Assembly (NCBI GenBank): GCA_905339165.1
Contig: CAJPFH010000012.1
Span: forward strand, 62,001-126,000
Direction: 5' to 3'
Length of the DNA stretch: 64,000 nt
Origin: Flavobacteriales bacterium
GTDB lineage: Bacteria > Bacteroidota > Bacteroidia > Flavobacteriales_E > Vicingaceae
The position numbers and the translations under genes are program-made. Numbering within the stretch: position 1 is the first letter of the stretch; every line of letters starts with the position of its first letter. Shown piece by piece: positions 1-64,000 of the stretch. The notes beneath the pieces were generated by a model. That model was not told the DNA's origin and made no database searches. It saw only the letters and a program-made list of their open reading frames with translations.

Positions 1-611
1 TCTGGCTGTGGGTTTGAATCGAAAGGCTCTAAAAAATAGAGATATGGTAAAGAAGCGAATTTTTCTATTTCAGATATTTTTATTATGATGCGGTGTGCCC
101 CTTGGCGAACAATAGAATGCTGTACTTCGGCTCCTTCGTTTTTAAGCCATTGTCTTACCTGAGTATACGAAATATTAGGATGTTGCATAGCCACCAATTC
201 TATTTTTTGATTGGTTTTTAAAGTCCAACTCGGATATTGTTTCTTTGCAAGAGAAACATCTAGTTTATTGTTTTTTTCTATGGTAAAAACAGATCGTATA
301 TTCTCTTCGTTTAATAGAGTAATATCGAATGCAGCAGGAATGGCTGCCATAAAAACATGGTTTGGAACGTAATTATAAAGCAATATTCCATGTGCTGCAA
401 AATATTTTTTCTCTTCGTTGGTGGGAATAGATTTAAACTGAACAAATCGGTAATAATATCCGTTTACGAGTTCATCGTTACTCCACCGCACATCAGATAA
501 GTTATTTTCGAGTGGCGTAAAAACTCCCGATTGAAGGTGTATGGAATAACTTTGAGAAAACGCATGAAGGTTTACAAAAAGAGAAATTGAAAAGATTATT
601 TTTTTAATCAT
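1..611 (-). CDS. Secreted S8-type (subtilisin-like) peptidase, N-terminal part, cut by window edge
   Basis: An open frame starts at an ATG at 609-611 and runs off the left edge with about 203 codons visible. It begins with a Sec signal peptide (MIKKIIFSISLFVNLHAFSQ). The next stretch contains the motif NGYYYRFVQFKSIPTNEEK and later LLNYVPNHVFMAAIP, which I recognise from the propeptide region of Bacteroidota S8 serine peptidases that often carry a T9SS tail. The catalytic domain would lie outside the window, so no Asp/His/Ser residue can be checked. The assignment rests on the resemblance of the prodomain alone; it is certainly secreted, but the peptidase identity is an inference. Confidence 0.55.
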   Translation of the reverse strand, partial: MIKKIIFSISLFVNLHAFSQSYSIHLQSGVFTPLENNLSDVRWSNDELVNGYYYRFVQFKSIPTNEEKKYFAAHGILLYNYVPNHVFMAAIPAAFDITLLNEENIRSVFTIEKNNKLDVSLAKKQYPSWTLKTNQKIELVAMQHPNISYTQVRQWLKNEGAEVQHSIVRQGAHRIIIKISEIEKFASLPYLYFLEPFDSNPQP

Positions 612-715
612 TGTTCTGCGGAATTTAATTCCGAGAAAATTAAGATTATTTATCCAACAACAGCCTTTTAATATTTTGTACTATTAAAATCCTATTTCCA
701 AACTGAGGGGACTTT

Positions 716-3148
716 TTATTTTTGATTTTTAAATTCGGAAGTTCCTCGATCTAACCAGTCTATAAATTTGTCTATATCCGGGTCGTAAGCAGCAGGTTCA
801 ACGAGGGCGTTTTCATTATGGTCTATAATAACATAGTAAGGCTGCGAGTTGGTTCCGTATTTGGAGGCCTGAAAATGACTCCATTTATTCCCTACGGTTT
901 TTAGTTTCTTTTTCTTTCCACCTATTTCTACTTCAATCTGCTGGTCTTTTGGAAGTTCAATTTTTTCATCTACATAAAGAGAAACCAACACTACATTTTC
1001 CCTCAGGCGTTTAAGTACGCGGTTATCGGACCAAACTTGTTCTTCCATTTTACGACAATTAACACATGCCCACCCTGTAAAATCAATCATTACCGGTTTG
1101 CCCACTTTTTTGGCATAAGCTAATCCTTCATTGTAATCATGAAAACAGTTTAATCCATGGGGGCAGGTTTCGGGGTGAGCTCCTTCGGGTACTTCTGCAC
1201 CTCCGGCCGAAGAAACCACCTGAACATTATTGCCAAACCCGTTGGGTGATTCGCTATAGAAAGAAGGGGGCGGAAAACCACTAATCAGTTTTAATGGAGC
1301 TCCCCACATTCCAGGAATTAAGTAGATGGTAAAAATTAGGGTAAGTGTGGCTAACAAACTCCTACCCACCGAAAGTTTATCGTTTTGGGAATCGTGTGGT
1401 AAACGAAACAAACCAAATAAATACATGGCTAAAGCTCCAAATACGCCTATCCAAATAGCAATAAATAATTCTCGTTTCAGTAAACCTGCCTGCACTACCA
1501 AATCGGCATTGGATAAAAATTTAAAGGCAAACGCCAACTCCACAAACCCTAGAAAAACTTTAACGGTTACCAGCCAACCACCCGATTTAGGAAGTGTATT
1601 GAGCCAGCCCGGAAAAGCAGCAAATAAACCAAAAGGAAGAGCAAGTGCCAAGGAAAAGCCAAACATTCCGATGATGGGTCCTGAACCCCCGATAGACGCA
1701 GCTTGCACTAAAAGAGGGCCTACCACCGGGCCTGTACAGGAAAAAGAAACCAAGGCGAGTGTAAACGCCATGAAGAAAATACCTATCATACCCCCTTTTT
1801 CGGAGGCTTTATCTACTTTATTAATCCAAGAAGAAGGTAATACAATTTCAAAAGCTCCTAAAAAAGAGATTCCAAAAATAAGCAGTAACACAAAAAAGAA
1901 TAGGTTAAACCAAACGTTGGTAGAAAGAGCGTTTAATGCATCGTATCCAAAAATGGCGGTTACTACGGTACCTAGTATTACATAAATGATAACGATGCTT
2001 AGTGCATACCAAAGTCCGTTGCGTATGCCTTCGCTTTTTGTTTTACTTTGTTTTGTAAAATAGCTTACCGTCATCGGAATCATAGGAAAAACGCAGGGTG
2101 TAAACAGTACCAGTAAACCACCTAGAAAACAAAAAATAAAAAGTTCGTACCATTTCATTTTGTTGCTATCGAAAGTGTCTGCCGCTGAAACGCTGGTTAA
2201 TTGAGTATCGTCTAAATCTATTTCCGTTTCGTAGGTATCGGGGGGTAAACATTTTTCATCATCACAGAGCATAAAATCAACCAGGGCTGTAAGTTTAGAA
2301 GGTTTTCCTACAATTTTCACTTTTTGTACGAAGCTAACTTTATCGGCATAAAAATTTAGAGTAAGCATAAAGTTGGGGTCGTACTCGCTTTTCATGTCGC
2401 CTAATTCTTTGGGTTCCCCAATCAATTCAACATTTTGTAAATTTTCAAATGTTACTTTGGTTGGAAAGGGTCCATCTTCAGAAGGTAATTTTTGAGAATA
2501 GATATGCCAGCCTTTATCGAGTGTAACGGTAATCGTTATATCGGCCTCGGTATCTGATATTTTATTAATTGTAACTGCCCATTTGCTGGGGTCTAGCAGT
2601 TGTGTTTGTACCGGATTAATAGGAATTATCGGGTTGTTTTCTAACGTTTCTATTTCTGTAACAGGGACTGATTTATCGCTTAGTTTTCCTTTTACTTTAT
2701 ATTCAAAATCTACCACATCGGGAGGGAGGCATTGTTTATCGTTACAAACCATAAACTCAAGATTACCTTTTAGTATAAAATCTTTATCCGATTTAATTTT
2801 TATTTTCTGTTTAAAGGTGGCCTGGTTAGCGAAATAGCTTAGTTCCATATTGTCGAAAACCGGCTCTTTTTCAGTGATGGGTTTTCCTTCTAATACTTTT
2901 CCTATTCTTTGGTAATCGTCACTTTTCTTAAAACTGAAAGAGGTGGGAACCGGGCCTTCATCTGTAGATAATACCTGAGAATACAAGTGCCAACCCTTAT
3001 CAATCTTGGCTGTAATAACTAACTCCGCTTCATCGTTTGGAAGGTAGTTTATTGAATACGACCATTTTACGGGTTCTAATATTTCTGCAAAAGCCGGGAA
3101 AACAGCGGTAAATAGCAGCAATAATAAAGTTAATGCAAGGTTCCTCAT
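716..3148 (-). CDS. dsbD: Thiol:disulfide interchange protein DsbD with duplicated N-terminal domain
   Basis: Inner-membrane reductase that carries electrons from cytoplasmic thioredoxin to periplasmic thiols. I use the ATG at 3146-3148 (MRNLALTLLLLLF), which begins a clear signal peptide; a further 15 upstream codons in frame look non-coding. The 810-residue product has two successive DsbD-alpha-like domains (about 22-150 and 185-320), each with the phrase DKGWH(L/I)YSQ and a Cys pair (VCNDKQC and LCDDEKC). Then come about eight membrane helices with the CcdA-type cysteines in FTPCVFPMIP and SFSCTGPVVGP, and a C-terminal thioredoxin fold with the motif WACVNCRKM. E. coli DsbD has only one alpha domain. 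No close partner gene is adjacent. Confidence 0.93.
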   Translation of the reverse strand: MRNLALTLLLLLFTAVFPAFAEILEPVKWSYSINYLPNDEAELVITAKIDKGWHLYSQVLSTDEGPVPTSFSFKKSDDYQRIGKVLEGKPITEKEPVFDNMELSYFANQATFKQKIKIKSDKDFILKGNLEFMVCNDKQCLPPDVVDFEYKVKGKLSDKSVPVTEIETLENNPIIPINPVQTQLLDPSKWAVTINKISDTEADITITVTLDKGWHIYSQKLPSEDGPFPTKVTFENLQNVELIGEPKELGDMKSEYDPNFMLTLNFYADKVSFVQKVKIVGKPSKLTALVDFMLCDDEKCLPPDTYETEIDLDDTQLTSVSAADTFDSNKMKWYELFIFCFLGGLLVLFTPCVFPMIPMTVSYFTKQSKTKSEGIRNGLWYALSIVIIYVILGTVVTAIFGYDALNALSTNVWFNLFFFVLLLIFGISFLGAFEIVLPSSWINKVDKASEKGGMIGIFFMAFTLALVSFSCTGPVVGPLLVQAASIGGSGPIIGMFGFSLALALPFGLFAAFPGWLNTLPKSGGWLVTVKVFLGFVELAFAFKFLSNADLVVQAGLLKRELFIAIWIGVFGALAMYLFGLFRLPHDSQNDKLSVGRSLLATLTLIFTIYLIPGMWGAPLKLISGFPPPSFYSESPNGFGNNVQVVSSAGGAEVPEGAHPETCPHGLNCFHDYNEGLAYAKKVGKPVMIDFTGWACVNCRKMEEQVWSDNRVLKRLRENVVLVSLYVDEKIELPKDQQIEVEIGGKKKKLKTVGNKWSHFQASKYGTNSQPYYVIIDHNENALVEPAAYDPDIDKFIDWLDRGTSEFKNQK

Positions 3149-3248
3149 AGTATTTAAAAATCTTTTTTTTTCGGAAAGCGTAAAACTAAACAAAAATAAC
3201 GGTTTGAAAGGGTATTTACACTCAAATTATTGGATTTCTATACTACTT

Positions 3249-3935
3249 CTAAAACAGCACTTCTTCATTTTCTTTAAGTTGAAATTTTTTTCTGAAAATA
3301 TATACCGCAAAATAAAAAAAAGGAGTATCAAAAAGTGCAATCAATACTTTGAATAAAAATCCGTTTAGAAATAACATAAAAAAGTTATCCCATGCAATGG
3401 CCTTAAATAAACAAAGTAATAGTAACACCGAAGCTGTATCTACTAGCTGAGATAAGATGGTAGAAAAATTATTTCTTAACCACAGATGCTTGCCTTTTGT
3501 AAGTTTTTTCCAAAAATGGAAAAGACGTATATCTACAAATTGTGCCAATAAATAGGCGGCCATAGAGGCTCCAACCGCCACTCCTGTTAATCCGAACACT
3601 CTGCTAAATAGGATATTGCTTACAGGAGACCATTCTGTGGCTGATGCTGCATTGGCAAAGTACACTACCAGCATTACAAAAATGGTAGCTACCAATCCTG
3701 CTTTTACTACTTGATTGGCTCTTTCTTTACCATATATTTCGGATATTATATCTGTTACCAAAAAAGTAATTGGATAGGGCAAAATGCCTACCGATAGTTC
3801 AAAGCGATACCACCCGAAGGGATTCCAATAAAAGAATTTTTGAAAAATAAGATTGCACGAAACCAATGAAGCAATAAATATAGCTGCCAAAACAAGGTAA
3901 ACAAAAGAGGCCGAATTTTTATATTTTTCACTCAT
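3249..3935 (-). CDS. yhhQ: Queuosine precursor transporter (YhhQ/VUT family)
   Basis: A 228-residue integral membrane protein with about six hydrophobic helices. The conserved block GILPYPITFLVTDIISEIYGKERA and the later ASMAAYLLAQFVDIRLFHFWKK are typical of the VUT/DUF165 family, whose E. coli member YhhQ imports 7-cyano- or 7-aminomethyl-7-deazaguanine for queuosine tRNA modification. Length matches the family. The ATG lies directly behind the T-run of a strong hairpin (3938-3967), so either the gene has a promoter inside that hairpin region or it is expressed by read-through. I looked for a preQ1 riboswitch in front of it and did not see one. Confidence 0.88.
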   Translation of the reverse strand: MSEKYKNSASFVYLVLAAIFIASLVSCNLIFQKFFYWNPFGWYRFELSVGILPYPITFLVTDIISEIYGKERANQVVKAGLVATIFVMLVVYFANAASATEWSPVSNILFSRVFGLTGVAVGASMAAYLLAQFVDIRLFHFWKKLTKGKHLWLRNNFSTILSQLVDTASVLLLLCLFKAIAWDNFFMLFLNGFLFKVLIALFDTPFFYFAVYIFRKKFQLKENEEVLF

Positions 3936-3937
3936 AA

Positions 3938-3967
3938 AAAAAGCAATGAATGGATTTCATTGCTTTT
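3938..3967 (-). terminator. Intrinsic terminator between the 109-codon gene and yhhQ
   Basis: Perfect 12-bp inverted repeat (AAAAGCAATGAA at 3939-3950 and its complement at 3956-3967) with a 5-nt loop. On the minus strand the stem is followed by seven T and then immediately by the ATG of yhhQ. It would end transcripts of the upstream gene at 3995-4303 or act as an attenuator for yhhQ. Confidence 0.75.
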
Positions 3968-3994
3968 CAAAATTGGATTTTATTTTTTAATCTT

Positions 3995-4303
3995 TCAATA
4001 ATAATTTACTTTGTGTACTCTGTGTATAGGCACACACACTCCCTGCTTTAAGATTACATTTTTTTCTGTTACGGCCCAAATGGTAGTTTCCACCTGCTTT
4101 AGTCCCTCGCTATCTTCAAAAATAATTTTAACTTTTCTTCGGTGTCCGTTTCCAAGTGTTAATCCGGTAAAAAGTGTTTGCAATCTTTCTTTCCGGGCTG
4201 CTTCATCGTTTATTACTTCTTTTGAAGGAAATTTACATTGTGGTATTTGCTCTTTTTCTACCAAGCAAACTACCGGCTGAGGGGAACTACTATTAGATAA
4301 CAT
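3995..4303 (-). CDS. Conserved hypothetical protein, small, cytoplasmic
   Basis: A 102-residue protein counted from the ATG at 4301-4303; a TTG seven codons upstream at 4324 is the other possible start. The N-terminal 40 residues are polar and low in complexity. The second half (GLTLGNGHRRKVKIIFEDSE through TTIWAVTEKNVILKQGVCVPIHRVHKV) is a compact, beta-rich region I recall as a small conserved protein of Bacteroidota with no assigned function. There is no signal peptide or membrane segment. It sits alone between tilS and yhhQ, followed by its own terminator. Function unknown. Confidence 0.7.
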   Translation of the reverse strand: MLSNSSSPQPVVCLVEKEQIPQCKFPSKEVINDEAARKERLQTLFTGLTLGNGHRRKVKIIFEDSEGLKQVETTIWAVTEKNVILKQGVCVPIHRVHKVNYY

Positions 4304-4371
4304 ACTTTGGGATTTTTTTAGCAACTTATAGGTTGTACGAAACCTTTGTTTTTGAGTTACATAAACTCTGG

Positions 4372-5694
4372 TTATTTTTTTAAAACAACCCTTAATATTT
4401 TTTTTGTTTGGTCGGTAACCTTAACCTTTTCTGAAATCCGATAGCCTATAAGCCACACTATTTCTCCTTCCGATTCCATAACATATACACTGCGTTTTTC
4501 GTTCAGTGGTGTTTTATAATCTACTAAAAAATCGCTTACCTTTTTTTTCCCTTTCATGCCAAGTGGCACAAAACAATCGCCAGCATTCCATTTTCTAATT
4601 GTAAGAGGGAAAGATATTTTTGCTGCATCTATTTCCGCCATATGGGAATCTCTTGAAATATTGAGAGGCTTCTTATGTACAGAAAATTGAAGAGGTAGCG
4701 GACTACTTATATATTGGGGAATATGACTAATTTTTTTCTCTACTTTTTTTTCTGATTGTTTTCTTTCTGTTAATATCAAGCTGTTCCTATCCTTAAGCAA
4801 TTCGTGTGTAGGTGAGAAAAATATTTTACCCGATTGCGATGACAACGCTTCATTTACATCGTTAATGGTTGAAGAAGAAAAATGATATTTACTTAGCAAG
4901 TGAAATAGTACGAGTTGGGATGATTGAGTTTTTTTTATTGAGGGTATATCGATTTTTAATGCGTTGTTTTTTTGAATACAACATATTTTTAATTTCCGGT
5001 TAATATGTTTTTCAATAAATGCATCAGCTTGCTGCATTAGGTTTATTTCTCTCAACACCACTTCTTCAAAAGCGGGATTTAGTTCTTTCAATTGCGGAAT
5101 AATTTGTAAACGAATTTTGTTTCGGGTATATTTTAATGATGCATTGCTACTATCCGTTCGGTACGGAATTTTATTTTTTTTAGCGTATTCTTCTATTTCA
5201 TTACGAAAGGAAAACAAAAGAGGGCGTACAACCTTTTTATTCTTCACTGGCATGCCCGATAAACCTTTTATTCCACTTCCTCTAACTAAATTTATTAAAA
5301 AGGTTTCTATGTTATCGTTGGCATTGTGGGCAACGGCAACCGCATCAAATAATTTCTTTTTTGATAAATCGTTAAACCATGCATAGCGTATTTCTCGAGC
5401 AGCTTCTTGAATGCCGCATTTGTGTTTCTGAGAATAGTTATTGGCATCCGCTTGTTTCACAAACAGTACAATATTCCACTGTTTACAAATGTTGGCTACA
5501 AACTTCTCGTCATCGTCCGATTCGCTTTTTCTCAGTTTAAAATTGCAATGAGCAGCCGACACATTATACCCTAACTCTTTGAGTACATGCAATAGCACCA
5601 TGGAGTCTATTCCACCACTTAATGCAACCAAAATGTTGCTCTTTTTTTCAAAAAGGTTATTTCGCGAAATATATTTTTCGGTTTCTTTTAACAT
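4372..5694 (-). CDS. tilS: tRNA(Ile)-lysidine synthase TilS
   Basis: ATP-dependent enzyme that converts C34 of tRNA-Ile(CAU) to lysidine so that it reads AUA; essential in most bacteria. The N-terminal N-type ATP-pyrophosphatase domain carries the PP-loop SGGIDSMVLLHVL at about residues 25-37, followed by AAHCNFKLRKSESDDDE and the AHNANDNIETFLINLVRGSG block typical of TilS. The C-terminal part (about 360-440) is the TilS-C substrate-binding domain with the phrase RKWNAGDCFVPLGMKGKKKVSDF. At 440 residues it is of normal length. The start codon ATG (5692-5694) lies inside the last codons of pabB, a 7-nt overlap that implies co-transcription and coupled translation. Confidence 0.95.
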   Translation of the reverse strand: MLKETEKYISRNNLFEKKSNILVALSGGIDSMVLLHVLKELGYNVSAAHCNFKLRKSESDDDEKFVANICKQWNIVLFVKQADANNYSQKHKCGIQEAAREIRYAWFNDLSKKKLFDAVAVAHNANDNIETFLINLVRGSGIKGLSGMPVKNKKVVRPLLFSFRNEIEEYAKKNKIPYRTDSSNASLKYTRNKIRLQIIPQLKELNPAFEEVVLREINLMQQADAFIEKHINRKLKICCIQKNNALKIDIPSIKKTQSSQLVLFHLLSKYHFSSSTINDVNEALSSQSGKIFFSPTHELLKDRNSLILTERKQSEKKVEKKISHIPQYISSPLPLQFSVHKKPLNISRDSHMAEIDAAKISFPLTIRKWNAGDCFVPLGMKGKKKVSDFLVDYKTPLNEKRSVYVMESEGEIVWLIGYRISEKVKVTDQTKKILRVVLKK

Positions 5695-6827
5695 ACTAGT
5701 TCTGCATTCAGTGTATTCAACAATGCCTCGGCTTTAAGCAGGCACTCGTTGTATTCATCTTCGGCATTACACATATCGGTAATAGCACTCCCTACCATAA
5801 CAGAAAGATATTGGTTTGCGGCATTATACTGAATACTGCGTATCACTACATTCACATCGAAATTACCGTTTGGCAAAATGCAACCCACGGAGCCGGAATA
5901 CAAGCCTCTGTTTATGTCTTCATATTGTTCTATTAATTGCATAGCTCGTATTTTAGGAGCTCCGGTCATAGAACCCATAGGAAAAGTGGCTTTTAAAATA
6001 TCGTCAAAATTGGTATTTTCTTTTAGTTCGCAACTTATAGTAGAAATCATTTGATGTAGCGCTTCAAATGTATAAATTCCAAAAAGTTCTTCAACATTTA
6101 CACTTGCTTTTTTAGCTAAACGAGATAAGTCGTTTCGAACCAAATCTACAATCATAGCGTTTTCTGATTGTTCTTTAAGATTATGCAGAAGTGAATTTTT
6201 TAGTAGCAAGTCTTCTTCTAAATTTTCTCCTCTTTTTATTGTGCCCTTTATGGGTTGAGAGATTAGTTTACTGTTTTCTTTTTTTAAAAATCGTTCCGGA
6301 CTAGCACACATTAAATACGAATCGTTGCATTTTACAAAGCAAGAAAAAGGAGCTTTTGTTTTTTGATACAATTTGCAAAAAACCTCCATGGGATTTATTA
6401 CCACCTCTTCGGCAAAAAACTCTATACAATAATTTATTTCGTAAATATCGCCACGTTTTATGTGCTGTTTCAGTGCGTTTACCTTTTCAATGTATTGCTT
6501 TTTAGTTGTTCGGGCTTTTAACTTAACTAGCTTATTTGTTTTTCCTGTAAAATCCAAAGGATTAAACTTTTCGCTTGTTTCGGGCTGTATAAACAACTGA
6601 TTTGGGAAACCAATGAAGTCTTTGCGGGAAGTGAATAATTCTTCAAAATTATTTTTTAGATTATACCCTAAAATAGGGAACAAAATTTTATTTTCTACTT
6701 GATACTTTTTTGTTGAAGAATTAGAATAATATATGTTTGGAAAATAAATTCCGCAATTAAATTCCGAAGATAGCCAAACAGCGTATTTCCAGCTATTTAT
6801 ATCGTTATTTTTTTTTGCAAATTTCAC
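5688..6827 (-). CDS. pabB: Aminodeoxychorismate synthase component I (PabB)
   Basis: Chorismate-binding enzyme that forms 4-amino-4-deoxychorismate for folate synthesis together with a glutamine amidotransferase that is not encoded nearby. The 379-residue protein contains the chorismate-utilising core from about residue 105 on: GDIYEINYCIEF, SPERFL, QPIKGTIKRG (the PIKGT motif with the lysine nucleophile characteristic of PabB), NAMIVDLVRNDLSR, and FPMGSMTGAPKIRAM. The N-terminal part is shorter than in anthranilate synthase TrpE, which also argues for PabB. It precedes tilS with a 7-nt overlap. Its 5' end overlaps a probable promoter of the divergent gene at 6889. Confidence 0.92.
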   Translation of the reverse strand: MKFAKKNNDINSWKYAVWLSSEFNCGIYFPNIYYSNSSTKKYQVENKILFPILGYNLKNNFEELFTSRKDFIGFPNQLFIQPETSEKFNPLDFTGKTNKLVKLKARTTKKQYIEKVNALKQHIKRGDIYEINYCIEFFAEEVVINPMEVFCKLYQKTKAPFSCFVKCNDSYLMCASPERFLKKENSKLISQPIKGTIKRGENLEEDLLLKNSLLHNLKEQSENAMIVDLVRNDLSRLAKKASVNVEELFGIYTFEALHQMISTISCELKENTNFDDILKATFPMGSMTGAPKIRAMQLIEQYEDINRGLYSGSVGCILPNGNFDVNVVIRSIQYNAANQYLSVMVGSAITDMCNAEDEYNECLLKAEALLNTLNAELVC

Positions 6828-6844
6828 TTTTTTACCTACCTTTG
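6814..6844 (+). promoter_or_regulatory. Bacteroidota-type promoter for the 6889 gene
   Basis: TTTG at 6814-6817, 19 nt spacer, TACCTTTG at 6837-6844. This matches the known -33 TTTG / -7 TAnnTTTG consensus of Bacteroidota housekeeping sigma factors with the usual spacing. It would start transcription near 6850, leaving about a 40-nt leader before the ATG at 6889. The site overlaps the first codons of divergent pabB. Confidence 0.5.
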
Positions 6845-6888
6845 GCTGGGTGTTTTTTTCTATATAAAAACAATTTTAATTCAAAAGT

Positions 6889-8043
6889 ATGAAAAAGATT
6901 TTCGGCACTTTTTTGGCACTGCTCACATCGTGCATTTTATATTCGCAAAATGTAGCCATAAACGCTACCGGTGCTACCGCAAACGCTAGTGCCATGCTCG
7001 ATGTTACATCAACCACAAGCGGAGTATTAATTCCCCGAATGACACAAGCACAAAGAAACGCCATTGGGACTCCTGCCACGAGTTTATTAATTTATCAAAC
7101 CGATGGAACAAGTGGTTATTACTACTACAATGGATCTATCTGGGTTCCCTTGTTTTCTAATAATACAGGTTGGAGCATAACCGGAAATACAGGAACGAAT
7201 CCTGCTACAAATTTTTTAGGAACAACCGATAATCAGGCATTGGTATTAAGAACAAACAATACAGAAAGAATGCGGGTTTTGGGCACGGGAAGAATTGGTG
7301 TTAATACATTAACTATTGAGGGAACGATTGATGCTCGTGATAATTTTGCCTCAAGTATAGGCAATTATGCTACAAGTCTGCAAATTAATACAAACGCTAC
7401 CGGCACGGGATTTTTGGCTACAGGTCAAAACTCTATATTGAACGGCTTAGTAGCAGGAAGTGGAGGTTCTGTAACAGGCGTAACAAATGGTCTTTATGTT
7501 TATTATACCACACCAGGAGTTGGACAAGCAGAAGTGCTTCAAGACGGCTTTGGTGCACAGTGGTTGGTTGGATATTGGTCTGGCACTCAATATCGTAAAA
7601 TAATAGGCAATGGGACTGTTTCCACTATAATAAAAGACTTAAATAATGAATATGTTGTATTAAATTGTATAGAAACTCCCGAAAATTTATTCCAAGATTT
7701 TGGTATAGGTAAATTGGAAAACGGAAAAACATTTATTAAAATTGACCCCATTCTATCAAAGAATATAATAGTAAATGAAGAACACCCTCTGAAAGTTTTT
7801 ATTCAGTTAGAAGGAGATTGTAATGGGGTATATGTGAAAAATAAAACATCAGAAGGATTTGAAGTTATTGAACTTAATGGGGGAACTTCTAATATTAGTT
7901 TTTCTTATTCATTAGTTGCAACTAGAGGAAATGAGGAATACTATGGGCAAGATGGGACAAAAAGAATCGCAAAATATAATACAAGATTTGATAAGGCACC
8001 TAGCAGAATTGAAAATATAGTTGAATCAACAAGGAAGAAATAA
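6889..8043 (+). CDS. Secreted repeat/fibre-like protein with conserved C-terminal domain
   Basis: A 384-residue protein with a signal peptide (MKKIFGTFLALLTSCILYSQ). Residues 20-100 hold the sequence NVAINATGATANASAMLDV, then GVLIPRMTQAQRNAI and GYYYYNGSIWVPL, a segment found at the start of many Bacteroidota surface proteins related to phage tail-fibre tips. The middle is Gly/Thr-rich. The last 150 residues (ETPENLFQDFGIGKLENGK, then HPLKVFIQLEGDCNGVYVKN and GFEVIELNGG) form a separate compact domain that recurs at the end of fibre-like proteins. There is no T9SS tail. The third part is more AT-rich than the first, suggesting a mosaic origin. Function unknown; probably an exposed surface protein. 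Confidence 0.75.
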   Translation: MKKIFGTFLALLTSCILYSQNVAINATGATANASAMLDVTSTTSGVLIPRMTQAQRNAIGTPATSLLIYQTDGTSGYYYYNGSIWVPLFSNNTGWSITGNTGTNPATNFLGTTDNQALVLRTNNTERMRVLGTGRIGVNTLTIEGTIDARDNFASSIGNYATSLQINTNATGTGFLATGQNSILNGLVAGSGGSVTGVTNGLYVYYTTPGVGQAEVLQDGFGAQWLVGYWSGTQYRKIIGNGTVSTIIKDLNNEYVVLNCIETPENLFQDFGIGKLENGKTFIKIDPILSKNIIVNEEHPLKVFIQLEGDCNGVYVKNKTSEGFEVIELNGGTSNISFSYSLVATRGNEEYYGQDGTKRIAKYNTRFDKAPSRIENIVESTRKK

Positions 8044-8068
8044 ATTTTATTAATTCCTGTTTAAAATA

Positions 8069-9361
8069 ATGAAACGAGATAAACATAGCAAGAGGAGTAT
8101 TTATGTAGTCATGTTTATGATTATTTTATCCTCAAACTGCTTATACTCCCAATCTCGCCTTGTACTAAACAACGACCCATGGATTGTAATGAACAACAAT
8201 GCCTACATTGTGCTTGGAAACAGCAATGCAAATGCAATAACTTTGGCAGGCTCCGGAGGAAGAATTGTTTCGGAAGCCGAAAACAACAAAATAAGATGGA
8301 ACATAGGAACTTCTACCGGAACCTATACGCTACCCTTTGCCGATAACCTGGCGGAAGGCGGAACAAAAATTCCTTTAAGCCTTACCATAGGCACTTCGGG
8401 TACAGGTGCTGGATACATAGATTTTTCTACCTATGACGGAGCCACATGGAACAATGCCTTGTATATGCCCAGTATGGTTACTCACATGGGGCAATACTTA
8501 TCTCCCAACGCACCCAACAACTCTCAGAAAGCTATTGACCGCTTTTGGCTTTTAAATGCACAAGGGTACGTTACCAAACCTGCCCCAGGTTCTATGGTTT
8601 TTACATACATAGATAATGAACATACTGCCGGAGGAAACAGCATTACTGAATCTGTTTTAGGTGCTCAACGCTTTAATAATGGCACCAATCAGTGGGGCGA
8701 TATGCTGCCCATTGGTCTTGTAAACACTTTTTCCAACACGGTTACAACTCCGGCCATTTCTGCCGCCAACTTTTTTGCTGCATGGACTCTTTCCGATTCG
8801 AACGACCCACTTCCTATTTCCTTGCTATCTTTCAATGCAAATTGTGAAAACAGCAATATTGTGTTGAAGTGGACTACTGCTTCGGAACAAAATAACCATT
8901 ATTTTACGGTGATGAAATCTTTTGATGGTTATACTTTTGCTCCCATTGGAACGGTGCTTGGAAATGGAAATTCCAACACAATTAGAAATTATTTATTTGT
9001 AGATAAGGCCTATCAGGAAAAAGCATATTACCGGCTCTCTCAAACCGATTTTGACGGAAAAACAACATCGTATGATTTAGTGTTGGTCTCTTGCGAAGAA
9101 TACCTGCCACTCGATATTATTTCGGTTAATTATAATTCTAATCAGCAGGTTTTTGCCTATCTGCAAATTCCGACTAACGGCAATTACACCATTAATATGT
9201 ACGATTTAAAAGGCTCTCTTCTTTTCGAGAAAACACTTTATTTACAAAAGGGTGTGCTTCCTCTGCCATTAGATATTTCTAAAATTTCAGACGGAGTATA
9301 TTTTTTTAGTGTACAAAACGACTTCCAAAAGCTTTCAAAAAAGTTTTTTCTAAACAGATAA
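8069..9361 (+). CDS. Secreted protein with T9SS C-terminal sorting domain
   Basis: A 430-residue protein with an N-terminal signal peptide after a basic stretch (about residues 1-28). The body is rich in Asn, Gly and Thr and shows no recognised catalytic motif. From about residue 255 it has the segment LPISLLSFNANCENSNIVLKW, then FTVMKSFDG and AYYRLSQTDFDGKT, the immunoglobulin-like module commonly found just before T9SS tails. The last 80 residues form the type A sorting domain with NYTINMYDLKGSLL and ISDGVYFFSVQND. It follows the 6889 gene by 25 nt and probably shares its transcript. Its stop codon directly abuts the stop codon of the convergent gene at 9362. Confidence 0.8.
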   Translation: MKRDKHSKRSIYVVMFMIILSSNCLYSQSRLVLNNDPWIVMNNNAYIVLGNSNANAITLAGSGGRIVSEAENNKIRWNIGTSTGTYTLPFADNLAEGGTKIPLSLTIGTSGTGAGYIDFSTYDGATWNNALYMPSMVTHMGQYLSPNAPNNSQKAIDRFWLLNAQGYVTKPAPGSMVFTYIDNEHTAGGNSITESVLGAQRFNNGTNQWGDMLPIGLVNTFSNTVTTPAISAANFFAAWTLSDSNDPLPISLLSFNANCENSNIVLKWTTASEQNNHYFTVMKSFDGYTFAPIGTVLGNGNSNTIRNYLFVDKAYQEKAYYRLSQTDFDGKTTSYDLVLVSCEEYLPLDIISVNYNSNQQVFAYLQIPTNGNYTINMYDLKGSLLFEKTLYLQKGVLPLPLDISKISDGVYFFSVQNDFQKLSKKFFLNR

Positions 9362-9913
9362 CTATTTTCTGATTATTTTTTGAGTGTAGCTAAACCCTTC
9401 TTCATCGCAGGAAAAAAGGCTCACAAAAAACATTCCGGCAGGTATTTTTTCTTCTGAAACACGGTATACATTTAATCCTTTTGCTGCCTGTACCTTTTCT
9501 GTATATACAGCCTTTCCTAACAAATCGGTTAACTTAATTTCCAATGTCGTTTCTGCATCGGAATAAACATCAATGTTTATCTGTCCTGATGTTGGATTCG
9601 GATAAATATTCTTAACACTCAGTTTCTTGTTATTCCCCATTTGGATTGAAATAATTTCAGAATACTCCACTTTACCATTTAAATCAACCTGTTTCAGGCG
9701 ATAGTAATTAATACCTTCCGCAGGAGCTTCGTCATTAAACACGTAGGTAAAATGAATATTTTTACTGTTCATTGCTTTCATTCTGCCAAGCGAAACAAAG
9801 TTTTCTGCATCGGTCGAACGCTGAATTTCAAAATAATTAAATTCCTTTTCGCTAACTGTTACCCACTCCAACATATTTTTACTTCCCATATTTACTCCTA
9901 TAAAACTGAGCAT
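9362..9913 (-). CDS. T9SS sorting-domain segment separated by a frameshift from the 9936-11543 gene
   Basis: This 183-codon frame is not an independent gene. It starts in the middle of the usual pre-tail module (FIGVNMGSKNMLEWVTVSEKEF, FEIQRSTDAENF, NYYRLKQVDLNGKVEYSE) and ends with a complete type A T9SS tail (VKNIYPNPTSGQINIDVYSD, then IPAGMFFVSLF). Removing one G from the nine-G run at 9946-9954 joins it without any stop to the upstream frame, giving SGGATLSCVPLSVEMLSF across the junction and a single protein of about 726 residues. As sequenced, this part has no signal peptide and no obvious start. Either the tract is phase variable or this is an indel error in the assembly. Confidence 0.75.
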   Translation of the reverse strand: MLSFIGVNMGSKNMLEWVTVSEKEFNYFEIQRSTDAENFVSLGRMKAMNSKNIHFTYVFNDEAPAEGINYYRLKQVDLNGKVEYSEIISIQMGNNKKLSVKNIYPNPTSGQINIDVYSDAETTLEIKLTDLLGKAVYTEKVQAAKGLNVYRVSEEKIPAGMFFVSLFSCDEEGFSYTQKIIRK

Positions 9914-9935
9914 TTCAACGGACAGAGGTACACAA

Positions 9936-11543
9936 CTAAGGGTAGCCCCCCCCCGAAAGAGACCATGTTAAATTAAATGGGGTGGTATTGGCTGTAAAAT
10001 TATCAATCAGTAAAATATAAACCTGTCCGGCCGTTGCTTGTATGCCGGGAACCCATCCATTTAACGTATTACCTATGCCATCGGTGTATGCCGGAACAGG
10101 AGGGGCAAATTGCGGCACAGAATGTACAGAATGCCCAATACCTGTATCGTAAGAGCCTGTTTGGCCAAAAGTAGCACCACCGGAGGCAAAAGAACAACGA
10201 ATGGGAGGAACTGCGGGCGGACAAATGGTTCCTGAATTAGACCCGGGAGGATATGGCCCCCAAATGGCAAAATCATAATCAATTCCGGAATTGGGGGCAA
10301 TGGTTAAACCCAAATTACCAGTGGTTGCAGGGGAAAATAAATACCAAGAAGATTGGTGTTCTAGAGATAAGCAACCTTGGTTGCCTGCGTTGAGCTCTTG
10401 TGTGCAGCCATATCCGGAGGCATTGCCCGTAAAAGGAGAACTATTGCACACCGTAGTTCCCTGAGTACAATCTGTATTTGTAACACACGAGCCTGCAGGT
10501 GCTGATATCGTTAAGTTAGAATATGGATTACAATTGGGTGCAGGCCACGAATCTAAGATAAGATAATAGGTATGATTTGCTTTGGCACAAAACGAGATGG
10601 TTTTATCTCCGGAACTACCCGTTGCATTTCCGACACAACAAACAGCTGTTCCACCGGGTGTACAAACTCCTAATAAGGGACAACCATCATACAGCATTAA
10701 ACCAGTATAGGTGCCTGAAGATGTTAGATTAATGGTAACGGTTCCCGAAGTAAGCGGAGTAAAAATCCATACCCTGTCTTCGCCACCAAGGTATAATGAA
10801 CTTCCGCATACCGTAGTATTACTAGTTGTTAAATCATTTACCGCTCCGCAAGTAGTGCCTGCACCGGAGGCATATGGCAGAGCAACTACATTGGTAACTC
10901 CTGTGCCTAAATTACAAGGAGGAGCAACTGAAGAAGATTGTAGAGATATATTGTCAATGGCTCCCGGAAATTGTGTTCCAACCGATCCGTCATTTATCCA
11001 CGAAAAAACCAAACGAATTGTAGTTCCGGGGGTTGCACAAAAAGTTTGACTTACCAAAGTCCAATTACTTCCAACCAAGTTATAATCTCCTCCTATTTGT
11101 CCGCTTCCCACTTGAGTACCTGCAACGGGTGTTACTCCGGTAGAAACATTATACACCCTTATGTAATCATACGAAGATTCTCCCTGCCCCTTGTAGTAAA
11201 AAGAAAAAGATAAATAAGGTTCTCCGGCAGGAATGGTTATATCTCTATAAAAATGAACTACTGATGTATTGCCTATGTTGTAGTTATAGGTGTTTCCTGT
11301 TGCATGGTCGGATACATAAGCACAATTAGTTCCTGCAAATGGGGTTGCCGGATTTCCGGGTGTTTTGCTCCACCACTTATTAGTTTGTGCTCCGTTTACC
11401 TCTGTCCAACCATTTGCAGCAAAAGAAGTGCCTGCTTCAAACCCACCTTGTGTAGCAGGATTAATGAGTACCGTAGCAAAAACATGATTTATTGTTACTG
11501 AAATAAAAAGAAAGTATATAAAAACCTTTCTCATGTTGTGCAT
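9936..11543 (-). CDS. Secreted CUB/MAM-like protein, T9SS tail out of frame
   Basis: Counted from the ATG at 11541-11543, which overlaps the stop of the upstream gene as TAATG; the ATG at 11532-11534 (MRKVFIYFLF) is an equally good signal-peptide start. The product of about 535 residues has a signal peptide, then a jelly-roll-like region with YLSFSFYYKGQGESSYDYIR and IRLVFSWINDGSVGTQFPGA. Two disulfide-rich pre-peptidase/CUB-like modules follow, with phrases such as GSSLYLGGEDRVWIFTP and HTYYLILDSWPAPNC. The frame stops at TWSLSGGGYP immediately after a run of nine G. In the neighbouring frame the T9SS sorting domain continues (9362-9913). In the state shown the protein should reach the periplasm but lack its outer-membrane secretion signal. 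Confidence 0.8.
   Translation of the reverse strand: MHNMRKVFIYFLFISVTINHVFATVLINPATQGGFEAGTSFAANGWTEVNGAQTNKWWSKTPGNPATPFAGTNCAYVSDHATGNTYNYNIGNTSVVHFYRDITIPAGEPYLSFSFYYKGQGESSYDYIRVYNVSTGVTPVAGTQVGSGQIGGDYNLVGSNWTLVSQTFCATPGTTIRLVFSWINDGSVGTQFPGAIDNISLQSSSVAPPCNLGTGVTNVVALPYASGAGTTCGAVNDLTTSNTTVCGSSLYLGGEDRVWIFTPLTSGTVTINLTSSGTYTGLMLYDGCPLLGVCTPGGTAVCCVGNATGSSGDKTISFCAKANHTYYLILDSWPAPNCNPYSNLTISAPAGSCVTNTDCTQGTTVCNSSPFTGNASGYGCTQELNAGNQGCLSLEHQSSWYLFSPATTGNLGLTIAPNSGIDYDFAIWGPYPPGSNSGTICPPAVPPIRCSFASGGATFGQTGSYDTGIGHSVHSVPQFAPPVPAYTDGIGNTLNGWVPGIQATAGQVYILLIDNFTANTTPFNLTWSLSGGGYP
9946..9954 (-). repeat. Homopolymer G9 tract (C9 on plus strand) at the frameshift
   Basis: Nine C on the plus strand, nine G in the coding strand, placed between the last body domain and the T9SS sorting module of the secreted protein at 9362-11543. 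Eight G (or five, or eleven) gives one continuous frame; nine G gives a stop six codons later. Confidence 0.9.
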
Positions 11544-11908
11544 TATTCGAATTTGCAATAGTTATTGATTTCCCAATGGTTTTGAACTACTTTTTCATAT
11601 ACAGGCAAAGGAACAGAGTTCGCTATAAGATTTTTTAAGTCATTCGTGGTACAGGTGTTCGGATTAAAACTAATTCGAAAAACAAATTGTGCCTCGCAAA
11701 ATTTACTATCTGTTACACAAGTATTCTGATTTAGTGCATTTTTTACTAGCGTTTGTTGTGAAGAATTAATACCTGGTATTCCAAAATAAACCACCTTGGT
11801 ATTTAATTGCTGATTTAAGTCTTTTTTCTGCAGTACCTGTGCATGAGCACCAAAAAGAGTACACATTCCAAGCAAAAACATTAGTAATATTTTTTCGACA
11901 CAAATCAT
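11543..11908 (-). CDS. Small secreted protein of unknown function
   Basis: A 121-residue protein with a signal peptide (residues 1-23, ending GAHA). The mature part has four cysteines in NQNTCVTDSKFCEAQF, NPNTCTTND and NNYCKFE and no motif I recognise. The stop codon TAA shares bases with the ATG of the next gene (TAATG), which suggests coupled translation with the frameshifted CUB-like protein downstream. It is possibly a partner or regulator of that protein, but this is based on position only. Confidence 0.65.
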   Translation of the reverse strand: MICVEKILLMFLLGMCTLFGAHAQVLQKKDLNQQLNTKVVYFGIPGINSSQQTLVKNALNQNTCVTDSKFCEAQFVFRISFNPNTCTTNDLKNLIANSVPLPVYEKVVQNHWEINNYCKFE

Positions 11909-11961
11909 ATTTTATGCTATTAATCAGCAACTTAACAGCATAAAGGTAACAATTATTTTAC

Positions 11962-11986
11962 AAAAAATCTAACTAAAAGATTTTTT
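11962..11986 (-). terminator. Weak A/T-rich terminator after the SBBP-repeat gene
   Basis: AAAAAATCT at 11962-11970 and its complement AGATTTTTT at 11978-11986 flank a 7-nt loop and touch the stop codon of the 11985-14321 gene. The stem has only two G:C pairs, so it is a weak candidate. Confidence 0.35.
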
Positions 11987-14321
11987 ATTCTATCACCATC
12001 ATTCGGTAGTATTTAGGCAATCCCGATTGGACAAGCTCTAAGTGGTAAATACCGGGAGTTAAAAAAGAAATATCCAGTAATTCATTTTTATAAAGAACCT
12101 TATTGTAGATATATACTATTTCTCCATTTATATTGAATATTTTTAGTGCGGATGCGTCTTGTTTTATTGCAATATGATTTGTAGCAGGATTCGGATATAC
12201 TACTTGGATATTGCTTTTGTTTTTAATATTTTTTATTCCATCTCCACTTCCTTTATTTGTAGTATCTACCGGAACACCTTGTGTACTGTCTATTTGCCAT
12301 ACAAAAACATCTTCGTTTCCGGAATAAGTTGTTTGGAAAACACCTGGAGTTACTGGGAAATTATTGCTGTAAGTATAACCACACATGGTTACCCGGTAAT
12401 TCGTATCGGCACTTATTCCCATTAAAATTTCCGAAGAAGTACCTCCTCTGTAAGAGGAAAAAACGGGGATTCCTGTAGTATCGAATGCCGCATAAAAAAC
12501 ATCAGTTCCTCCGGCTTTTGTATTCTGAAAAGCATTTCCTACAATCGGAAAATCAGAACTTGCGGTTTCTCCTCCAATCAGAATAAATTGGTCAAGGGTT
12601 ACCGTTAAAGCTCTTGCCACATCAGTGCTATCGCCACCAAAAAAAGTACTCCATTCAGGTAATCCGCTCGGTAAAAATTTAACGAGAATAATATCTCTCG
12701 ATGCTTTTTTTACCGGCTGAAAAGGCGTTCCAATCATTGGAAAATCGGTTCCTTGTGAAAATCCGGCAACATATATATTCCCGAATGTATCGGCAGCAAT
12801 ACCGTTAATATCTTCATTGGCAGTACCTCCCAATAATGTAGCCCACAAGCGGTTTCCGAGAGAATCAAACTTCAGCACATATACATCGGAATTACCATTG
12901 TTATTAGACTGATATGCCCCCGGGCTAACCGGAAAATTAGTGCTATACGTTTCTCCTCCCACAATCACATTTTCATTTGCATCGAAGTTTACGGCATGAG
13001 CATCATCGGTGGCAGAGCCCCCGTAATAGGTGGTCCACAATACATTTCCCGAAGAATCGAAAACAGAAATAAAAATATCTAATGCTCCTGCATGTGTTGC
13101 CTGAAAGGCTCCCGGAGTAGTTTGAATATCTTGGCTGGAAGTAAATCCTGCAATCACTATTCTATCCGTTTTACTTACTCCCATTCCTACTGTAAATTCA
13201 CCACCTGAACCTCCAAAATAGCGTGCCCATTTAAAGGTTCCATCATTTTTTAATTTTAAAATGTAGGTATCAAAAACACCAGAAAATGTTCCGTTGCTAA
13301 CAAATAAATTATTGCTATAAGAGTATCCGGAAATAAAGGGATTACCCTTTGAATCTACTTTTATCTGATAGCCAAAATCGTAGGCACTACCACCGTAATA
13401 GGTTGCCCACTCTCTTTGTCCGGTGGCATTGAGTTTAAATACAAAGGCATCGTAATCGCCTGCCGAATTTCCTTGAAAAGCACCCGGACTAACCGGAAAA
13501 TTGAGCGATTGGGTATAGCCCGTTACATAGGCATTGCCAAAATTATCCATTGCCACATCTTCTGCCTGATCGCTGTCTGGGGTACCTATAAATGTTGCCC
13601 AAGGGTCAATAATCAAGGGTAATTGCGGATTGTATTTATGAACACGAAAGGTTAAAATATTTTCTTCGAGTACATAATCTGCCTCTAATTCTTTTCGTGA
13701 TTTTTTTCTTTTCGTAATTCCATCTTGGTAAGAAATCGGTAATGTTTCTTTTATCTCCATTAAGGATGTTTTTATTTGAAGAGTATTATTTTTTAATTTT
13801 ATGTTATTTGCTCCTTCTATTAAAAATTGTATTTTATTTACCTCTGCTCCTGGTTTTACCAAAATATCATATTTAATATTTCCTGTTTCGGAGAAATAAA
13901 AAATAATATCTATGCCATTCCAAATATTAGTGTATTTAATGACTTTGTAAGATGATGTAGCAAACTCATTGCTTTGTTTTATGAAATGTAAATTTTCTTC
14001 CGATGGTAATAATAACTCTGTTTTTCCATTTAAATTGGTCTTATGAAATACAAAATCCAAACGCTCTGACTGGGTAATATGTTTTCTTTTGATTTGGGGA
14101 GTTAATTCTGAATCTGCAACAGAGTCGTTTTGATAAAAAACGTAACTAAATCTATCTTTTAAAAAATACACTTTCCCATTGGAAATAGAAGCAAAGGCCA
14201 GCACTTCTGTGGCAGGCTCAAGATTTGTATTTAGCACAAAACCTGTATTCTTTACAAAACCATTTTCGGAAAATAGAATGAATGGAATAAGCAGAAATAC
14301 GAATAGAATTTTTTTATACAT
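11985..14321 (-). CDS. SBBP beta-propeller repeat protein with T9SS tail
   Basis: A 778-residue secreted protein; I use the ATG at 14319-14321 (MYKKILFVFLLIPFILF), the start of the signal peptide, and not the ORF extension 25 codons upstream. Residues 20-230 form an N-terminal domain usual in this family (NLHFIKQSNEFATSSYKVIKY, NIKYDILVKPGAEVN). From about residue 240 to 680 there are eight or nine copies of a repeat of about 50 residues with the pattern G(N)AYVTGYT...FPVSPGAFQ...DAFVFKL...W.TYYGGS, the SBBP beta-propeller repeat. The last 75 residues are a type A T9SS tail (VVYPNPATNHIAIKQ, LTPGIYHLELVQSG). The protein is predicted to be exposed on the surface or released; its ligand is unknown. 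Confidence 0.88.
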   Translation of the reverse strand: MYKKILFVFLLIPFILFSENGFVKNTGFVLNTNLEPATEVLAFASISNGKVYFLKDRFSYVFYQNDSVADSELTPQIKRKHITQSERLDFVFHKTNLNGKTELLLPSEENLHFIKQSNEFATSSYKVIKYTNIWNGIDIIFYFSETGNIKYDILVKPGAEVNKIQFLIEGANNIKLKNNTLQIKTSLMEIKETLPISYQDGITKRKKSRKELEADYVLEENILTFRVHKYNPQLPLIIDPWATFIGTPDSDQAEDVAMDNFGNAYVTGYTQSLNFPVSPGAFQGNSAGDYDAFVFKLNATGQREWATYYGGSAYDFGYQIKVDSKGNPFISGYSYSNNLFVSNGTFSGVFDTYILKLKNDGTFKWARYFGGSGGEFTVGMGVSKTDRIVIAGFTSSQDIQTTPGAFQATHAGALDIFISVFDSSGNVLWTTYYGGSATDDAHAVNFDANENVIVGGETYSTNFPVSPGAYQSNNNGNSDVYVLKFDSLGNRLWATLLGGTANEDINGIAADTFGNIYVAGFSQGTDFPMIGTPFQPVKKASRDIILVKFLPSGLPEWSTFFGGDSTDVARALTVTLDQFILIGGETASSDFPIVGNAFQNTKAGGTDVFYAAFDTTGIPVFSSYRGGTSSEILMGISADTNYRVTMCGYTYSNNFPVTPGVFQTTYSGNEDVFVWQIDSTQGVPVDTTNKGSGDGIKNIKNKSNIQVVYPNPATNHIAIKQDASALKIFNINGEIVYIYNKVLYKNELLDISFLTPGIYHLELVQSGLPKYYRMMVIE

Positions 14322-14353
14322 TTTTCGATTTAATGAAACAAATGTACTGAATA

Positions 14354-15376
14354 TTAAAGAAATTTTCGGACCATCTTTTCTATGGCATCTATCCACAAAG
14401 GGCTATCATTTAAACTTTCTACGAGCTGAAATGAAGTTCCGCCATGTTGTATAAATATCTCTTTGTATTCTACTCCAATTTCAATATTCGTTTCTAAACA
14501 ATCGGCTGTAAATGCAGGACTAAAAACAAGCATTTTTTTGATACCCTGTTTGGCTTTTTCCGCAATCAGTTGGTCTGCATAAGGCTCTATCCAAGGATCT
14601 TTACCTAATCTAGATTGAAATGCAACGGAGTATTTCTCTTTTGGAATATTAAGGTAAAAAGCTATAAGTCTTGCGGTTTCGTAGCAAGTGGCTTTATAGC
14701 AAAATGCATTATTTTCGTTTACTTCAATATCACAATTGTGTTCGGAACATGGTTTTCCGTCTTCGTAGTTTTTATTTAAATGCCTTAGGGGTAAACCATG
14801 AAAACTAAATAAAATATGTTCGAATTCTTCTAGAAGGTATTTTTTTCCTTGTTCTGCAAAAGCTTTAATAAATGTTTCGTTGTGGTAGTATTGTGCAACA
14901 AAATGTAAGGAAGGAATAACCCACCATTTGCCTATTTCTTCCATTATTTTCTGAAAAGCTGTTCCGGTGGTAGAAGAGGCATACTGTGGAAACATCGGAA
15001 ATACAATTATTTTAGCGTACCCTTCCTTTTTCATTTTTTGTAGCACCGATGAAATAGAAGGATGTTGATATCGCATAGCCAACTCTACTACCACGTTTTG
15101 ATTTAGAAACCTTTGTTGTAAAAGTTCTTTTACTCTTAGGCTGTAATAGAGAAGCGGGGATCCATTGCTTGTCCAAAGTTGCTTGTATATTCTTGCCGAT
15201 TTCGGAGAACGGAACGGAACAATGATCCCGTTAACCAACAACTTTCTTGGCAACCAGGCGATGTCAATTACACGAGGGTCGTTCAGAAATTCTGAAAGAT
15301 ATTTCCGCACATCCGATACTGAAGGGCTATCTGGTGTGCCTAAATTTACCAGTAGTATGGCTGTTTTTTCATTCAT
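14354..15376 (-). CDS. hemH: Ferrochelatase (protohaem ferro-lyase)
   Basis: Inserts Fe2+ into protoporphyrin IX (or coproporphyrin III) in haem synthesis. The start at ATG 15374-15376 gives MNEKTAILLVNLGTPDSPS, the standard N-terminus; the 11 upstream codons overlap lpdA and are unlikely. Family signatures are SFHGLPLRH, with the catalytic histidine, at about residue 200, and the C-terminal VFSPAFTADCLETNIEIG with the conserved Cys/Glu region. Also present is PCSEHNCDIEVNENNAFCYKATCYETARLI, a cysteine-rich stretch. The 340-residue length is normal. The start is one nucleotide beyond the stop of lpdA on the same strand, so the two are co-transcribed. Confidence 0.95.
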   Translation of the reverse strand: MNEKTAILLVNLGTPDSPSVSDVRKYLSEFLNDPRVIDIAWLPRKLLVNGIIVPFRSPKSARIYKQLWTSNGSPLLYYSLRVKELLQQRFLNQNVVVELAMRYQHPSISSVLQKMKKEGYAKIIVFPMFPQYASSTTGTAFQKIMEEIGKWWVIPSLHFVAQYYHNETFIKAFAEQGKKYLLEEFEHILFSFHGLPLRHLNKNYEDGKPCSEHNCDIEVNENNAFCYKATCYETARLIAFYLNIPKEKYSVAFQSRLGKDPWIEPYADQLIAEKAKQGIKKMLVFSPAFTADCLETNIEIGVEYKEIFIQHGGTSFQLVESLNDSPLWIDAIEKMVRKFL

Positions 15377-15377
15377 A

Positions 15378-16778
15378 CTACATATGCAATGCACGTTTAG
15401 AGGTAGCATCTAAAGCCGCCTCTTTAAGTGCTTCGGTAAAGGTTGGGTGCGGATGGCACATGCGTGCAATGTCTTCGGCACTTGCTTTGTATTCCATTGC
15501 CACAACGGCTTCCATTATTAAATCGGCTGCACGGGGGCCAATAATATGCACCCCTAATACTTCATCGGTGGTAGAATCGGACAATATTTTTGCAAAACCA
15601 TCAATATCCATACTGGCTCTGGCTCTGCCTAAAGCACGGAAGGGAAAATTCCCTACGTTGTACGAAATATTTTTTTCTTTTAGTTGTTCTTCGGAATATC
15701 CTACAGCCGATACTTCGGGCCAAGTGTAAACCACTCCGGGTATTAAATGATAATGGATATGCGGTTTTTGTCCGGCAATGGTTTCGGCTACAAAAACACC
15801 TTCTTCTTCGGCTTTATGGGCCAGCATAGGGCCTTTTACTACATCGCCAATTGCGTAGATTGTTGCCACGTTGGTTTGTAAATGTTCGTTGGTTTCTATT
15901 ATTCCTTTTTCAGAAATTTTTACTCCTGCTTTTTCCAATTGCAATCCTTCTGTAAACGGTTTTCTTCCAACGCAAACCAAACAGTAGTCGCCAGCTAGTT
16001 GTAATTCTTTTCCATTTTTATCTTCGGCTTTCAGCACTACCTCTTTACTTGTATTTTTTACTTCTTTTACCTTACATTGCATAAAAAATTCCATGCCTTG
16101 TTTTTTCAGTACTCGCTGAAGTTCTTTTCCTAATGCTTTATCCATGGCTGGAATGAGTGAGTCTGCATATTCTACCACACTTACTTTGGCTCCTAAACGC
16201 ATGTACACCGAGCCTAACTCCAACCCTATTACACCACCGCCAATTACCACTAAATGTTTAGGTATTTCGTTTAGACTAAGGGCTTCGGTAGAAGTGATTA
16301 TTCTTTTTTTATCTATTTCTATGCCGGGCAATGTAGAAGGTTTAGAACCGGTGGCAATCACGATGTTCTTTCCTTCTATTTTAGTTGTTTCTTTTTCGGT
16401 TTTAACAGAAACGATATTGGAAGAATCAAAACTTCCGATACCATTATAAACGTCTATTTTATTTTTTTTCATTAAAAAATCAATACCCGCACAGGTTTGA
16501 GAAACAACGGTATTTTTTCGTTTAATCATTTGTGCAAGGTTGGGTTTTAGTTCCGAAAGTTCAATGCCGTGTTCTGCAAAATGATGTTTGGCGTTATAAA
16601 AATGTTCGGACGAATCGAGCAGCGTTTTAGAAGGTATGCAACCCACATTTAAACAAGTTCCTCCCAGCGTTTTATATTTTTCTATAAGGGCTGTTTTTAA
16701 TCCGAGTTGTGCACAACGTATAGCACACACGTAGCCTCCTGGGCCAGAACCAATAATTACTACATCATAAATGGTCAT
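15378..16778 (-). CDS. lpdA: Dihydrolipoyl dehydrogenase (E3)
   Basis: FAD-dependent oxidoreductase that reoxidises dihydrolipoamide in pyruvate, 2-oxoglutarate or branched-chain dehydrogenase complexes. The 466-residue protein shows the FAD fingerprint IGSGPGGYVCAIRCAQLG near the N-terminus, the redox-active disulfide GGTCLNVGCIPSK at about residues 40-52, the NAD-binding GGGVIGLELGSVYMRLGAKV, the second FAD site TIYAIGDVVKGPMLAHKAEEEG, and the C-terminal catalytic His-Glu pair in CHPHPTFTEALKEAA. No E1 or E2 gene is adjacent; it heads a short minus-strand pair with hemH. Confidence 0.95.
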   Translation of the reverse strand: MTIYDVVIIGSGPGGYVCAIRCAQLGLKTALIEKYKTLGGTCLNVGCIPSKTLLDSSEHFYNAKHHFAEHGIELSELKPNLAQMIKRKNTVVSQTCAGIDFLMKKNKIDVYNGIGSFDSSNIVSVKTEKETTKIEGKNIVIATGSKPSTLPGIEIDKKRIITSTEALSLNEIPKHLVVIGGGVIGLELGSVYMRLGAKVSVVEYADSLIPAMDKALGKELQRVLKKQGMEFFMQCKVKEVKNTSKEVVLKAEDKNGKELQLAGDYCLVCVGRKPFTEGLQLEKAGVKISEKGIIETNEHLQTNVATIYAIGDVVKGPMLAHKAEEEGVFVAETIAGQKPHIHYHLIPGVVYTWPEVSAVGYSEEQLKEKNISYNVGNFPFRALGRARASMDIDGFAKILSDSTTDEVLGVHIIGPRAADLIMEAVVAMEYKASAEDIARMCHPHPTFTEALKEAALDATSKRALHM

Positions 16779-16803
16779 ATCTATTTAGGTTTTAAAAATA
16801 AAG

Positions 16804-18447
16804 CTAACAACTAAGGCAATCTCTTTGTTTTAATATTTTTTTTGAAAAGGCCCAAAACAATAACAATACAGAGAGAGAAGCCGCTATGCGACCAATAAAA
16901 TCTCCGTGCATGGAATAGAATGTATTTTTATTGTTCAGGTTAATTGTATTTTTTATTACGGTGGGAGTCCACCAGGGGGTTTCATCAAATACATCTCCTA
17001 TTTGATTGATAAAAGCCGATGTTCCTGTGTTAGCACAACGAGCAATGCTTCTTCGATTTTCTATGGCTCTGAGACGGGCAAAAGCAAGGTGTTGTTTATA
17101 TCCGGGGGTATCCTCCCACCACCCATCGTTGGTAATTATAAAAATCACATTGGCTCCTTTTTGTATGTACTCTGTGCAAAATTCTCCGTAAATCGATTCG
17201 TAACAAATAACGGGAGCAATCTTTGCTGCATTAGGCAAATTCATTTCTGTTTCTCCTGCCTTTTCGGTAAAAACAGAACGTATGGGTTGTGTTCCCAAAC
17301 TGCCAACTGTACCTCCAAGGTCTATGGCAAATTTTTCTAATGGTTTTAATAACCATGGAAAAGGCAGTTTTTCTACGCCAAGCACTAATTTCGATTTATG
17401 ATAAATTTGTATTTTAGGGCTTGCGTCTATTTGTATGGCGGTATTAAAAGCATCGTACCAGCCGCTATTATCACTAAAAGGTTTTGCTGTGGCAGGAATT
17501 TCTTCTCCGTTTTTATATTCTTTAAATGATGACATTCCTGCCACTAAACGCACCTTCGGGTAACGTGTTACAAAATCTTTCAGCATTAAAATCAAATCGA
17601 TACTATCTAATTCTTCTTCCCAGTATCCATTAGGCAAAGCGGTTTCGGGTAATACCACAAAACGAACTGCGGAGTCCATTTTTTCTTCAGCTAATTGTAA
17701 CATTTTTTGTACCTGTTCACGATCTTCCATTCCTCCAAACTTATCGTTGTAAGGGTCTATGTTGGGTTGTACAATTAAAACATGGATAGAATTTTCTTCT
17801 TCTACATAATTTTTTCTAATTAAAGTGGAAACAAGCAAAGGAAGAACAAGAAGGGCAAGTATTACTCCACCTTGTGCAATACTGATTTTTAGTTTGTTTA
17901 TACGATTTTTAACCATCGTAAACAATAAAATATTTACAATCAAAATCCACAAGGAACCACCCAACACTCCGGTATATTCGTACCATTGAATAAGGTATGT
18001 TTCATTGGCAAAAAAGTTTCCCAGAGTAAGCCATGTCCAAGATAATTCCCAATTTAAATGCAACCATTCAAAACCTAGCCAAAAAATAACGAAACAGATA
18101 TATCCTACTTTTTCGCCTAAGTATTTTTTGGAAAAATAAAAAAACTGAAATACCGAAGCCATAAAAAGAGAGTTGAATAAAACCGCCATTAACATACCTC
18201 CTAACGAAGCATAATAAATCCACCAGGTAGAAATAAAGTTGAAAATTAAAAAGCTAAAAAAAGAGTACAATAACAGTTTGTAGGATTTTTGCTCGCTACG
18301 CACTACTTCGTATTCGAGCAAAAGAAGAGGCACAAAACCAAAAAAAACAAGCCCATAGAAACCCCCTGAAGCCGGAAATGAAATACCCAACATTACTCCG
18401 CTTAACACAGAATAAATAAAAAACTTGTACTTGACGAGAGTAGGCAT
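16804..18447 (-). CDS. lnt: Apolipoprotein N-acyltransferase
   Basis: Transfers the third acyl chain to the N-terminal cysteine of lipoproteins in the inner membrane. The N-terminal 215 residues hold about six to seven membrane helices, followed by a periplasmic carbon-nitrogen hydrolase domain. The catalytic Glu-Lys-Cys triad is visible as FVVLPETALPNG, YHKSKLVLGVEKLPF and APVICYESIYGE, with FIITNDGWW and HLAFARLRAIENRRSIARCANTG downstream, as in known Lnt. A final transmembrane helix lies near residue 525. Length 547 is normal. The many lipoproteins in this window would be substrates. Confidence 0.92.
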   Translation of the reverse strand: MPTLVKYKFFIYSVLSGVMLGISFPASGGFYGLVFFGFVPLLLLEYEVVRSEQKSYKLLLYSFFSFLIFNFISTWWIYYASLGGMLMAVLFNSLFMASVFQFFYFSKKYLGEKVGYICFVIFWLGFEWLHLNWELSWTWLTLGNFFANETYLIQWYEYTGVLGGSLWILIVNILLFTMVKNRINKLKISIAQGGVILALLVLPLLVSTLIRKNYVEEENSIHVLIVQPNIDPYNDKFGGMEDREQVQKMLQLAEEKMDSAVRFVVLPETALPNGYWEEELDSIDLILMLKDFVTRYPKVRLVAGMSSFKEYKNGEEIPATAKPFSDNSGWYDAFNTAIQIDASPKIQIYHKSKLVLGVEKLPFPWLLKPLEKFAIDLGGTVGSLGTQPIRSVFTEKAGETEMNLPNAAKIAPVICYESIYGEFCTEYIQKGANVIFIITNDGWWEDTPGYKQHLAFARLRAIENRRSIARCANTGTSAFINQIGDVFDETPWWTPTVIKNTINLNNKNTFYSMHGDFIGRIAASLSVLLLFWAFSKKILKQRDCLSC

Positions 18448-18513
18448 GTGGCCAAAAGTACGAAATGTATAATAACTCCTTCGGTTGTTTTATAATCAAT
18501 GCAAGGAAAATCA

Positions 18514-19089
18514 TTATTCTAAAAACTCGTACTCCAATACTACCTGATAACCCAATATTCCTTTACCCATTTTATAGCGAATTGCGGTAGCCCCTGCAAG
18601 CAAATGGTAATCGCTGTTTTCAAAAATTCTTATTTCAGGATACTCTTCGTAAGCATTATTTTCAAGTATTATGGTATGTTTATTCGCATTAAATGTTCCT
18701 ACGGTTTCTAGCTGTTTAGAACGAATAAAGTATACTTCGTTTTTCATTTCGGTGTGTATTAAAAAATTAATCCAAAGTAATAATGCCGTCATTCCAGGAC
18801 CAATAGCCAATATGTTAAACAATACCATTTCATAAATATTGAAATTCAAAAAACGTTTGTACCACCTAAAAGGAAAAAGCATAAAAACAACCGAAAAAAA
18901 CGCTATTACTTTAGAGATAAAAAAAATAGAAACTAAAGTATAATGCCCTACATAAGCAATAGAAATCAATGCTCCAAAAAACACAACTACCATTATAACA
19001 TACTTAACAGAAATGCGTTCCGTATAAGTGGCAGAAGGCAAACGAGACTTCGGTTTGATTGGATTGTTTTCAGAAGGAGTACAATTCAT
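18514..19089 (-). CDS. Hypothetical membrane protein
   Basis: A 191-residue protein that I do not recognise. Residues 1-27 are polar, followed by three hydrophobic helices (about 28-50, 55-75 and 85-112) and a soluble C-terminal domain of about 75 residues (FIRSKQLETVGTFNANKHTI, ENSDYHLLAGATAIRYKMGKG). It lies upstream of lnt with a 66-nt gap on the same strand and is divergent from prfB. There is no cysteine motif or known catalytic residue. Function unknown. Confidence 0.65.
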   Translation of the reverse strand: MNCTPSENNPIKPKSRLPSATYTERISVKYVIMVVVFFGALISIAYVGHYTLVSIFFISKVIAFFSVVFMLFPFRWYKRFLNFNIYEMVLFNILAIGPGMTALLLWINFLIHTEMKNEVYFIRSKQLETVGTFNANKHTIILENNAYEEYPEIRIFENSDYHLLAGATAIRYKMGKGILGYQVVLEYEFLE

Positions 19090-19124
19090 ACAGCTAATTT
19101 ACATAAGCATACGTTTCTTATACG

Positions 19125-19132
19125 TATTTTTG
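19125..19132 (+). promoter_or_regulatory. Putative -7 box of prfB
   Basis: TATTTTTG fits TAnnTTTG and lies 22 nt before the prfB ATG, in the gap between two divergent genes. No good TTTG is seen at the -33 distance, so the call is tentative. Confidence 0.4.
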
Positions 19133-19154
19133 CTCTTAAAATTATAATTCCGTA

Positions 19155-20265
19155 ATGATAACGCAAGAACAATTAAAAGATTTAAAGGGAAGAATAGAAT
19201 CTCTGAGGAGGTATCTTTGACATTGACCGAAAAAGAATTGAAGCCGAAGAAGAAGAAATAAAAACGCAGGCTCCTAACTTTTGGGATAATACCACAGAAG
19301 CCGAAAAAATAATGAAAAAACTTCGGGCTTTAAAAAGTTGGGTAAATGAGTATGATTCCCTTGTGAGACAATATGAAGATCTTCTTGTGCTACAAGACTT
19401 TCTTAAAGAAGGCGAAACGACTGAGCAGGAAATTGAAACCGAATTCCTTAAAACCTGCACCCACCTAGAAAATCTTGAGTTTAAAAACATGCTCAGCGAA
19501 GACGAAGACCCTCTAAACGCTGTAGTACAAATTACCGCAGGAGCAGGAGGAACAGAAAGTTGCGACTGGGCTTCCATGCTACACCGCATGTACCTTATGT
19601 GGGCTCAAAAAAATAATTTTAAAACCGAATTGCTCGATTTACAAAACGGAGAGGTAGCAGGAATAAAATCTGTAACCTTTGAAGTAAACGGAGAGTTTGC
19701 CTTCGGTTATCTGAAAGGAGAAAATGGAGTACACCGTCTGGTACGCATTTCTCCTTTCGATTCGAATGCAAAACGCCACACCTCTTTTGCCTCGGTTTAT
19801 GTTTATCCTTTAGTAGACGATAGCATCGAAATAACAGTGAACCCTGCCGATTTAGAATGGGATACATTTCGTTCCAGCGGAGCCGGAGGACAAAATGTAA
19901 ACAAAGTAGAAACAGGAGTACGGGTTCGGCATTTACCCAGCGGTATCGTAGTAGAAAACACCGAATCGCGTTCGCAACACGCCAATCGAGACAAGGCTAT
20001 GCAGTTATTAAAATCAAGGCTATACGAAATAGAAATGCGTAAAAAACTAGAAAAACGTGCCGAAATAGAAGGAAACAAAAAGAAAATAGAATGGGGTTCT
20101 CAAATACGAAACTACGTAATGCACCCTTATAAATTAGTAAAAGATGTTAGAACCAACACAGAAACCTCTAATGTAGATGCCGTAATGAACGGAGAAATAG
20201 ACCCCTTTCTGAAAGCCTTTTTAATGCTCTACGGAGAAGGAAATAAACCCAAAAACGCCCTATAA
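19155..20265 (+). CDS. prfB: Peptide chain release factor 2 with programmed +1 frameshift
   Basis: RF2 terminates translation at UGA and UAA. The ATG at 19155 opens a 21-codon frame that ends at an in-frame TGA at 19218-19220 after ...SLRRYL. Shifting by +1 at CTTTGAC continues as DIDRKRIEAEEEE and runs to the stop at 20263, giving about 369 residues, the usual size. The stimulatory AGGAGG at 19206-19211 sits 3 nt before the CTT slip codon, as in other bacteria. The body has the RF2 stop-codon recognition tripeptide SPF (ISPFDSNAKRHTSF) and the catalytic SSGAGGQNVNKVETGVR with the GGQ motif. The low RF2 level should promote the shift (known autoregulation). The stop overlaps the next start as TAATG. 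Confidence 0.96.
19206..19221 (+). promoter_or_regulatory. RF2 programmed frameshift site
   Basis: AGGAGG (internal Shine-Dalgarno), TAT, CTT slip codon, TGA stop, C. This is the canonical arrangement of bacterial prfB recoding sites. Confidence 0.95.
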
Positions 20266-20606
20266 TGATAACTATTTACCACAACCCCCGATGTAGCAAG
20301 AGCAGAGAAGCTATTAAATTTCTCGATGAAAAAAAGGTGCCCTACAAAATAGTAGAATACCTAAAACAAACTCCCGATAAAAATGCATTGAAAACACTGC
20401 TTAATAAACTCCATTGCAAGCCCATAGACGTAGTCCGAAAAAACGAAGAACTTTTTAAAACTCATTTCAAGAATAAAAACTTTACTGATGAAGAATGGAT
20501 TGATATTATTGTGCAACACCCCATTTTATTAGAAAGACCTATTGTTGAAAAAAATTATAAAGCCCTTATCGCTCGCCCTACCGAAAAAATAGTAGAATTG
20601 CTCTAA
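20265..20606 (+). CDS. arsC: ArsC-family reductase (arsenate reductase, glutaredoxin type)
   Basis: A 113-residue thioredoxin-fold protein of the ArsC/Spx/YffB family. The N-terminus MITIYHNPRCSKSREAIKFL carries the catalytic cysteine in the CSKSR context of glutaredoxin-linked arsenate reductases. Arginines that bind the oxyanion in ArsC are present in PIDVVRKNEE, LLERPIV and LIARPTEK. It starts within the prfB stop codon, so it is probably translated from the same message. No other arsenic gene is nearby, and YffB-like proteins of unclear function share the fold, so the substrate is an inference. Confidence 0.85.
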   Translation: MITIYHNPRCSKSREAIKFLDEKKVPYKIVEYLKQTPDKNALKTLLNKLHCKPIDVVRKNEELFKTHFKNKNFTDEEWIDIIVQHPILLERPIVEKNYKALIARPTEKIVELL

Positions 20607-20642
20607 TCAAACAAAACTTGTTAACTCTTAAAAAATAAAAAT

Positions 20643-22043
20643 ATGGAATACCGAATTGAGAAAGACACCATGGGCGAAGTAAAAGTGCCTGCCAACAAAT
20701 ACTGGGGAGCCCAAACCGAACGCTCCAGAAATAATTTTAAAATTGGGCCGGAAGCATCAATGCCCACAGAAATAATACATGCCTTTGCCTATCTTAAAAA
20801 AGCTGCTGCACATGCCAATTGCGAACTAGGCGTATTAAGTGCCGAAAAACGCGACCTGATATCAACCGTGTGCGAAGAAATTTTAGAAGGAAAACTGAAC
20901 GATCAGTTTCCCCTTGTTATTTGGCAAACCGGCTCAGGAACGCAAAGTAATATGAATGCAAACGAAGTAATTGCCTATCGTGCCCATGTACTTTCGGGGG
21001 GAAAATTAACGGACGAAAAAAAAATATTACACCCCAATGACGATGTAAACAAATCTCAATCATCAAACGACACCTACCCTACCGCCATGCACATTGCTGC
21101 GTACAAGCAAGTAAATGACATTACCATTCAGGGGCTTCAAAAACTACGTAACACGCTGCATCAAAAAGCCATAGAATACTCCTCCATTATAAAAACCGGG
21201 CGAACTCATTTTATGGATGCAACTCCACTTTCGCTGGGGCAAGAATTTTCGGGCTATGTACAACAAATAGATAACAGCATTCGCTGCCTCCATAACGCTC
21301 TGAACGCTGTTAAAGAACTAGCATTGGGAGGAACAGCCGTTGGCACAGGCCTAAATACTCCCAAAGGATACGATGTATTGGTAGCCCAAAAAATAGCCGA
21401 GTTTACCGGATTGCCCTTTGTTTCTGCTCCCAACAAATTCGAGGCTTTGGCCGCTCACGATGCCATGGTAGAACTTTCCGGAGCCCTTAAAAGAACAGCT
21501 GTTGCTCTTATGAAGATTGCAAACGATATTCGCATGCTTAGCTCAGGCCCTCGTTGCGGAATTGGAGAAATTGTTATCCCCGATAACGAACCAGGGTCAT
21601 CTATAATGCCCGGAAAAGTAAATCCTACACAGCCCGAAGCATTAACCATGGTATGTGCACAAGCCATTGGAAACGATGTGGCGGTTTCCGTAGGTGGAAG
21701 CATGGGCCATTTTGAACTTAATGTTTTTAAACCTCTTATTGCGGCCAATGTGCTACAATCGGCACGATTAATAGGTGATGCCTGCGTTTCTTTTAATGAT
21801 AAGTGTGCCCTTGGTATTGAACCCAATCACGATGTAATAAAAAAACATTTGGAAAATTCTTTAATGTTAGTTACTGCGTTAAACCCTCACATTGGCTACG
21901 AAAATGCTGCTAAAATTGCCAAAACGGCTCACAAACAAAATAAAACACTCAGAGAAGTTTCTATTGAATTAGGACTACTTACCAACGAGCAATTCGACCA
22001 ATGGGTTGACCCTAGTAAAATGATAGGCTCTTTAGAAAAATAA
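20643..22043 (+). CDS. fumC: Fumarate hydratase class II
   Basis: Iron-independent fumarase of the citric acid cycle, converting fumarate to malate. The 466-residue protein aligns in all hallmark blocks: [19 protein letters not shown], the [14 protein letters not shown] block, [49 protein letters not shown] and the superfamily signature [17 protein letters not shown] with the catalytic loop serine. The C-terminal [18 protein letters not shown] distinguishes fumarase from aspartase fairly well. It follows arsC by 36 nt and ends at a strong terminator. Confidence 0.96.
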
Positions 22044-22059
22044 TTTTTTTTATACTTCT

Positions 22060-22090
22060 AAAAAAGGCGAGGAAACAGCTCGCCTTTTTT
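22060..22090 (+). terminator. Intrinsic terminator after fumC
   Basis: AAAAAAGGCGAG at 22060-22071 and its exact complement at 22079-22090 around a 7-nt loop, with a terminal T-run. It closes the prfB-arsC-fumC unit and is symmetric enough to work on both strands. Confidence 0.9.
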
Positions 22091-22107
22091 AGTTCTTACA
22101 GAAAGCG

Positions 22108-22115
22108 TATGTTTG
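22108..22115 (+). promoter_or_regulatory. Putative -7 box for the 22141 gene
   Basis: TATGTTTG, matching TAnnTTTG, just after the fumC terminator. A start of transcription about 7 nt downstream would leave the ATG at 22129 with almost no leader, which favours the ATG at 22141. Confidence 0.4.
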
Positions 22116-22140
22116 CTCGTAAAATAAAATGTTACACTCC

Positions 22141-23343
22141 ATGCTAAAGATTGGAATTATAAAAGAAGGCAAAAACCCTCCCGATGAACGTGTTCCCCTC
22201 ACTCCCACACAATGTAAAAAAATAATGCACCTATTTCCTCAAATAAAAATTTGTGTACAAGAAAGTGCGGTTCGCAGATTCAACAATGAAGAATATATTT
22301 CTGAAGGAATAGAAGTAAAACCAAACCTCTCCGATTGCGATATTCTGTTGGGAGTAAAAGAAGTTCCCATAGAAATGTTAATAGAAAATAAAACCTATTT
22401 TTTCTTTTCGCACACCATAAAAAAACAACCGTACAACAAAAAATTATTGCAGGCCATCTTAAAAAAAAACATAACTCTGGTAGACTGGGAAACGCTAAAA
22501 AATAAAAACGGAATACGCTTAATTGGTTTCGGCTTCTATGCTGGAATAGTTGGCTGTTATAACGCTATGTACGCATGGGGAATGAAACACAAAACCTTTA
22601 CACTAAAAAGAGCTTATTTATGTAACGACCGGCAGGAACTCATTAAAGAACTTAACCACATCAAACTTCCTCCCATAAAAATTGCCTTAACCGGTAGTGG
22701 CCGTGTAGCAAAGGGAGCCATAGAAATACTCGATGCCATGAAAATAAAAAAAGTTTCGCCCTCCGACTTTTTAACTCAAACGTATAGCGAGCCGGTGTTT
22801 ACCCAATTAGATGTAAAGGAATATGTAAAACGCAGCGATGAAACAAACTGGAAGGAAACTGATTTTTTTAAAAATCCGGAAGGATACGAATCTAACTTTA
22901 TGCCCTATGCAAAGGTAGCCGACCTCTATTTGGCCTGCCACTTTTGGGATAATAAAGCCCCTATTCTTTTTACCAAGGAAGATGCCCGCTCAGAAAACTT
23001 TCATATAAAAGTAATTGCCGATATAAGTTGCGATGTAAAGGGTCCTATTGCATCTACCATTCGTGCCTCAACCATTCAGCAACCTTTGTATGGCTACAAT
23101 CCAATTGTCGAAAAAGAGGTAAACTACGATGATTCTGCGGCTATTACTGTAATGGCAGTAGATAACCTTCCCTGCGAATTACCCAAAGATGCCTCGTATG
23201 GTTTTGGAGAAGAAATTATACAAAATGTTTTGCCTCATTTGCTAAACAGCGATGCGGAAGATATTATTAAAAACGCCACCATAGCTAAAAATGGCCTGTT
23301 AACAGCCAATTTTAGCTACCTTACCGACTACGTTAGTGAGTAA
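22141..23343 (+). CDS. LYS1/alanine dehydrogenase-like NAD-dependent oxidoreductase
   Basis: A 400-residue protein; start ATG 22141 gives MLKIGIIKEGKNPPDERVPL, the standard N-terminus of the alanine dehydrogenase/PNT and saccharopine dehydrogenase (LYS1) superfamily, where Arg and Lys of this block bind the substrate carboxylate. A second ATG lies four codons upstream (22129). Residues 62-125 form the rest of the catalytic lobe (FFSHTIKKQPYNKKLL, LVDWETL), and KIALTGSGRVAKGAIEILDA at about 180-200 is the NAD-binding Rossmann loop. GPIASTIRASTIQQPLYGYN near residue 305 is typical of the LYS1-like bacterial branch. Its physiological reaction is not settled; this could be a saccharopine or alanine dehydrogenase-like enzyme of another substrate. 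Confidence 0.75.
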   Translation: MLKIGIIKEGKNPPDERVPLTPTQCKKIMHLFPQIKICVQESAVRRFNNEEYISEGIEVKPNLSDCDILLGVKEVPIEMLIENKTYFFFSHTIKKQPYNKKLLQAILKKNITLVDWETLKNKNGIRLIGFGFYAGIVGCYNAMYAWGMKHKTFTLKRAYLCNDRQELIKELNHIKLPPIKIALTGSGRVAKGAIEILDAMKIKKVSPSDFLTQTYSEPVFTQLDVKEYVKRSDETNWKETDFFKNPEGYESNFMPYAKVADLYLACHFWDNKAPILFTKEDARSENFHIKVIADISCDVKGPIASTIRASTIQQPLYGYNPIVEKEVNYDDSAAITVMAVDNLPCELPKDASYGFGEEIIQNVLPHLLNSDAEDIIKNATIAKNGLLTANFSYLTDYVSE

Positions 23344-23347
23344 AAAT

Positions 23348-24388
23348 TTATTTTTTGTACTCTTCCGGCACCTCTCCGGTTAATGTTTTTAAAAACACCA
23401 CGATGTCGGAAATTTCATTTTCTGTAAGTTCTTTGTTTAACTGTGCTTTTGCCATAATTTTTACGGCATCTTCCAGTTTTTCAACACTTCCATCATGAAA
23501 ATAAGGATATGTTTTTTCTACATTCCGCAATGAGGGTGTTTTGAAAACATATTTATCAGATTCATTCTTCGTTACATTAAACTTCCCTTCATCTATCTTT
23601 TTACTTCCGGTTAGTTCCCAGTAATTTCCAAACAATCCAAATTTCTGAAACATCTGCCCGCCCAATACATTTCCTGAATGACAAGAAGCACAACCTACCG
23701 ATAAAAAAGTTTCTAATCCTCTTTTTTCTTGTTCATTCAAAGCCTTCTCCTCTCCATTTAAATACACATCAAATGTTGAAGGAAAAATTAACTTGCGTTC
23801 AAATGCACCAATTGCATTTTGTAAGTTGGAGTATGTAATTGGGCTAGTTTCATTAGGATACGCTTTTGCAAAAAGGGTTTTATATTCTTCTATTTTAGAA
23901 AGCCTTTCGATAACTGCTTCTTCATTTGGCATAGCCATTTCTACTGGGTTTAATATAGGTCCTCCTGCCTGTTCTTCTACATCTTTTGCCCTGCCATCCC
24001 AAAACTGAGCAATATGAAGTGCTGCACTAAGTACCGTTGGCGAATTTCTGCCTCCTAAGGTTCCATCGTTTCCGGGTGAAAAAGATAAATTATCGACCCC
24101 ATATGTTGAGAGATTATGACAACTATTACAACTGATGGTATTGTCTTTGGAAAGTCGCTTATCAAAAAACAACACTTTTCCTAAATACACTTTTTCTTCT
24201 GTCATAGTATTTTCAGGATTCTCTGCTATAAGGGGCAACTCACCAAAAAAAGTTTTTGCCTTTTGCCACAATTCGCTCGGCTCTTCTTTTTTTTCTTCAA
24301 CCTCTACTTGTTTTTCTGCTTCGTTTTTGCACGAAATAATAAACAGAGACACGAATAATGCTCCGACAATGAATAATTTTCTTTTCAT
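23348..24388 (-). CDS. Di-haem cytochrome c peroxidase (CcpA/MauG family) lipoprotein
   Basis: Periplasmic peroxidase that reduces H2O2 with electrons from a small cytochrome or quinol. The 346-residue product has a lipobox-type signal (LFIISC, Cys near residue 20). Two haem c sites are present: CNSCH in TISCNSCHNLSTYGV and CASCH in VGCASCHSGNVLGG. Other family blocks are GRNSPTVLSAALHIAQFWDGRA, GPILNPVEMAMPNEEAV, KTPSLRNVEKTYPYFHDGS and the C-terminal ISDIVVFLKTLTG. Its stop lies 4 nt from the stop of the convergent gene at 22141. Divergent from tatC with about 260 nt between. Confidence 0.92.
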   Translation of the reverse strand: MKRKLFIVGALFVSLFIISCKNEAEKQVEVEEKKEEPSELWQKAKTFFGELPLIAENPENTMTEEKVYLGKVLFFDKRLSKDNTISCNSCHNLSTYGVDNLSFSPGNDGTLGGRNSPTVLSAALHIAQFWDGRAKDVEEQAGGPILNPVEMAMPNEEAVIERLSKIEEYKTLFAKAYPNETSPITYSNLQNAIGAFERKLIFPSTFDVYLNGEEKALNEQEKRGLETFLSVGCASCHSGNVLGGQMFQKFGLFGNYWELTGSKKIDEGKFNVTKNESDKYVFKTPSLRNVEKTYPYFHDGSVEKLEDAVKIMAKAQLNKELTENEISDIVVFLKTLTGEVPEEYKK

Positions 24389-24650
24389 TTTTTATTTTTT
24401 TGCGAAGGTAATACTTCCTCTTTTTACAATGCTTACACTAAACAAAATTTATTATTCTTTTTGGCATTGTAAAGCTGAATAAATACTCCGAAAATATCGA
24501 ACTAAAGAAGAAATTATTTTTCTTTCCGGCTAATTCAATAGGAACATGACCTTGTACTCTAACCCAAAGTGTTTTTATATAAAAATTAATATTCGGTATT
24601 TGCTTACTAAAATTGACGCTAAAAGCGTATTTTCGCCCAAAGCAATAAAC
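24389..24650 (+). other. Intergenic region between ccp and tatC
   Basis: About 260 nt between divergent starts. On the minus strand TACCTTCG (24405-24412) could be a slightly degenerate -7 box for the peroxidase gene. The frame of tatC is open for 35 codons upstream of its likely ATG, but that stretch lacks TatC similarity. I see no RNA structure, repeat or small gene here. Confidence 0.4.
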
Positions 24651-25454
24651 ATGTCGAAGGCGGAAAAAGAAATGTCGTTTTTAGAGCATCTGGAAGTGCT
24701 TCGTTGGCATTTGGTTCGTTCGGCCATTGCCATATTATTGTTAGCTGTATTAGCTTTTGTTTTTAAAAATATTATTTTCGACTCTATTTTACTTGGCCCT
24801 AAAAACGCTGATTTTTGGACCTATCGTATGTTCTGCAAATTATCTTATTTCCTAAATTTTGGCGATGCTCTTTGTATTGGAAAAGATTTGCAGTTTGAAT
24901 TAATAAACACCGATATGTCCGGTCAATTTACCACACACATTTCTACTTCTATTATTGCAGGAATTGTTTTTGCCTTTCCCTATATTTTGTTTGAATTCTG
25001 GACATTTATTAAACCTGCCTTAACCAACAAAGAATCAACCTATGCTAAAGGAACTGTATTTTGGGGTTCTCTGCTTTTCGGCATGGGAACATTATTTGGT
25101 TATTTCCTCATTGCCCCCCTTTCTGTTCAGTTTTTAGGAAACTATCAGGTAAGTGATTTGGTAAGCAACCGCATTAACTTGTCTTCGTACATCTCTACGG
25201 TAACCTTAGTAACTCTCTCATGTGCTTTTGTGTTTGAATTACCTTTATTGGTGTTTTTTCTTTCTAAACTGGGTTTGCTTACTCCTCAGTTTATGCGCAA
25301 ATTTCGAAAACATGCAGTGGTAGTGGTTTTAATTGTAGCGGCTATTATTACCCCACCCGATGTAACCAGCCAAATTTTAGTTTCCCTACCACTTTTGGTA
25401 TTATACGAAATAAGTATTTTTATTTCTGCATCGGTAAATAAAAAAAACAATTAG
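24651..25454 (+). CDS. tatC: Sec-independent protein translocase TatC
   Basis: Core receptor of the twin-arginine translocase for folded proteins. The start at ATG 24651 (MSKAEKEMSFLEHLEVLRWH) matches the family's conserved cytoplasmic N-terminus F-x-E-H-L-x-x-L-R; the upstream open frame of 35 codons is not conserved. The 267-residue protein has six hydrophobic helices, with the periplasmic block TDMSGQFTTHISTSIIAGIVFAFP and the FEFWTFIKPALTNKE segment, where the conserved Phe/Pro/Glu residues are seen. No tatA or tatB is adjacent. It is followed after 3 nt by the AhpD-like gene. Confidence 0.93.
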   Translation: MSKAEKEMSFLEHLEVLRWHLVRSAIAILLLAVLAFVFKNIIFDSILLGPKNADFWTYRMFCKLSYFLNFGDALCIGKDLQFELINTDMSGQFTTHISTSIIAGIVFAFPYILFEFWTFIKPALTNKESTYAKGTVFWGSLLFGMGTLFGYFLIAPLSVQFLGNYQVSDLVSNRINLSSYISTVTLVTLSCAFVFELPLLVFFLSKLGLLTPQFMRKFRKHAVVVVLIVAAIITPPDVTSQILVSLPLLVLYEISIFISASVNKKNN

Positions 25455-25457
25455 AAA

Positions 25458-25808
25458 ATGAGTAACAAGGTAAACGAATTTAATGATTATCGTAAAAAAA
25501 TGAACGATAAAATTTTAGCAGAAAACAACTTGGTGTTAAAACGCATTTTTAATATAGATACCAATGCGTACTCAGATGGTGCATTGCCATCAAAAACAAA
25601 AGAAATGCTTGGCCTCATAGCCTCTATGGTACTGCGATGTGATGATTGTATTCGATACCACTTAGAAAAATGCTACCTGCAAAATATTTCTAAAACCGAA
25701 CTCTTTGAGATTTTTGCCATTGCGAATTTAGTAGGCGGTACCATTGTAATTCCCCATACCCGAAGAGCCCTAGAATTTTGGGAAGAATTAGAAAAATCTA
25801 ATTCTTAA
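25458..25808 (+). CDS. Carboxymuconolactone decarboxylase/AhpD-like protein
   Basis: A 116-residue all-helical protein of the CMD family. The motif LRCDDCIRYHLEKC has the CxxC of AhpD-type disulfide reductases followed by the conserved histidine three residues on. The preceding SKTKEMLGLIASMVL and following EIFAIANLVGGTIVIPHTRRA fit the family. Known members reduce peroxiredoxins or act as decarboxylases; the two cysteines favour a thiol redox role, possibly in peroxide defence. It lies 3 nt after tatC in one transcription unit. Confidence 0.85.
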   Translation: MSNKVNEFNDYRKKMNDKILAENNLVLKRIFNIDTNAYSDGALPSKTKEMLGLIASMVLRCDDCIRYHLEKCYLQNISKTELFEIFAIANLVGGTIVIPHTRRALEFWEELEKSNS

Positions 25809-25837
25809 AAAAATATTACCTTGGCTTTTTACCAACC

Positions 25838-28291
25838 ATGAAGCAATACCGTTTACTACTTATCCTTTTTGCATTCTTTACCTTTCGCTTTGGCCAAGCC
25901 CAAATGACTGTTGTGAGCGGAAAAGTAATAGACAAAGAAACCAAAGAACCAATGCCCTTTGCCAATATTCAGTTTAAGGGCACCAAAACAGGAACCACCA
26001 CTGATATTAATGGCAACTATAAAATTGAAACTTATTATGCCTCCGATAGTCTTGTGGCCTCCTTTATTGGGTACACCCCTCAAGCAAAAAAAATTAAAAA
26101 AGAAATAAAACAAATAGTCAACTTCGAACTTTCTACTTCTTCTATCATTATGGAAGAGTTTGTGGTAAAGTACAAAGGAAACCCTGCCGAAGATTTGTTG
26201 GAAAAAATTATTGATTATAAAAAAGTAAATAACCGCGAAAAATACAGCTACTACAAATACAATGTGTACAACAAAGTTGAATTTGATTTAAACAATATTG
26301 ATGAAGAATTCAAAAATAAAAAAGTTTTTAAACCCATTCAGTTTATTTTCGACAACATTGACACTACTGCCGGAAAGCCTTATTTACCTATGTTTATAAC
26401 CGAATCGCTTTCGGAATATTTTTACAGACAAAACCCAAAAACACAACGAGAATTTATTAAAGCCTCTAAAGTTTCCGGGATAAATAACGAAAGCGTTTCG
26501 CAATTTTTGGGCGATATGTACCAAAACGTAAATATTTACGAAAACAACATATTGGTTTTCGGAAAAACCTTTGTAAGCCCCATTTCTAACTCGGGTTTAC
26601 GCTTTTACAAATACTACTTAACCGATAGCACATTTATAGATAACCAATGGTGCTATAAATTAGAATTTAAACCCCGACATCGCCAAGAACCCGTTTTTGA
26701 CGGCCATATGTGGATACACGATACTACATACGCCATCAAATCAATTAAAATGAATATTGCCGAAAAAACCAACATTAATTTCGTGAACGATTTTTCTGTT
26801 GAACAAGAATACGAAATGGTAGACGGCAAATACTGGATGCTCAGCAAAGATAAGCTAGTTGTAGATTTTGTAATTAGCAACAAAACCATGGGGCTATACG
26901 GACGCAAAACCACCATGTATAAAAATATACGCGTAAACGACACCATACCCGAAAAAATATTTTCTGGAGTAGATGATATTATTGTAGAGCAAAATTCCAA
27001 TCAATACAACAACGAATTCTGGGACGAAAACCGTTTCGAAAAACTGAGCGAACAGGAAAAAGAAATTTATCACATGATTGATACGCTGAAAGAGGTTCCG
27101 GCAGTTAAAACCGTTATCGATTTAGTTTCTATGATTCTTTCGGGTTACAAAGAATATGGTTATGTAGAATTAGGGCAATATTTTACCTTTTTAAGCTACA
27201 ACCAAATTGAAGGAACCCGCTTTAAGTTTGGAGGCAGAACCAGTAACCAATTTGCCAAATGGCTGGAATTTTCAGGCTATGCCGCCTATGGAGTAGAAGA
27301 CGAAGAAATGAAATACGGAGGAGGGTTTCGTATGCGGATTTCTAAGGAACCCCGACAAATAATAGGCTTTAATTACAAAAAAGATTTAGAGCAACTGGGG
27401 CAAAGCCAAAACGCATTTCAGGCCGATAACTTTTTGGCTTCCTTCTTAAGGCGTTCTCCTAATATTAAACTAACCATGATTGAAAAATATTATGCTTATT
27501 ACGACAGGGACTGGTTTCAGGGATTCAACAATCAATTTATTTATTCTAACCGAAAACTGAGTGCAAGAGGAAAATTGCACTATTACAAAAACAGTAACGC
27601 AGAACCCGTTGAAGTAAGCCACCTGCAGGTTTCTGAATTTTCATATTACCTACGTTTTGCCTACAAAGAAAAATACGTAACCGGTGAGTTTTCTAGAGTT
27701 AGTATGGGAACTAAATTTCCTATATTGGAAGCACAATACACCAGAGGAATCAAAAACTTTTTAAGTGGCCAATATAATTACGACAAAATTGAAGCCTCCG
27801 TAAAAGACCGCATTCGCTTCGGAACCAAAGGCTATACCGACTGGAAACTGCTGGGTGGAAAAATTTTCGGTTCTCTTCCCTACCCTCTTTTAGAATTGCA
27901 CCAAGGAAACGAAACCTATTTTTACGATGTGCAAGCCTTTAACCTGATGAATTACTTCGAATTTGCCAGTGACCAATACGCATCACTCATGCTAACCCAC
28001 CACTTCGATGGATATTTTTTAAATAAAATGCCTCTCTTCAGAAAGTTGAAGTGGCGCGAAGTTGCTAGCGGAAAAGCCGTAATCGGCTCGCTTGATGTAA
28101 ACAAACATTCGCAAGAATTAACACTCCCTGCAAATATGTTTCAACTTTCCGAACCCTATATAGAGGTGGCTGCCGGAGTAGAAAACATATTCCGTATTTT
28201 TAGAGTAGATTTGCTTTGGAGATTAACCCACCACGATCATCCCGATATTGCAAAATATGGTATTCGTGGCACTTTTGAAATAAAATTCTAA
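25838..28291 (+). CDS. Outer-membrane protein, carboxypeptidase-regulatory-like plus DUF5686 domains
   Basis: An 817-residue protein with a signal peptide (to about residue 21). Residues 25-110 are the CarboxypepD_reg-like beta-sandwich (VSGKVIDKETKEPMPFANIQ, FKGTKTGTTTDINGNYKIET) seen at the N-terminus of TonB-dependent receptors. The rest, 120-817, matches the DUF5686 family: YKGNPAEDLLEKIIDYKKVN, TESLSEYFYRQNPK, then many alternating strands up to the aromatic C-terminus ADIAKYGIRGTFEIKF, consistent with a beta-barrel. There is no TonB plug. Function is not known. It lies 10 nt upstream of lptB, so a link to envelope assembly is plausible but inferred. Confidence 0.85.
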   Translation: MKQYRLLLILFAFFTFRFGQAQMTVVSGKVIDKETKEPMPFANIQFKGTKTGTTTDINGNYKIETYYASDSLVASFIGYTPQAKKIKKEIKQIVNFELSTSSIIMEEFVVKYKGNPAEDLLEKIIDYKKVNNREKYSYYKYNVYNKVEFDLNNIDEEFKNKKVFKPIQFIFDNIDTTAGKPYLPMFITESLSEYFYRQNPKTQREFIKASKVSGINNESVSQFLGDMYQNVNIYENNILVFGKTFVSPISNSGLRFYKYYLTDSTFIDNQWCYKLEFKPRHRQEPVFDGHMWIHDTTYAIKSIKMNIAEKTNINFVNDFSVEQEYEMVDGKYWMLSKDKLVVDFVISNKTMGLYGRKTTMYKNIRVNDTIPEKIFSGVDDIIVEQNSNQYNNEFWDENRFEKLSEQEKEIYHMIDTLKEVPAVKTVIDLVSMILSGYKEYGYVELGQYFTFLSYNQIEGTRFKFGGRTSNQFAKWLEFSGYAAYGVEDEEMKYGGGFRMRISKEPRQIIGFNYKKDLEQLGQSQNAFQADNFLASFLRRSPNIKLTMIEKYYAYYDRDWFQGFNNQFIYSNRKLSARGKLHYYKNSNAEPVEVSHLQVSEFSYYLRFAYKEKYVTGEFSRVSMGTKFPILEAQYTRGIKNFLSGQYNYDKIEASVKDRIRFGTKGYTDWKLLGGKIFGSLPYPLLELHQGNETYFYDVQAFNLMNYFEFASDQYASLMLTHHFDGYFLNKMPLFRKLKWREVASGKAVIGSLDVNKHSQELTLPANMFQLSEPYIEVAAGVENIFRIFRVDLLWRLTHHDHPDIAKYGIRGTFEIKF

Positions 28292-28300
28292 CCGCTATAT

Positions 28301-29026
28301 ATGCGTTTAAGAGCTGAAAATATTGTAAAAAAATACAAAAAAAGAACGGTTGTAAAGGGCGTTTCAGTTGAAGTAAATCAAGGAGAAATTGTAGGCTTAC
28401 TTGGCCCTAATGGTGCAGGAAAAACCACTTCTTTTTATATGATTACAGGACTGATAAAACCAAACTCCGGACATATTTTTCTCGATGATTTAGACATTAC
28501 TGATATGCCTATGTACAAAAGAGCACAAAACGGCATAGGTTATCTTGCACAAGAGGCTTCAGTGTTTCGGAAACTCAGTGTAGAAGAGAATATAAAAGCG
28601 GTATTGGAAATGAGTAAAAAAAGTAAAGAAGAACAAGCTCAACGCTTAGTAGAATTACTGAACGAATTTGGTTTGCAACATATTCGGAAAAACAGAGGCG
28701 ATTTGCTTTCGGGTGGCGAAAGACGCAGAACAGAAATTGCCAGAGCTCTTGCTGCCGACCCAAAATTTATTTTACTCGATGAGCCTTTTGCCGGTGTAGA
28801 CCCGATTGCCGTTGAAGACATCCAGCAAATTGTATACGGATTAAAAAACAAAAACATAGGTATATTAATTACAGACCACAACGTGCACGAAACCCTTACC
28901 ATTACCGACCGTGCCTATCTGCTTTTTGAAGGCAGCATTCTTAAAGCAGGAACTTCCGAGGAACTAGCCGCTGACGAACAAGTACGAAAAGTATATTTGG
29001 GAAAAAACTTTGAATTAAGAAAATAG
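28301..29026 (+). CDS. lptB: LPS export ABC transporter ATP-binding protein LptB
   Basis: Cytoplasmic ATPase that drives extraction of LPS from the inner membrane with LptF and LptG. The 241-residue protein shows Walker [18 protein letters not shown], the Q-loop region [20 protein letters not shown] (LptB-specific), the signature [17 protein letters not shown], Walker [14 protein letters not shown] and the switch histidine [12 protein letters not shown]. All key residues are intact. LptF/G are not nearby. It follows the DUF5686 gene by 10 nt. Confidence 0.96.
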
Positions 29027-29047
29027 TCTAATGTTTTTCCTTTTTTA

Positions 29048-30271
29048 CTAATCAAACCGAATGGCTTTTACAGGAGATATTTTAGTTACCACATACGATG
29101 GCAATATTAACATAAGTAAGCACACCACGAAAGTACCAAGGTTTAACGCCATAATTGTCCACACACTCATTTCAATAGGCACATGCGATAAGTAGTAGGA
29201 CTCCTGAGGTAAGGTAATCAGTTTAAAATATTTTTGAAGAAGTGATAACCCTATACCAAATACATTACCCCACATTAAACCCAGGCCTATTAAATAAGCG
29301 GCATTATACATAAAAATTTTTCGAATGCTCTTGTTGCTGGTTCCTAAAGCTTTTAAGATTCCTATCATATTAGTTCGTTCTAAAATTAAAATAAGCAGAG
29401 CCGATATTATGTTAATTCCTGCTACTAATACCATAAGAACAATAATTACAATTACATTTAAATCTTGTAACTCCAACCAGTTAAAAACATCTTGATTTTT
29501 TTCTGCAATGGTAACCGAATTTAAATTGTATGGAATGTAATTATAAATTATTTCGTCCATTTTATCCAAGTCATCGTACTTATCCAATAAAATCTCGAAG
29601 CCACTTATTTGTTCTTCGCTCCAGTCGTTTAATTTCTGAACATGATGAATGTCGGCAAGTACATACAATTCATCGGCCTGAGCCAATCCAGTTTCGTAAA
29701 TACCACAAATGGCAAACTTTCTTACACGTGGTGGTTGCTGAATAAAATACATAGCAAGTTCATCGCCCACTTTTAAATGAAGCTTTTTTGCTATTACTTT
29801 AGATACCACCATCTCATTGCATTTTCCTGTATCGGTAACAGTAAAGTTTCGGCCTTCAATCATTTTATTTTTAAAAAAATTCCAGTCAAAATCTTTATCT
29901 ATACCCTTTAGAATTACGCCATGCATTTCATTGTTAGTTTTAATAATGCCAGCTTTTGTGGCAAATACCTGAATGTGCCTTACTCCTTTAATTTTATGAA
30001 TGGTATGATAAAAATCTTGCTCTTTGCTAATAGGTAAATTTTCAAAAGAATTTCCCGAGTCAAAATTTTGCACTACGATATGCGAACCGAAACCAATTAC
30101 CTTATTTCGTATTTCTTGTTGGAATCCCTGAACAATACTTACAGATAAAATCATTACCGAAATACCTAATGCAATAGCTAAAATAGATATACGGATAATG
30201 GGTTTTGAAAAACGACTCACTCCCTTTTCTCCTTTAATAATTCTTTTTGCAATAAAAAATTCGGTATTCAC
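29048..30271 (-). CDS. FtsX-like permease, lipoprotein-releasing system (LolC/LolE-like)
   Basis: Inner-membrane permease of the MacB/LolCDE type. I start at GTG 30269-30271 (MNTEFFIAKRIIKGEKG), because a putative -7 box at 30297-30304 would place the transcript start inside the alternative TTG start at 30295. The 407-residue protein has a first membrane helix (IRISILAIALGISVMILSVSIV), a periplasmic MacB-PCD domain of about 220 residues (GFGSHIVVQNFDSGNSF, GILKALGTSNKSIRKIF further on) and three C-terminal helices. LolC-like proteins pull lipoproteins out of the inner membrane together with LolD, which is not nearby. Identity as LolC versus another FtsX-type permease is not certain. Confidence 0.85.
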   Translation of the reverse strand: MNTEFFIAKRIIKGEKGVSRFSKPIIRISILAIALGISVMILSVSIVQGFQQEIRNKVIGFGSHIVVQNFDSGNSFENLPISKEQDFYHTIHKIKGVRHIQVFATKAGIIKTNNEMHGVILKGIDKDFDWNFFKNKMIEGRNFTVTDTGKCNEMVVSKVIAKKLHLKVGDELAMYFIQQPPRVRKFAICGIYETGLAQADELYVLADIHHVQKLNDWSEEQISGFEILLDKYDDLDKMDEIIYNYIPYNLNSVTIAEKNQDVFNWLELQDLNVIVIIVLMVLVAGINIISALLILILERTNMIGILKALGTSNKSIRKIFMYNAAYLIGLGLMWGNVFGIGLSLLQKYFKLITLPQESYYLSHVPIEMSVWTIMALNLGTFVVCLLMLILPSYVVTKISPVKAIRFD

Positions 30272-30272
30272 G

Positions 30273-30280
30273 TATCTTTG
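30273..30280 (+). promoter_or_regulatory. Putative -7 box of namZ
   Basis: TATCTTTG, matching TAnnTTTG, with TTTG 23 nt upstream (30246-30249). The namZ ATG is 41 nt downstream. Confidence 0.4.
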
Positions 30281-30296
30281 GAGTGTTATTTGCAAA

Positions 30297-30304
30297 CAAA
30301 AGTA
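30297..30304 (-). promoter_or_regulatory. Putative -7 box of the FtsX-like permease gene
   Basis: TACTTTTG on the minus strand, matching TAnnTTTG. It overlaps the divergent promoter region of namZ and supports a GTG start at 30271. Confidence 0.4.
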
Positions 30305-30321
30305 ATTATTTTAACCGTGTT

Positions 30322-31479
30322 ATGAAAAAGCTAAACCTTTGTATTCTTCTCTCATTTCTTCTTTCTTCGCTTTATTCTAATGCTCAGGTAATCACAGGAG
30401 CCGAGAATACCGCTGAATATATTTCGCTCATAGAAAATAAAAACATTGCCTTGGTGGTGAATCAAACTTCTGTCATTAAAAATATACACCTGCTAGATAC
30501 GCTGCGTTCATTGAATATGAAAGTGGTAAAAATATTTACTCCCGAACACGGATTCAGAGGAACCTCTGATGCGGGTGAGTCTGTGCCTTCACACATCGAC
30601 AAGCAAACCGGAATCGAAGTGATTTCACTTTACGGAAAAAACAAAAAACCCAGTGCCGAGCAACTTAAAAATGTAGAGATTCTTTTGTTCGATATCCAAG
30701 ATGTGGGGGTTCGTTTTTACACCTACATTTCTACATTGCACTACGTTATGGAAGCTGCCGCAGAAAACAACAAACAAGTAATTGTGTTAGACAGGCCTAA
30801 TCCAAATGGCCACTACATTGATGGCCCGGTACTCGATATAAAATTTAAATCATTTGTTGGGATGCACCCTGTGCCTATTGTGCATGGACTAACCATTGGA
30901 GAATACGCCCACATGATAAATGGCGAAGCCTGGCTTGCCGGAAAAAAGAAATGTTCGCTTACGGTTATTCCATGCCAAAACTATTCACACACTACTCTCT
31001 ACACCCTACCCATACCCCCTTCTCCGAACTTGCCAAATCAAGAAGCCATTTATTTGTACCCCTCTCTTTGTTTGTTTGAAGGAACTGTAATAAGTGTGGG
31101 AAGAGGCACCGATTTTCCATTTCAACAATTCGGACATCCTACCATAAAAGGCTCCTCACATTCCTTTACTCCGGAAAGCAGAGAAGGAGCCAAAGACCCT
31201 CTGCTTAAGGGGCAGGTTTGCTATGGATACAATGTAAAAAGAGCAGGCACACCTAAGGTTGGTTTTACCCTCCGCTGGTTGCTAATGGCATATTTACTAT
31301 ACCCAAACCACGATACTTTTTTTAATTCATTCTTTGATAAACTGGCCGGAACATCGCAAATACGTTTGGCTATTCTAGAAGGAAAAGCCGAAGATGAAAT
31401 AAAAAAAGAATGGAAACCTGCTATTGATAAATACAAATTGGTTCGAAAAAAATACCTTCTTTATGAAGATTTTGAGTAG
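30322..31479 (+). CDS. namZ: Exo-beta-N-acetylmuramidase NamZ (DUF1343)
   Basis: Secreted enzyme that removes terminal N-acetylmuramic acid from peptidoglycan fragments, first characterised in Bacteroidota and Bacillus. Start at ATG 30322 (MKKLNLCILLSFLLSSLYSN) gives a signal peptide. Family blocks are NIALVVNQTSV, KIFTPEHGFRGTSDAGE, GIEVISLYGKNKKP, LLFDIQDVGVRFYTYISTLHY, VLDRPNPNGHYIDGP, HGLTIGEYAHMING and LCLFEGTVISVGRGTDFPFQQ. The conserved Glu/His in TPEHGF and the Asp/Glu in FEGT lie in the presumed active site. The 385-residue length is normal. Likely role is cell-wall recycling or use of murein as food. Confidence 0.9.
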   Translation: MKKLNLCILLSFLLSSLYSNAQVITGAENTAEYISLIENKNIALVVNQTSVIKNIHLLDTLRSLNMKVVKIFTPEHGFRGTSDAGESVPSHIDKQTGIEVISLYGKNKKPSAEQLKNVEILLFDIQDVGVRFYTYISTLHYVMEAAAENNKQVIVLDRPNPNGHYIDGPVLDIKFKSFVGMHPVPIVHGLTIGEYAHMINGEAWLAGKKKCSLTVIPCQNYSHTTLYTLPIPPSPNLPNQEAIYLYPSLCLFEGTVISVGRGTDFPFQQFGHPTIKGSSHSFTPESREGAKDPLLKGQVCYGYNVKRAGTPKVGFTLRWLLMAYLLYPNHDTFFNSFFDKLAGTSQIRLAILEGKAEDEIKKEWKPAIDKYKLVRKKYLLYEDFE

Positions 31480-31517
31480 GTTTTCGTTATATTCGCACAA
31501 CTATAAATTTATTTTTT

Positions 31518-33044
31518 GTGAAAAAAATTTACCTTATTTCTTCCGTCCTCTTCCTATTTTTTTTGCTTGAAGAATCTATCTCTTTTGCACAATGTGTAAA
31601 ATTAAATTGCCCACCCAACATTACCATACCGGCCTTGCCCGGAACTTGCGAAGCTCCCATTTCTTATACTCCACCGGTAGGCACAGACACTTGTATTTTC
31701 TTTTATACCGATACTTTTAATTTTACAGGCAGTGTTCAAACATTTATTGTGCCCCAAGGAGTAGACACAATTACCGCAAAAGTATATGGGGCACAAGGAG
31801 GAGCAAACTGGATAAACAATACGAATTATGGTGGCTTTGTGCAAGCCGATATCCCCGTTACTCCGGGAAATACACTTTACCTCTACGTAGGCGAAAAACC
31901 AACCGGACTAACCGGAGGCTGGAATGGAGGTGGAAACGGAGAAACCGGAGGAAAAGGAGGTGGGGGTGCATCAGACATTAGAAAAGGAGGAACTTCATTA
32001 AACGATAGGGTTATTGTAGCAGGAGGTGCAGGAGGTGCAGGATACTGGTCTGGGTTGCATGTAGTGGGGGGTTATGGAGGCGGATTAAGTGGAGGACCCG
32101 GTTACAGAGATAATCCGGGCACCCCCGGAGGAGACCCCGGCTCACAAGTATCTAGCGGAAACGGAACCTGTATTAGTCTTAATAACCCTGTATGTGCAGG
32201 AGGGTTTGGCTACGGAGGAGCACCTTCTTCGTGCGGATGCGAAGGATATGGCGGTGGAGGCGGTTGGTGGGGTGGAGCCGGAAGTGGCAACTGCAGAGGA
32301 GGAGGTGGTGGTAGCGGCTATGTTTTACCCGGCTTACAAAACGTAACCATGAGCAATGGTGTTCAAATTGGACATGGAAAAATAATTTTATTATACAAAG
32401 GAAACCCCACTGTTACTACCTCTTTAGTATCTGGTTTAGGAACAGGGGCCAACTTTCCGGTGGGTACTACTACCGAAACGTATAAAGCCGTTAGTCAAAA
32501 TGGCGATTCCATTTTTTGCTCATTTACAATTACTGTAACAGACAACGAGAAGCCAACTTTTACAATCTGCCCTAACGATACAACGGTATGCGAAGGATCA
32601 TTTAATTTTAATTTTCCGGCAGCAAATGATAACTGCCCCGGAGCCACTGTATCACAAATTTCAGGGCCAAGCTCTGGAACTTCATTAACAGCAGGCACTT
32701 ATACTATTAAGTTGAAAGCCTCAGACCTTGCAAATAATTCCGATACCTGCGAATACAATGTTACCGTAGAAGTTTGTGCAGGAGCTATTACTCATCAAAA
32801 TGAAAATTTCAGCATAAAAGTATATCCCAATCCAATGCAGCAAAATTTAAACATCGAAACAAAAGGTATTGAGGGTAGTTTCTCCATTACTTTTATAAAT
32901 TCTATCGGTGCTGTTGTAAAACAAATTACAACCAATCAATCTTCTCTTCAAATAGAAAAAGACCAAATGCCCTCAGGCTTATATCATTTTACAATAAAAC
33001 AAAAAACCACCACATTGCTGAGTGGCAAAATAGTAGTAGAATAA
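31518..33044 (+). CDS. Secreted glycine-rich/HYR-domain protein with T9SS tail
   Basis: A 508-residue protein; the start codon is GTG at 31518, giving a signal peptide (MKKIYLISSVLFLFFLLEES). After a Cys-rich segment (VKLNCPPNITIPALPG, HYR-like) comes a region of about 200 residues dominated by Gly (GGWNGGGNGETGGKGGGGAS, AGGAGGAGY, GGGGGWWGGAGSGNC), similar to the glycine-rich domain of ALK-type receptors and bacterial relatives, framed by beta strands (VQTFIVPQGVDTITAKVYGA). Two HYR-like modules and a type A T9SS tail (IKVYPNPMQQNLNIET, MPSGLYHFTIKQK) follow. Likely a surface adhesin or matrix protein; function not known. Confidence 0.82.
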   Translation: MKKIYLISSVLFLFFLLEESISFAQCVKLNCPPNITIPALPGTCEAPISYTPPVGTDTCIFFYTDTFNFTGSVQTFIVPQGVDTITAKVYGAQGGANWINNTNYGGFVQADIPVTPGNTLYLYVGEKPTGLTGGWNGGGNGETGGKGGGGASDIRKGGTSLNDRVIVAGGAGGAGYWSGLHVVGGYGGGLSGGPGYRDNPGTPGGDPGSQVSSGNGTCISLNNPVCAGGFGYGGAPSSCGCEGYGGGGGWWGGAGSGNCRGGGGGSGYVLPGLQNVTMSNGVQIGHGKIILLYKGNPTVTTSLVSGLGTGANFPVGTTTETYKAVSQNGDSIFCSFTITVTDNEKPTFTICPNDTTVCEGSFNFNFPAANDNCPGATVSQISGPSSGTSLTAGTYTIKLKASDLANNSDTCEYNVTVEVCAGAITHQNENFSIKVYPNPMQQNLNIETKGIEGSFSITFINSIGAVVKQITTNQSSLQIEKDQMPSGLYHFTIKQKTTTLLSGKIVVE

Positions 33045-33059
33045 AATAAAACCAAGACA

Positions 33060-33093
33060 AAAAAAGAGGGCTGAAATTTCAGCCCTCTTTTTT
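33060..33093 (+). terminator. Intrinsic terminator after the glycine-rich T9SS gene
   Basis: A 17-bp perfect inverted repeat (33060-33076 and 33077-33093) with core AGAGGGCTGAAA and a terminal T-run. It separates this gene from icmF. Confidence 0.9.
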
Positions 33094-33122
33094 GTCTTTT
33101 CCCCTTTTTGCTATCAAAACCC

Positions 33123-33130
33123 TATATTTG
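33123..33130 (+). promoter_or_regulatory. Putative -7 box of icmF
   Basis: TATATTTG, matching TAnnTTTG, 24 nt before the icmF ATG at 33155. No TTTG at the ideal -33 distance. Confidence 0.4.
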
Positions 33131-33154
33131 TGAGTTCATTAAAGACGCCAACAA

Positions 33155-36100
33155 ATGGAGGAAGTAAAAGCATATCAGCCCAAAAATAAAATACGAGTAG
33201 TTACAGCCGCATCATTGTTCGATGGGCACGATGCCGCCATTAACATTATGCGAAGAATTATTCAATCTACCGGAGCCGAAGTAATTCATTTAGGACACGA
33301 CCGAAGCGTAGAAGAAGTGGTAAACTGTGCCATTCAGGAAGATGCTCATGCTATTGCACTAACTAGTTACCAGGGAGGCCATATTGAATATTTTAAATAC
33401 ATGTACGACTTACTGAAAGAAAAAAAGGCTTCGCATATAAAAATTTTTGGAGGTGGTGGTGGCACCATTTTGCCCGATGAAATAAAAGAATTAGAAACAT
33501 ATGGTATTTGCAGAATTTACCATCCCGATGATGGGCGAGTATTAGGTTTGCAGGGAATGATAAATGATATGCTGCAAAAATGCGATTTCCCTATTGGAAA
33601 CTCATTAACCAATGAAACAGAGCAAGTAATTAAAAACTCCAATGCTAATGCTATTGCTCGCCTTATCTCTGCGGCCGAAAATTTTCCTTCAGAAACCCTG
33701 AACGAATTAGATAAAATAAAAAAAGCTGCTTCCAACACAAGCATTCCTGTACTTGGTATTACAGGCACAGGTGGTGCAGGAAAATCATCATTAGTGGATG
33801 AATTCGTAAGAAGATTTTTACTGGATTTCGAAAACAAAAAGATAGCCATCGTATCGGTTGACCCCTCTAAAAGAAAAACAGGAGGTGCTCTGCTTGGCGA
33901 TAGAATTCGCATGAACTCCATAAACAATCCACGGGTTTATATGCGTTCGCTAGCTACTCGCCAAGCCAATATGGCCGTTTCTAAACACATTGGTGAAGCC
34001 GTTGAAATCCTAAAAGCCGCCAGCTTCGATTTAATTATTTTGGAAACTTCCGGAATTGGCCAAAGCGATACCGAAATAATGGATTACTGCGATGTAGCTT
34101 TATACGTAATGACTCCCGAATTCGGAGCTGCCACTCAGTTAGAAAAAATTGACATGCTCGATTTTGCAGATGTAATTGCCATCAATAAATTCGATAAAAA
34201 AGGGGCTCAAGATGCACTACGCGATGTAAAAAAACAATACAAACGCAATCATAAAATTTTTGATACTAATGACGAGTTACTTCCCGTTTTCGGAACCATT
34301 GCCTCGCAGTTCAATGATCCGGGAATGAACAGACTTTATAAAGCCGTTATAAATACTATTGTTCAAAAAACAAAAACAGACTTAGCTTCATCCATTTCGG
34401 CCTCAAACGAATCTTCCGAAAAAATATTCATCATTCCTCCGGCACGCACCCGTTACCTCTCAGAAATTGCCGAAAATAACAGAAAATACGATGAATGGGT
34501 TGCCAAACAAACCGAAATAGCCGACCAACTCTATGCTCTTAAAATGGTTACAGAAAGCACTTTAACCGGCTCTGAAAACGAACTTGTAAAAAACACTTTA
34601 CAATCGGAATTTAACAAACTAAAAAAACATTTACATCCACTGAATTGGGAAATGATTGAAAATTGGCCAGAAAAAATTAAACTGTACAAAGACAAATATT
34701 ATGTTTTTAAGGTTCGGAATAAAGAATTAAAAATAGAAACACATTCCGAGTCTCTCTCACATACACAAATTCCAAAAGTATCCACTCCGCGTACCAAAGC
34801 ATGGGGCGAAATACTACGATGGAGTTTACAAGAAAATGTTCCGGGTGAATTCCCCTACACAGCCGGAATCTATCCATTCAAAAGAGAAGGAGAAGACCCT
34901 ACCCGCATGTTTGCCGGTGAAGGCGGGCCGGAAAGAACCAACAAGCGTTTTCATTATGTGAGTAAGGGAATGCCTGCAAAACGCCTTTCTACCGCATTTG
35001 ATAGTGTAACCCTTTACGGAAACGACCCCGATTTCAGACCTGATATTTACGGAAAAATCGGAAATTCCGGTGTTAGTATTTGCTGCCTCGATGACGCAAA
35101 AAAACTTTACAGCGGTTTCGATTTATGCAACCCTAAAACATCGGTATCTATGACTATTAACGGACCTGCACCCATGATGCTGGCCTTTTTTATGAATGCG
35201 GCTATTGATCAAAATTGTGAAAAATATATTAGAGCTAACGGTTTAGAAGCTGATGTTGAAAAGCGACTAAAAGAAAAATATAAAAACAATAATAGCCCCA
35301 AATACAACGCAGAACAACCCGAAGGTAATGGTGGGTTAGGCCTACTCCTACTTGGCATAACCGGAGACGAAGTACTTCCCCCGGAAGTGTACGAAAAAAT
35401 TAAATCCGACACTATTTCTCAGGTTCGGGGCACTATTCAGGCCGATATATTAAAAGAAGATCAGGCTCAAAACACCTGCATATTTTCTACCGAATTTGCA
35501 CTTCGTATGATGGGTGATGTACAAGAATATTTTATTCAGAACAATGTCAGAAACTTCTACTCAGTATCCATCAGCGGTTACCATATTGCTGAGGCGGGAG
35601 CCAATCCTATAACACAACTAGCCTTTACACTTGCCAATGGATTTACGTATGTAGAATATTACCTAAGCAGAGGAATGAATATTAACGACTTCGGCCCTAA
35701 CCTTTCTTTCTTCTTCAGCAATGGTATCGATCCTGAATATGCCGTAATTGGAAGAGTAGCCAGAAGAATATGGGCTAAAGCCATGTGCGAAAAATATGGA
35801 GCCGATGCTCGCTCACAAATGCTAAAATACCACATTCAAACATCTGGCCGTTCGCTTCATGCACAAGAAATAGACTTTAACGACATACGTACCACCCTAC
35901 AAGCCCTCTATGCCATTTACGACAACTGCAACTCACTTCATACCAATGCCTACGATGAAGCCATTACTACTCCCACCGAAGAAAGCGTTCGGAGAGCCAT
36001 GGCTATTCAACTTATTATAAATCGAGAACTAGGTTTGGCTAAAAATGAAAATCCGCTGCAGGGCTCCTTTATTATTGAAGAGCTTACCGATCTTGTAGAA

Positions 36101-36526
36101 GCCGCTGTATTAGCCGAATTCGACAGAATTACTGAAAGAGGGGGTGTGTTGGGAGCAATGGAAACCATGTATCAACGAAGCCGCATTCAAGAAGAAAGCC
36201 TCTATTACGAAACATTAAAGCATACCGGAGAATACCCTATTATAGGAGTAAATACTTTTTTAAGTTCCAAAGGCTCTCCCACAATTATTCCTGCCGAAGT
36301 AATACGTGCCACAGAAGAAGAAAAACAACAACAAATAAATACCATTGTTTCCCTACATAAACAATATACAGAAGAAAGCAAGAAACAACTTCTGCTGTTA
36401 CAGCAAGCGGCCATTCTAAATAAAAATATTTTTAACCAGTTAATGACTGCAGCTAAATATTGCTCGTTAGGGCAAATTACCAAAGCTCTCTTTGAAGTAG
36501 GCGGACAGTACAGGAGAAATATGTAA
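33155..36526 (+). CDS. icmF: Fused acyl-CoA mutase IcmF (isobutyryl-CoA mutase with built-in G-protein chaperone)
   Basis: Adenosylcobalamin enzyme that interconverts isobutyryl-CoA and butyryl-CoA (and related acyl-CoAs), fused to its own GTPase chaperone. Domain order in 1123 residues: B12-binding domain 12-145 with DGHD at 23-26 (His 25 as cobalt ligand) and [12 protein letters not shown]; MeaB/ArgK-type G domain about 195-400 with Walker [30 protein letters not shown] and [11 protein letters not shown]; then the mutase barrel about 555-1100 with [51 protein letters not shown] and [20 protein letters not shown]. This order distinguishes IcmF from methylmalonyl-CoA mutase, whose B12 domain is C-terminal and G-protein separate. 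It suggests breakdown of branched-chain or short fatty acids. Confidence 0.94.
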
Positions 36527-36538
36527 TCCTCTAAAAAA

Positions 36539-38563
36539 CTGAAAAAACACTTTACATATCTCTTACTGCTTGTTTGTGGCTTTTATTCTCTTTTCGGAAA
36601 AGAGAACACGCAAGCCAATAATTCAAACGGAAACAATATAAACGCCCTCCTCTCTACCTGGCTAAATAAATCTCTTCCGGATACCGTTCGCCTCAATGCC
36701 ATTAACACCATTGCAAAAGACATCTACCTTCGCAGAATGCCTGACAGTGCACTTTATTATGCCGAATTACAGTTTGATTTTGCTTCCGAAAAAAAACTTA
36801 AAAAATATATGGCCTCCGCTTTATCTGCCAAAGCCTATATACACTACCTAAAAAGTAGTTATGCATCTTCCTTAAAATTATACATCGAAAGTTTAAAACG
36901 ATACGAAGAAATTGCAGATAAAAACGGAATAGCCGATGTTCAAATTGGGATTGGAAACATATACGTACAACAACATAATACAAAAAAAGCCATGGAGTAT
37001 TACTCTAAAAACTTAAAGTATTATGTGGATAACAATGATAAAAATGGCATTGCCCGTATGTATAATAACTTAGGAAGAGTTTATAGCGAAGAACACGATT
37101 ATGACAAAGCCATTGAATATTATAACCAGTGCTTATCTATTAGAAATGAACTAAACGATAAAAGTGGCGCAGCCCGCGCATTGGGAAATATCGCTTACAC
37201 CCACAATTTTAAAAATGAATTTGAAAAGGCCGTAGAATTTTTTCTACGCTGTATAGAAATTTTTGAAGAGTTGGGCGACAAAGAAGGTTTAGCAAATGCC
37301 TATAGCGGCATAGCTCACGCTTATCTTCGCCTGGAGAAATTTAAAGAATCAATAACCTTTGCAAGTAAATCCTTACAAATTGCAAAGGAACACGAAATAA
37401 TATACGAAGAAGTAAACGCCTCCAGAACTCTTTATCAAGCCTATAAAAAACAAGGAAAAATAAAAGAGGCCATGAAAATGTTAGAATTATCTACCCGACT
37501 AAAAGAACAACAATTAGAAAAAAACAACTTAGACGAACTATTGAAACTTCAGTTTAAATACGATTTCGAGAAAAAAACACATGCCGACAGCATAAAGACT
37601 TCCGAAGCTATTAAAGTTACAGAGGCCCGTTTGCAAACACAAAGAGAACAATTGGCAAAAGAAAGAACCCAACGTATTATGCTATACGGAAGCATTCTTT
37701 TTTTATTAGTATTTGCCGGTTTTATTTACAATCGTTTTAAAATAAGCCAGCAACAACAAAACACCATTCAACTTCAAAAAAACCATTTAGAATCACAACA
37801 CAAAATTGTAGAGCAAAAAAACAGAGAAATAACCGACTCTATTAATTATGCAAAACGCATTCAAACGGCCATTCTTCCCCCACAAAAAACAGTATTAGAA
37901 TATCTGAAAAATTCTTTTATCCTTTATCTGCCTAAAGATATTGTTGCAGGAGATTTTTATTGGATAGAACCCACGCAAAACTCTATTCTATTTGCTGTTG
38001 CCGACTGTACCGGACATGGAGTGCCCGGAGCCATGGTAAGTGTTATCTGCCACAACGCGCTAAACCGAGCTGTAAGAGAATATAGACTAACCAAACCTGG
38101 CAGAATACTCGATAAAACAAGAGAAATTATCATTCAGGAGTTTGAAAAAAGTGATGACGAAGTAAAAGACGGTATGGACATTGCTTTGTGTGCAATCTCT
38201 AACAACGAACTTTTATATGCCGGGGCAAACAACCCTCTTTGGATTATCAGAAATAATGAGCTTATCGAAATTTGTGCCGACAAACAGCCCATCGGAAAAT
38301 TCGACAAACTCCAACCTTATCATACCCATGTAGTACAACTTCAAAAAGACGATACCCTTTACATTTTCTCCGATGGCTTTGCCGACCAATTTGGTGGGAA
38401 AAAAGGCAAAAAATTTAAAACTCCTAAACTCAGGGAACTGTTGCTTTCCGTTCAAGACAAGTCTATCCCTCAGCAGAAAGAAATTTTAATTCAAACTCTC
38501 GAAAACTGGAAAGGGAATATTGAACAGGTTGACGACATCTGTGTAATTGGAATAAAAATCTAA
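36539..38563 (+). CDS. TPR-repeat protein with SpoIIE-type PP2C phosphatase domain, probable non-ATG start
   Basis: Signal-transduction protein: signal peptide or N-terminal helix, about six TPR repeats (residues 60-300 of the extended form; NNLGRVYSEEHDYDKAIEYY, GNIAYTHNFKNEFEKAVEFF), one transmembrane helix (ILFLLVFAGFIYNRF), a short coiled coil (QLQKNHLESQHKIVEQKNRE), then a SpoIIE/RsbU serine phosphatase domain (INYAKRIQTAILPP, DIVAGDFYWIE, FAVADCTGHGVPGAMVSVIC, DDTLYIFSDGFADQFGG). Metal-binding aspartates are present. The first ATG in frame is at 36737, inside the conserved TPR region (RRMPDSALYYAELQ), so it is not the start. The frame is open back to the icmF stop with a clear signal-peptide-like stretch (LKKHFTYLLLLVCGFYSLFG), and CTG at 36539 is the best start I see. 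It acts on an unknown anti-sigma antagonist or similar partner. Confidence 0.8.
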   Translation: MKKHFTYLLLLVCGFYSLFGKENTQANNSNGNNINALLSTWLNKSLPDTVRLNAINTIAKDIYLRRMPDSALYYAELQFDFASEKKLKKYMASALSAKAYIHYLKSSYASSLKLYIESLKRYEEIADKNGIADVQIGIGNIYVQQHNTKKAMEYYSKNLKYYVDNNDKNGIARMYNNLGRVYSEEHDYDKAIEYYNQCLSIRNELNDKSGAARALGNIAYTHNFKNEFEKAVEFFLRCIEIFEELGDKEGLANAYSGIAHAYLRLEKFKESITFASKSLQIAKEHEIIYEEVNASRTLYQAYKKQGKIKEAMKMLELSTRLKEQQLEKNNLDELLKLQFKYDFEKKTHADSIKTSEAIKVTEARLQTQREQLAKERTQRIMLYGSILFLLVFAGFIYNRFKISQQQQNTIQLQKNHLESQHKIVEQKNREITDSINYAKRIQTAILPPQKTVLEYLKNSFILYLPKDIVAGDFYWIEPTQNSILFAVADCTGHGVPGAMVSVICHNALNRAVREYRLTKPGRILDKTREIIIQEFEKSDDEVKDGMDIALCAISNNELLYAGANNPLWIIRNNELIEICADKQPIGKFDKLQPYHTHVVQLQKDDTLYIFSDGFADQFGGKKGKKFKTPKLRELLLSVQDKSIPQQKEILIQTLENWKGNIEQVDDICVIGIKI

Positions 38564-38666
38564 TTATCAAATAATTACACAAACAATTCTCCTTAAATAC
38601 TTTTTTTTTAATCCAAATTTATATCCTTTCAAAAAAACAATTACTTTTAAGCCTTAAAAATATTGT

Positions 38667-38674
38667 TATTTTTG
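38667..38674 (+). promoter_or_regulatory. Putative -7 box for the 38699 gene
   Basis: TATTTTTG, matching TAnnTTTG, 24 nt before the ATG at 38699. Upstream sequence 38564-38666 is AT-rich with no other feature. Confidence 0.4.
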
Positions 38675-38698
38675 CCACTTAAAGTAAAAACCATTCCA

Positions 38699-39595
38699 AT
38701 GAGTAAAACAACCCGATATTTTTCTATGGCATGCATCTGCTGTGCTATTCTATTTGCCCCTGCATGCGGAGGATCCGATGATGAAATTCCAACCGACACC
38801 CCTGTTGATACCACAACAGAAGTAAAACCCGAGGTAGAAAAATTTTATCAAATTCCCTCTCCCGATGAAATGTTTGCGTTTATAAAACAAGGAGGCTTTA
38901 AATACAACAAATCCTTAATAAACCCTACCGAAGAATTAAACAAGTACGTTTCTCCAAAAAGTCAGGCTTTAAATTTTGGCATTTACACAGGAGATTTAGC
39001 ATACACCGCAGCATTCGAAGAATACCAAAGCACCATTAAATACTTTGGAGCTGTACGTAAACTAGCCGATCAGTTAGGTATTGCCTCTGCTTTTGATGAA
39101 TCGATGGTTGCCCGTATTCAAAACAACCTAAGCAGTTCCGACTCCTTGGTTTCTATAACCGGTGATTCTTATTTCACAATTGTTGATTATTTAGAACAAA
39201 ATGGACGAGGCAAAACTCTAGCCTTAATGGCTGCTGGAGGATGGTTAGAAAGCATGTACATAGTAGTAAATTCTATTAATAAGTTTGATGCCAGTAGTCC
39301 TGCCATAGAACGCTTAGCAGATCAAAAGCTAACTTTAGATAATCTTATTGAGTACATGAACAAATATACTTCGGACAATTCTGTAGCCTCCACCATTGAA
39401 GACTTTAGTGGTATTAAAAATGCTTTCGACCAGTTAAAACAAGCAGAGGGAACATCTACTTCCGAAAAAAAAGAAAACAAATTGGTATTTGGTTCTAGTG
39501 AACCATCAACCACTATTACTGCCGAGCAATATGAAGCAATAAAAAAAGCCATTACCGAACTACGTAATAAAATTACATCTAACCAATTAAGCTAA
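38699..39595 (+). CDS. Hypothetical lipoprotein
   Basis: A 298-residue protein from ATG 38699 with a lipoprotein signal (ICCAILFAPAC followed by GGSDDE, Cys near residue 23). The acid-rich linker TDTPVDTTTEVKPE leads to a mainly helical mature domain (FAFIKQGGFKYNKSLINPTE, LNFGIYTGDLAYTAAFEEYQ, RGKTLALMAAGGWLESMYIV). I do not recognise the family, although similar helical lipoproteins occur in Bacteroidota. Acid residues right after the lipid cysteine resemble the export signal that sends lipoproteins to the cell surface in this phylum, so surface display is possible. It is followed after 11 nt by another secreted protein. Confidence 0.7.
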   Translation: MSKTTRYFSMACICCAILFAPACGGSDDEIPTDTPVDTTTEVKPEVEKFYQIPSPDEMFAFIKQGGFKYNKSLINPTEELNKYVSPKSQALNFGIYTGDLAYTAAFEEYQSTIKYFGAVRKLADQLGIASAFDESMVARIQNNLSSSDSLVSITGDSYFTIVDYLEQNGRGKTLALMAAGGWLESMYIVVNSINKFDASSPAIERLADQKLTLDNLIEYMNKYTSDNSVASTIEDFSGIKNAFDQLKQAEGTSTSEKKENKLVFGSSEPSTTITAEQYEAIKKAITELRNKITSNQLS

Positions 39596-39606
39596 AAATT
39601 CTTACA

Positions 39607-40179
39607 ATGAAAATAGCCGTTAAAATAATTATTGTGTGCATGCTCTTTATCGTTCCATTTACCGGAAATGCACAGAACTATTGCATGAATTACCATAAAA
39701 AATTCTGTAAAACAAAAAAAGACGATGTGTTTACCTACAATGGGCAATCAAGAAGTGCCTTATTTGAGGGTGGACAAACCTCTGAATTGCGAATTGTTAC
39801 CTACAAAGGGCAAGATTACAGGGTAACTATCTGTGCCGACAAGGTACTTGGCGATGTAAAAGTGAGAATTCTAGAAACCAAAAAAGTACCCGTAGAAAAA
39901 AAGCGTCAGGAAAAAGTAGTGGAAGATGTTTACGACAGCGATGGAAATCCCACTGGTGAAACCAAAGAAGTGGTGAATACCATTACAGAAACAACCTACG
40001 AAGAAAAGGTAGAAGTTCTCTATGATAACTCTAAAGATAATAATGCCATGGAAGTAGAATTTAGCATGGTAGCCTCAAAAAAATTAGTTTTAGAACTTAC
40101 TCCAAGTGCAGGAGCTGGAGAAATGGGATGCATAGGCGTATTAATCCAGCACATGCCTACCCCTAAAAAAGGATTTTAA
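39607..40179 (+). CDS. Small secreted protein of unknown function
   Basis: A 190-residue protein with a signal peptide (MKIAVKIIIVCMLFIVPFTG through NAQ). The mature part holds four cysteines (NYCMNYHKKFCKTK, VTICADKV, MGCIGVLI) and a highly charged central segment (VPVEKKRQEKVVEDVYDSDG, TITETTYEEKVEVLY). No known motif. It lies 11 nt after the hypothetical lipoprotein gene at 38699 and before a terminator, so the two probably form a two-gene unit with a shared envelope role. Confidence 0.65.
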   Translation: MKIAVKIIIVCMLFIVPFTGNAQNYCMNYHKKFCKTKKDDVFTYNGQSRSALFEGGQTSELRIVTYKGQDYRVTICADKVLGDVKVRILETKKVPVEKKRQEKVVEDVYDSDGNPTGETKEVVNTITETTYEEKVEVLYDNSKDNNAMEVEFSMVASKKLVLELTPSAGAGEMGCIGVLIQHMPTPKKGF

Positions 40180-40198
40180 AAAAATATCTATTTATATA

Positions 40199-40232
40199 AA
40201 AACGCCCTGATGGAAAACATCGGGGCGTTTTA
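40199..40232 (+). terminator. Intrinsic terminator after the 39607 gene
   Basis: AAAACGCCCTGATG and CATCGGGGCGTTTT pair (one G:U) around the loop GAAAA, followed by T-rich sequence. It separates the lipoprotein pair from the nrnA-FKBP unit. Confidence 0.88.
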
Positions 40233-40243
40233 ATTTAAAGAAT

Positions 40244-41254
40244 ATGCTTCAAATACACGATACGCTTAAATCAATATTGAATTCGCCTGCTAATATTGTA
40301 ATAACCACTCATCAGTCGCCCGATGGAGATGCCATTGGCTCTTCGCTTGGTTTAATGCACTTTCTTTTACAAATGAAACACAAAGTAAATGTAATAGTAC
40401 CGGATGCTTACCCTCCGTTTTTACAATGGATGCCTGGAAATAATACCATTATCAATTTTTCAGACCAACCTAATATTGCACAAAAATACATTTCCGAAAG
40501 TACCATTATTTTTTGTCTGGATTTTAATGCCCTGAGCCGAATTAAACAACTTGGAGATTTTATACAAAAATCTAGTTCTTCCAAAATATTAATAGATCAC
40601 CATAGACAACCCGAAAACTTTGCAGCCTACTCTTACGTTGATATAAATGCCTGTTCTACCTCACAACTAATATATGAATTTATCGCATCGATGGAAAAAA
40701 TTGATTTGATAAACAAACACATTGCAACTTGTTTGTATGCCGGAATATTAACCGACACCGGTTCTTTCAGATTTCCATCTACTACAGCCGATACTCTCCG
40801 AATAGCCGCCCACTTAATAGAATGTGGTGCCGAAAATGCTCTTATTTATGATTCTATTTATGATAATTATTCCGAAAATCGTTTACGGTTGTTAGGGTAT
40901 ACCTTACAACACAAAATGGAAGTATATAAAGAATCGGGAGCAGCTCTTATTTGTCTTTCTAATAACGAACTTAACCAATTCGCCTTTACGAAAGGCGATA
41001 CCGAAGGAATTGTAAACTACCCTCTCAGCATAGAAGGCATAAAACTTTCTGTGTTGGTATTAGAAAAAGACGGAGTAATAAAATTATCGCTCCGATCGAA
41101 GGGAAAGTTCTCGGTAAACGATATGGCCCGAAAACATTTTACCGGAGGAGGACATACAAATGCCGCGGGAGCTATCTCTACTTTATCTTACAATGAAACC
41201 ATACAACTTCTAAAGAACTTGTTTAAACAATACGCAGAAGAAATACTAAAATGA
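40244..41254 (+). CDS. nrnA: DHH/DHHA1 phosphoesterase, NrnA-like oligoribonuclease
   Basis: Cleaves short RNA oligonucleotides (and 3'-phosphoadenosine 5'-phosphate in characterised members). The 336-residue protein has the DHH domain motifs HQSPDGDAIGSSLGL near residue 25, DFNALSRIKQL, LIDHHRQPENF and YAGILTDTGSFRFPST, and the C-terminal DHHA1 domain with GGGHTNAAGA. All metal-binding Asp and His residues are visible. It heads an operon: its stop overlaps the next start as ATGA. In Flavobacteria the same neighbour relation to gldI-type FKBP lipoproteins is common, to my recollection. Confidence 0.9.
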   Translation: MLQIHDTLKSILNSPANIVITTHQSPDGDAIGSSLGLMHFLLQMKHKVNVIVPDAYPPFLQWMPGNNTIINFSDQPNIAQKYISESTIIFCLDFNALSRIKQLGDFIQKSSSSKILIDHHRQPENFAAYSYVDINACSTSQLIYEFIASMEKIDLINKHIATCLYAGILTDTGSFRFPSTTADTLRIAAHLIECGAENALIYDSIYDNYSENRLRLLGYTLQHKMEVYKESGAALICLSNNELNQFAFTKGDTEGIVNYPLSIEGIKLSVLVLEKDGVIKLSLRSKGKFSVNDMARKHFTGGGHTNAAGAISTLSYNETIQLLKNLFKQYAEEILK

Positions 41255-41763
41255 AAATTTCTGTCTACATACTTCTTTTATTTATACTGGCAGCCTGCTC
41301 AAATGCACACGAAAAAGAAAGCCAAAACGAAGAAAACAATTTAAAAGAGCCTTTAATAAAACTTAATAAAGAAATTTCTGAAACCGAATCCGAGCAAATT
41401 GATAAATACATAAAACGCAGAAATTGGAATATGCAAGAAACCGGAACCGGCCTGAGATACATGATATATCAAAACGGAAATGGAGTGCAAGCAAAAGTAG
41501 GAAACATTGCTCAAATTAATTTTGAAATAAGTCTATTAAACGGCTCTACAGTATACAGCAGTAACAACAAACCCGAAGCATTTACCGTTGGGCACGACAA
41601 TGTAGAAAGCGGATTACACGAAGTACTTACCTATTTAAGAGTAGGGGATAAAGCCAAAGTAATAATCCCTATACATCTTGCATTCGGATTAGCCGGTGAT
41701 ATGAATAAAATTCCTCCTCGCTCAACCCTTGTTTACGATTTAGAACTCGTTTCATTAAAATGA
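41251..41763 (+). CDS. FKBP-type peptidyl-prolyl isomerase lipoprotein, GldI-like
   Basis: First of four FKBP genes. A 170-residue lipoprotein with lipobox LAAC near residue 16. The single FKBP domain spans about 60-170: TGTGLRYMIYQNGNGVQAKV, LNGSTVYSSNNKPEAFTVGH, VGDKAKVIIPIHLAFGLAGD, IPPRSTLVYDLELVSLK. Several active-site aromatics of classical FKBP are replaced, as in GldI, the lipoprotein of the gliding/T9SS machinery of Flavobacteria, which it resembles in size and in the ESEQIDKYIKRRNW linker. It overlaps nrnA and the next gene by 4 nt each. I call it GldI-like; true orthology needs a tree. Confidence 0.82.
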   Translation: MKISVYILLLFILAACSNAHEKESQNEENNLKEPLIKLNKEISETESEQIDKYIKRRNWNMQETGTGLRYMIYQNGNGVQAKVGNIAQINFEISLLNGSTVYSSNNKPEAFTVGHDNVESGLHEVLTYLRVGDKAKVIIPIHLAFGLAGDMNKIPPRSTLVYDLELVSLK

Positions 41764-42611
41764 AAAAAACATACATTCTTTTCCTTAGTACACTTCTAAT
41801 TCTGTTTGCCTGCATAAACAATAAATACAAGGATTTTACCCAAACCCCTACAGGTTTATATTACCGCCTACTTGTAATGGGCGAAGGAAATAAACCCCAA
41901 AAAGGAGAAATAATAACAGCCCTCATTACTATATTCAGCAGAAATAAAGATACTGTTTTTTACTCCCAAAAACCAATTACCTTTTTATACCAAGCCAAAC
42001 CCTATGCCGATGAGTTTATTTCCATGCTAAGCGAAGGAGATAGTGCCGAATTTATACTTAACAGCGAAAAATTTAGAAATAATTCTACCGGAATAGATTT
42101 AAAAATACCTATAGACAATGAAGAACTGCTCCTACAGATTTCCATTAAAAAAATTAGAACCACAGACGCCTACGAATACGAAAAAATTTGGGAGCAAGAA
42201 GATCCTGAAATGAAAGAAAGAGAACTGCTAAATCTTTTTCTCAAAGAAAATAATATCGATGGAAGTCAATATTTTAAATCCGGGATATATGTTCTACCTG
42301 TAAGCAATGCTACAGAAACTGATTCTGTTGTTGTAGGAAGCATTGTTTCTATTCATATCAAAGGGGCTTTTCTTAACGGGAAAATTTTCGACTCTACTTA
42401 TGCCCGAAATCAACCATTAGAAATCGTTTACGGAAAACCCCTGCAAATTATAAAAGGACTCGAAATAGCCTTAAAAGGAATGAAAAAAGGCGAAAAATCA
42501 AAAATTATCATACCTTCGCAGTTGGCATTTGGCAGCGTTGGTTCTCCGGAAATAATTCCTCCTTATACCACACTTATTTACGATTTAGAAATAGTAAACA
42601 TTAAAAACTAA
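41760..42611 (+). CDS. FKBP-type peptidyl-prolyl isomerase lipoprotein, two FKBP modules
   Basis: A 283-residue lipoprotein (lipobox LFAC near residue 18). The N-terminal FKBP-like module (about 28-135; TPTGLYYRLLVMGEGNKPQK, PYADEFISMLSEGDSAEF) is degenerate and lacks the usual active-site residues. The C-terminal module (about 180-283; YFKSGIYVLPVSNATETDSV, LNGKIFDSTYARNQPLEIVY, MKKGEKSKIIIPSQLAFGSV, IIPPYTTLIYDLEIV) keeps the FDST, the IIPSQLAFG and the final strand motifs. Translation is coupled to the previous gene by an ATGA overlap. Likely a periplasmic folding factor. Confidence 0.85.
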   Translation: MKKTYILFLSTLLILFACINNKYKDFTQTPTGLYYRLLVMGEGNKPQKGEIITALITIFSRNKDTVFYSQKPITFLYQAKPYADEFISMLSEGDSAEFILNSEKFRNNSTGIDLKIPIDNEELLLQISIKKIRTTDAYEYEKIWEQEDPEMKERELLNLFLKENNIDGSQYFKSGIYVLPVSNATETDSVVVGSIVSIHIKGAFLNGKIFDSTYARNQPLEIVYGKPLQIIKGLEIALKGMKKGEKSKIIIPSQLAFGSVGSPEIIPPYTTLIYDLEIVNIKN

Positions 42612-42621
42612 AAACCAATTT

Positions 42622-43494
42622 ATGAGAAAACAAATCTTACTTGCTCTTATCCCTACCACTATCCTGCTTATAACCTCATGCGGAGAAAAAACACCCTACC
42701 CTGGTTTTACAAAAACCGAAAACGGGTTATACTTTAAAATTCATGAAACAAAACCTGACGCCCGTAAAGTAAAAGAAGGAGACATCATAACACTAAATCT
42801 TGTATATAAAAATTCTGATGACTCCATCGTCTTCAACACCTCTGAAAGAGGTGGCGGTATGCAACTAAAAGTTGACAAACCCCTCTACAAAGGCGATATT
42901 GCAGAAGGCTTTTTAATGCTATCCTTAGGAGATAGTGCTACCTTTATTACCAGTGCCGATTCCTTTTTTAAAAAAGTAGTGATGGCAGAATTGCCTCCAT
43001 TTATTAAACCCGCCACAAACCTTACATTCGAACTAAGACTTACCGATATTAGCACCATTGAAGAATTACAAGCGAAAGCACAACAAGAAGCTGAAAAAAT
43101 GGCTGTCGTAGAAAATGAAAATATCAAAAACTACATTACTGAAAATAAAATTAGCACTCCACCCACACAAAGTGGCCTTTACTATATTGAACTACAAAAA
43201 GGAAAAGGAGCAAAAGCAGAACCCGGCAAATCGGTAAAAGTACACTACACCGGAACCATACTGGATGGCACCAAATTTGATTCTTCTGTAGACCGCAATG
43301 AACCCTTTGAATTTATTCTTGGGCAAGGAGGAGTGATTAGAGGTTGGGAGGAAGGAATAGGATATATGCAAGCCGGAGGAAAAGCCAAACTCATTATCCC
43401 TTCGTTTTTAGCTTACGGAGAACAACAACGCGGACCGGTCATCAAACCGTTCTCCACGTTGGTATTCGAGGTAGAACTACTAGAAGTAAAATAA
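42622..43494 (+). CDS. FKBP-type peptidyl-prolyl isomerase lipoprotein, two FKBP modules
   Basis: A 290-residue lipoprotein (lipobox ITSC followed by GEKTPYPGF). The N-terminal module (about 30-145) is degenerate but has the same layout as in the preceding gene. After a helical linker (EELQAKAQQEAEKMAVVENE) a canonical FKBP domain follows at about 180-290 with KVHYTGTILDGTKFDSSVDR, EPFEFILGQGGVIRGWEEGI, KLIIPSFLAYGE and PFSTLVFEVELLEVK, including the conserved YTG, FDSS, VIRGWEEG and YGE residues of active enzymes. It starts 10 nt after the previous gene. Confidence 0.88.
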   Translation: MRKQILLALIPTTILLITSCGEKTPYPGFTKTENGLYFKIHETKPDARKVKEGDIITLNLVYKNSDDSIVFNTSERGGGMQLKVDKPLYKGDIAEGFLMLSLGDSATFITSADSFFKKVVMAELPPFIKPATNLTFELRLTDISTIEELQAKAQQEAEKMAVVENENIKNYITENKISTPPTQSGLYYIELQKGKGAKAEPGKSVKVHYTGTILDGTKFDSSVDRNEPFEFILGQGGVIRGWEEGIGYMQAGGKAKLIIPSFLAYGEQQRGPVIKPFSTLVFEVELLEVK

Positions 43495-43501
43495 ACGATA
43501 T

Positions 43502-44314
43502 ATGAAGAAAAAAATAATTTTATCTCTGCTTGCTTTGAGTACTATATCAACTACCATGGCACAGAAAAAAAACAATAATAAAAACAACACCCAAGTGGAA
43601 AAAGAATTCACAACCGAAAGCGGCCTAAAATATAAAATCATTCAGAATGGAACCGGACAAAGAGCAAAAGCTGGAGATAATGTACTTGTTCATTACACCG
43701 GAAAACTAACAAACGATACCATTTTCGACAGTTCGGTAAAGCGAGGTCAACCCTTTAAATTTAAATTAGGTGCAGGACAAGTTATAAAAGGGTGGGACGA
43801 GGGCATTGCACTTTTGAATGTTGGAGATAAAGCCGTTCTTACTATCCCTTCAGAACTTGGCTACGGAGAAAGAGGTGCAGGAACAATTCCTCCAAATGCC
43901 ACTCTTATTTTTGAAGTGGAACTCATCAGTATTATTGAACCACCAAAACCCTTTGAGGTAAAAGGAAAAGACACCTTATCTACCCATTCCGGGCTAAAAT
44001 ACATTATGGTAAATACAAATGAACAAGGCTCTAAGGCCGAAAAAGGAAAAACCGTTAGTGTACATTATACCGGCTACTTCGAAGATGGAAAAATATTTGA
44101 TTCTTCCGTTGAACGTGGCGAACCTATTGCTTTCTCTTTGGGTGTAGGCAGAGTAATCCCTGGTTGGGACGAAGGAATTTCCTTGCTCAAAGTAGGAGAA
44201 AAAGCTAGACTTATCATACCTTACCAATTAGCCTACGGAGAACAAGGTTATCCAGGAGCCATTCCTCCAAAAGCTACTTTAATCTTTGATGTTGAATTGG
44301 TAAAAGTTCACTAA
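43502..44314 (+). CDS. Tandem-domain FKBP-type peptidyl-prolyl isomerase
   Basis: A 270-residue protein with a cleavable signal peptide (to TTMAQ, not a lipobox). It carries two canonical FKBP domains, about 33-145 and 155-270, both with intact active sites: VHYTGKLTNDTIFDSSVKRG, GQVIKGWDEGIALL, IPSELGYGERGAGTIPPNAT, then VHYTGYFEDGKIFDSSVERG, GRVIPGWDEGISLL, IPYQLAYGEQGYPGAIPPKA. Last gene of the array, closed by a terminator. Periplasmic prolyl isomerase/chaperone is the likely role; duplication within the gene is obvious. Confidence 0.9.
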   Translation: MKKKIILSLLALSTISTTMAQKKNNNKNNTQVEKEFTTESGLKYKIIQNGTGQRAKAGDNVLVHYTGKLTNDTIFDSSVKRGQPFKFKLGAGQVIKGWDEGIALLNVGDKAVLTIPSELGYGERGAGTIPPNATLIFEVELISIIEPPKPFEVKGKDTLSTHSGLKYIMVNTNEQGSKAEKGKTVSVHYTGYFEDGKIFDSSVERGEPIAFSLGVGRVIPGWDEGISLLKVGEKARLIIPYQLAYGEQGYPGAIPPKATLIFDVELVKVH

Positions 44315-44337
44315 CTGATAAAAACAAAAGTTAAAAT

Positions 44338-44366
44338 AAAAAGCCAACATAATTTGATGGCTTTTT
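44338..44366. terminator. Terminator between convergent FKBP and porin genes
   Basis: AAAAAGCCA at 44338-44346 pairs with TGGCTTTTT at 44358-44366; inner CAT/ATG can extend the stem. T-runs on both sides let it serve both strands. Confidence 0.75.
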
Positions 44367-44395
44367 ATTTTTCATACAATTAAAATTTCTTGCCG

Positions 44396-46267
44396 CTAAT
44401 TCAAAAAACCCCACCATAATCCAACCCTCAAAGCCCTTCCTGAATTTGGATAATAGGGAACTGACATAAAATTATATCCATTCATGCCGGCATTAGCGTG
44501 TTCATACTTTATAAAACATTTTACCCTCTTTATTTTTACATTCATAAACAAATCTATGTAGGGATAATTACCAACTTCCATTTCATTTTGCAAATAAAAC
44601 ATGCCAGTAGCAGGCATATATCCATATCCGTAGTATTTTGAATAATAAAACACATCTGCTCCAACCTGCAATAATAAAGCCGACTTAAATAATTTGCTAC
44701 TATAAAACAAACTGGTTACGCTAACCACATTTGGAATAGGCACAATATTCTTCTCACTGATAGACTGATAGTATATATGTGGGAACAAATTCAATCTCCA
44801 CCACTTTAATTTTCCCGAAATACCCACTTTAAAAGAATACAAATCATACAAATATTGCTTAGGGTAACCATACGCATCAATATAAAAAATATTTCTCATC
44901 GAAATTCCCTGCACATACGTATTAAGCGAAAACCGATTTAACAAATACCCTAAACAACCCGAATAAAAATTTCTCTTGCTAAAATCATTGTACTCCCAAT
45001 CAAAATGATTAGAATAATATCTCTTCAAAAAAAAAGGAGCCTCCTCGTTTCTAATTTCTACGTTAAAATACCCCTTACCCATCTTATTCCTAATCTCCAT
45101 ATTAGATTTTACTTCAAAATCACCTTTGTTATACCCATCAATAACAGTTTTAGCATTTGCATCAAAAACAAAATAATCCCGATGTGTACTCCATGTTACT
45201 CCGGTATAAATATTATTAAAATTTGTATCAGTAATCCAATTTTGGTTGTGTCTCCAAAATTCATATCCTCCCATAAATACAATATTATTCCCCCCTCCAA
45301 GATAAATATTAGTTTTTAGATTATTATTCAACGGATTTACAGAAATAATATCATTAGTCTTTATAGAATCAATAAATACAGCATCATAATAACCACTATT
45401 CGGGTATAAATCCTCATACCTCCTTATGCTCTTATTGTAAGTAAATTCATGGGCAAACTTTAATCGATATAATGAGGCCGATGCAGAATCAGAACGGATT
45501 CTAAAAACACCTAACTGCTGTATCACTTTCAAATTTCTTCTAATACCAGTAGTTTTTGCCTTATTTAAATCAACGTCTAATCTTGTTTCTAGCAACTCTC
45601 TATTTTCAAAAACATCACCATAGAAATCATCTAAATACCTAATACCACCATTTTCAGAAGATTTTAAATTATCCTCGCCAATAATTAATCCAGAAGCATA
45701 TCTCTTATTTTTAGTCGTATAATGAGTGGAAATAAAAAATCCTGTAACATCTGTTTTTTGTCCGGCATAAAATCCGGTAGAATTTATTTTATTAAAACCA
45801 AAAGCAATATTAAAAAGAGGTAAAAAATTTTGGCTATGAAAAATATTCAAAGTCTGCTCCGCCTTGTACCCATTTGTATACTGAATAGAAGTAAATGGCC
45901 TATTCACCGAATAAAAATCACATCGCTTAAATGTATAAACATCAAAAGCAGACAAAAAAGAAGATTGTATAAGATTTCCTGTAAAAAAATTAAAATTATA
46001 AGCAGGCGAACCAATATTACCTAAACTTATAAAAGGAAACTCATTATTAAAAAATTTATATCTCTGAAAATTATCTAACGAGAAAAGAAACGTATCACTC
46101 TCCCACCTCTCCTCATCCAAATCTAATAATATCCCCTCTTCAGATATCATTTTCACCAAAAGAGAGTCACCTTTTATAATGGTATCATAAACCACTTGCG
46201 ATGAAAGACTGAGCGTGTTTATCAGCAAAACAAGAAAAAAAGAAAAAGACAAAATTCTATTTTTCAC
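44396..46267 (-). CDS. Putative outer-membrane porin (Porin_10-like)
   Basis: A 623-residue protein with a signal peptide (residues 1-23, ends SLSSQ). The mature part is a succession of amphipathic strands rich in Tyr, Phe and Asn (FFTGNLIQSSFLSAFDVYTF, GYKAEQTLNIFHSQNFLP, YNFMSVPYYPNSGRALRVGL), ending with WWGFLN, an aromatic C-terminus usual for barrels. The opening segment DTFLFSLDNFQRYKFFNNEF is what I recall from the Bacteroidota 'putative porin' family. Substrate unknown. It is downstream of the rRNA operon on the same strand but separated from 5S by a strong terminator. It is even more AT-rich than its neighbours. Confidence 0.78.
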   Translation of the reverse strand: MKNRILSFSFFLVLLINTLSLSSQVVYDTIIKGDSLLVKMISEEGILLDLDEERWESDTFLFSLDNFQRYKFFNNEFPFISLGNIGSPAYNFNFFTGNLIQSSFLSAFDVYTFKRCDFYSVNRPFTSIQYTNGYKAEQTLNIFHSQNFLPLFNIAFGFNKINSTGFYAGQKTDVTGFFISTHYTTKNKRYASGLIIGEDNLKSSENGGIRYLDDFYGDVFENRELLETRLDVDLNKAKTTGIRRNLKVIQQLGVFRIRSDSASASLYRLKFAHEFTYNKSIRRYEDLYPNSGYYDAVFIDSIKTNDIISVNPLNNNLKTNIYLGGGNNIVFMGGYEFWRHNQNWITDTNFNNIYTGVTWSTHRDYFVFDANAKTVIDGYNKGDFEVKSNMEIRNKMGKGYFNVEIRNEEAPFFLKRYYSNHFDWEYNDFSKRNFYSGCLGYLLNRFSLNTYVQGISMRNIFYIDAYGYPKQYLYDLYSFKVGISGKLKWWRLNLFPHIYYQSISEKNIVPIPNVVSVTSLFYSSKLFKSALLLQVGADVFYYSKYYGYGYMPATGMFYLQNEMEVGNYPYIDLFMNVKIKRVKCFIKYEHANAGMNGYNFMSVPYYPNSGRALRVGLWWGFLN

Positions 46268-46302
46268 TACCTTAAAATTAAAAAGTTGAATACAATGATA
46301 AA

Positions 46303-46335
46303 TAAAAAAGCCCTAACTATTTCTAGTTAGGGCTA
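46303..46335 (-). terminator. rRNA operon terminator
   Basis: AGCCCTAACTA (46309-46319) pairs with TAGTTAGGGCT (46324-46334) around TTTC; on the minus strand the stem is followed by a run of T. It lies 4 nt after the 5S gene. Confidence 0.92.
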
Positions 46336-46338
46336 AAA

Positions 46339-46448
46339 CTGGCAACGACATACTCTTCCAGGTGTTACCCTAGTACCATCTGCGCTGATGGGCTTAACTT
46401 CTCTGTTCGGAATGGAAAGAGGTGATCCCCACCGCTATAGTCACCATA
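46339..46448 (-). rRNA. rrf: 5S ribosomal RNA
   Basis: About 110 nt on the minus strand containing the conserved 5S core GGTGATCCCCACCG (plus-strand reading) and TTAAGCCCATCAGCGC on the RNA, with complementary ends. Last gene of the rRNA operon. Ends are estimated to within a few bases. Confidence 0.93.
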
Positions 46449-46504
46449 AGTCTTAAATATTTTAAAAGACATCAAAAGAAAGAAAAACCAAGAAAAAAAA
46501 TTTC

Positions 46505-49395
<2,891 letters not shown>

Positions 49396-49435
49396 TACAA
49401 AAAATTTTGTTTCTACAGGTTTTTCTTTCAAGATG

Positions 49436-49448
49436 TCAAAGAACGTTT
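49436..49448 (-). promoter_or_regulatory. boxA-like element before 23S
   Basis: AAACGTTCTTTGA on the RNA strand, 13 nt identical to the element in the 16S leader at 51368-51380. Position and resemblance to boxA suggest a NusB/S10 antitermination site. Confidence 0.5.
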
Positions 49449-49477
49449 AATACACAGCATGTGTGTAATAATTAAAG

Positions 49478-49551
49478 TGGAGAATATCGGATTCGAACCG
49501 ATGACCCCTAGCTTGCAAAGCTAGTGCTCTAGCCAGCTGAGCTAATCCCCC
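49478..49551 (-). tRNA. tRNA-Ala (anticodon TGC)
   Basis: 74 nt folding into a standard cloverleaf: acceptor GGGGGAT/ATTCTCC, D arm GCTCAG..GAGC, anticodon loop TTTGCAA with TGC, T arm GGTTCGAATCC. No CCA is encoded. It lies in the 16S-23S spacer between tRNA-Ile and 23S. Confidence 0.96.
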
Positions 49552-49562
49552 TTATGCAAGAG

Positions 49563-49636
49563 TAGTCCCGCGCGGATTTGAACCGCGGACCTCTACATTA
49601 TCAGTGTAGCGCTCTAACCAACTGAGCTACGGGACT
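49563..49636 (-). tRNA. tRNA-Ile (anticodon GAT)
   Basis: 74 nt cloverleaf: acceptor AGTCCCG/CGGGACT, anticodon loop CTGATAA with GAT, anticodon stem CTACA/TGTAG, T arm GCGGTTCAAATCCGC. No CCA encoded. First tRNA of the 16S-23S spacer, 11 nt from tRNA-Ala. Confidence 0.96.
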
Positions 49637-49748
49637 GTATAATAAGCACAATCATAGCTCTGTGAAGAGGCTCATACACTGAGCTTGCTTTGGGAAATAA
49701 ATAATGGAGAGAAGTGGCAAGTATCCAAAAGTATTGAGAAATACTCTA

Positions 49749-51275
<1,527 letters not shown>

Positions 51276-51367
51276 AAAAGAAATTTAATTATTTAAGTTT
51301 CTCAATAGCACGGACAATTGAATGACCGCAGGATACTTACCTTTATTTTGCTTCTTCTCCAATATTT

Positions 51368-51380
51368 TCAAAGAACGTTT
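51368..51380 (-). promoter_or_regulatory. boxA-like element in the 16S leader
   Basis: AAACGTTCTTTGA on the RNA strand, identical to the copy in front of 23S (49436-49448), about 90 nt before 16S. Confidence 0.5.
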
Positions 51381-51419
51381 CTTATGTTGAATCTAAGAAA
51401 TCATTTTTTTAATGGGCTG

Positions 51420-51427
51420 CAAAAGTA
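51420..51427 (-). promoter_or_regulatory. rRNA promoter P1, -7 box
   Basis: TACTTTTG followed by CAGCCCA on the minus strand, matching TAnnTTTG. About 145 nt before 16S. The same seven bases (TTTGCAGCCC core) recur at P2. Confidence 0.55.
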
Positions 51428-51431
51428 GACT

Positions 51432-51465
51432 TTTTTTTAATAAAAAACTTTTTTTAATAAAAAAC
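51432..51465 (-). repeat. 17-nt A/T tandem repeat upstream of rRNA P1
   Basis: Two exact head-to-tail copies of TTTTTTTAATAAAAAAC (plus strand; 51432-51448 and 51449-51465) just upstream of the P1 -7 box, at the place of the -33 and UP-element region. Confidence 0.85.
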
Positions 51466-51526
51466 TTTGTGCCTATTTTATTTGCCCCCCTACATTTTAT
51501 GAACGTAATTATTTTTTTGAGGGCTG

Positions 51527-51534
51527 CAAATGTA
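51527..51534 (-). promoter_or_regulatory. rRNA promoter P2, -7 box
   Basis: TACATTTG followed by CAGCCCTC on the minus strand, matching TAnnTTTG; 107 nt upstream of P1 and nearly identical to it around the start point. Confidence 0.5.
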
Positions 51535-51654
51535 ACAATGTTTTAATATGATTTAATTTTCTTGTAAAATATTTTTTGCCTTTTGATTTATTTTACTGCA
51601 AATCAGGTGATTTGTTTTTAATAAAGAGGGAATACTCTTTTTAAGATTTAAGAT

Positions 51655-52359
51655 TTAGGGAGTTGTTAAGGCTACAGGAATAATTTTTCCGTTTATGAAA
51701 GAGTGTGCATTTATTGCAAAGTCTCTGATAAATGTGGCCATTTCGTTAGCTTTTATTAAAGGCTTATAATTAGGAAAAGCCAACGAAAGCATTTCTGTTT
51801 GAACAGCCCCTAGTGCCAATGCATTACAGCTAATATTTTCATCTTTCAGCTCTTCTGCCAAACACTCTGTAAACACGGCTAATGCAGCTTTACTTGCACA
51901 GTAGTAAGATAATCCAGTGAATTTAGAAGAGCCTTGGAAGCCGCCCATACTTGAAATGTTTACGATGTGAGACTTTTTTTTCGATTTTCTCATTTTTGGC
52001 AATAATGATTTTATTAGGAATGTAGCTGCAAAAAAATTTGTATAAAATATGCTTAATGCTTCGCTATAACTAGTTTTTTCGAATGGCTTATTAATAAGTA
52101 GGCCTGCATTATTAATTAAAATATCAATTTGTTTTATATTATTTTTATCGAGTACTCTGAGGATATTTTCATGTTTTTTTATTTCAGACACATTATGTTT
52201 TATTGAAATTAGATTTTTTGTTCTATTTAGATTTTTTGTTTGTATATTGCTTCTAGAAATCGCAATTACCCTATAATCTAATTCAAGAAATTGCTTTGTT
52301 AATTCTAGTCCGATACCTTTTGATGCTCCGGTTATTAATACGGTATTTTTATTCTTCAT
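51655..52359 (-). CDS. Short-chain dehydrogenase/reductase
   Basis: A 234-residue NAD(P)-dependent oxidoreductase of the classical SDR family. Visible are the cofactor loop TGASKGIGLELT near residue 8, the structural NNAG motif (ILINNAGLLINKPF), and the catalytic Ser with YxxxK in NISSMGGFQGSSKF and YYCASKAALAVF. All catalytic residues are present. Substrate cannot be told from sequence; the family includes sugar, steroid and acyl reductases. It stands alone between the rRNA promoter region and a divergent gene at 52439. Confidence 0.88.
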   Translation of the reverse strand: MKNKNTVLITGASKGIGLELTKQFLELDYRVIAISRSNIQTKNLNRTKNLISIKHNVSEIKKHENILRVLDKNNIKQIDILINNAGLLINKPFEKTSYSEALSIFYTNFFAATFLIKSLLPKMRKSKKKSHIVNISSMGGFQGSSKFTGLSYYCASKAALAVFTECLAEELKDENISCNALALGAVQTEMLSLAFPNYKPLIKANEMATFIRDFAINAHSFINGKIIPVALTTP

Positions 52360-52438
52360 AAATGTTTGATTAAATCAATACACGGAAACAAAATACACGA
52401 AATTATCTTGTAATTTCGCTAATGTTAATTAAAATAAG

Positions 52439-53008
52439 GTGAGAAAAATTATTATTTTCTTGATGTTAATGAGTTTTGTTTCTTATGGATTTTCTCAATA
52501 TGTAGAAGAAAACACTAAAGAAAAACCGAAAAAAGAATATAAGTCTTCATTTTGGGAAAAAACATTTGTGGGCGGCAATTTTGGTTTAATGTTTGGAAAT
52601 GTAACATTGATTGATTTATCGCCAAATGTAGGTTATAATATTACTGAAACCTTTTCCGCTGGTTTGGGTGTTACTTACATGTATTTTAGTAATCGGTATT
52701 ACAACTACAGCACCAATATTTTCGGAGGAAGGGTATTTGCCAGACAAAAAATTTTAAACAGTTTTTTGCTACATGCGGAGTATGAAATATTAAACATGGA
52801 TTTATATAACAATTTAGATCGGAGGGTTGAACGAGTAAATTATCCAAGACTTTTAATTGGAGGGGGCATTAGACAAAACATAGGGGACCGTTCTTACTTT
52901 ATGTTGCTGATATTATTTAACGTACTAGACGATACGAATTACATTAACAAGTACTCTTTTCAGATGCCTAACCCGGATATAAGAATGGGTATAGCTATAG
53001 GATTTTAA
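52439..53008 (+). CDS. Small outer-membrane beta-barrel protein, hypothetical
   Basis: A 189-residue protein; start is GTG at 52439, giving a signal peptide (MRKIIIFLMLMSFVSYGFSQ). After a charged linker (ENTKEKPKKEYKSSF) come alternating strands with glycine and aromatic residues (FVGGNFGLMFGNVTLIDLSP, ETFSAGLGVTYMYFSNRYY, PRLLIGGGIRQNIGDRSY, DIRMGIAIGF) consistent with an eight-stranded barrel. No named family. It precedes the large amidase gene by 13 nt and is probably on the same transcript. Confidence 0.72.
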   Translation: MRKIIIFLMLMSFVSYGFSQYVEENTKEKPKKEYKSSFWEKTFVGGNFGLMFGNVTLIDLSPNVGYNITETFSAGLGVTYMYFSNRYYNYSTNIFGGRVFARQKILNSFLLHAEYEILNMDLYNNLDRRVERVNYPRLLIGGGIRQNIGDRSYFMLLILFNVLDDTNYINKYSFQMPNPDIRMGIAIGF

Positions 53009-53021
53009 AAATTTACTTTTT

Positions 53022-56000
53022 ATGAAACACTTTCTGCTTCTTATCTTTTTTATTTATTCAGTTTATTACGGATTTAGCATTCATTCTGATTTATGCCCTA
53101 AAAACAATTATTCTTTATTTTTTGAAGATGCATATAAGGAGTATCCTAATATTCCCAAAGGATTACTAGAGGCAGTTTCATATACCCAAACCCGTTTTGT
53201 TCATTTTACCGGAAGCCAGCCCACTGGTTGTGCAGATATGCCAAAAGCATATACTTTAATGGGACTAACTGTAGATGGAAAAAACTATTTTCGGAATAAT
53301 TTAACTTATATTTCTTCGCTTTCTGGTATCTCTGAGAAATTGATATTAGAAAATCCGAAAATATCTGTGTTGGCGTTTGCCAAAGCTTTTTCGATTCTAA
53401 AAAGTAAACTAAAAAATGATGGGTTAGAAAGCAACTTTGAAATTTTAAAGCAATTATCGGAGCTTCCTATGGGCGATTTACATAAAAATTTTGCAATGGA
53501 CTCTTATCTTTACGCTATTTACTGGTTTTTAACCAATCCTATCTGCGCTAAAGAGTATGGATTTCCAGAATATTCGCTAGATTATAAAAAGATTTTTGGT
53601 GAAAATTTTACTCTTTTTCAGTCAGAGAAAATAATGATTACAGAAGATAATATCACGAACGAAAAAGGAGAAAAGTACAAAGTTTCAAAAGACAAAATTT
53701 CTCCTGATTATCCATCGGCCATTTGGGACCCTGCTCCAAGTTGCAACTACAGTTCACGAAACGGTGTAGCCATTTCAGCCATTACTATTCATACCATTCA
53801 GGGGAGCTATGCAGGAGCCATTAGTTGGGCAAAAAACTGCAACTCTAACGTTTCGTACCACTACGTAATAAGGTCTATTGACGGACAAATTACACAAATG
53901 GTTTTAGAATCAAATAAAGCATGGCATGTGGGTTCTGAAAACCCATACACTATTGGTTACGAACATGAAGGGTATGTGAATCAGCCCGGTTGGTACACGA
54001 ATGCGATGTATAATGCATCGGCTGATTTAACAAAACACATCTGCAACAAAAATTATGGAATAAATCCGCTGAGGACCTTTCAGGGACCAGCCACTTCAGG
54101 ACTGAATCTACTTGGAAGTTGTATTCGAATAAAAGGACATCAGCACTACCCAAATCAAAATCACACAGACCCTGGTATATATTGGGATTGGGAAAAATAT
54201 TACCAGTTGATTAATAACAATCCGAGCGTAACCAATTACACTAATAACTCCGGCTCTTTTTACGATAGTGGAGGATCCAACGGAAACTATAGCAACGATG
54301 AACGAAAGTTATATTTGATACAACCTAACGGTGTTAACTCGGTTACTCTTTCGTTTAGTCAGTTTAACTTGGAAACCAACTGGGATTATTTGAGAATTTA
54401 CGATGGCAATAGCCTTTCTGCTCCTCTAATTGGTAAATACACAGGAACGAACTCTCCGGGTATAGTCACTTCAACTGGAAATTCATTGCTGGTAGAATTC
54501 AGATCCGACTGTGCTACTACAGCTTCGGGGTGGGCTGCTACCTGGACAAGTAATTTTAATCAACAACAAGATAGTGTTCCTCCCACTACCAGCATAAACA
54601 CCATTCCAAATTGGGTTACACAAGATTTTAATGTTGCTTTTACGGACCAAGATAATATAGGAGGAAGTGGACTCGAAAAAAGCTACTATCAGATACTGGA
54701 ATTTAACGGGATAGAATGGAGAGCCAACGAAACCCACGGTTTTTTTAGTGACAATTTTGATTTAAACATACACCCCGACTGGAGCATCGCTTCAGGCAAT
54801 TGGAGTATTCAAAACAGCCACTTAATGCAGAGCGATGAAGGAAACGGAAATACAAATATTTTTGCCTCCTTAAATCAAATGCTTTCGAACCGCTATTTAT
54901 ATCATTGGGTGGGAAAAATTGAAGGAGTTGGAACAAATCGGAGAGCCGGATTTCACTTTTTTTGCGATAATGCATCGCTTACCAATCGTGGTAATTCCTA
55001 CTTCGTTTGGTTTAGAGTAGACGATAATAAACTCCAATTTTATAAAGTGGTAAATGATGTTTTTTCTATGGTGCTTGACGTTCCCTACATCTTTACTCCA
55101 AACCAGTGGTACGATTTTAAAGTAATTTTTGACCGGATATCAGGAAAGATCTCCATGTACATCAATAATACGCTTAGTGCCAACTGGACAGATCCTAACC
55201 CTCACACTACAGGAAACCAAATTTCATTTAGAAGTGGAAACTGCAAGTACAGCGTAAACGATTTAAAGGTATATCGTTCCAGATATCCTAATGTTGTGGT
55301 AACTGTTGGATCTGGAAACACGAATGATTTACGATATCAAAACCCTAATCCAAGCACTCCTGCCGGTCGTATTAAATCTATTGTTGCCGACAGTGCAGGT
55401 AACTTATCGAATATTGCTTTTGTTGATGTAAATGTAGATTGGACATCTCCTTCTATTGTTGTTGTTAATGATGGTATAGGAAACGATATAGACACTACTT
55501 ATGTAACCAACGAACTTTCGGCAAACTGGGCTACTTCATTTGATACACATTCCGGAATAAGCAGCTACTATTACTCTGTAGGAACAAGCCCCGGAGATAG
55601 TAATGTTGTGGCATGGAAATATAACTGGAACTTTACCAGCACAACAGATACCGGCTTAACACTGAACTATAATCAAACCTATTACTACAATGTAAAATCT
55701 GTTAATGGGGCCGGTTTAATTTCTGTATTAAACAGTAGCAATGGTCAAACCGTTATACAACCTACTCTTCCACCAATGGCTAATTTCTCTACCTCTACAG
55801 TACAAGTTTGCGAAGGAGATCCGATAATTTTCTATAACAACTCTTTATATGCCACCAATTATCTGTGGAACTTTCAGGGAGGGAACCCTCTAACCAGTAC
55901 CGCTACAAACCCGAGTGTTCTCTACACTCAAAGCGGCAACTATGTTGTTGAATTAATTGCTTATGGCCCCGGAGGAAACGATACCCTTTTGCAAACCCTC

Positions 56001-56558
56001 TCTGTTAATGTAATTCATGCTCCGCTAGTTTCTTTTAATGCTATTGATACCTCCCTCTACTTGCCATCGGCTATTGCCGTTTTTAATAACACAACACAAA
56101 ATGCAAGTTCATGGTACTGGGACTTTGGAGACGGTTATACTTCTACGGATAAAAATCCATGGCACCAATACACTCAAGCAGGACTGTATACAGTGCAATT
56201 AACCGCATACAATGGAGTTTGCCCCAATAAAGATTTGTTGAAAACAGATTATATTAATGTAAACTATCCACTATCTGCCGAATCGATTGATACCGAAGAT
56301 TATTTGCACGTATTTCCTAATCCATTTATAAATGAAGTGTTTTTAACCCTAAACTCTTCGACAGAAAGTACTATCGAAATCTTTTTGAAAGACGTTACCG
56401 GTAAAATTCTTTGGATTAGCTCATATCACTGTGTAGCTGGCACAAACCACATCTCGATGCAAGAGAACTTTGAAAATATTTCGAAAGGCATTTACTTGTT
56501 AGATGTAAAAAATAAAGTTGGAAAAATTTATCGTTTTAAACTTATAAAAACCGAATAG
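53022..56558 (+). CDS. Large secreted N-acetylmuramoyl-L-alanine amidase with CUB, PKD and T9SS domains
   Basis: A 1178-residue secreted cell-wall hydrolase. After the signal peptide, residues 30-200 form a lytic-transglycosylase-like N-terminal domain (IPKGLLEAVSYTQTRFVHFT) whose usual catalytic ES is replaced by TQ. Residues about 240-400 are an Amidase_2 domain: AITIHTIQGSYAGAISW with a zinc histidine, YHYVIRSIDGQITQMV, AWHVGSENPYTIGYEHEG, and IKGHQHYPNQNHTDPG with the second His and Asp ligands. A CUB domain (SLLVEFRSDCATTASGW), a lectin-like sandwich, fibronectin-like and two PKD domains (SWYWDFGDGYTSTDKNPWHQ) and a type A T9SS tail (VFPNPFINEVFLTLNSSTES, ISKGIYLLDVKNKVGK) follow. Likely a surface or released muralytic enzyme acting on other bacteria or during growth. 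Confidence 0.88.
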   Translation: MKHFLLLIFFIYSVYYGFSIHSDLCPKNNYSLFFEDAYKEYPNIPKGLLEAVSYTQTRFVHFTGSQPTGCADMPKAYTLMGLTVDGKNYFRNNLTYISSLSGISEKLILENPKISVLAFAKAFSILKSKLKNDGLESNFEILKQLSELPMGDLHKNFAMDSYLYAIYWFLTNPICAKEYGFPEYSLDYKKIFGENFTLFQSEKIMITEDNITNEKGEKYKVSKDKISPDYPSAIWDPAPSCNYSSRNGVAISAITIHTIQGSYAGAISWAKNCNSNVSYHYVIRSIDGQITQMVLESNKAWHVGSENPYTIGYEHEGYVNQPGWYTNAMYNASADLTKHICNKNYGINPLRTFQGPATSGLNLLGSCIRIKGHQHYPNQNHTDPGIYWDWEKYYQLINNNPSVTNYTNNSGSFYDSGGSNGNYSNDERKLYLIQPNGVNSVTLSFSQFNLETNWDYLRIYDGNSLSAPLIGKYTGTNSPGIVTSTGNSLLVEFRSDCATTASGWAATWTSNFNQQQDSVPPTTSINTIPNWVTQDFNVAFTDQDNIGGSGLEKSYYQILEFNGIEWRANETHGFFSDNFDLNIHPDWSIASGNWSIQNSHLMQSDEGNGNTNIFASLNQMLSNRYLYHWVGKIEGVGTNRRAGFHFFCDNASLTNRGNSYFVWFRVDDNKLQFYKVVNDVFSMVLDVPYIFTPNQWYDFKVIFDRISGKISMYINNTLSANWTDPNPHTTGNQISFRSGNCKYSVNDLKVYRSRYPNVVVTVGSGNTNDLRYQNPNPSTPAGRIKSIVADSAGNLSNIAFVDVNVDWTSPSIVVVNDGIGNDIDTTYVTNELSANWATSFDTHSGISSYYYSVGTSPGDSNVVAWKYNWNFTSTTDTGLTLNYNQTYYYNVKSVNGAGLISVLNSSNGQTVIQPTLPPMANFSTSTVQVCEGDPIIFYNNSLYATNYLWNFQGGNPLTSTATNPSVLYTQSGNYVVELIAYGPGGNDTLLQTLSVNVIHAPLVSFNAIDTSLYLPSAIAVFNNTTQNASSWYWDFGDGYTSTDKNPWHQYTQAGLYTVQLTAYNGVCPNKDLLKTDYINVNYPLSAESIDTEDYLHVFPNPFINEVFLTLNSSTESTIEIFLKDVTGKILWISSYHCVAGTNHISMQENFENISKGIYLLDVKNKVGKIYRFKLIKTE

Positions 56559-56563
56559 AAAAA

Positions 56564-57169
56564 TTAGTTTTTTATGTTGCTGTTCACAAGACAACGATTA
56601 TTTCTCCAACTACCAAACCATTGTTCGTATGGCAAAATTTCACCGTTGCAATCAAGCGAATTTAATTTTTGGTCGCGGTAAATAATTTTCATCTTTCCCT
56701 CTAGAATATCAGAAATAACAACATTTTTTAGCTCATTGCAATTATATTCTTTTCCTATCTCTATGCCTTTTTTGTTATTAAAAAAATCCATTGCCAATGA
56801 TACACTATCAGGAATATAGCCTTCTTCTAACTTTCTTTTTTTATAACCGATGTAATTTCCTTTTTCGTGTGCTTTGCCCAATTTCCATGCTTTTTTTGCT
56901 CCTATACCGTGTGTAAGAACTGCCATCCAATAGGCGTGTCGGAAGGCATCTAGCTGACCTCCATTTTCTAGTGTATCGAGCAGATTTTGTTTTTTAATTT
57001 CTTGTGTAATTTGTAATGAATGCTTGGTTCCTTTATACGCCTTCTTAGCAACAAATGGATGAGAAATAACCCAACATTTTTCGGGGCGACTTAATTTGAA
57101 AAAAGATTTAAAATTTTGTGCAAAAAGGGAATTAGAAAAACTTAGAATAGCAAGAAAGAGAATTCTCAT
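56564..57169 (-). CDS. Secreted hypothetical protein, DUF6973-like
   Basis: A 201-residue protein with a signal peptide (MRILFLAILSFSNSLFAQ). The central block NGGQLDAFRHAYWMAVLTHG, with Asp, Arg and His in helices, followed by AWKLGKAHEKGNY and SLAMDFFNNKKGIEIG, resembles the DUF6973 family of unknown function. Conserved His and Asp could form a metal or catalytic site, but this is a guess. The start overlaps the mtgA stop by 4 nt, so the two are co-translated, which suggests a cell-wall link. The stop is 5 nt from that of the convergent amidase gene. Confidence 0.65.
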   Translation of the reverse strand: MRILFLAILSFSNSLFAQNFKSFFKLSRPEKCWVISHPFVAKKAYKGTKHSLQITQEIKKQNLLDTLENGGQLDAFRHAYWMAVLTHGIGAKKAWKLGKAHEKGNYIGYKKRKLEEGYIPDSVSLAMDFFNNKKGIEIGKEYNCNELKNVVISDILEGKMKIIYRDQKLNSLDCNGEILPYEQWFGSWRNNRCLVNSNIKN

Positions 57170-57891
57170 TTTTTCTTTTTTGTTTCTTTCTTTAATTTCT
57201 CTCCGTCTAATTTTTCAAGATATTTTACGCCTCCAAACAATCGCATTTGGTTAATTAACCACGCTTGTCTAGAATAGATATAGGAAGATGGTCTTGATGC
57301 ATTAAATTTAACAGGATTTGGAATACAAACCACTATAAGTGCCGCTTCGTGTTTAGAAAGTTTTTTTGCGCTTTTTTTAAAGTGATGCCTTGCTGCGGCT
57401 TCGGCCCCATAGATTCCTTTTCCCATTTCGGCAACATTTAAATACATCTCTAGAATGCGTTTTTTATTCCAAATTAATTCTATAAGCAATGTAAAGTACA
57501 CCTCGAATCCTTTTCGAATCCACGAGCGACCGGGCCATAAAAAAACATTTTTTGCAACCTGCTGAGAGATGGTGCTTGCCCCTCTTTTTCGTTTGCTTTT
57601 TTTATTGTGTTCTTGTGCTTTCTCTATGGCCCCAAAATCTAAACCGTAATGGCGAACAAAATTTTGGTCTTCGGCACAAATTACTCCCAGCTGTAAATAA
57701 GGTGAAATTTCATTTAAATTTTTCCATTCTTTTTCTATTCCGTAGCCCTCGTTTGCCCATTTACTAATCATTAAATACGTAACAGGAGGGTTAATAAAAC
57801 GATATAATATAACCCAAACAACGCTTGCCACAACAAAACATATTGCAATCTTGAAAATAACCTTTGCCGCTTTTCTTAAAAACTCTTTCAT
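57166..57891 (-). CDS. mtgA: Monofunctional peptidoglycan glycosyltransferase MtgA
   Basis: Polymerises lipid II into glycan strands (GT51 family). ATG at 57889-57891 (MKEFLRKAAKVIFKIAICFV) begins the single N-terminal membrane anchor; an earlier TTG at 57906 is less likely. The 241-residue protein has the GT51 motifs GVICAEDQNFVRHYGLDFGA (with the catalytic Glu in the EDQNF motif), RKRGASTISQQVAKNVFL, GRSWIRKGFEVYFTLLIE, KRILEMYLNVAEMGKGIYG and ARHHFKKSAKKLSKHEAAL. The second catalytic Glu is in the LIELIWNKKRILE region. The C-terminus is a lysine tail. Coupled with the DUF6973-like gene. Confidence 0.93.
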   Translation of the reverse strand: MKEFLRKAAKVIFKIAICFVVASVVWVILYRFINPPVTYLMISKWANEGYGIEKEWKNLNEISPYLQLGVICAEDQNFVRHYGLDFGAIEKAQEHNKKSKRKRGASTISQQVAKNVFLWPGRSWIRKGFEVYFTLLIELIWNKKRILEMYLNVAEMGKGIYGAEAAARHHFKKSAKKLSKHEAALIVVCIPNPVKFNASRPSSYIYSRQAWLINQMRLFGGVKYLEKLDGEKLKKETKKKK

Positions 57892-58001
57892 AAAAAATAT
57901 ACGCAAATGTATATCTTGTTTTTGTAGATTTTTTGTGGTTTATACAAAAAAAGGCCCTGTATCACTTACGGAGGCTTCTCTTAACGTATTTGTTTAAAAA
58001 T

Positions 58002-59255
58002 TTAATGGATCAGGAGTTTTATAGCAGGGGTATTTCCGTTTGTTTTAAAGTAGTAAATACCGGTAGGGTAATTTTGTAAATCTATTGTTTGAATACCCAT
58101 TTCCATCTTAGAAGAAATTACTTGTTGGCCAGTATTATTATAAAGGAACCACTCTGTATTTTGCATATCTGCTAAATTACATTCTATTACCATTTTCTTA
58201 TCAGAAGCAAAAACATTCCATCCTTTGCGTTCCGTATCTTTAACTGAGGTACCGCCCATAGTTAAAGTGGTTGTACCTGCTTGCTGAGCCATTGCCAAAG
58301 AGGTGGATGTGTTTCCGTTTGGCATGCTTAATACAAAAATTTTATAGGGCACATTCTGTTGAATCGGATCTCCACCAACATCTTTTTGGTTTGAAGCAGG
58401 ATTGAAAAGAAAGTTGCTACCGTTGGGTGTATGAGCAATATAATTCGGAAAACTAATATTTTTTGCTGTGTTTATGGAAAAGGTTCCGGCTTGTGCCGCT
58501 TTTACAATCATAACACGGTATTCTGAAATAGTAGATTCATTGGCTGCCTTCGTAAAACTAATTTGCAAATCACTCGCACTACCTATATCGGCTACATCTG
58601 AAGCATTTACATTAATGGCTATATCGGCAGCAACATTCCCTGGGTCGCCTGCGTTAATAGTAAGACCGACACAATCTTGATATGCATAATCTTTTACAGT
58701 GAAACTATTATACTGTGCAGCAACATCTAGTCTTACCCAACCATAGTATGTTTTTCCGCTAACATTCAGTTTTAGCCCGGCATAATGATTTGTTTTTGCA
58801 CCCCAGGAGCCAACAGAGCCGACAAACGAGGAATTGCTAAATATAAATGAGTAGAATGAACCCATCGCATTGGTTCCATTAGCAAAAACTTCCAGTTGAT
58901 TAATGGGTGTATTTAACGGTAGAGCTTTTACAAAATTACTATAGTATCCTTGCGATATCATCACTTCATTATTGTTTAGTGCCTGCACTTTAATATTGTT
59001 AAGAAGAATATTGTAACTAGAGGTTCCGCCATAGTAAGTGGTAAAGGTTCCACCAAATTGTGATTTTGAAATCGTAAACTGAAAATCTGGTGTGCCATCA
59101 TTATTCAAATCTAAATCGTAGAACTGACCGTTATTTGAAAAAGTAACATCATTGACATCTGTATAAACGATATCTGCACTGGCTGAGTTTGATGTTAATA
59201 TGGCTCCGGCCAATGCAGAATAGGCTTTAAGATGGTTTGATAATTTTTTATTCAT
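58002..59255 (-). CDS. T9SS surface protein, paralogue A of a tandem pair
   Basis: A 417-residue protein with a signal peptide (KAYSALAGAILTSNSASA region, a form I recall from Bacteroidota secreted proteins) followed directly by DIVYTDVNDVTFSNNGQFYD and LDLNNDGTPDF, an EF-hand-like Ca-binding loop. The middle has YAGLKLNVSGKTYYGWVRLD and VKDYAYQDCVGLTINAGDPG, then a beta-sandwich (RVMIVKAAQAGTFSIN). The last 75 residues are a T9SS tail (WFLYNNTGQQVISSKMEMGI, YPTGIYYFKTNGN). It is clearly homologous, over its whole length, to the gene at 59331. Function unknown. Confidence 0.82.
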   Translation of the reverse strand: MNKKLSNHLKAYSALAGAILTSNSASADIVYTDVNDVTFSNNGQFYDLDLNNDGTPDFQFTISKSQFGGTFTTYYGGTSSYNILLNNIKVQALNNNEVMISQGYYSNFVKALPLNTPINQLEVFANGTNAMGSFYSFIFSNSSFVGSVGSWGAKTNHYAGLKLNVSGKTYYGWVRLDVAAQYNSFTVKDYAYQDCVGLTINAGDPGNVAADIAINVNASDVADIGSASDLQISFTKAANESTISEYRVMIVKAAQAGTFSINTAKNISFPNYIAHTPNGSNFLFNPASNQKDVGGDPIQQNVPYKIFVLSMPNGNTSTSLAMAQQAGTTTLTMGGTSVKDTERKGWNVFASDKKMVIECNLADMQNTEWFLYNNTGQQVISSKMEMGIQTIDLQNYPTGIYYFKTNGNTPAIKLLIH

Positions 59256-59330
59256 AGAAGTTACTTTTAAAATTTTCCGCTATCAAATTTATCTAAAAAA
59301 TTTAAACTCTATAAAAAATGCAAGAAAGGA

Positions 59331-60593
59331 TTATTCGTTTAAAAACACCTTTGTTGCCTGCACATTTGTGCCTCTTACCTTAATGCAATAAATACCATTG
59401 CTTAGTTGGGGGGAATTATTACTGTTTAAACCCTGCTGCAACTGTATGGTTTCTACTATCTGCCCTTGTATATTGATAATATCTGCATACTTACCATTAA
59501 ATTCATAGCCGGAATTATCTATAAAAATTGTTTTGCCGGAAGAATAAATATGTAATTCCAAATGTTCCGTTTCATCTGTTCCTTGGGGAATAGTAAGTGT
59601 AACGGTATTTTGTTGTGAACTTAACTGATATGCGGTAGCATTTATTCCGTCTGGAACACTAAGAACAAAAACCTTGTATGCTATATTTTGTACAATCGGG
59701 TCTCCATCGGTATCGGTAAAATTACTTGCTAAATTTGCTTGGAAATTACTTCCATTGGGTGTATGTACCATGTATGAAACTGGTAAAACATTTTTTGCAT
59801 CGTTTATTCCAAATGTTCCTGCCTGCGAAGCCTTCACTATCATTAAGCGATACGATGATACTTTTGTTTCATCGGTCGCTTTGGTAAACGATACCTGCAT
59901 GTCGCTGGCATCTCCGTTGTTGGCTACATCTATCCCGTTTACGTTAATAGCAATATCAGCGTTAATATTTCCTTGATCACCCGCTTTAATAGGTATATTG
60001 GGGGCATCTTGGAACGCATAATCTTTAACGGTGAAGTTATCGTACAAATTAGCAACATCTAATCTTACCCAACCATAATAGGTGTTTCCGCTCACTTTTA
60101 ATTTTAAGCCAATGTACTTATTTTGAGTATTATTCCATGGGCCGTTACTTGTGGCTGAATTGCTGTTAGACCAATAATTAGAATAATAGTACGATAAAAA
60201 ATAACCTAAGTTATTTTGATTTGCATTCCAATTGGCAGCTTGATTTATTGGGGTATTTTGGTTTAATACATCTATGTATAATCCACCTGAAACTACAGCT
60301 TCGTTTGTATTTAAGGGCTGCAAAGCTACCGCATTGTATTTTACTCCAACTATGTAAAAACTGTATGATGAATAGTAATAAGAACTGATTATGTTATTGA
60401 TTTTTGTAATATCTAACTTAAAATCGGGAGTGCCGTCATTATTCAAATCTAAATCGTAGAACTGCCCGTTGTTTGAAAAAGTAACATCATTAATATCTGT
60501 GTAAACAATATCTGCCTTGGTGGTTGTGGCTGCAATAGCAGAACCTGCCAGAATAGAATATTTTTTTAGTTTTGATTGTAAAGAGTTGCTCAT
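59331..60593 (-). CDS. T9SS surface protein, paralogue B of a tandem pair
   Basis: A 420-residue homologue of the 58002 gene, with the same order: signal peptide (KKYSILAGSAIAATTTKA), DIVYTDINDVTFSNNGQFYD, LDLNNDGTPDF, YIGLKLKVSGNTYYGWVRLD, VKDYAFQDAPNIPIKAGDQG, RLMIVKASQAGTFGIN, and a T9SS tail (YADIINIQGQIVETIQLQQG, LSNGIYCIKVRGTNVQ). The first 60 codons after the signal peptide are nearly identical even at the DNA level, while the 100-200 region differs (more Asn/Tyr-rich: NYWSNSNSATSNGPW). It lies 75 nt upstream of paralogue A on the same strand. Confidence 0.82.
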   Translation of the reverse strand: MSNSLQSKLKKYSILAGSAIAATTTKADIVYTDINDVTFSNNGQFYDLDLNNDGTPDFKLDITKINNIISSYYYSSYSFYIVGVKYNAVALQPLNTNEAVVSGGLYIDVLNQNTPINQAANWNANQNNLGYFLSYYYSNYWSNSNSATSNGPWNNTQNKYIGLKLKVSGNTYYGWVRLDVANLYDNFTVKDYAFQDAPNIPIKAGDQGNINADIAINVNGIDVANNGDASDMQVSFTKATDETKVSSYRLMIVKASQAGTFGINDAKNVLPVSYMVHTPNGSNFQANLASNFTDTDGDPIVQNIAYKVFVLSVPDGINATAYQLSSQQNTVTLTIPQGTDETEHLELHIYSSGKTIFIDNSGYEFNGKYADIINIQGQIVETIQLQQGLNSNNSPQLSNGIYCIKVRGTNVQATKVFLNE

Positions 60594-60620
60594 CTCACGG
60601 TTTATAATGGTTTGCCCAAG

Positions 60621-63260
60621 TTAACTATTATTTTTGTTTCGATATAATTTTTTTTCAACTACTTCGGCCATTTTCTTTGTATCAGCTTTTATTTTTAAAA
60701 AAGTTTTTATTTTCATCGCTTCAACTTCTGAATTTTCTATTATTTCAGCATATTTTAAGTGCAGCATTTCCACATTGGAGTTGGAAGATTCCCACATAGC
60801 TATACGTTTTAAATTTTCTTTGTACGCCATTTGTAATCCGGATCTAAACTCACCTTCTTTTATTTTTCCTTCTCTAACAAGCATTTTATGCTGAGAAGAT
60901 AATATTTCATTTAGGTTTCTGTGAATAAAAATTACTTTATACTTGAATCTTGAAGGAAGATGAACCAGTAAATGCGAAATAATTTTTACTACTTTTCCGT
61001 TGGCTAAAGGGAGCCATGCTTTATCTCGCGCAAGGCGTTTAACGGCTTCGTGTTCTAAATACCCTTTCGGATTGTTTTCATCGGCCTGTCTTTCATTATC
61101 GGTAAATATTTCGAGTTCGGTTTGTTGTAACATCTGCATAAGCATACTTGTTCCCGATCTCGGAAGGCCTGATACAATAATTATTTCACCTTCATAAAAT
61201 TTTTCCTTTTCTTCCTTATGTTTTTCAATTAAATGCTGTGTGTCTAAACTATTTTGCAGCAATAAAAATGCTTCGTTACTGCCGGTATCCACTCTATCTT
61301 TTACTTCTTGAATTCTAACCAAAGCTTCGGAATCTTTAAGATGATTGGAATAAATTTCGATTAAGTAGTTTCTTGCTTTTGCCAGATTGGGTAAAAACTT
61401 CAGTGCCACTTCAAATGCTCTTGCTGCATGTTCAAATTCGTTCAAATGAAAAAGAGCTAGCCCCAAATGATAATGAGCCATAGGAAATTCGAAAAATAAA
61501 CCAATGGCGTTGAGAGCGGCTTCTGCAGCCTCTTCGTATCGTTTTTGTTCTATATAAACACCCGCTAACCCATTGTGTGCCGGAGCCACATCGGGGTCAG
61601 TTTGAAGTATTTGTGAAAATATTTTTTCGGCTATTTTCCACTTCTTTAGTTGTAAAAAACCATTTCCAACTTCCTGGAGTAAATGGGTAGAAAAACCAGT
61701 TTTCTTTTGCATCTCTTTAAAAAGTTTTATCGCGTCTTTTGGTTGGTTTTTCCTCAGTAGGAGCTGGCCCTCTATAAGTTTTAAGGCCATTGATTCTTTT
61801 CCATCGGGGAGGTGAGCTTGATTAATTACTTCTTCTGCTTTTTGGTTTTCGTAGAGTTGGTAATAGCATCGAGCAAGACGGGTGGCAATTCGTATCTCCT
61901 TATTTTTTTCGAATAATTTTTCTAATATTTCCACCGCTTTTTTATAACGGCCCGAACCCATGTAAACACGTGCAAGATTTACATTTTGTTCAAAAAGGGT
62001 TCGTTCTACTGCTTTTTCGGCATTTTCATCGGGTTGTTCGATATATCCTAATTCTACCAATTGTTTAAGGGCTTCCTGTGCCGATTGAGGATCTTGTTTT
62101 AAACCATCGGGGTGCATACCCGAAGCTCCTTGAACCAAATCCCAACTGGGGATACGTTTTATAGGAATATATTCTTGAAAAATTTGTTGAATTACTTTTC
62201 CATCCATATCTTCTCCTACCGGCAAATTAAAAAGATGGAGTACGGTGGGAGCTATATCTAGTAAATTAATTCCATAAACCCTCTCATCTTTTTTAATACC
62301 GGGGCCTTTTACACAAAAAACACCATAGGGACGATGTTCGTATGCGGGAGCTGCAGGGGCCTTTGGAAGAAGTAGCGGTCGGTTATGGTCAGAATGAAAA
62401 CCGTGGTCGGAAAGAAGAATAACCGTACAATCATTTCCCGCCAATTTTAATAGCCGTTCCAACATCATATCGTGGAATTTATACGCACTGTTTACCACCT
62501 CTTTGTAAACAGAAAACAAATCGTTTGGAATACCGGGCAACTGAGGTGGATGAAATTTCATACACAAGTGCGAAAAATGGTCTATGGCATCGAAATATAC
62601 AGCCATAAAATCCCACTCGGAATTTTCCATAGACCATGTGGCAGCATTATGTATAGTAGCTGTATCGGCTAAAATTTTCATTATTCCTTCCCATCGTTTA
62701 TCTTCTTCCTGATTAATTTTATCGAGATTGGGAATAAAAGGCATTAAATGCGCTTCGGTAAGTTCGGCCGGATGTAGTCGTAATTCTCTAAAAACAGAAA
62801 TAAGTTCTTTGGGATGTACTGTTCCGGGAAGCATAGGCCAAAATTCATTTATGGGCTTAGAAGCTCGCTGGTAAAAATTAGAAACACAAATACCGTTAAT
62901 AGGTTCGGCCGGGTGGCTTGGCCACCACCCTACTACATTGGTTTTAAAATTTTGTTGAGACAGGATATTCCAAATGGCTTTTGTTTTTCGAGAGGTAACT
63001 GAAACCGGTCTTACTCCAATGGTGTTGGTATCGGGTTCGGTAAACCCTAATATTCCGTGTTTATCGGCATATTTTCCGGTAGCAATAGAAGTCCAAAGCA
63101 TGGGCGAAAAAACTGGTTCCAGCGTAGTAATATTTGCCATTACACCCTGTTCTACCATGCTTTTTAAAGCAGGCATTTCTCCGGCTTCCATAAGAGGAGT
63201 TATCACCTTCCAGTCGGCCGCATCCCAACCAACAAGCAGTACTTTATTCTTTTTTTTCAT
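60621..63260 (-). CDS. Alkaline-phosphatase-superfamily phosphodiesterase - TPR - sulfotransferase fusion
   Basis: An 879-residue cytoplasmic-looking protein without signal peptide or membrane helix. Residues 1-400 are a type I phosphodiesterase/nucleotide pyrophosphatase domain of the alkaline phosphatase superfamily: VLLVGWDAADWKVITPLMEA (metal Asp), EPVFSPMLWTSIATGKYADK (nucleophile region), AVYFDAIDHFSHL and LLSDHGFHSDHNRP (metal Asp/His). Residues about 420-690 hold six or seven TPR units (ARVYMGSGRYKKAVEILEKL, AHNGLAGVYIEQKRYEEAAE). Residues about 690-870 are a sulfotransferase: GLPRSGTSMLMQML is the PAPS 5'-phosphosulfate loop and VIFIHRNLNEILSSQHKML the 3'-phosphate site. All motif residues are intact. 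Substrate unknown; possibly a glycan or lipid that is sulfated or trimmed. Overlaps the start gene at 63244 by 17 nt. Confidence 0.85.
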   Translation of the reverse strand: MKKKNKVLLVGWDAADWKVITPLMEAGEMPALKSMVEQGVMANITTLEPVFSPMLWTSIATGKYADKHGILGFTEPDTNTIGVRPVSVTSRKTKAIWNILSQQNFKTNVVGWWPSHPAEPINGICVSNFYQRASKPINEFWPMLPGTVHPKELISVFRELRLHPAELTEAHLMPFIPNLDKINQEEDKRWEGIMKILADTATIHNAATWSMENSEWDFMAVYFDAIDHFSHLCMKFHPPQLPGIPNDLFSVYKEVVNSAYKFHDMMLERLLKLAGNDCTVILLSDHGFHSDHNRPLLLPKAPAAPAYEHRPYGVFCVKGPGIKKDERVYGINLLDIAPTVLHLFNLPVGEDMDGKVIQQIFQEYIPIKRIPSWDLVQGASGMHPDGLKQDPQSAQEALKQLVELGYIEQPDENAEKAVERTLFEQNVNLARVYMGSGRYKKAVEILEKLFEKNKEIRIATRLARCYYQLYENQKAEEVINQAHLPDGKESMALKLIEGQLLLRKNQPKDAIKLFKEMQKKTGFSTHLLQEVGNGFLQLKKWKIAEKIFSQILQTDPDVAPAHNGLAGVYIEQKRYEEAAEAALNAIGLFFEFPMAHYHLGLALFHLNEFEHAARAFEVALKFLPNLAKARNYLIEIYSNHLKDSEALVRIQEVKDRVDTGSNEAFLLLQNSLDTQHLIEKHKEEKEKFYEGEIIIVSGLPRSGTSMLMQMLQQTELEIFTDNERQADENNPKGYLEHEAVKRLARDKAWLPLANGKVVKIISHLLVHLPSRFKYKVIFIHRNLNEILSSQHKMLVREGKIKEGEFRSGLQMAYKENLKRIAMWESSNSNVEMLHLKYAEIIENSEVEAMKIKTFLKIKADTKKMAEVVEKKLYRNKNNS

Positions 63261-63426
63261 TTGCCGAAGGGTTATTAAAGGTATGTGCTATCCCCTCCTG
63301 CTTTTTCTTTTCTCTCCATGCCTTTAACCCAACTGCTCCTAAAGCAAGCAAACTCAATGATCCCTCAATAGGAACTTCAATTTCATTTCCAGATTTGTCT
63401 ATTATTTTTTTCCGGGTACTATTCAC
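63244..63426 (-). CDS. Small protein with PxxG-helix-basic tail, sorting-tag-like (PID-CTERM-like)
   Basis: A 60-residue frame with GTG start at 63424-63426. After a charged N-terminal 17 residues (KKIIDKSGNEIE) comes VPIEGSLSLLALGAVGLKAW followed by REKKKQEG: a short P-I-E-G motif, a single hydrophobic helix and a basic cluster. This layout is that of the PEP-CTERM/PID-CTERM class of C-terminal sorting signals known in Bacteroidota, here forming almost the entire protein. It ends inside the first codons of the phosphodiesterase-TPR-sulfotransferase gene, so translation is likely coupled. It could be a small membrane protein instead; that it is real is supported by the codon overlap and the clear helix, not by a known homologue. 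Confidence 0.55.
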   Translation of the reverse strand: MNSTRKKIIDKSGNEIEVPIEGSLSLLALGAVGLKAWREKKKQEGIAHTFNNPSANEKKE

Positions 63427-63437
63427 AAAAAAGTCTT

Positions 63438-63463
63438 AAAAAAAAGGGCGATATCGCCCTTTT
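63438..63463 (-). terminator. Intrinsic terminator after the 63483 gene
   Basis: AAAAGGGCGAT (63442-63452) and ATCGCCCTTTT (63453-63463) form a perfect palindrome followed on the minus strand by a T-run of about eight. It lies between the T9SS gene and the GTG of the small gene, only 11 nt from that start. Confidence 0.88.
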
Positions 63464-63482
63464 AAATTAATATACAATAAAT

Positions 63483-64000
63483 TTATTTCAGGCTTATTTT
63501 TTCCGTTTTACTAAACTCGGAAGAAACCAATCTTAACGAATACAAACCCTTTTGAATGTGGGAGAAATCTAACTCTATCGTTTTTGTGTTCTTAAGAATT
63601 ACCTTGTTGTAAACTTCCTTTCCGGTAACATCAAATAATTGAATCTGTAGGGTGTTATTTGTACTTTCGGTAAAAGATATATTAACAATGTCATTACTTG
63701 GATTGGGATAAACAGAGACTAGTCGCTCTTTGTTGTTCTCTGTTATTCCTGTACAAATAATTACATCAATTTCTACGCTATCTGTATTGCTACAATTATT
63801 AGTATCTGTTATAGAATAATAAATGGTATGGGCACCCAAACCTGCCGTAGCAGGGTCAAATACACCATTTATATTATCTATAATGCCCGTACCGGACCAT
63901 GTACCTCCGGGAGTAATTGCATCAAGAGTATCGGAAGGTGAAGTGGTGCAATATGATGAGGGTGCAATAATTCCTGCATTGGGCAATGGATTTACTGTAA
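63483..64000 (-). CDS. C-terminal part of a large T9SS cargo protein, cut by window edge
   Basis: The frame is open past 64000, so the apparent start (TTG at 63986) is not real. The visible 172 residues begin with a SprB/gliding-type repeat (TVNPLPNAGIIAPSSYC, GGTWSGTGIIDNINGVFDPA, GAHTIYYSITDTNNCSNTDS), a module usual in very long Bacteroidota adhesins. It ends with a type A T9SS tail (VSVYPNPSNDIVNISFTEST, IQKGLYSLRLVSSEF). Terminator follows at once. Probably a large surface adhesin; the rest lies to the right. Confidence 0.85.
   Translation of the reverse strand, partial: TVNPLPNAGIIAPSSYCTTSPSDTLDAITPGGTWSGTGIIDNINGVFDPATAGLGAHTIYYSITDTNNCSNTDSVEIDVIICTGITENNKERLVSVYPNPSNDIVNISFTESTNNTLQIQLFDVTGKEVYNKVILKNTKTIELDFSHIQKGLYSLRLVSSEFSKTEKISLK

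What the first reader, a model, noticed from the sequence alone, without database searches (positions are those of the whole stretch)
9362..11543. Nine-G tract places a T9SS sorting domain out of frame: possible phase-variable secretion
The body of a secreted CUB-like protein (9936-11543) and a complete T9SS C-terminal sorting domain (9362-9913) are in different frames, joined by a run of nine G (9946-9954). Deleting one G gives a perfect continuous reading frame across the junction. If the tract varies between cells, it would not switch the protein off but change its destination: with the tail it is exported through the outer membrane, without it the protein stays in the periplasm. Switching of an export signal by slippage at the body-tail junction is not something I know as a described mechanism.
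Basis: partly seen in the sequence, partly recalled or inferred. Interest (0 to 1): 0.75.

Follow-up and report, generated by a model that had tools for sequence, protein, structure and literature searches.

The report
Slipped G-run detaches an export tail
In this environmental Flavobacteriales genome a run of nine Gs has cut a secreted protein off from its export tail, but relatives have neither the run nor the break, so it looks like a recent slippage mutation rather than an evolved export switch; the genus does carry clear candidate on/off runs elsewhere, in signal peptides.

Summary
On the minus strand a G9 run (9946-9954) puts a secreted body (ATG 11543 or 11534, stop 9936) and an intact T9SS type A sorting domain (9362-9913) in different frames; with one G fewer they form one 726-residue frame. 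The proposed evolved destination switch is not supported. The same-genus ortholog (94% identical body) has no run at the junction, with body and tail in one frame, though it carries a nonsense codon elsewhere. About 36 more distant homologous junctions are also in frame and run-free. A run of nine or more is not improbable (about 0.2 expected per 64 kb). About 19 other mid-gene runs of 8 or more in this genome keep frame, so a general homopolymer assembly problem is unlikely, though a local error is possible. At least five other tails here are detached by lesions away from long G runs. Most likely this is a private, recent +1 slippage in a dispensable T9SS cargo gene; it may revert, but population variation was not testable. 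Unexpectedly, the genus carries two multicopy families of secreted proteins with C(8-15) tracts in the signal peptide, with in-frame and out-of-frame copies: better phase-variation candidates.

The parts
9936..11543 (-). Body of the secreted protein: signal peptide, choice-of-anchor-J-like beta-sandwich half, second half with the DYDFAIWGP motif; ends at TAG 9936-9938 in the present frame. The start shared with the sister species is ATG 11534.
9946..9954 (-). G9 run (C9 on +) at the body-tail junction; 8 G would keep the frame
9362..9913 (-). Tail in the other frame: junction linker and T9SS type A sorting domain, intact, no other lesion
9410..9607 (-). Por_Secre_tail (PF18962) match within the tail (residues 103-168 of the 183-aa frame)

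Best explanation
This is an ordinary T9SS cargo gene carrying a recent +1 frameshift caused by slipped-strand mispairing in a G run that grew, largely by synonymous changes, over Gly-Gly codons at the body-tail junction. Cells with G9 should make a Sec-exported body without the sorting domain, expected to be retained or degraded in the periplasm; the tail is not made as part of a protein. Because the run is slippery, G8 cells with the full protein probably arise at low frequency, so it may behave as an accidental contingency locus, but there is no sign that it was selected as a switch. Shown: the frame break, intact halves, the run-free orthologous junction, purifying selection on both halves between the two species, frame-intact runs elsewhere. 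Inferred: slippage as the cause, recency, fate of the truncated protein.
For: Frame restored by one G fewer and by no other length from 7 to 10. Same-genus ortholog has TCGGGAGGTGTTACT at the junction and one frame across it; about 36 homologous junctions in frame without a run. dN/dS 0.056 (body) and 0.126 (tail) with no further lesion, so the break is young. Sister copy independently interrupted by TGA at a conserved Gly, so the gene is dispensable. Mirror case in the sister genome: a T9SS type B cargo out of frame at a private G9, intact and without a run of eight or more here. At least five other tails detached by lesions not at long G runs. Run length within chance expectation.
Against: Absence of any further lesion in the tail is also what a reversible switch would leave. 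The genus has clear candidate phase-variable runs in signal peptides, which raises the prior for the rival. No reads or conspecific strains were available.
Confidence: 0.6

Rival explanations
1. A genuine phase-variable T9SS export switch: G8 cells export the protein, G9 cells keep a tail-less form in the periplasm, and the mixture is selected.
For: G9 is long enough to slip (tcfA G9/G8 within cultures, PMC1891110); both halves are intact; the genus has many G/C runs and two signal-peptide tract families with in- and out-of-frame copies.
Against: Run absent in the same-genus ortholog and in about 36 homologs; no other run of >=8 in this genome lies at a body-tail junction; ortholog inactivated in another way; run expected by chance.
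Confidence: 0.17
2. Sequencing or assembly error: the true run is G8 and the gene is intact.
For: The rest of the frame is perfect and conserved; homopolymers are the commonest indel errors; draft assembly of 136 contigs.
Against: About 19 other mid-gene runs >=8, five of them >=9, keep frame in the same assembly; real broken tails exist elsewhere.
Confidence: 0.17
3. Rescue without DNA change: RNA polymerase or ribosome slippage on the G9 run gives a fraction of full-length exported protein.
For: Long homopolymers are slippery for polymerases and ribosomes; such rescue is described for poly(A) tracts in Buchnera (PMC2831843).
Against: No conservation of a slippery sequence in any homolog; the documented cases that I found are mainly A/T runs.
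Confidence: 0.06

Closest known systems
Bordetella pertussis tcfA/bapC autotransporter homopolymer tracts (PMC1891110)
   Same: C/G tract of about 9 inside the gene of an exported protein whose export domain lies C-terminal to it; one base more or less removes that domain from the product
   Different: There within-culture length mixtures were measured; type V, not type IX; tract early in the gene, not at the body-tail junction. Here variation is not shown and the run is not conserved in the sister species.
Campylobacter capC/capD autotransporter genes: lineage-associated decay and poly-G tracts (PMC7168839)
   Same: Exported-protein genes repeatedly inactivated by stops and frameshifts, with G runs in or near some of them
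   Different: capD tract position is conserved across the genus; here it is private to one species.
T9SS CTD truncation in Porphyromonas gingivalis gingipains (PMC4804311)
   Same: Predicts periplasmic accumulation of T9SS cargo whose CTD is damaged
   Different: Engineered truncations, not natural slippage.

Membership tests
T9SS type A cargo protein | C-terminal Por_Secre_tail / TIGR04183 domain | tested here: met
   42.8 and 40.6 bits, both over cut-off, but in another frame than the body
T9SS type A cargo protein | N-terminal signal peptide on the same protein | tested here: inconclusive
   MRKVFIYFLFISVTINHVFA looks like a signal peptide by eye; on the body only, no predictor run
T9SS type A cargo protein | Genome encodes a T9SS | tested here: met
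   SprA_N, 6.9e-169; 127 PF18962 tails
Slipped-strand phase-variable (contingency) gene | Simple-sequence tract whose length sets the frame | tested here: met
   8 G in frame, 7, 9 and 10 G out
Slipped-strand phase-variable (contingency) gene | Tract conserved in position among relatives | tested here: not met
   No run in the same-genus ortholog or in about 36 homologs
Slipped-strand phase-variable (contingency) gene | Length variation within a population | not testable with these tools
   No reads and no conspecific genomes
Pseudogene (long-standing) | Accumulated additional lesions and relaxed selection | tested here: not met
   Both halves otherwise open; dN/dS 0.056 and 0.126. If a pseudogene, a very young one.

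The most novel reading that the evidence does not exclude
Slippage at a G run placed exactly at the body-tail junction toggles a T9SS cargo between export and periplasmic retention in this species, a natural case of phase-variable type IX sorting.
Probability: 0.12. Interest if true: 0.6.

Novelty: new member of a known kind. Interest (0 to 1): 0.3.

Why it matters
If it really varied, it would show that the destination of T9SS cargo, not only its presence, can be phase-variable; I found no open-access paper linking T9SS cargo to homopolymer phase variation. As it stands it is one example of how chance homopolymers break secreted-protein genes, in a genus that has more convincing candidate on/off runs in the signal peptides of other secreted proteins, which could be tested directly.

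Tried and rejected
Junction-pattern scans of 395 genomes of the class and of genome contigs found only this locus or nothing, but the run-free control pattern also matched only this locus in 119 genomes, so the pattern is too narrow and the scans say nothing about how common such runs are; the conservation argument rests instead. A CUB identity for the body was rejected (no Pfam hit). C38:45855 (G10, 826 bases before a tail) looked like a second case, but its G10 is in frame and the gene is broken elsewhere. First-look 'intergenic' runs proved to be N-terminal coding. I first took L. monocytogenes inlA as a precedent for loss of surface anchoring; its tract lies at the 5' end and gives an 8-residue peptide (PMC2831843), so it is not one.

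Full report
Observation. On the minus strand, ATG 11543 (or 11534, the start shared with the sister species) opens a frame that reads a probable signal peptide and about 500 residues, enters a G9 run at 9946-9954 and stops at 9936. The tail, 9362-9913, is open in another frame. In silico translation with 7 to 10 G shows that only 8 G gives one 726-residue frame. The tail holds a T9SS type A sorting domain over both curated cut-offs. The genome has a T9SS (SprA) and 127 such tails. The body is not a CUB domain by Pfam; its N-terminal half is weakly choice-of-anchor-J and its predicted fold (mean pLDDT 69) resembles CBM/MAM-type beta-sandwiches.

How unusual is the run? A first-order Markov model of the window expects 0.23 runs of nine or more per 64 kb and about 11 per genome; 18 are present, roughly 11 of them in two multicopy families described below. 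The run itself therefore needs no selection.

Relatives. Its junction is TCG GGA GGT GTT ACT: no run, body and tail in one frame. It has a TGA in place of the Gly of the DYDFA(I/V/L)WGP motif that is kept in all homologs inspected, so that copy is interrupted at an unrelated place. About 36 more distant junctions in Flavobacteriales and related MAGs run straight into the tail, typically as LTWxLTNGASLDCxxLPxEL, with no G/C run of 5 or more at the junction. The G run therefore arose in this lineage, mainly by synonymous changes to GGG over Gly-Gly, and then gained one G (inference). dN/dS between the two species is 0.056 for the body and 0.126 for the tail, and neither half has other lesions here: the break is young, or it reverts, or it is an error.

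Is it an error? Of the runs of eight or more in this assembly, about 19 lie inside genes and keep the frame across the run, among them runs of 9, 9, 10, 10 and 12. A general homopolymer problem is therefore unlikely, but a single error cannot be excluded without reads.

Is it a switch? Against: no conservation; none of the other 38 runs lies at a body-tail junction, the closest downstream tails being 815 and 826 bases away; at least five other tails in this genome are detached by nonsense or frameshift lesions not at long G runs (C8:17769, C38:46690, C74:1929, C3:1089, C59:26797; judged by eye on three-frame translations). A mirror case exists in the sister genome: an RCC1-repeat protein with a T9SS type B tail is out of frame at a private G9, while its ortholog here is intact (601 residues) with no run of eight or more. 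This looks like chance runs slipping in dispensable cargo genes. For: the two genomes of the genus carry more runs of nine or more than nearly all other members of the family sampled, and two multicopy families have C tracts in the signal-peptide n-region. Family A reads MMQVQK..P(n)-NYLKISLLC..MSIF..AISQNLPNTLPDTGFVGVGT; 7 of 7 copies here are out of frame (n = 8 to 15), against 4 in and 3 out in the sister genome. Family B reads MKHLPPP-IFGTLKTLVFAVF..AQN; one copy here is in frame (a 1382-residue PKD and T9SS protein with C9) and five are out, against two in and one out in the sister genome. Slippage at G/C runs is thus plausible in this genus, and reversion at the window's G9 is plausible too.

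Function. A precedent for reversible loss of a C-terminal export domain through a G9/G8 run is the autotransporter gene tcfA of B. pertussis (PMC1891110). I found no paper in the open-access library linking T9SS cargo and homopolymer phase variation; most subscription papers are not covered.

Verdict. Observation confirmed; a private, recent slippage frameshift is the best explanation (0.6); a selected destination switch is possible but unsupported (0.17), as is a local assembly error (0.17).

Noticed in passing
L009, L012, L016, L019, L020, L024, L045 (this genome); L209, L213, L220, L222, L223, L224, L227 (sister genome): Family A: multicopy secreted proteins with a C(8-15) tract between the start codon and the hydrophobic core of the signal peptide; in-frame and out-of-frame copies, tract length varies between copies. 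Looks like a signal-peptide phase-variation family; no Pfam or NCBIfam match for the protein.
   Followed up: partly
L015, L018, L023, L037, L043, L046 (this genome); L211, L212, L219 (sister genome): Family B: PKD/T9SS surface proteins starting MKHL-PPP-IFGTLKTLVFAVF with a C(8-12) tract in the signal peptide; C9 copies are in frame, C8 and C10 copies out.
   Followed up: partly
L214:2528 (sister genome C9:36927); ortholog L234 in this genome: RCC1-repeat T9SS type B protein out of frame at a private G9 in the sister genome, intact (601 aa) and without a long run here.
   Followed up: yes
L138 (this genome, C8:17769) and L017 (C38:46690): T9SS tails detached from their bodies by an in-frame stop just before the tail (C8) and by a frameshift at GGGG plus a stop (C38).
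   Followed up: partly
L135 (this genome, C74:11126): Very small protein consisting of little more than a signal peptide and a T9SS tail (open frame of 124 aa).
   Followed up: no
window 8069-9361 (+) against 9362-9913 (-): A convergent gene with its own T9SS tail ends on the base next to the end of the detached tail's gene; no terminator-like site was found between 9200 and 12100.
   Followed up: no
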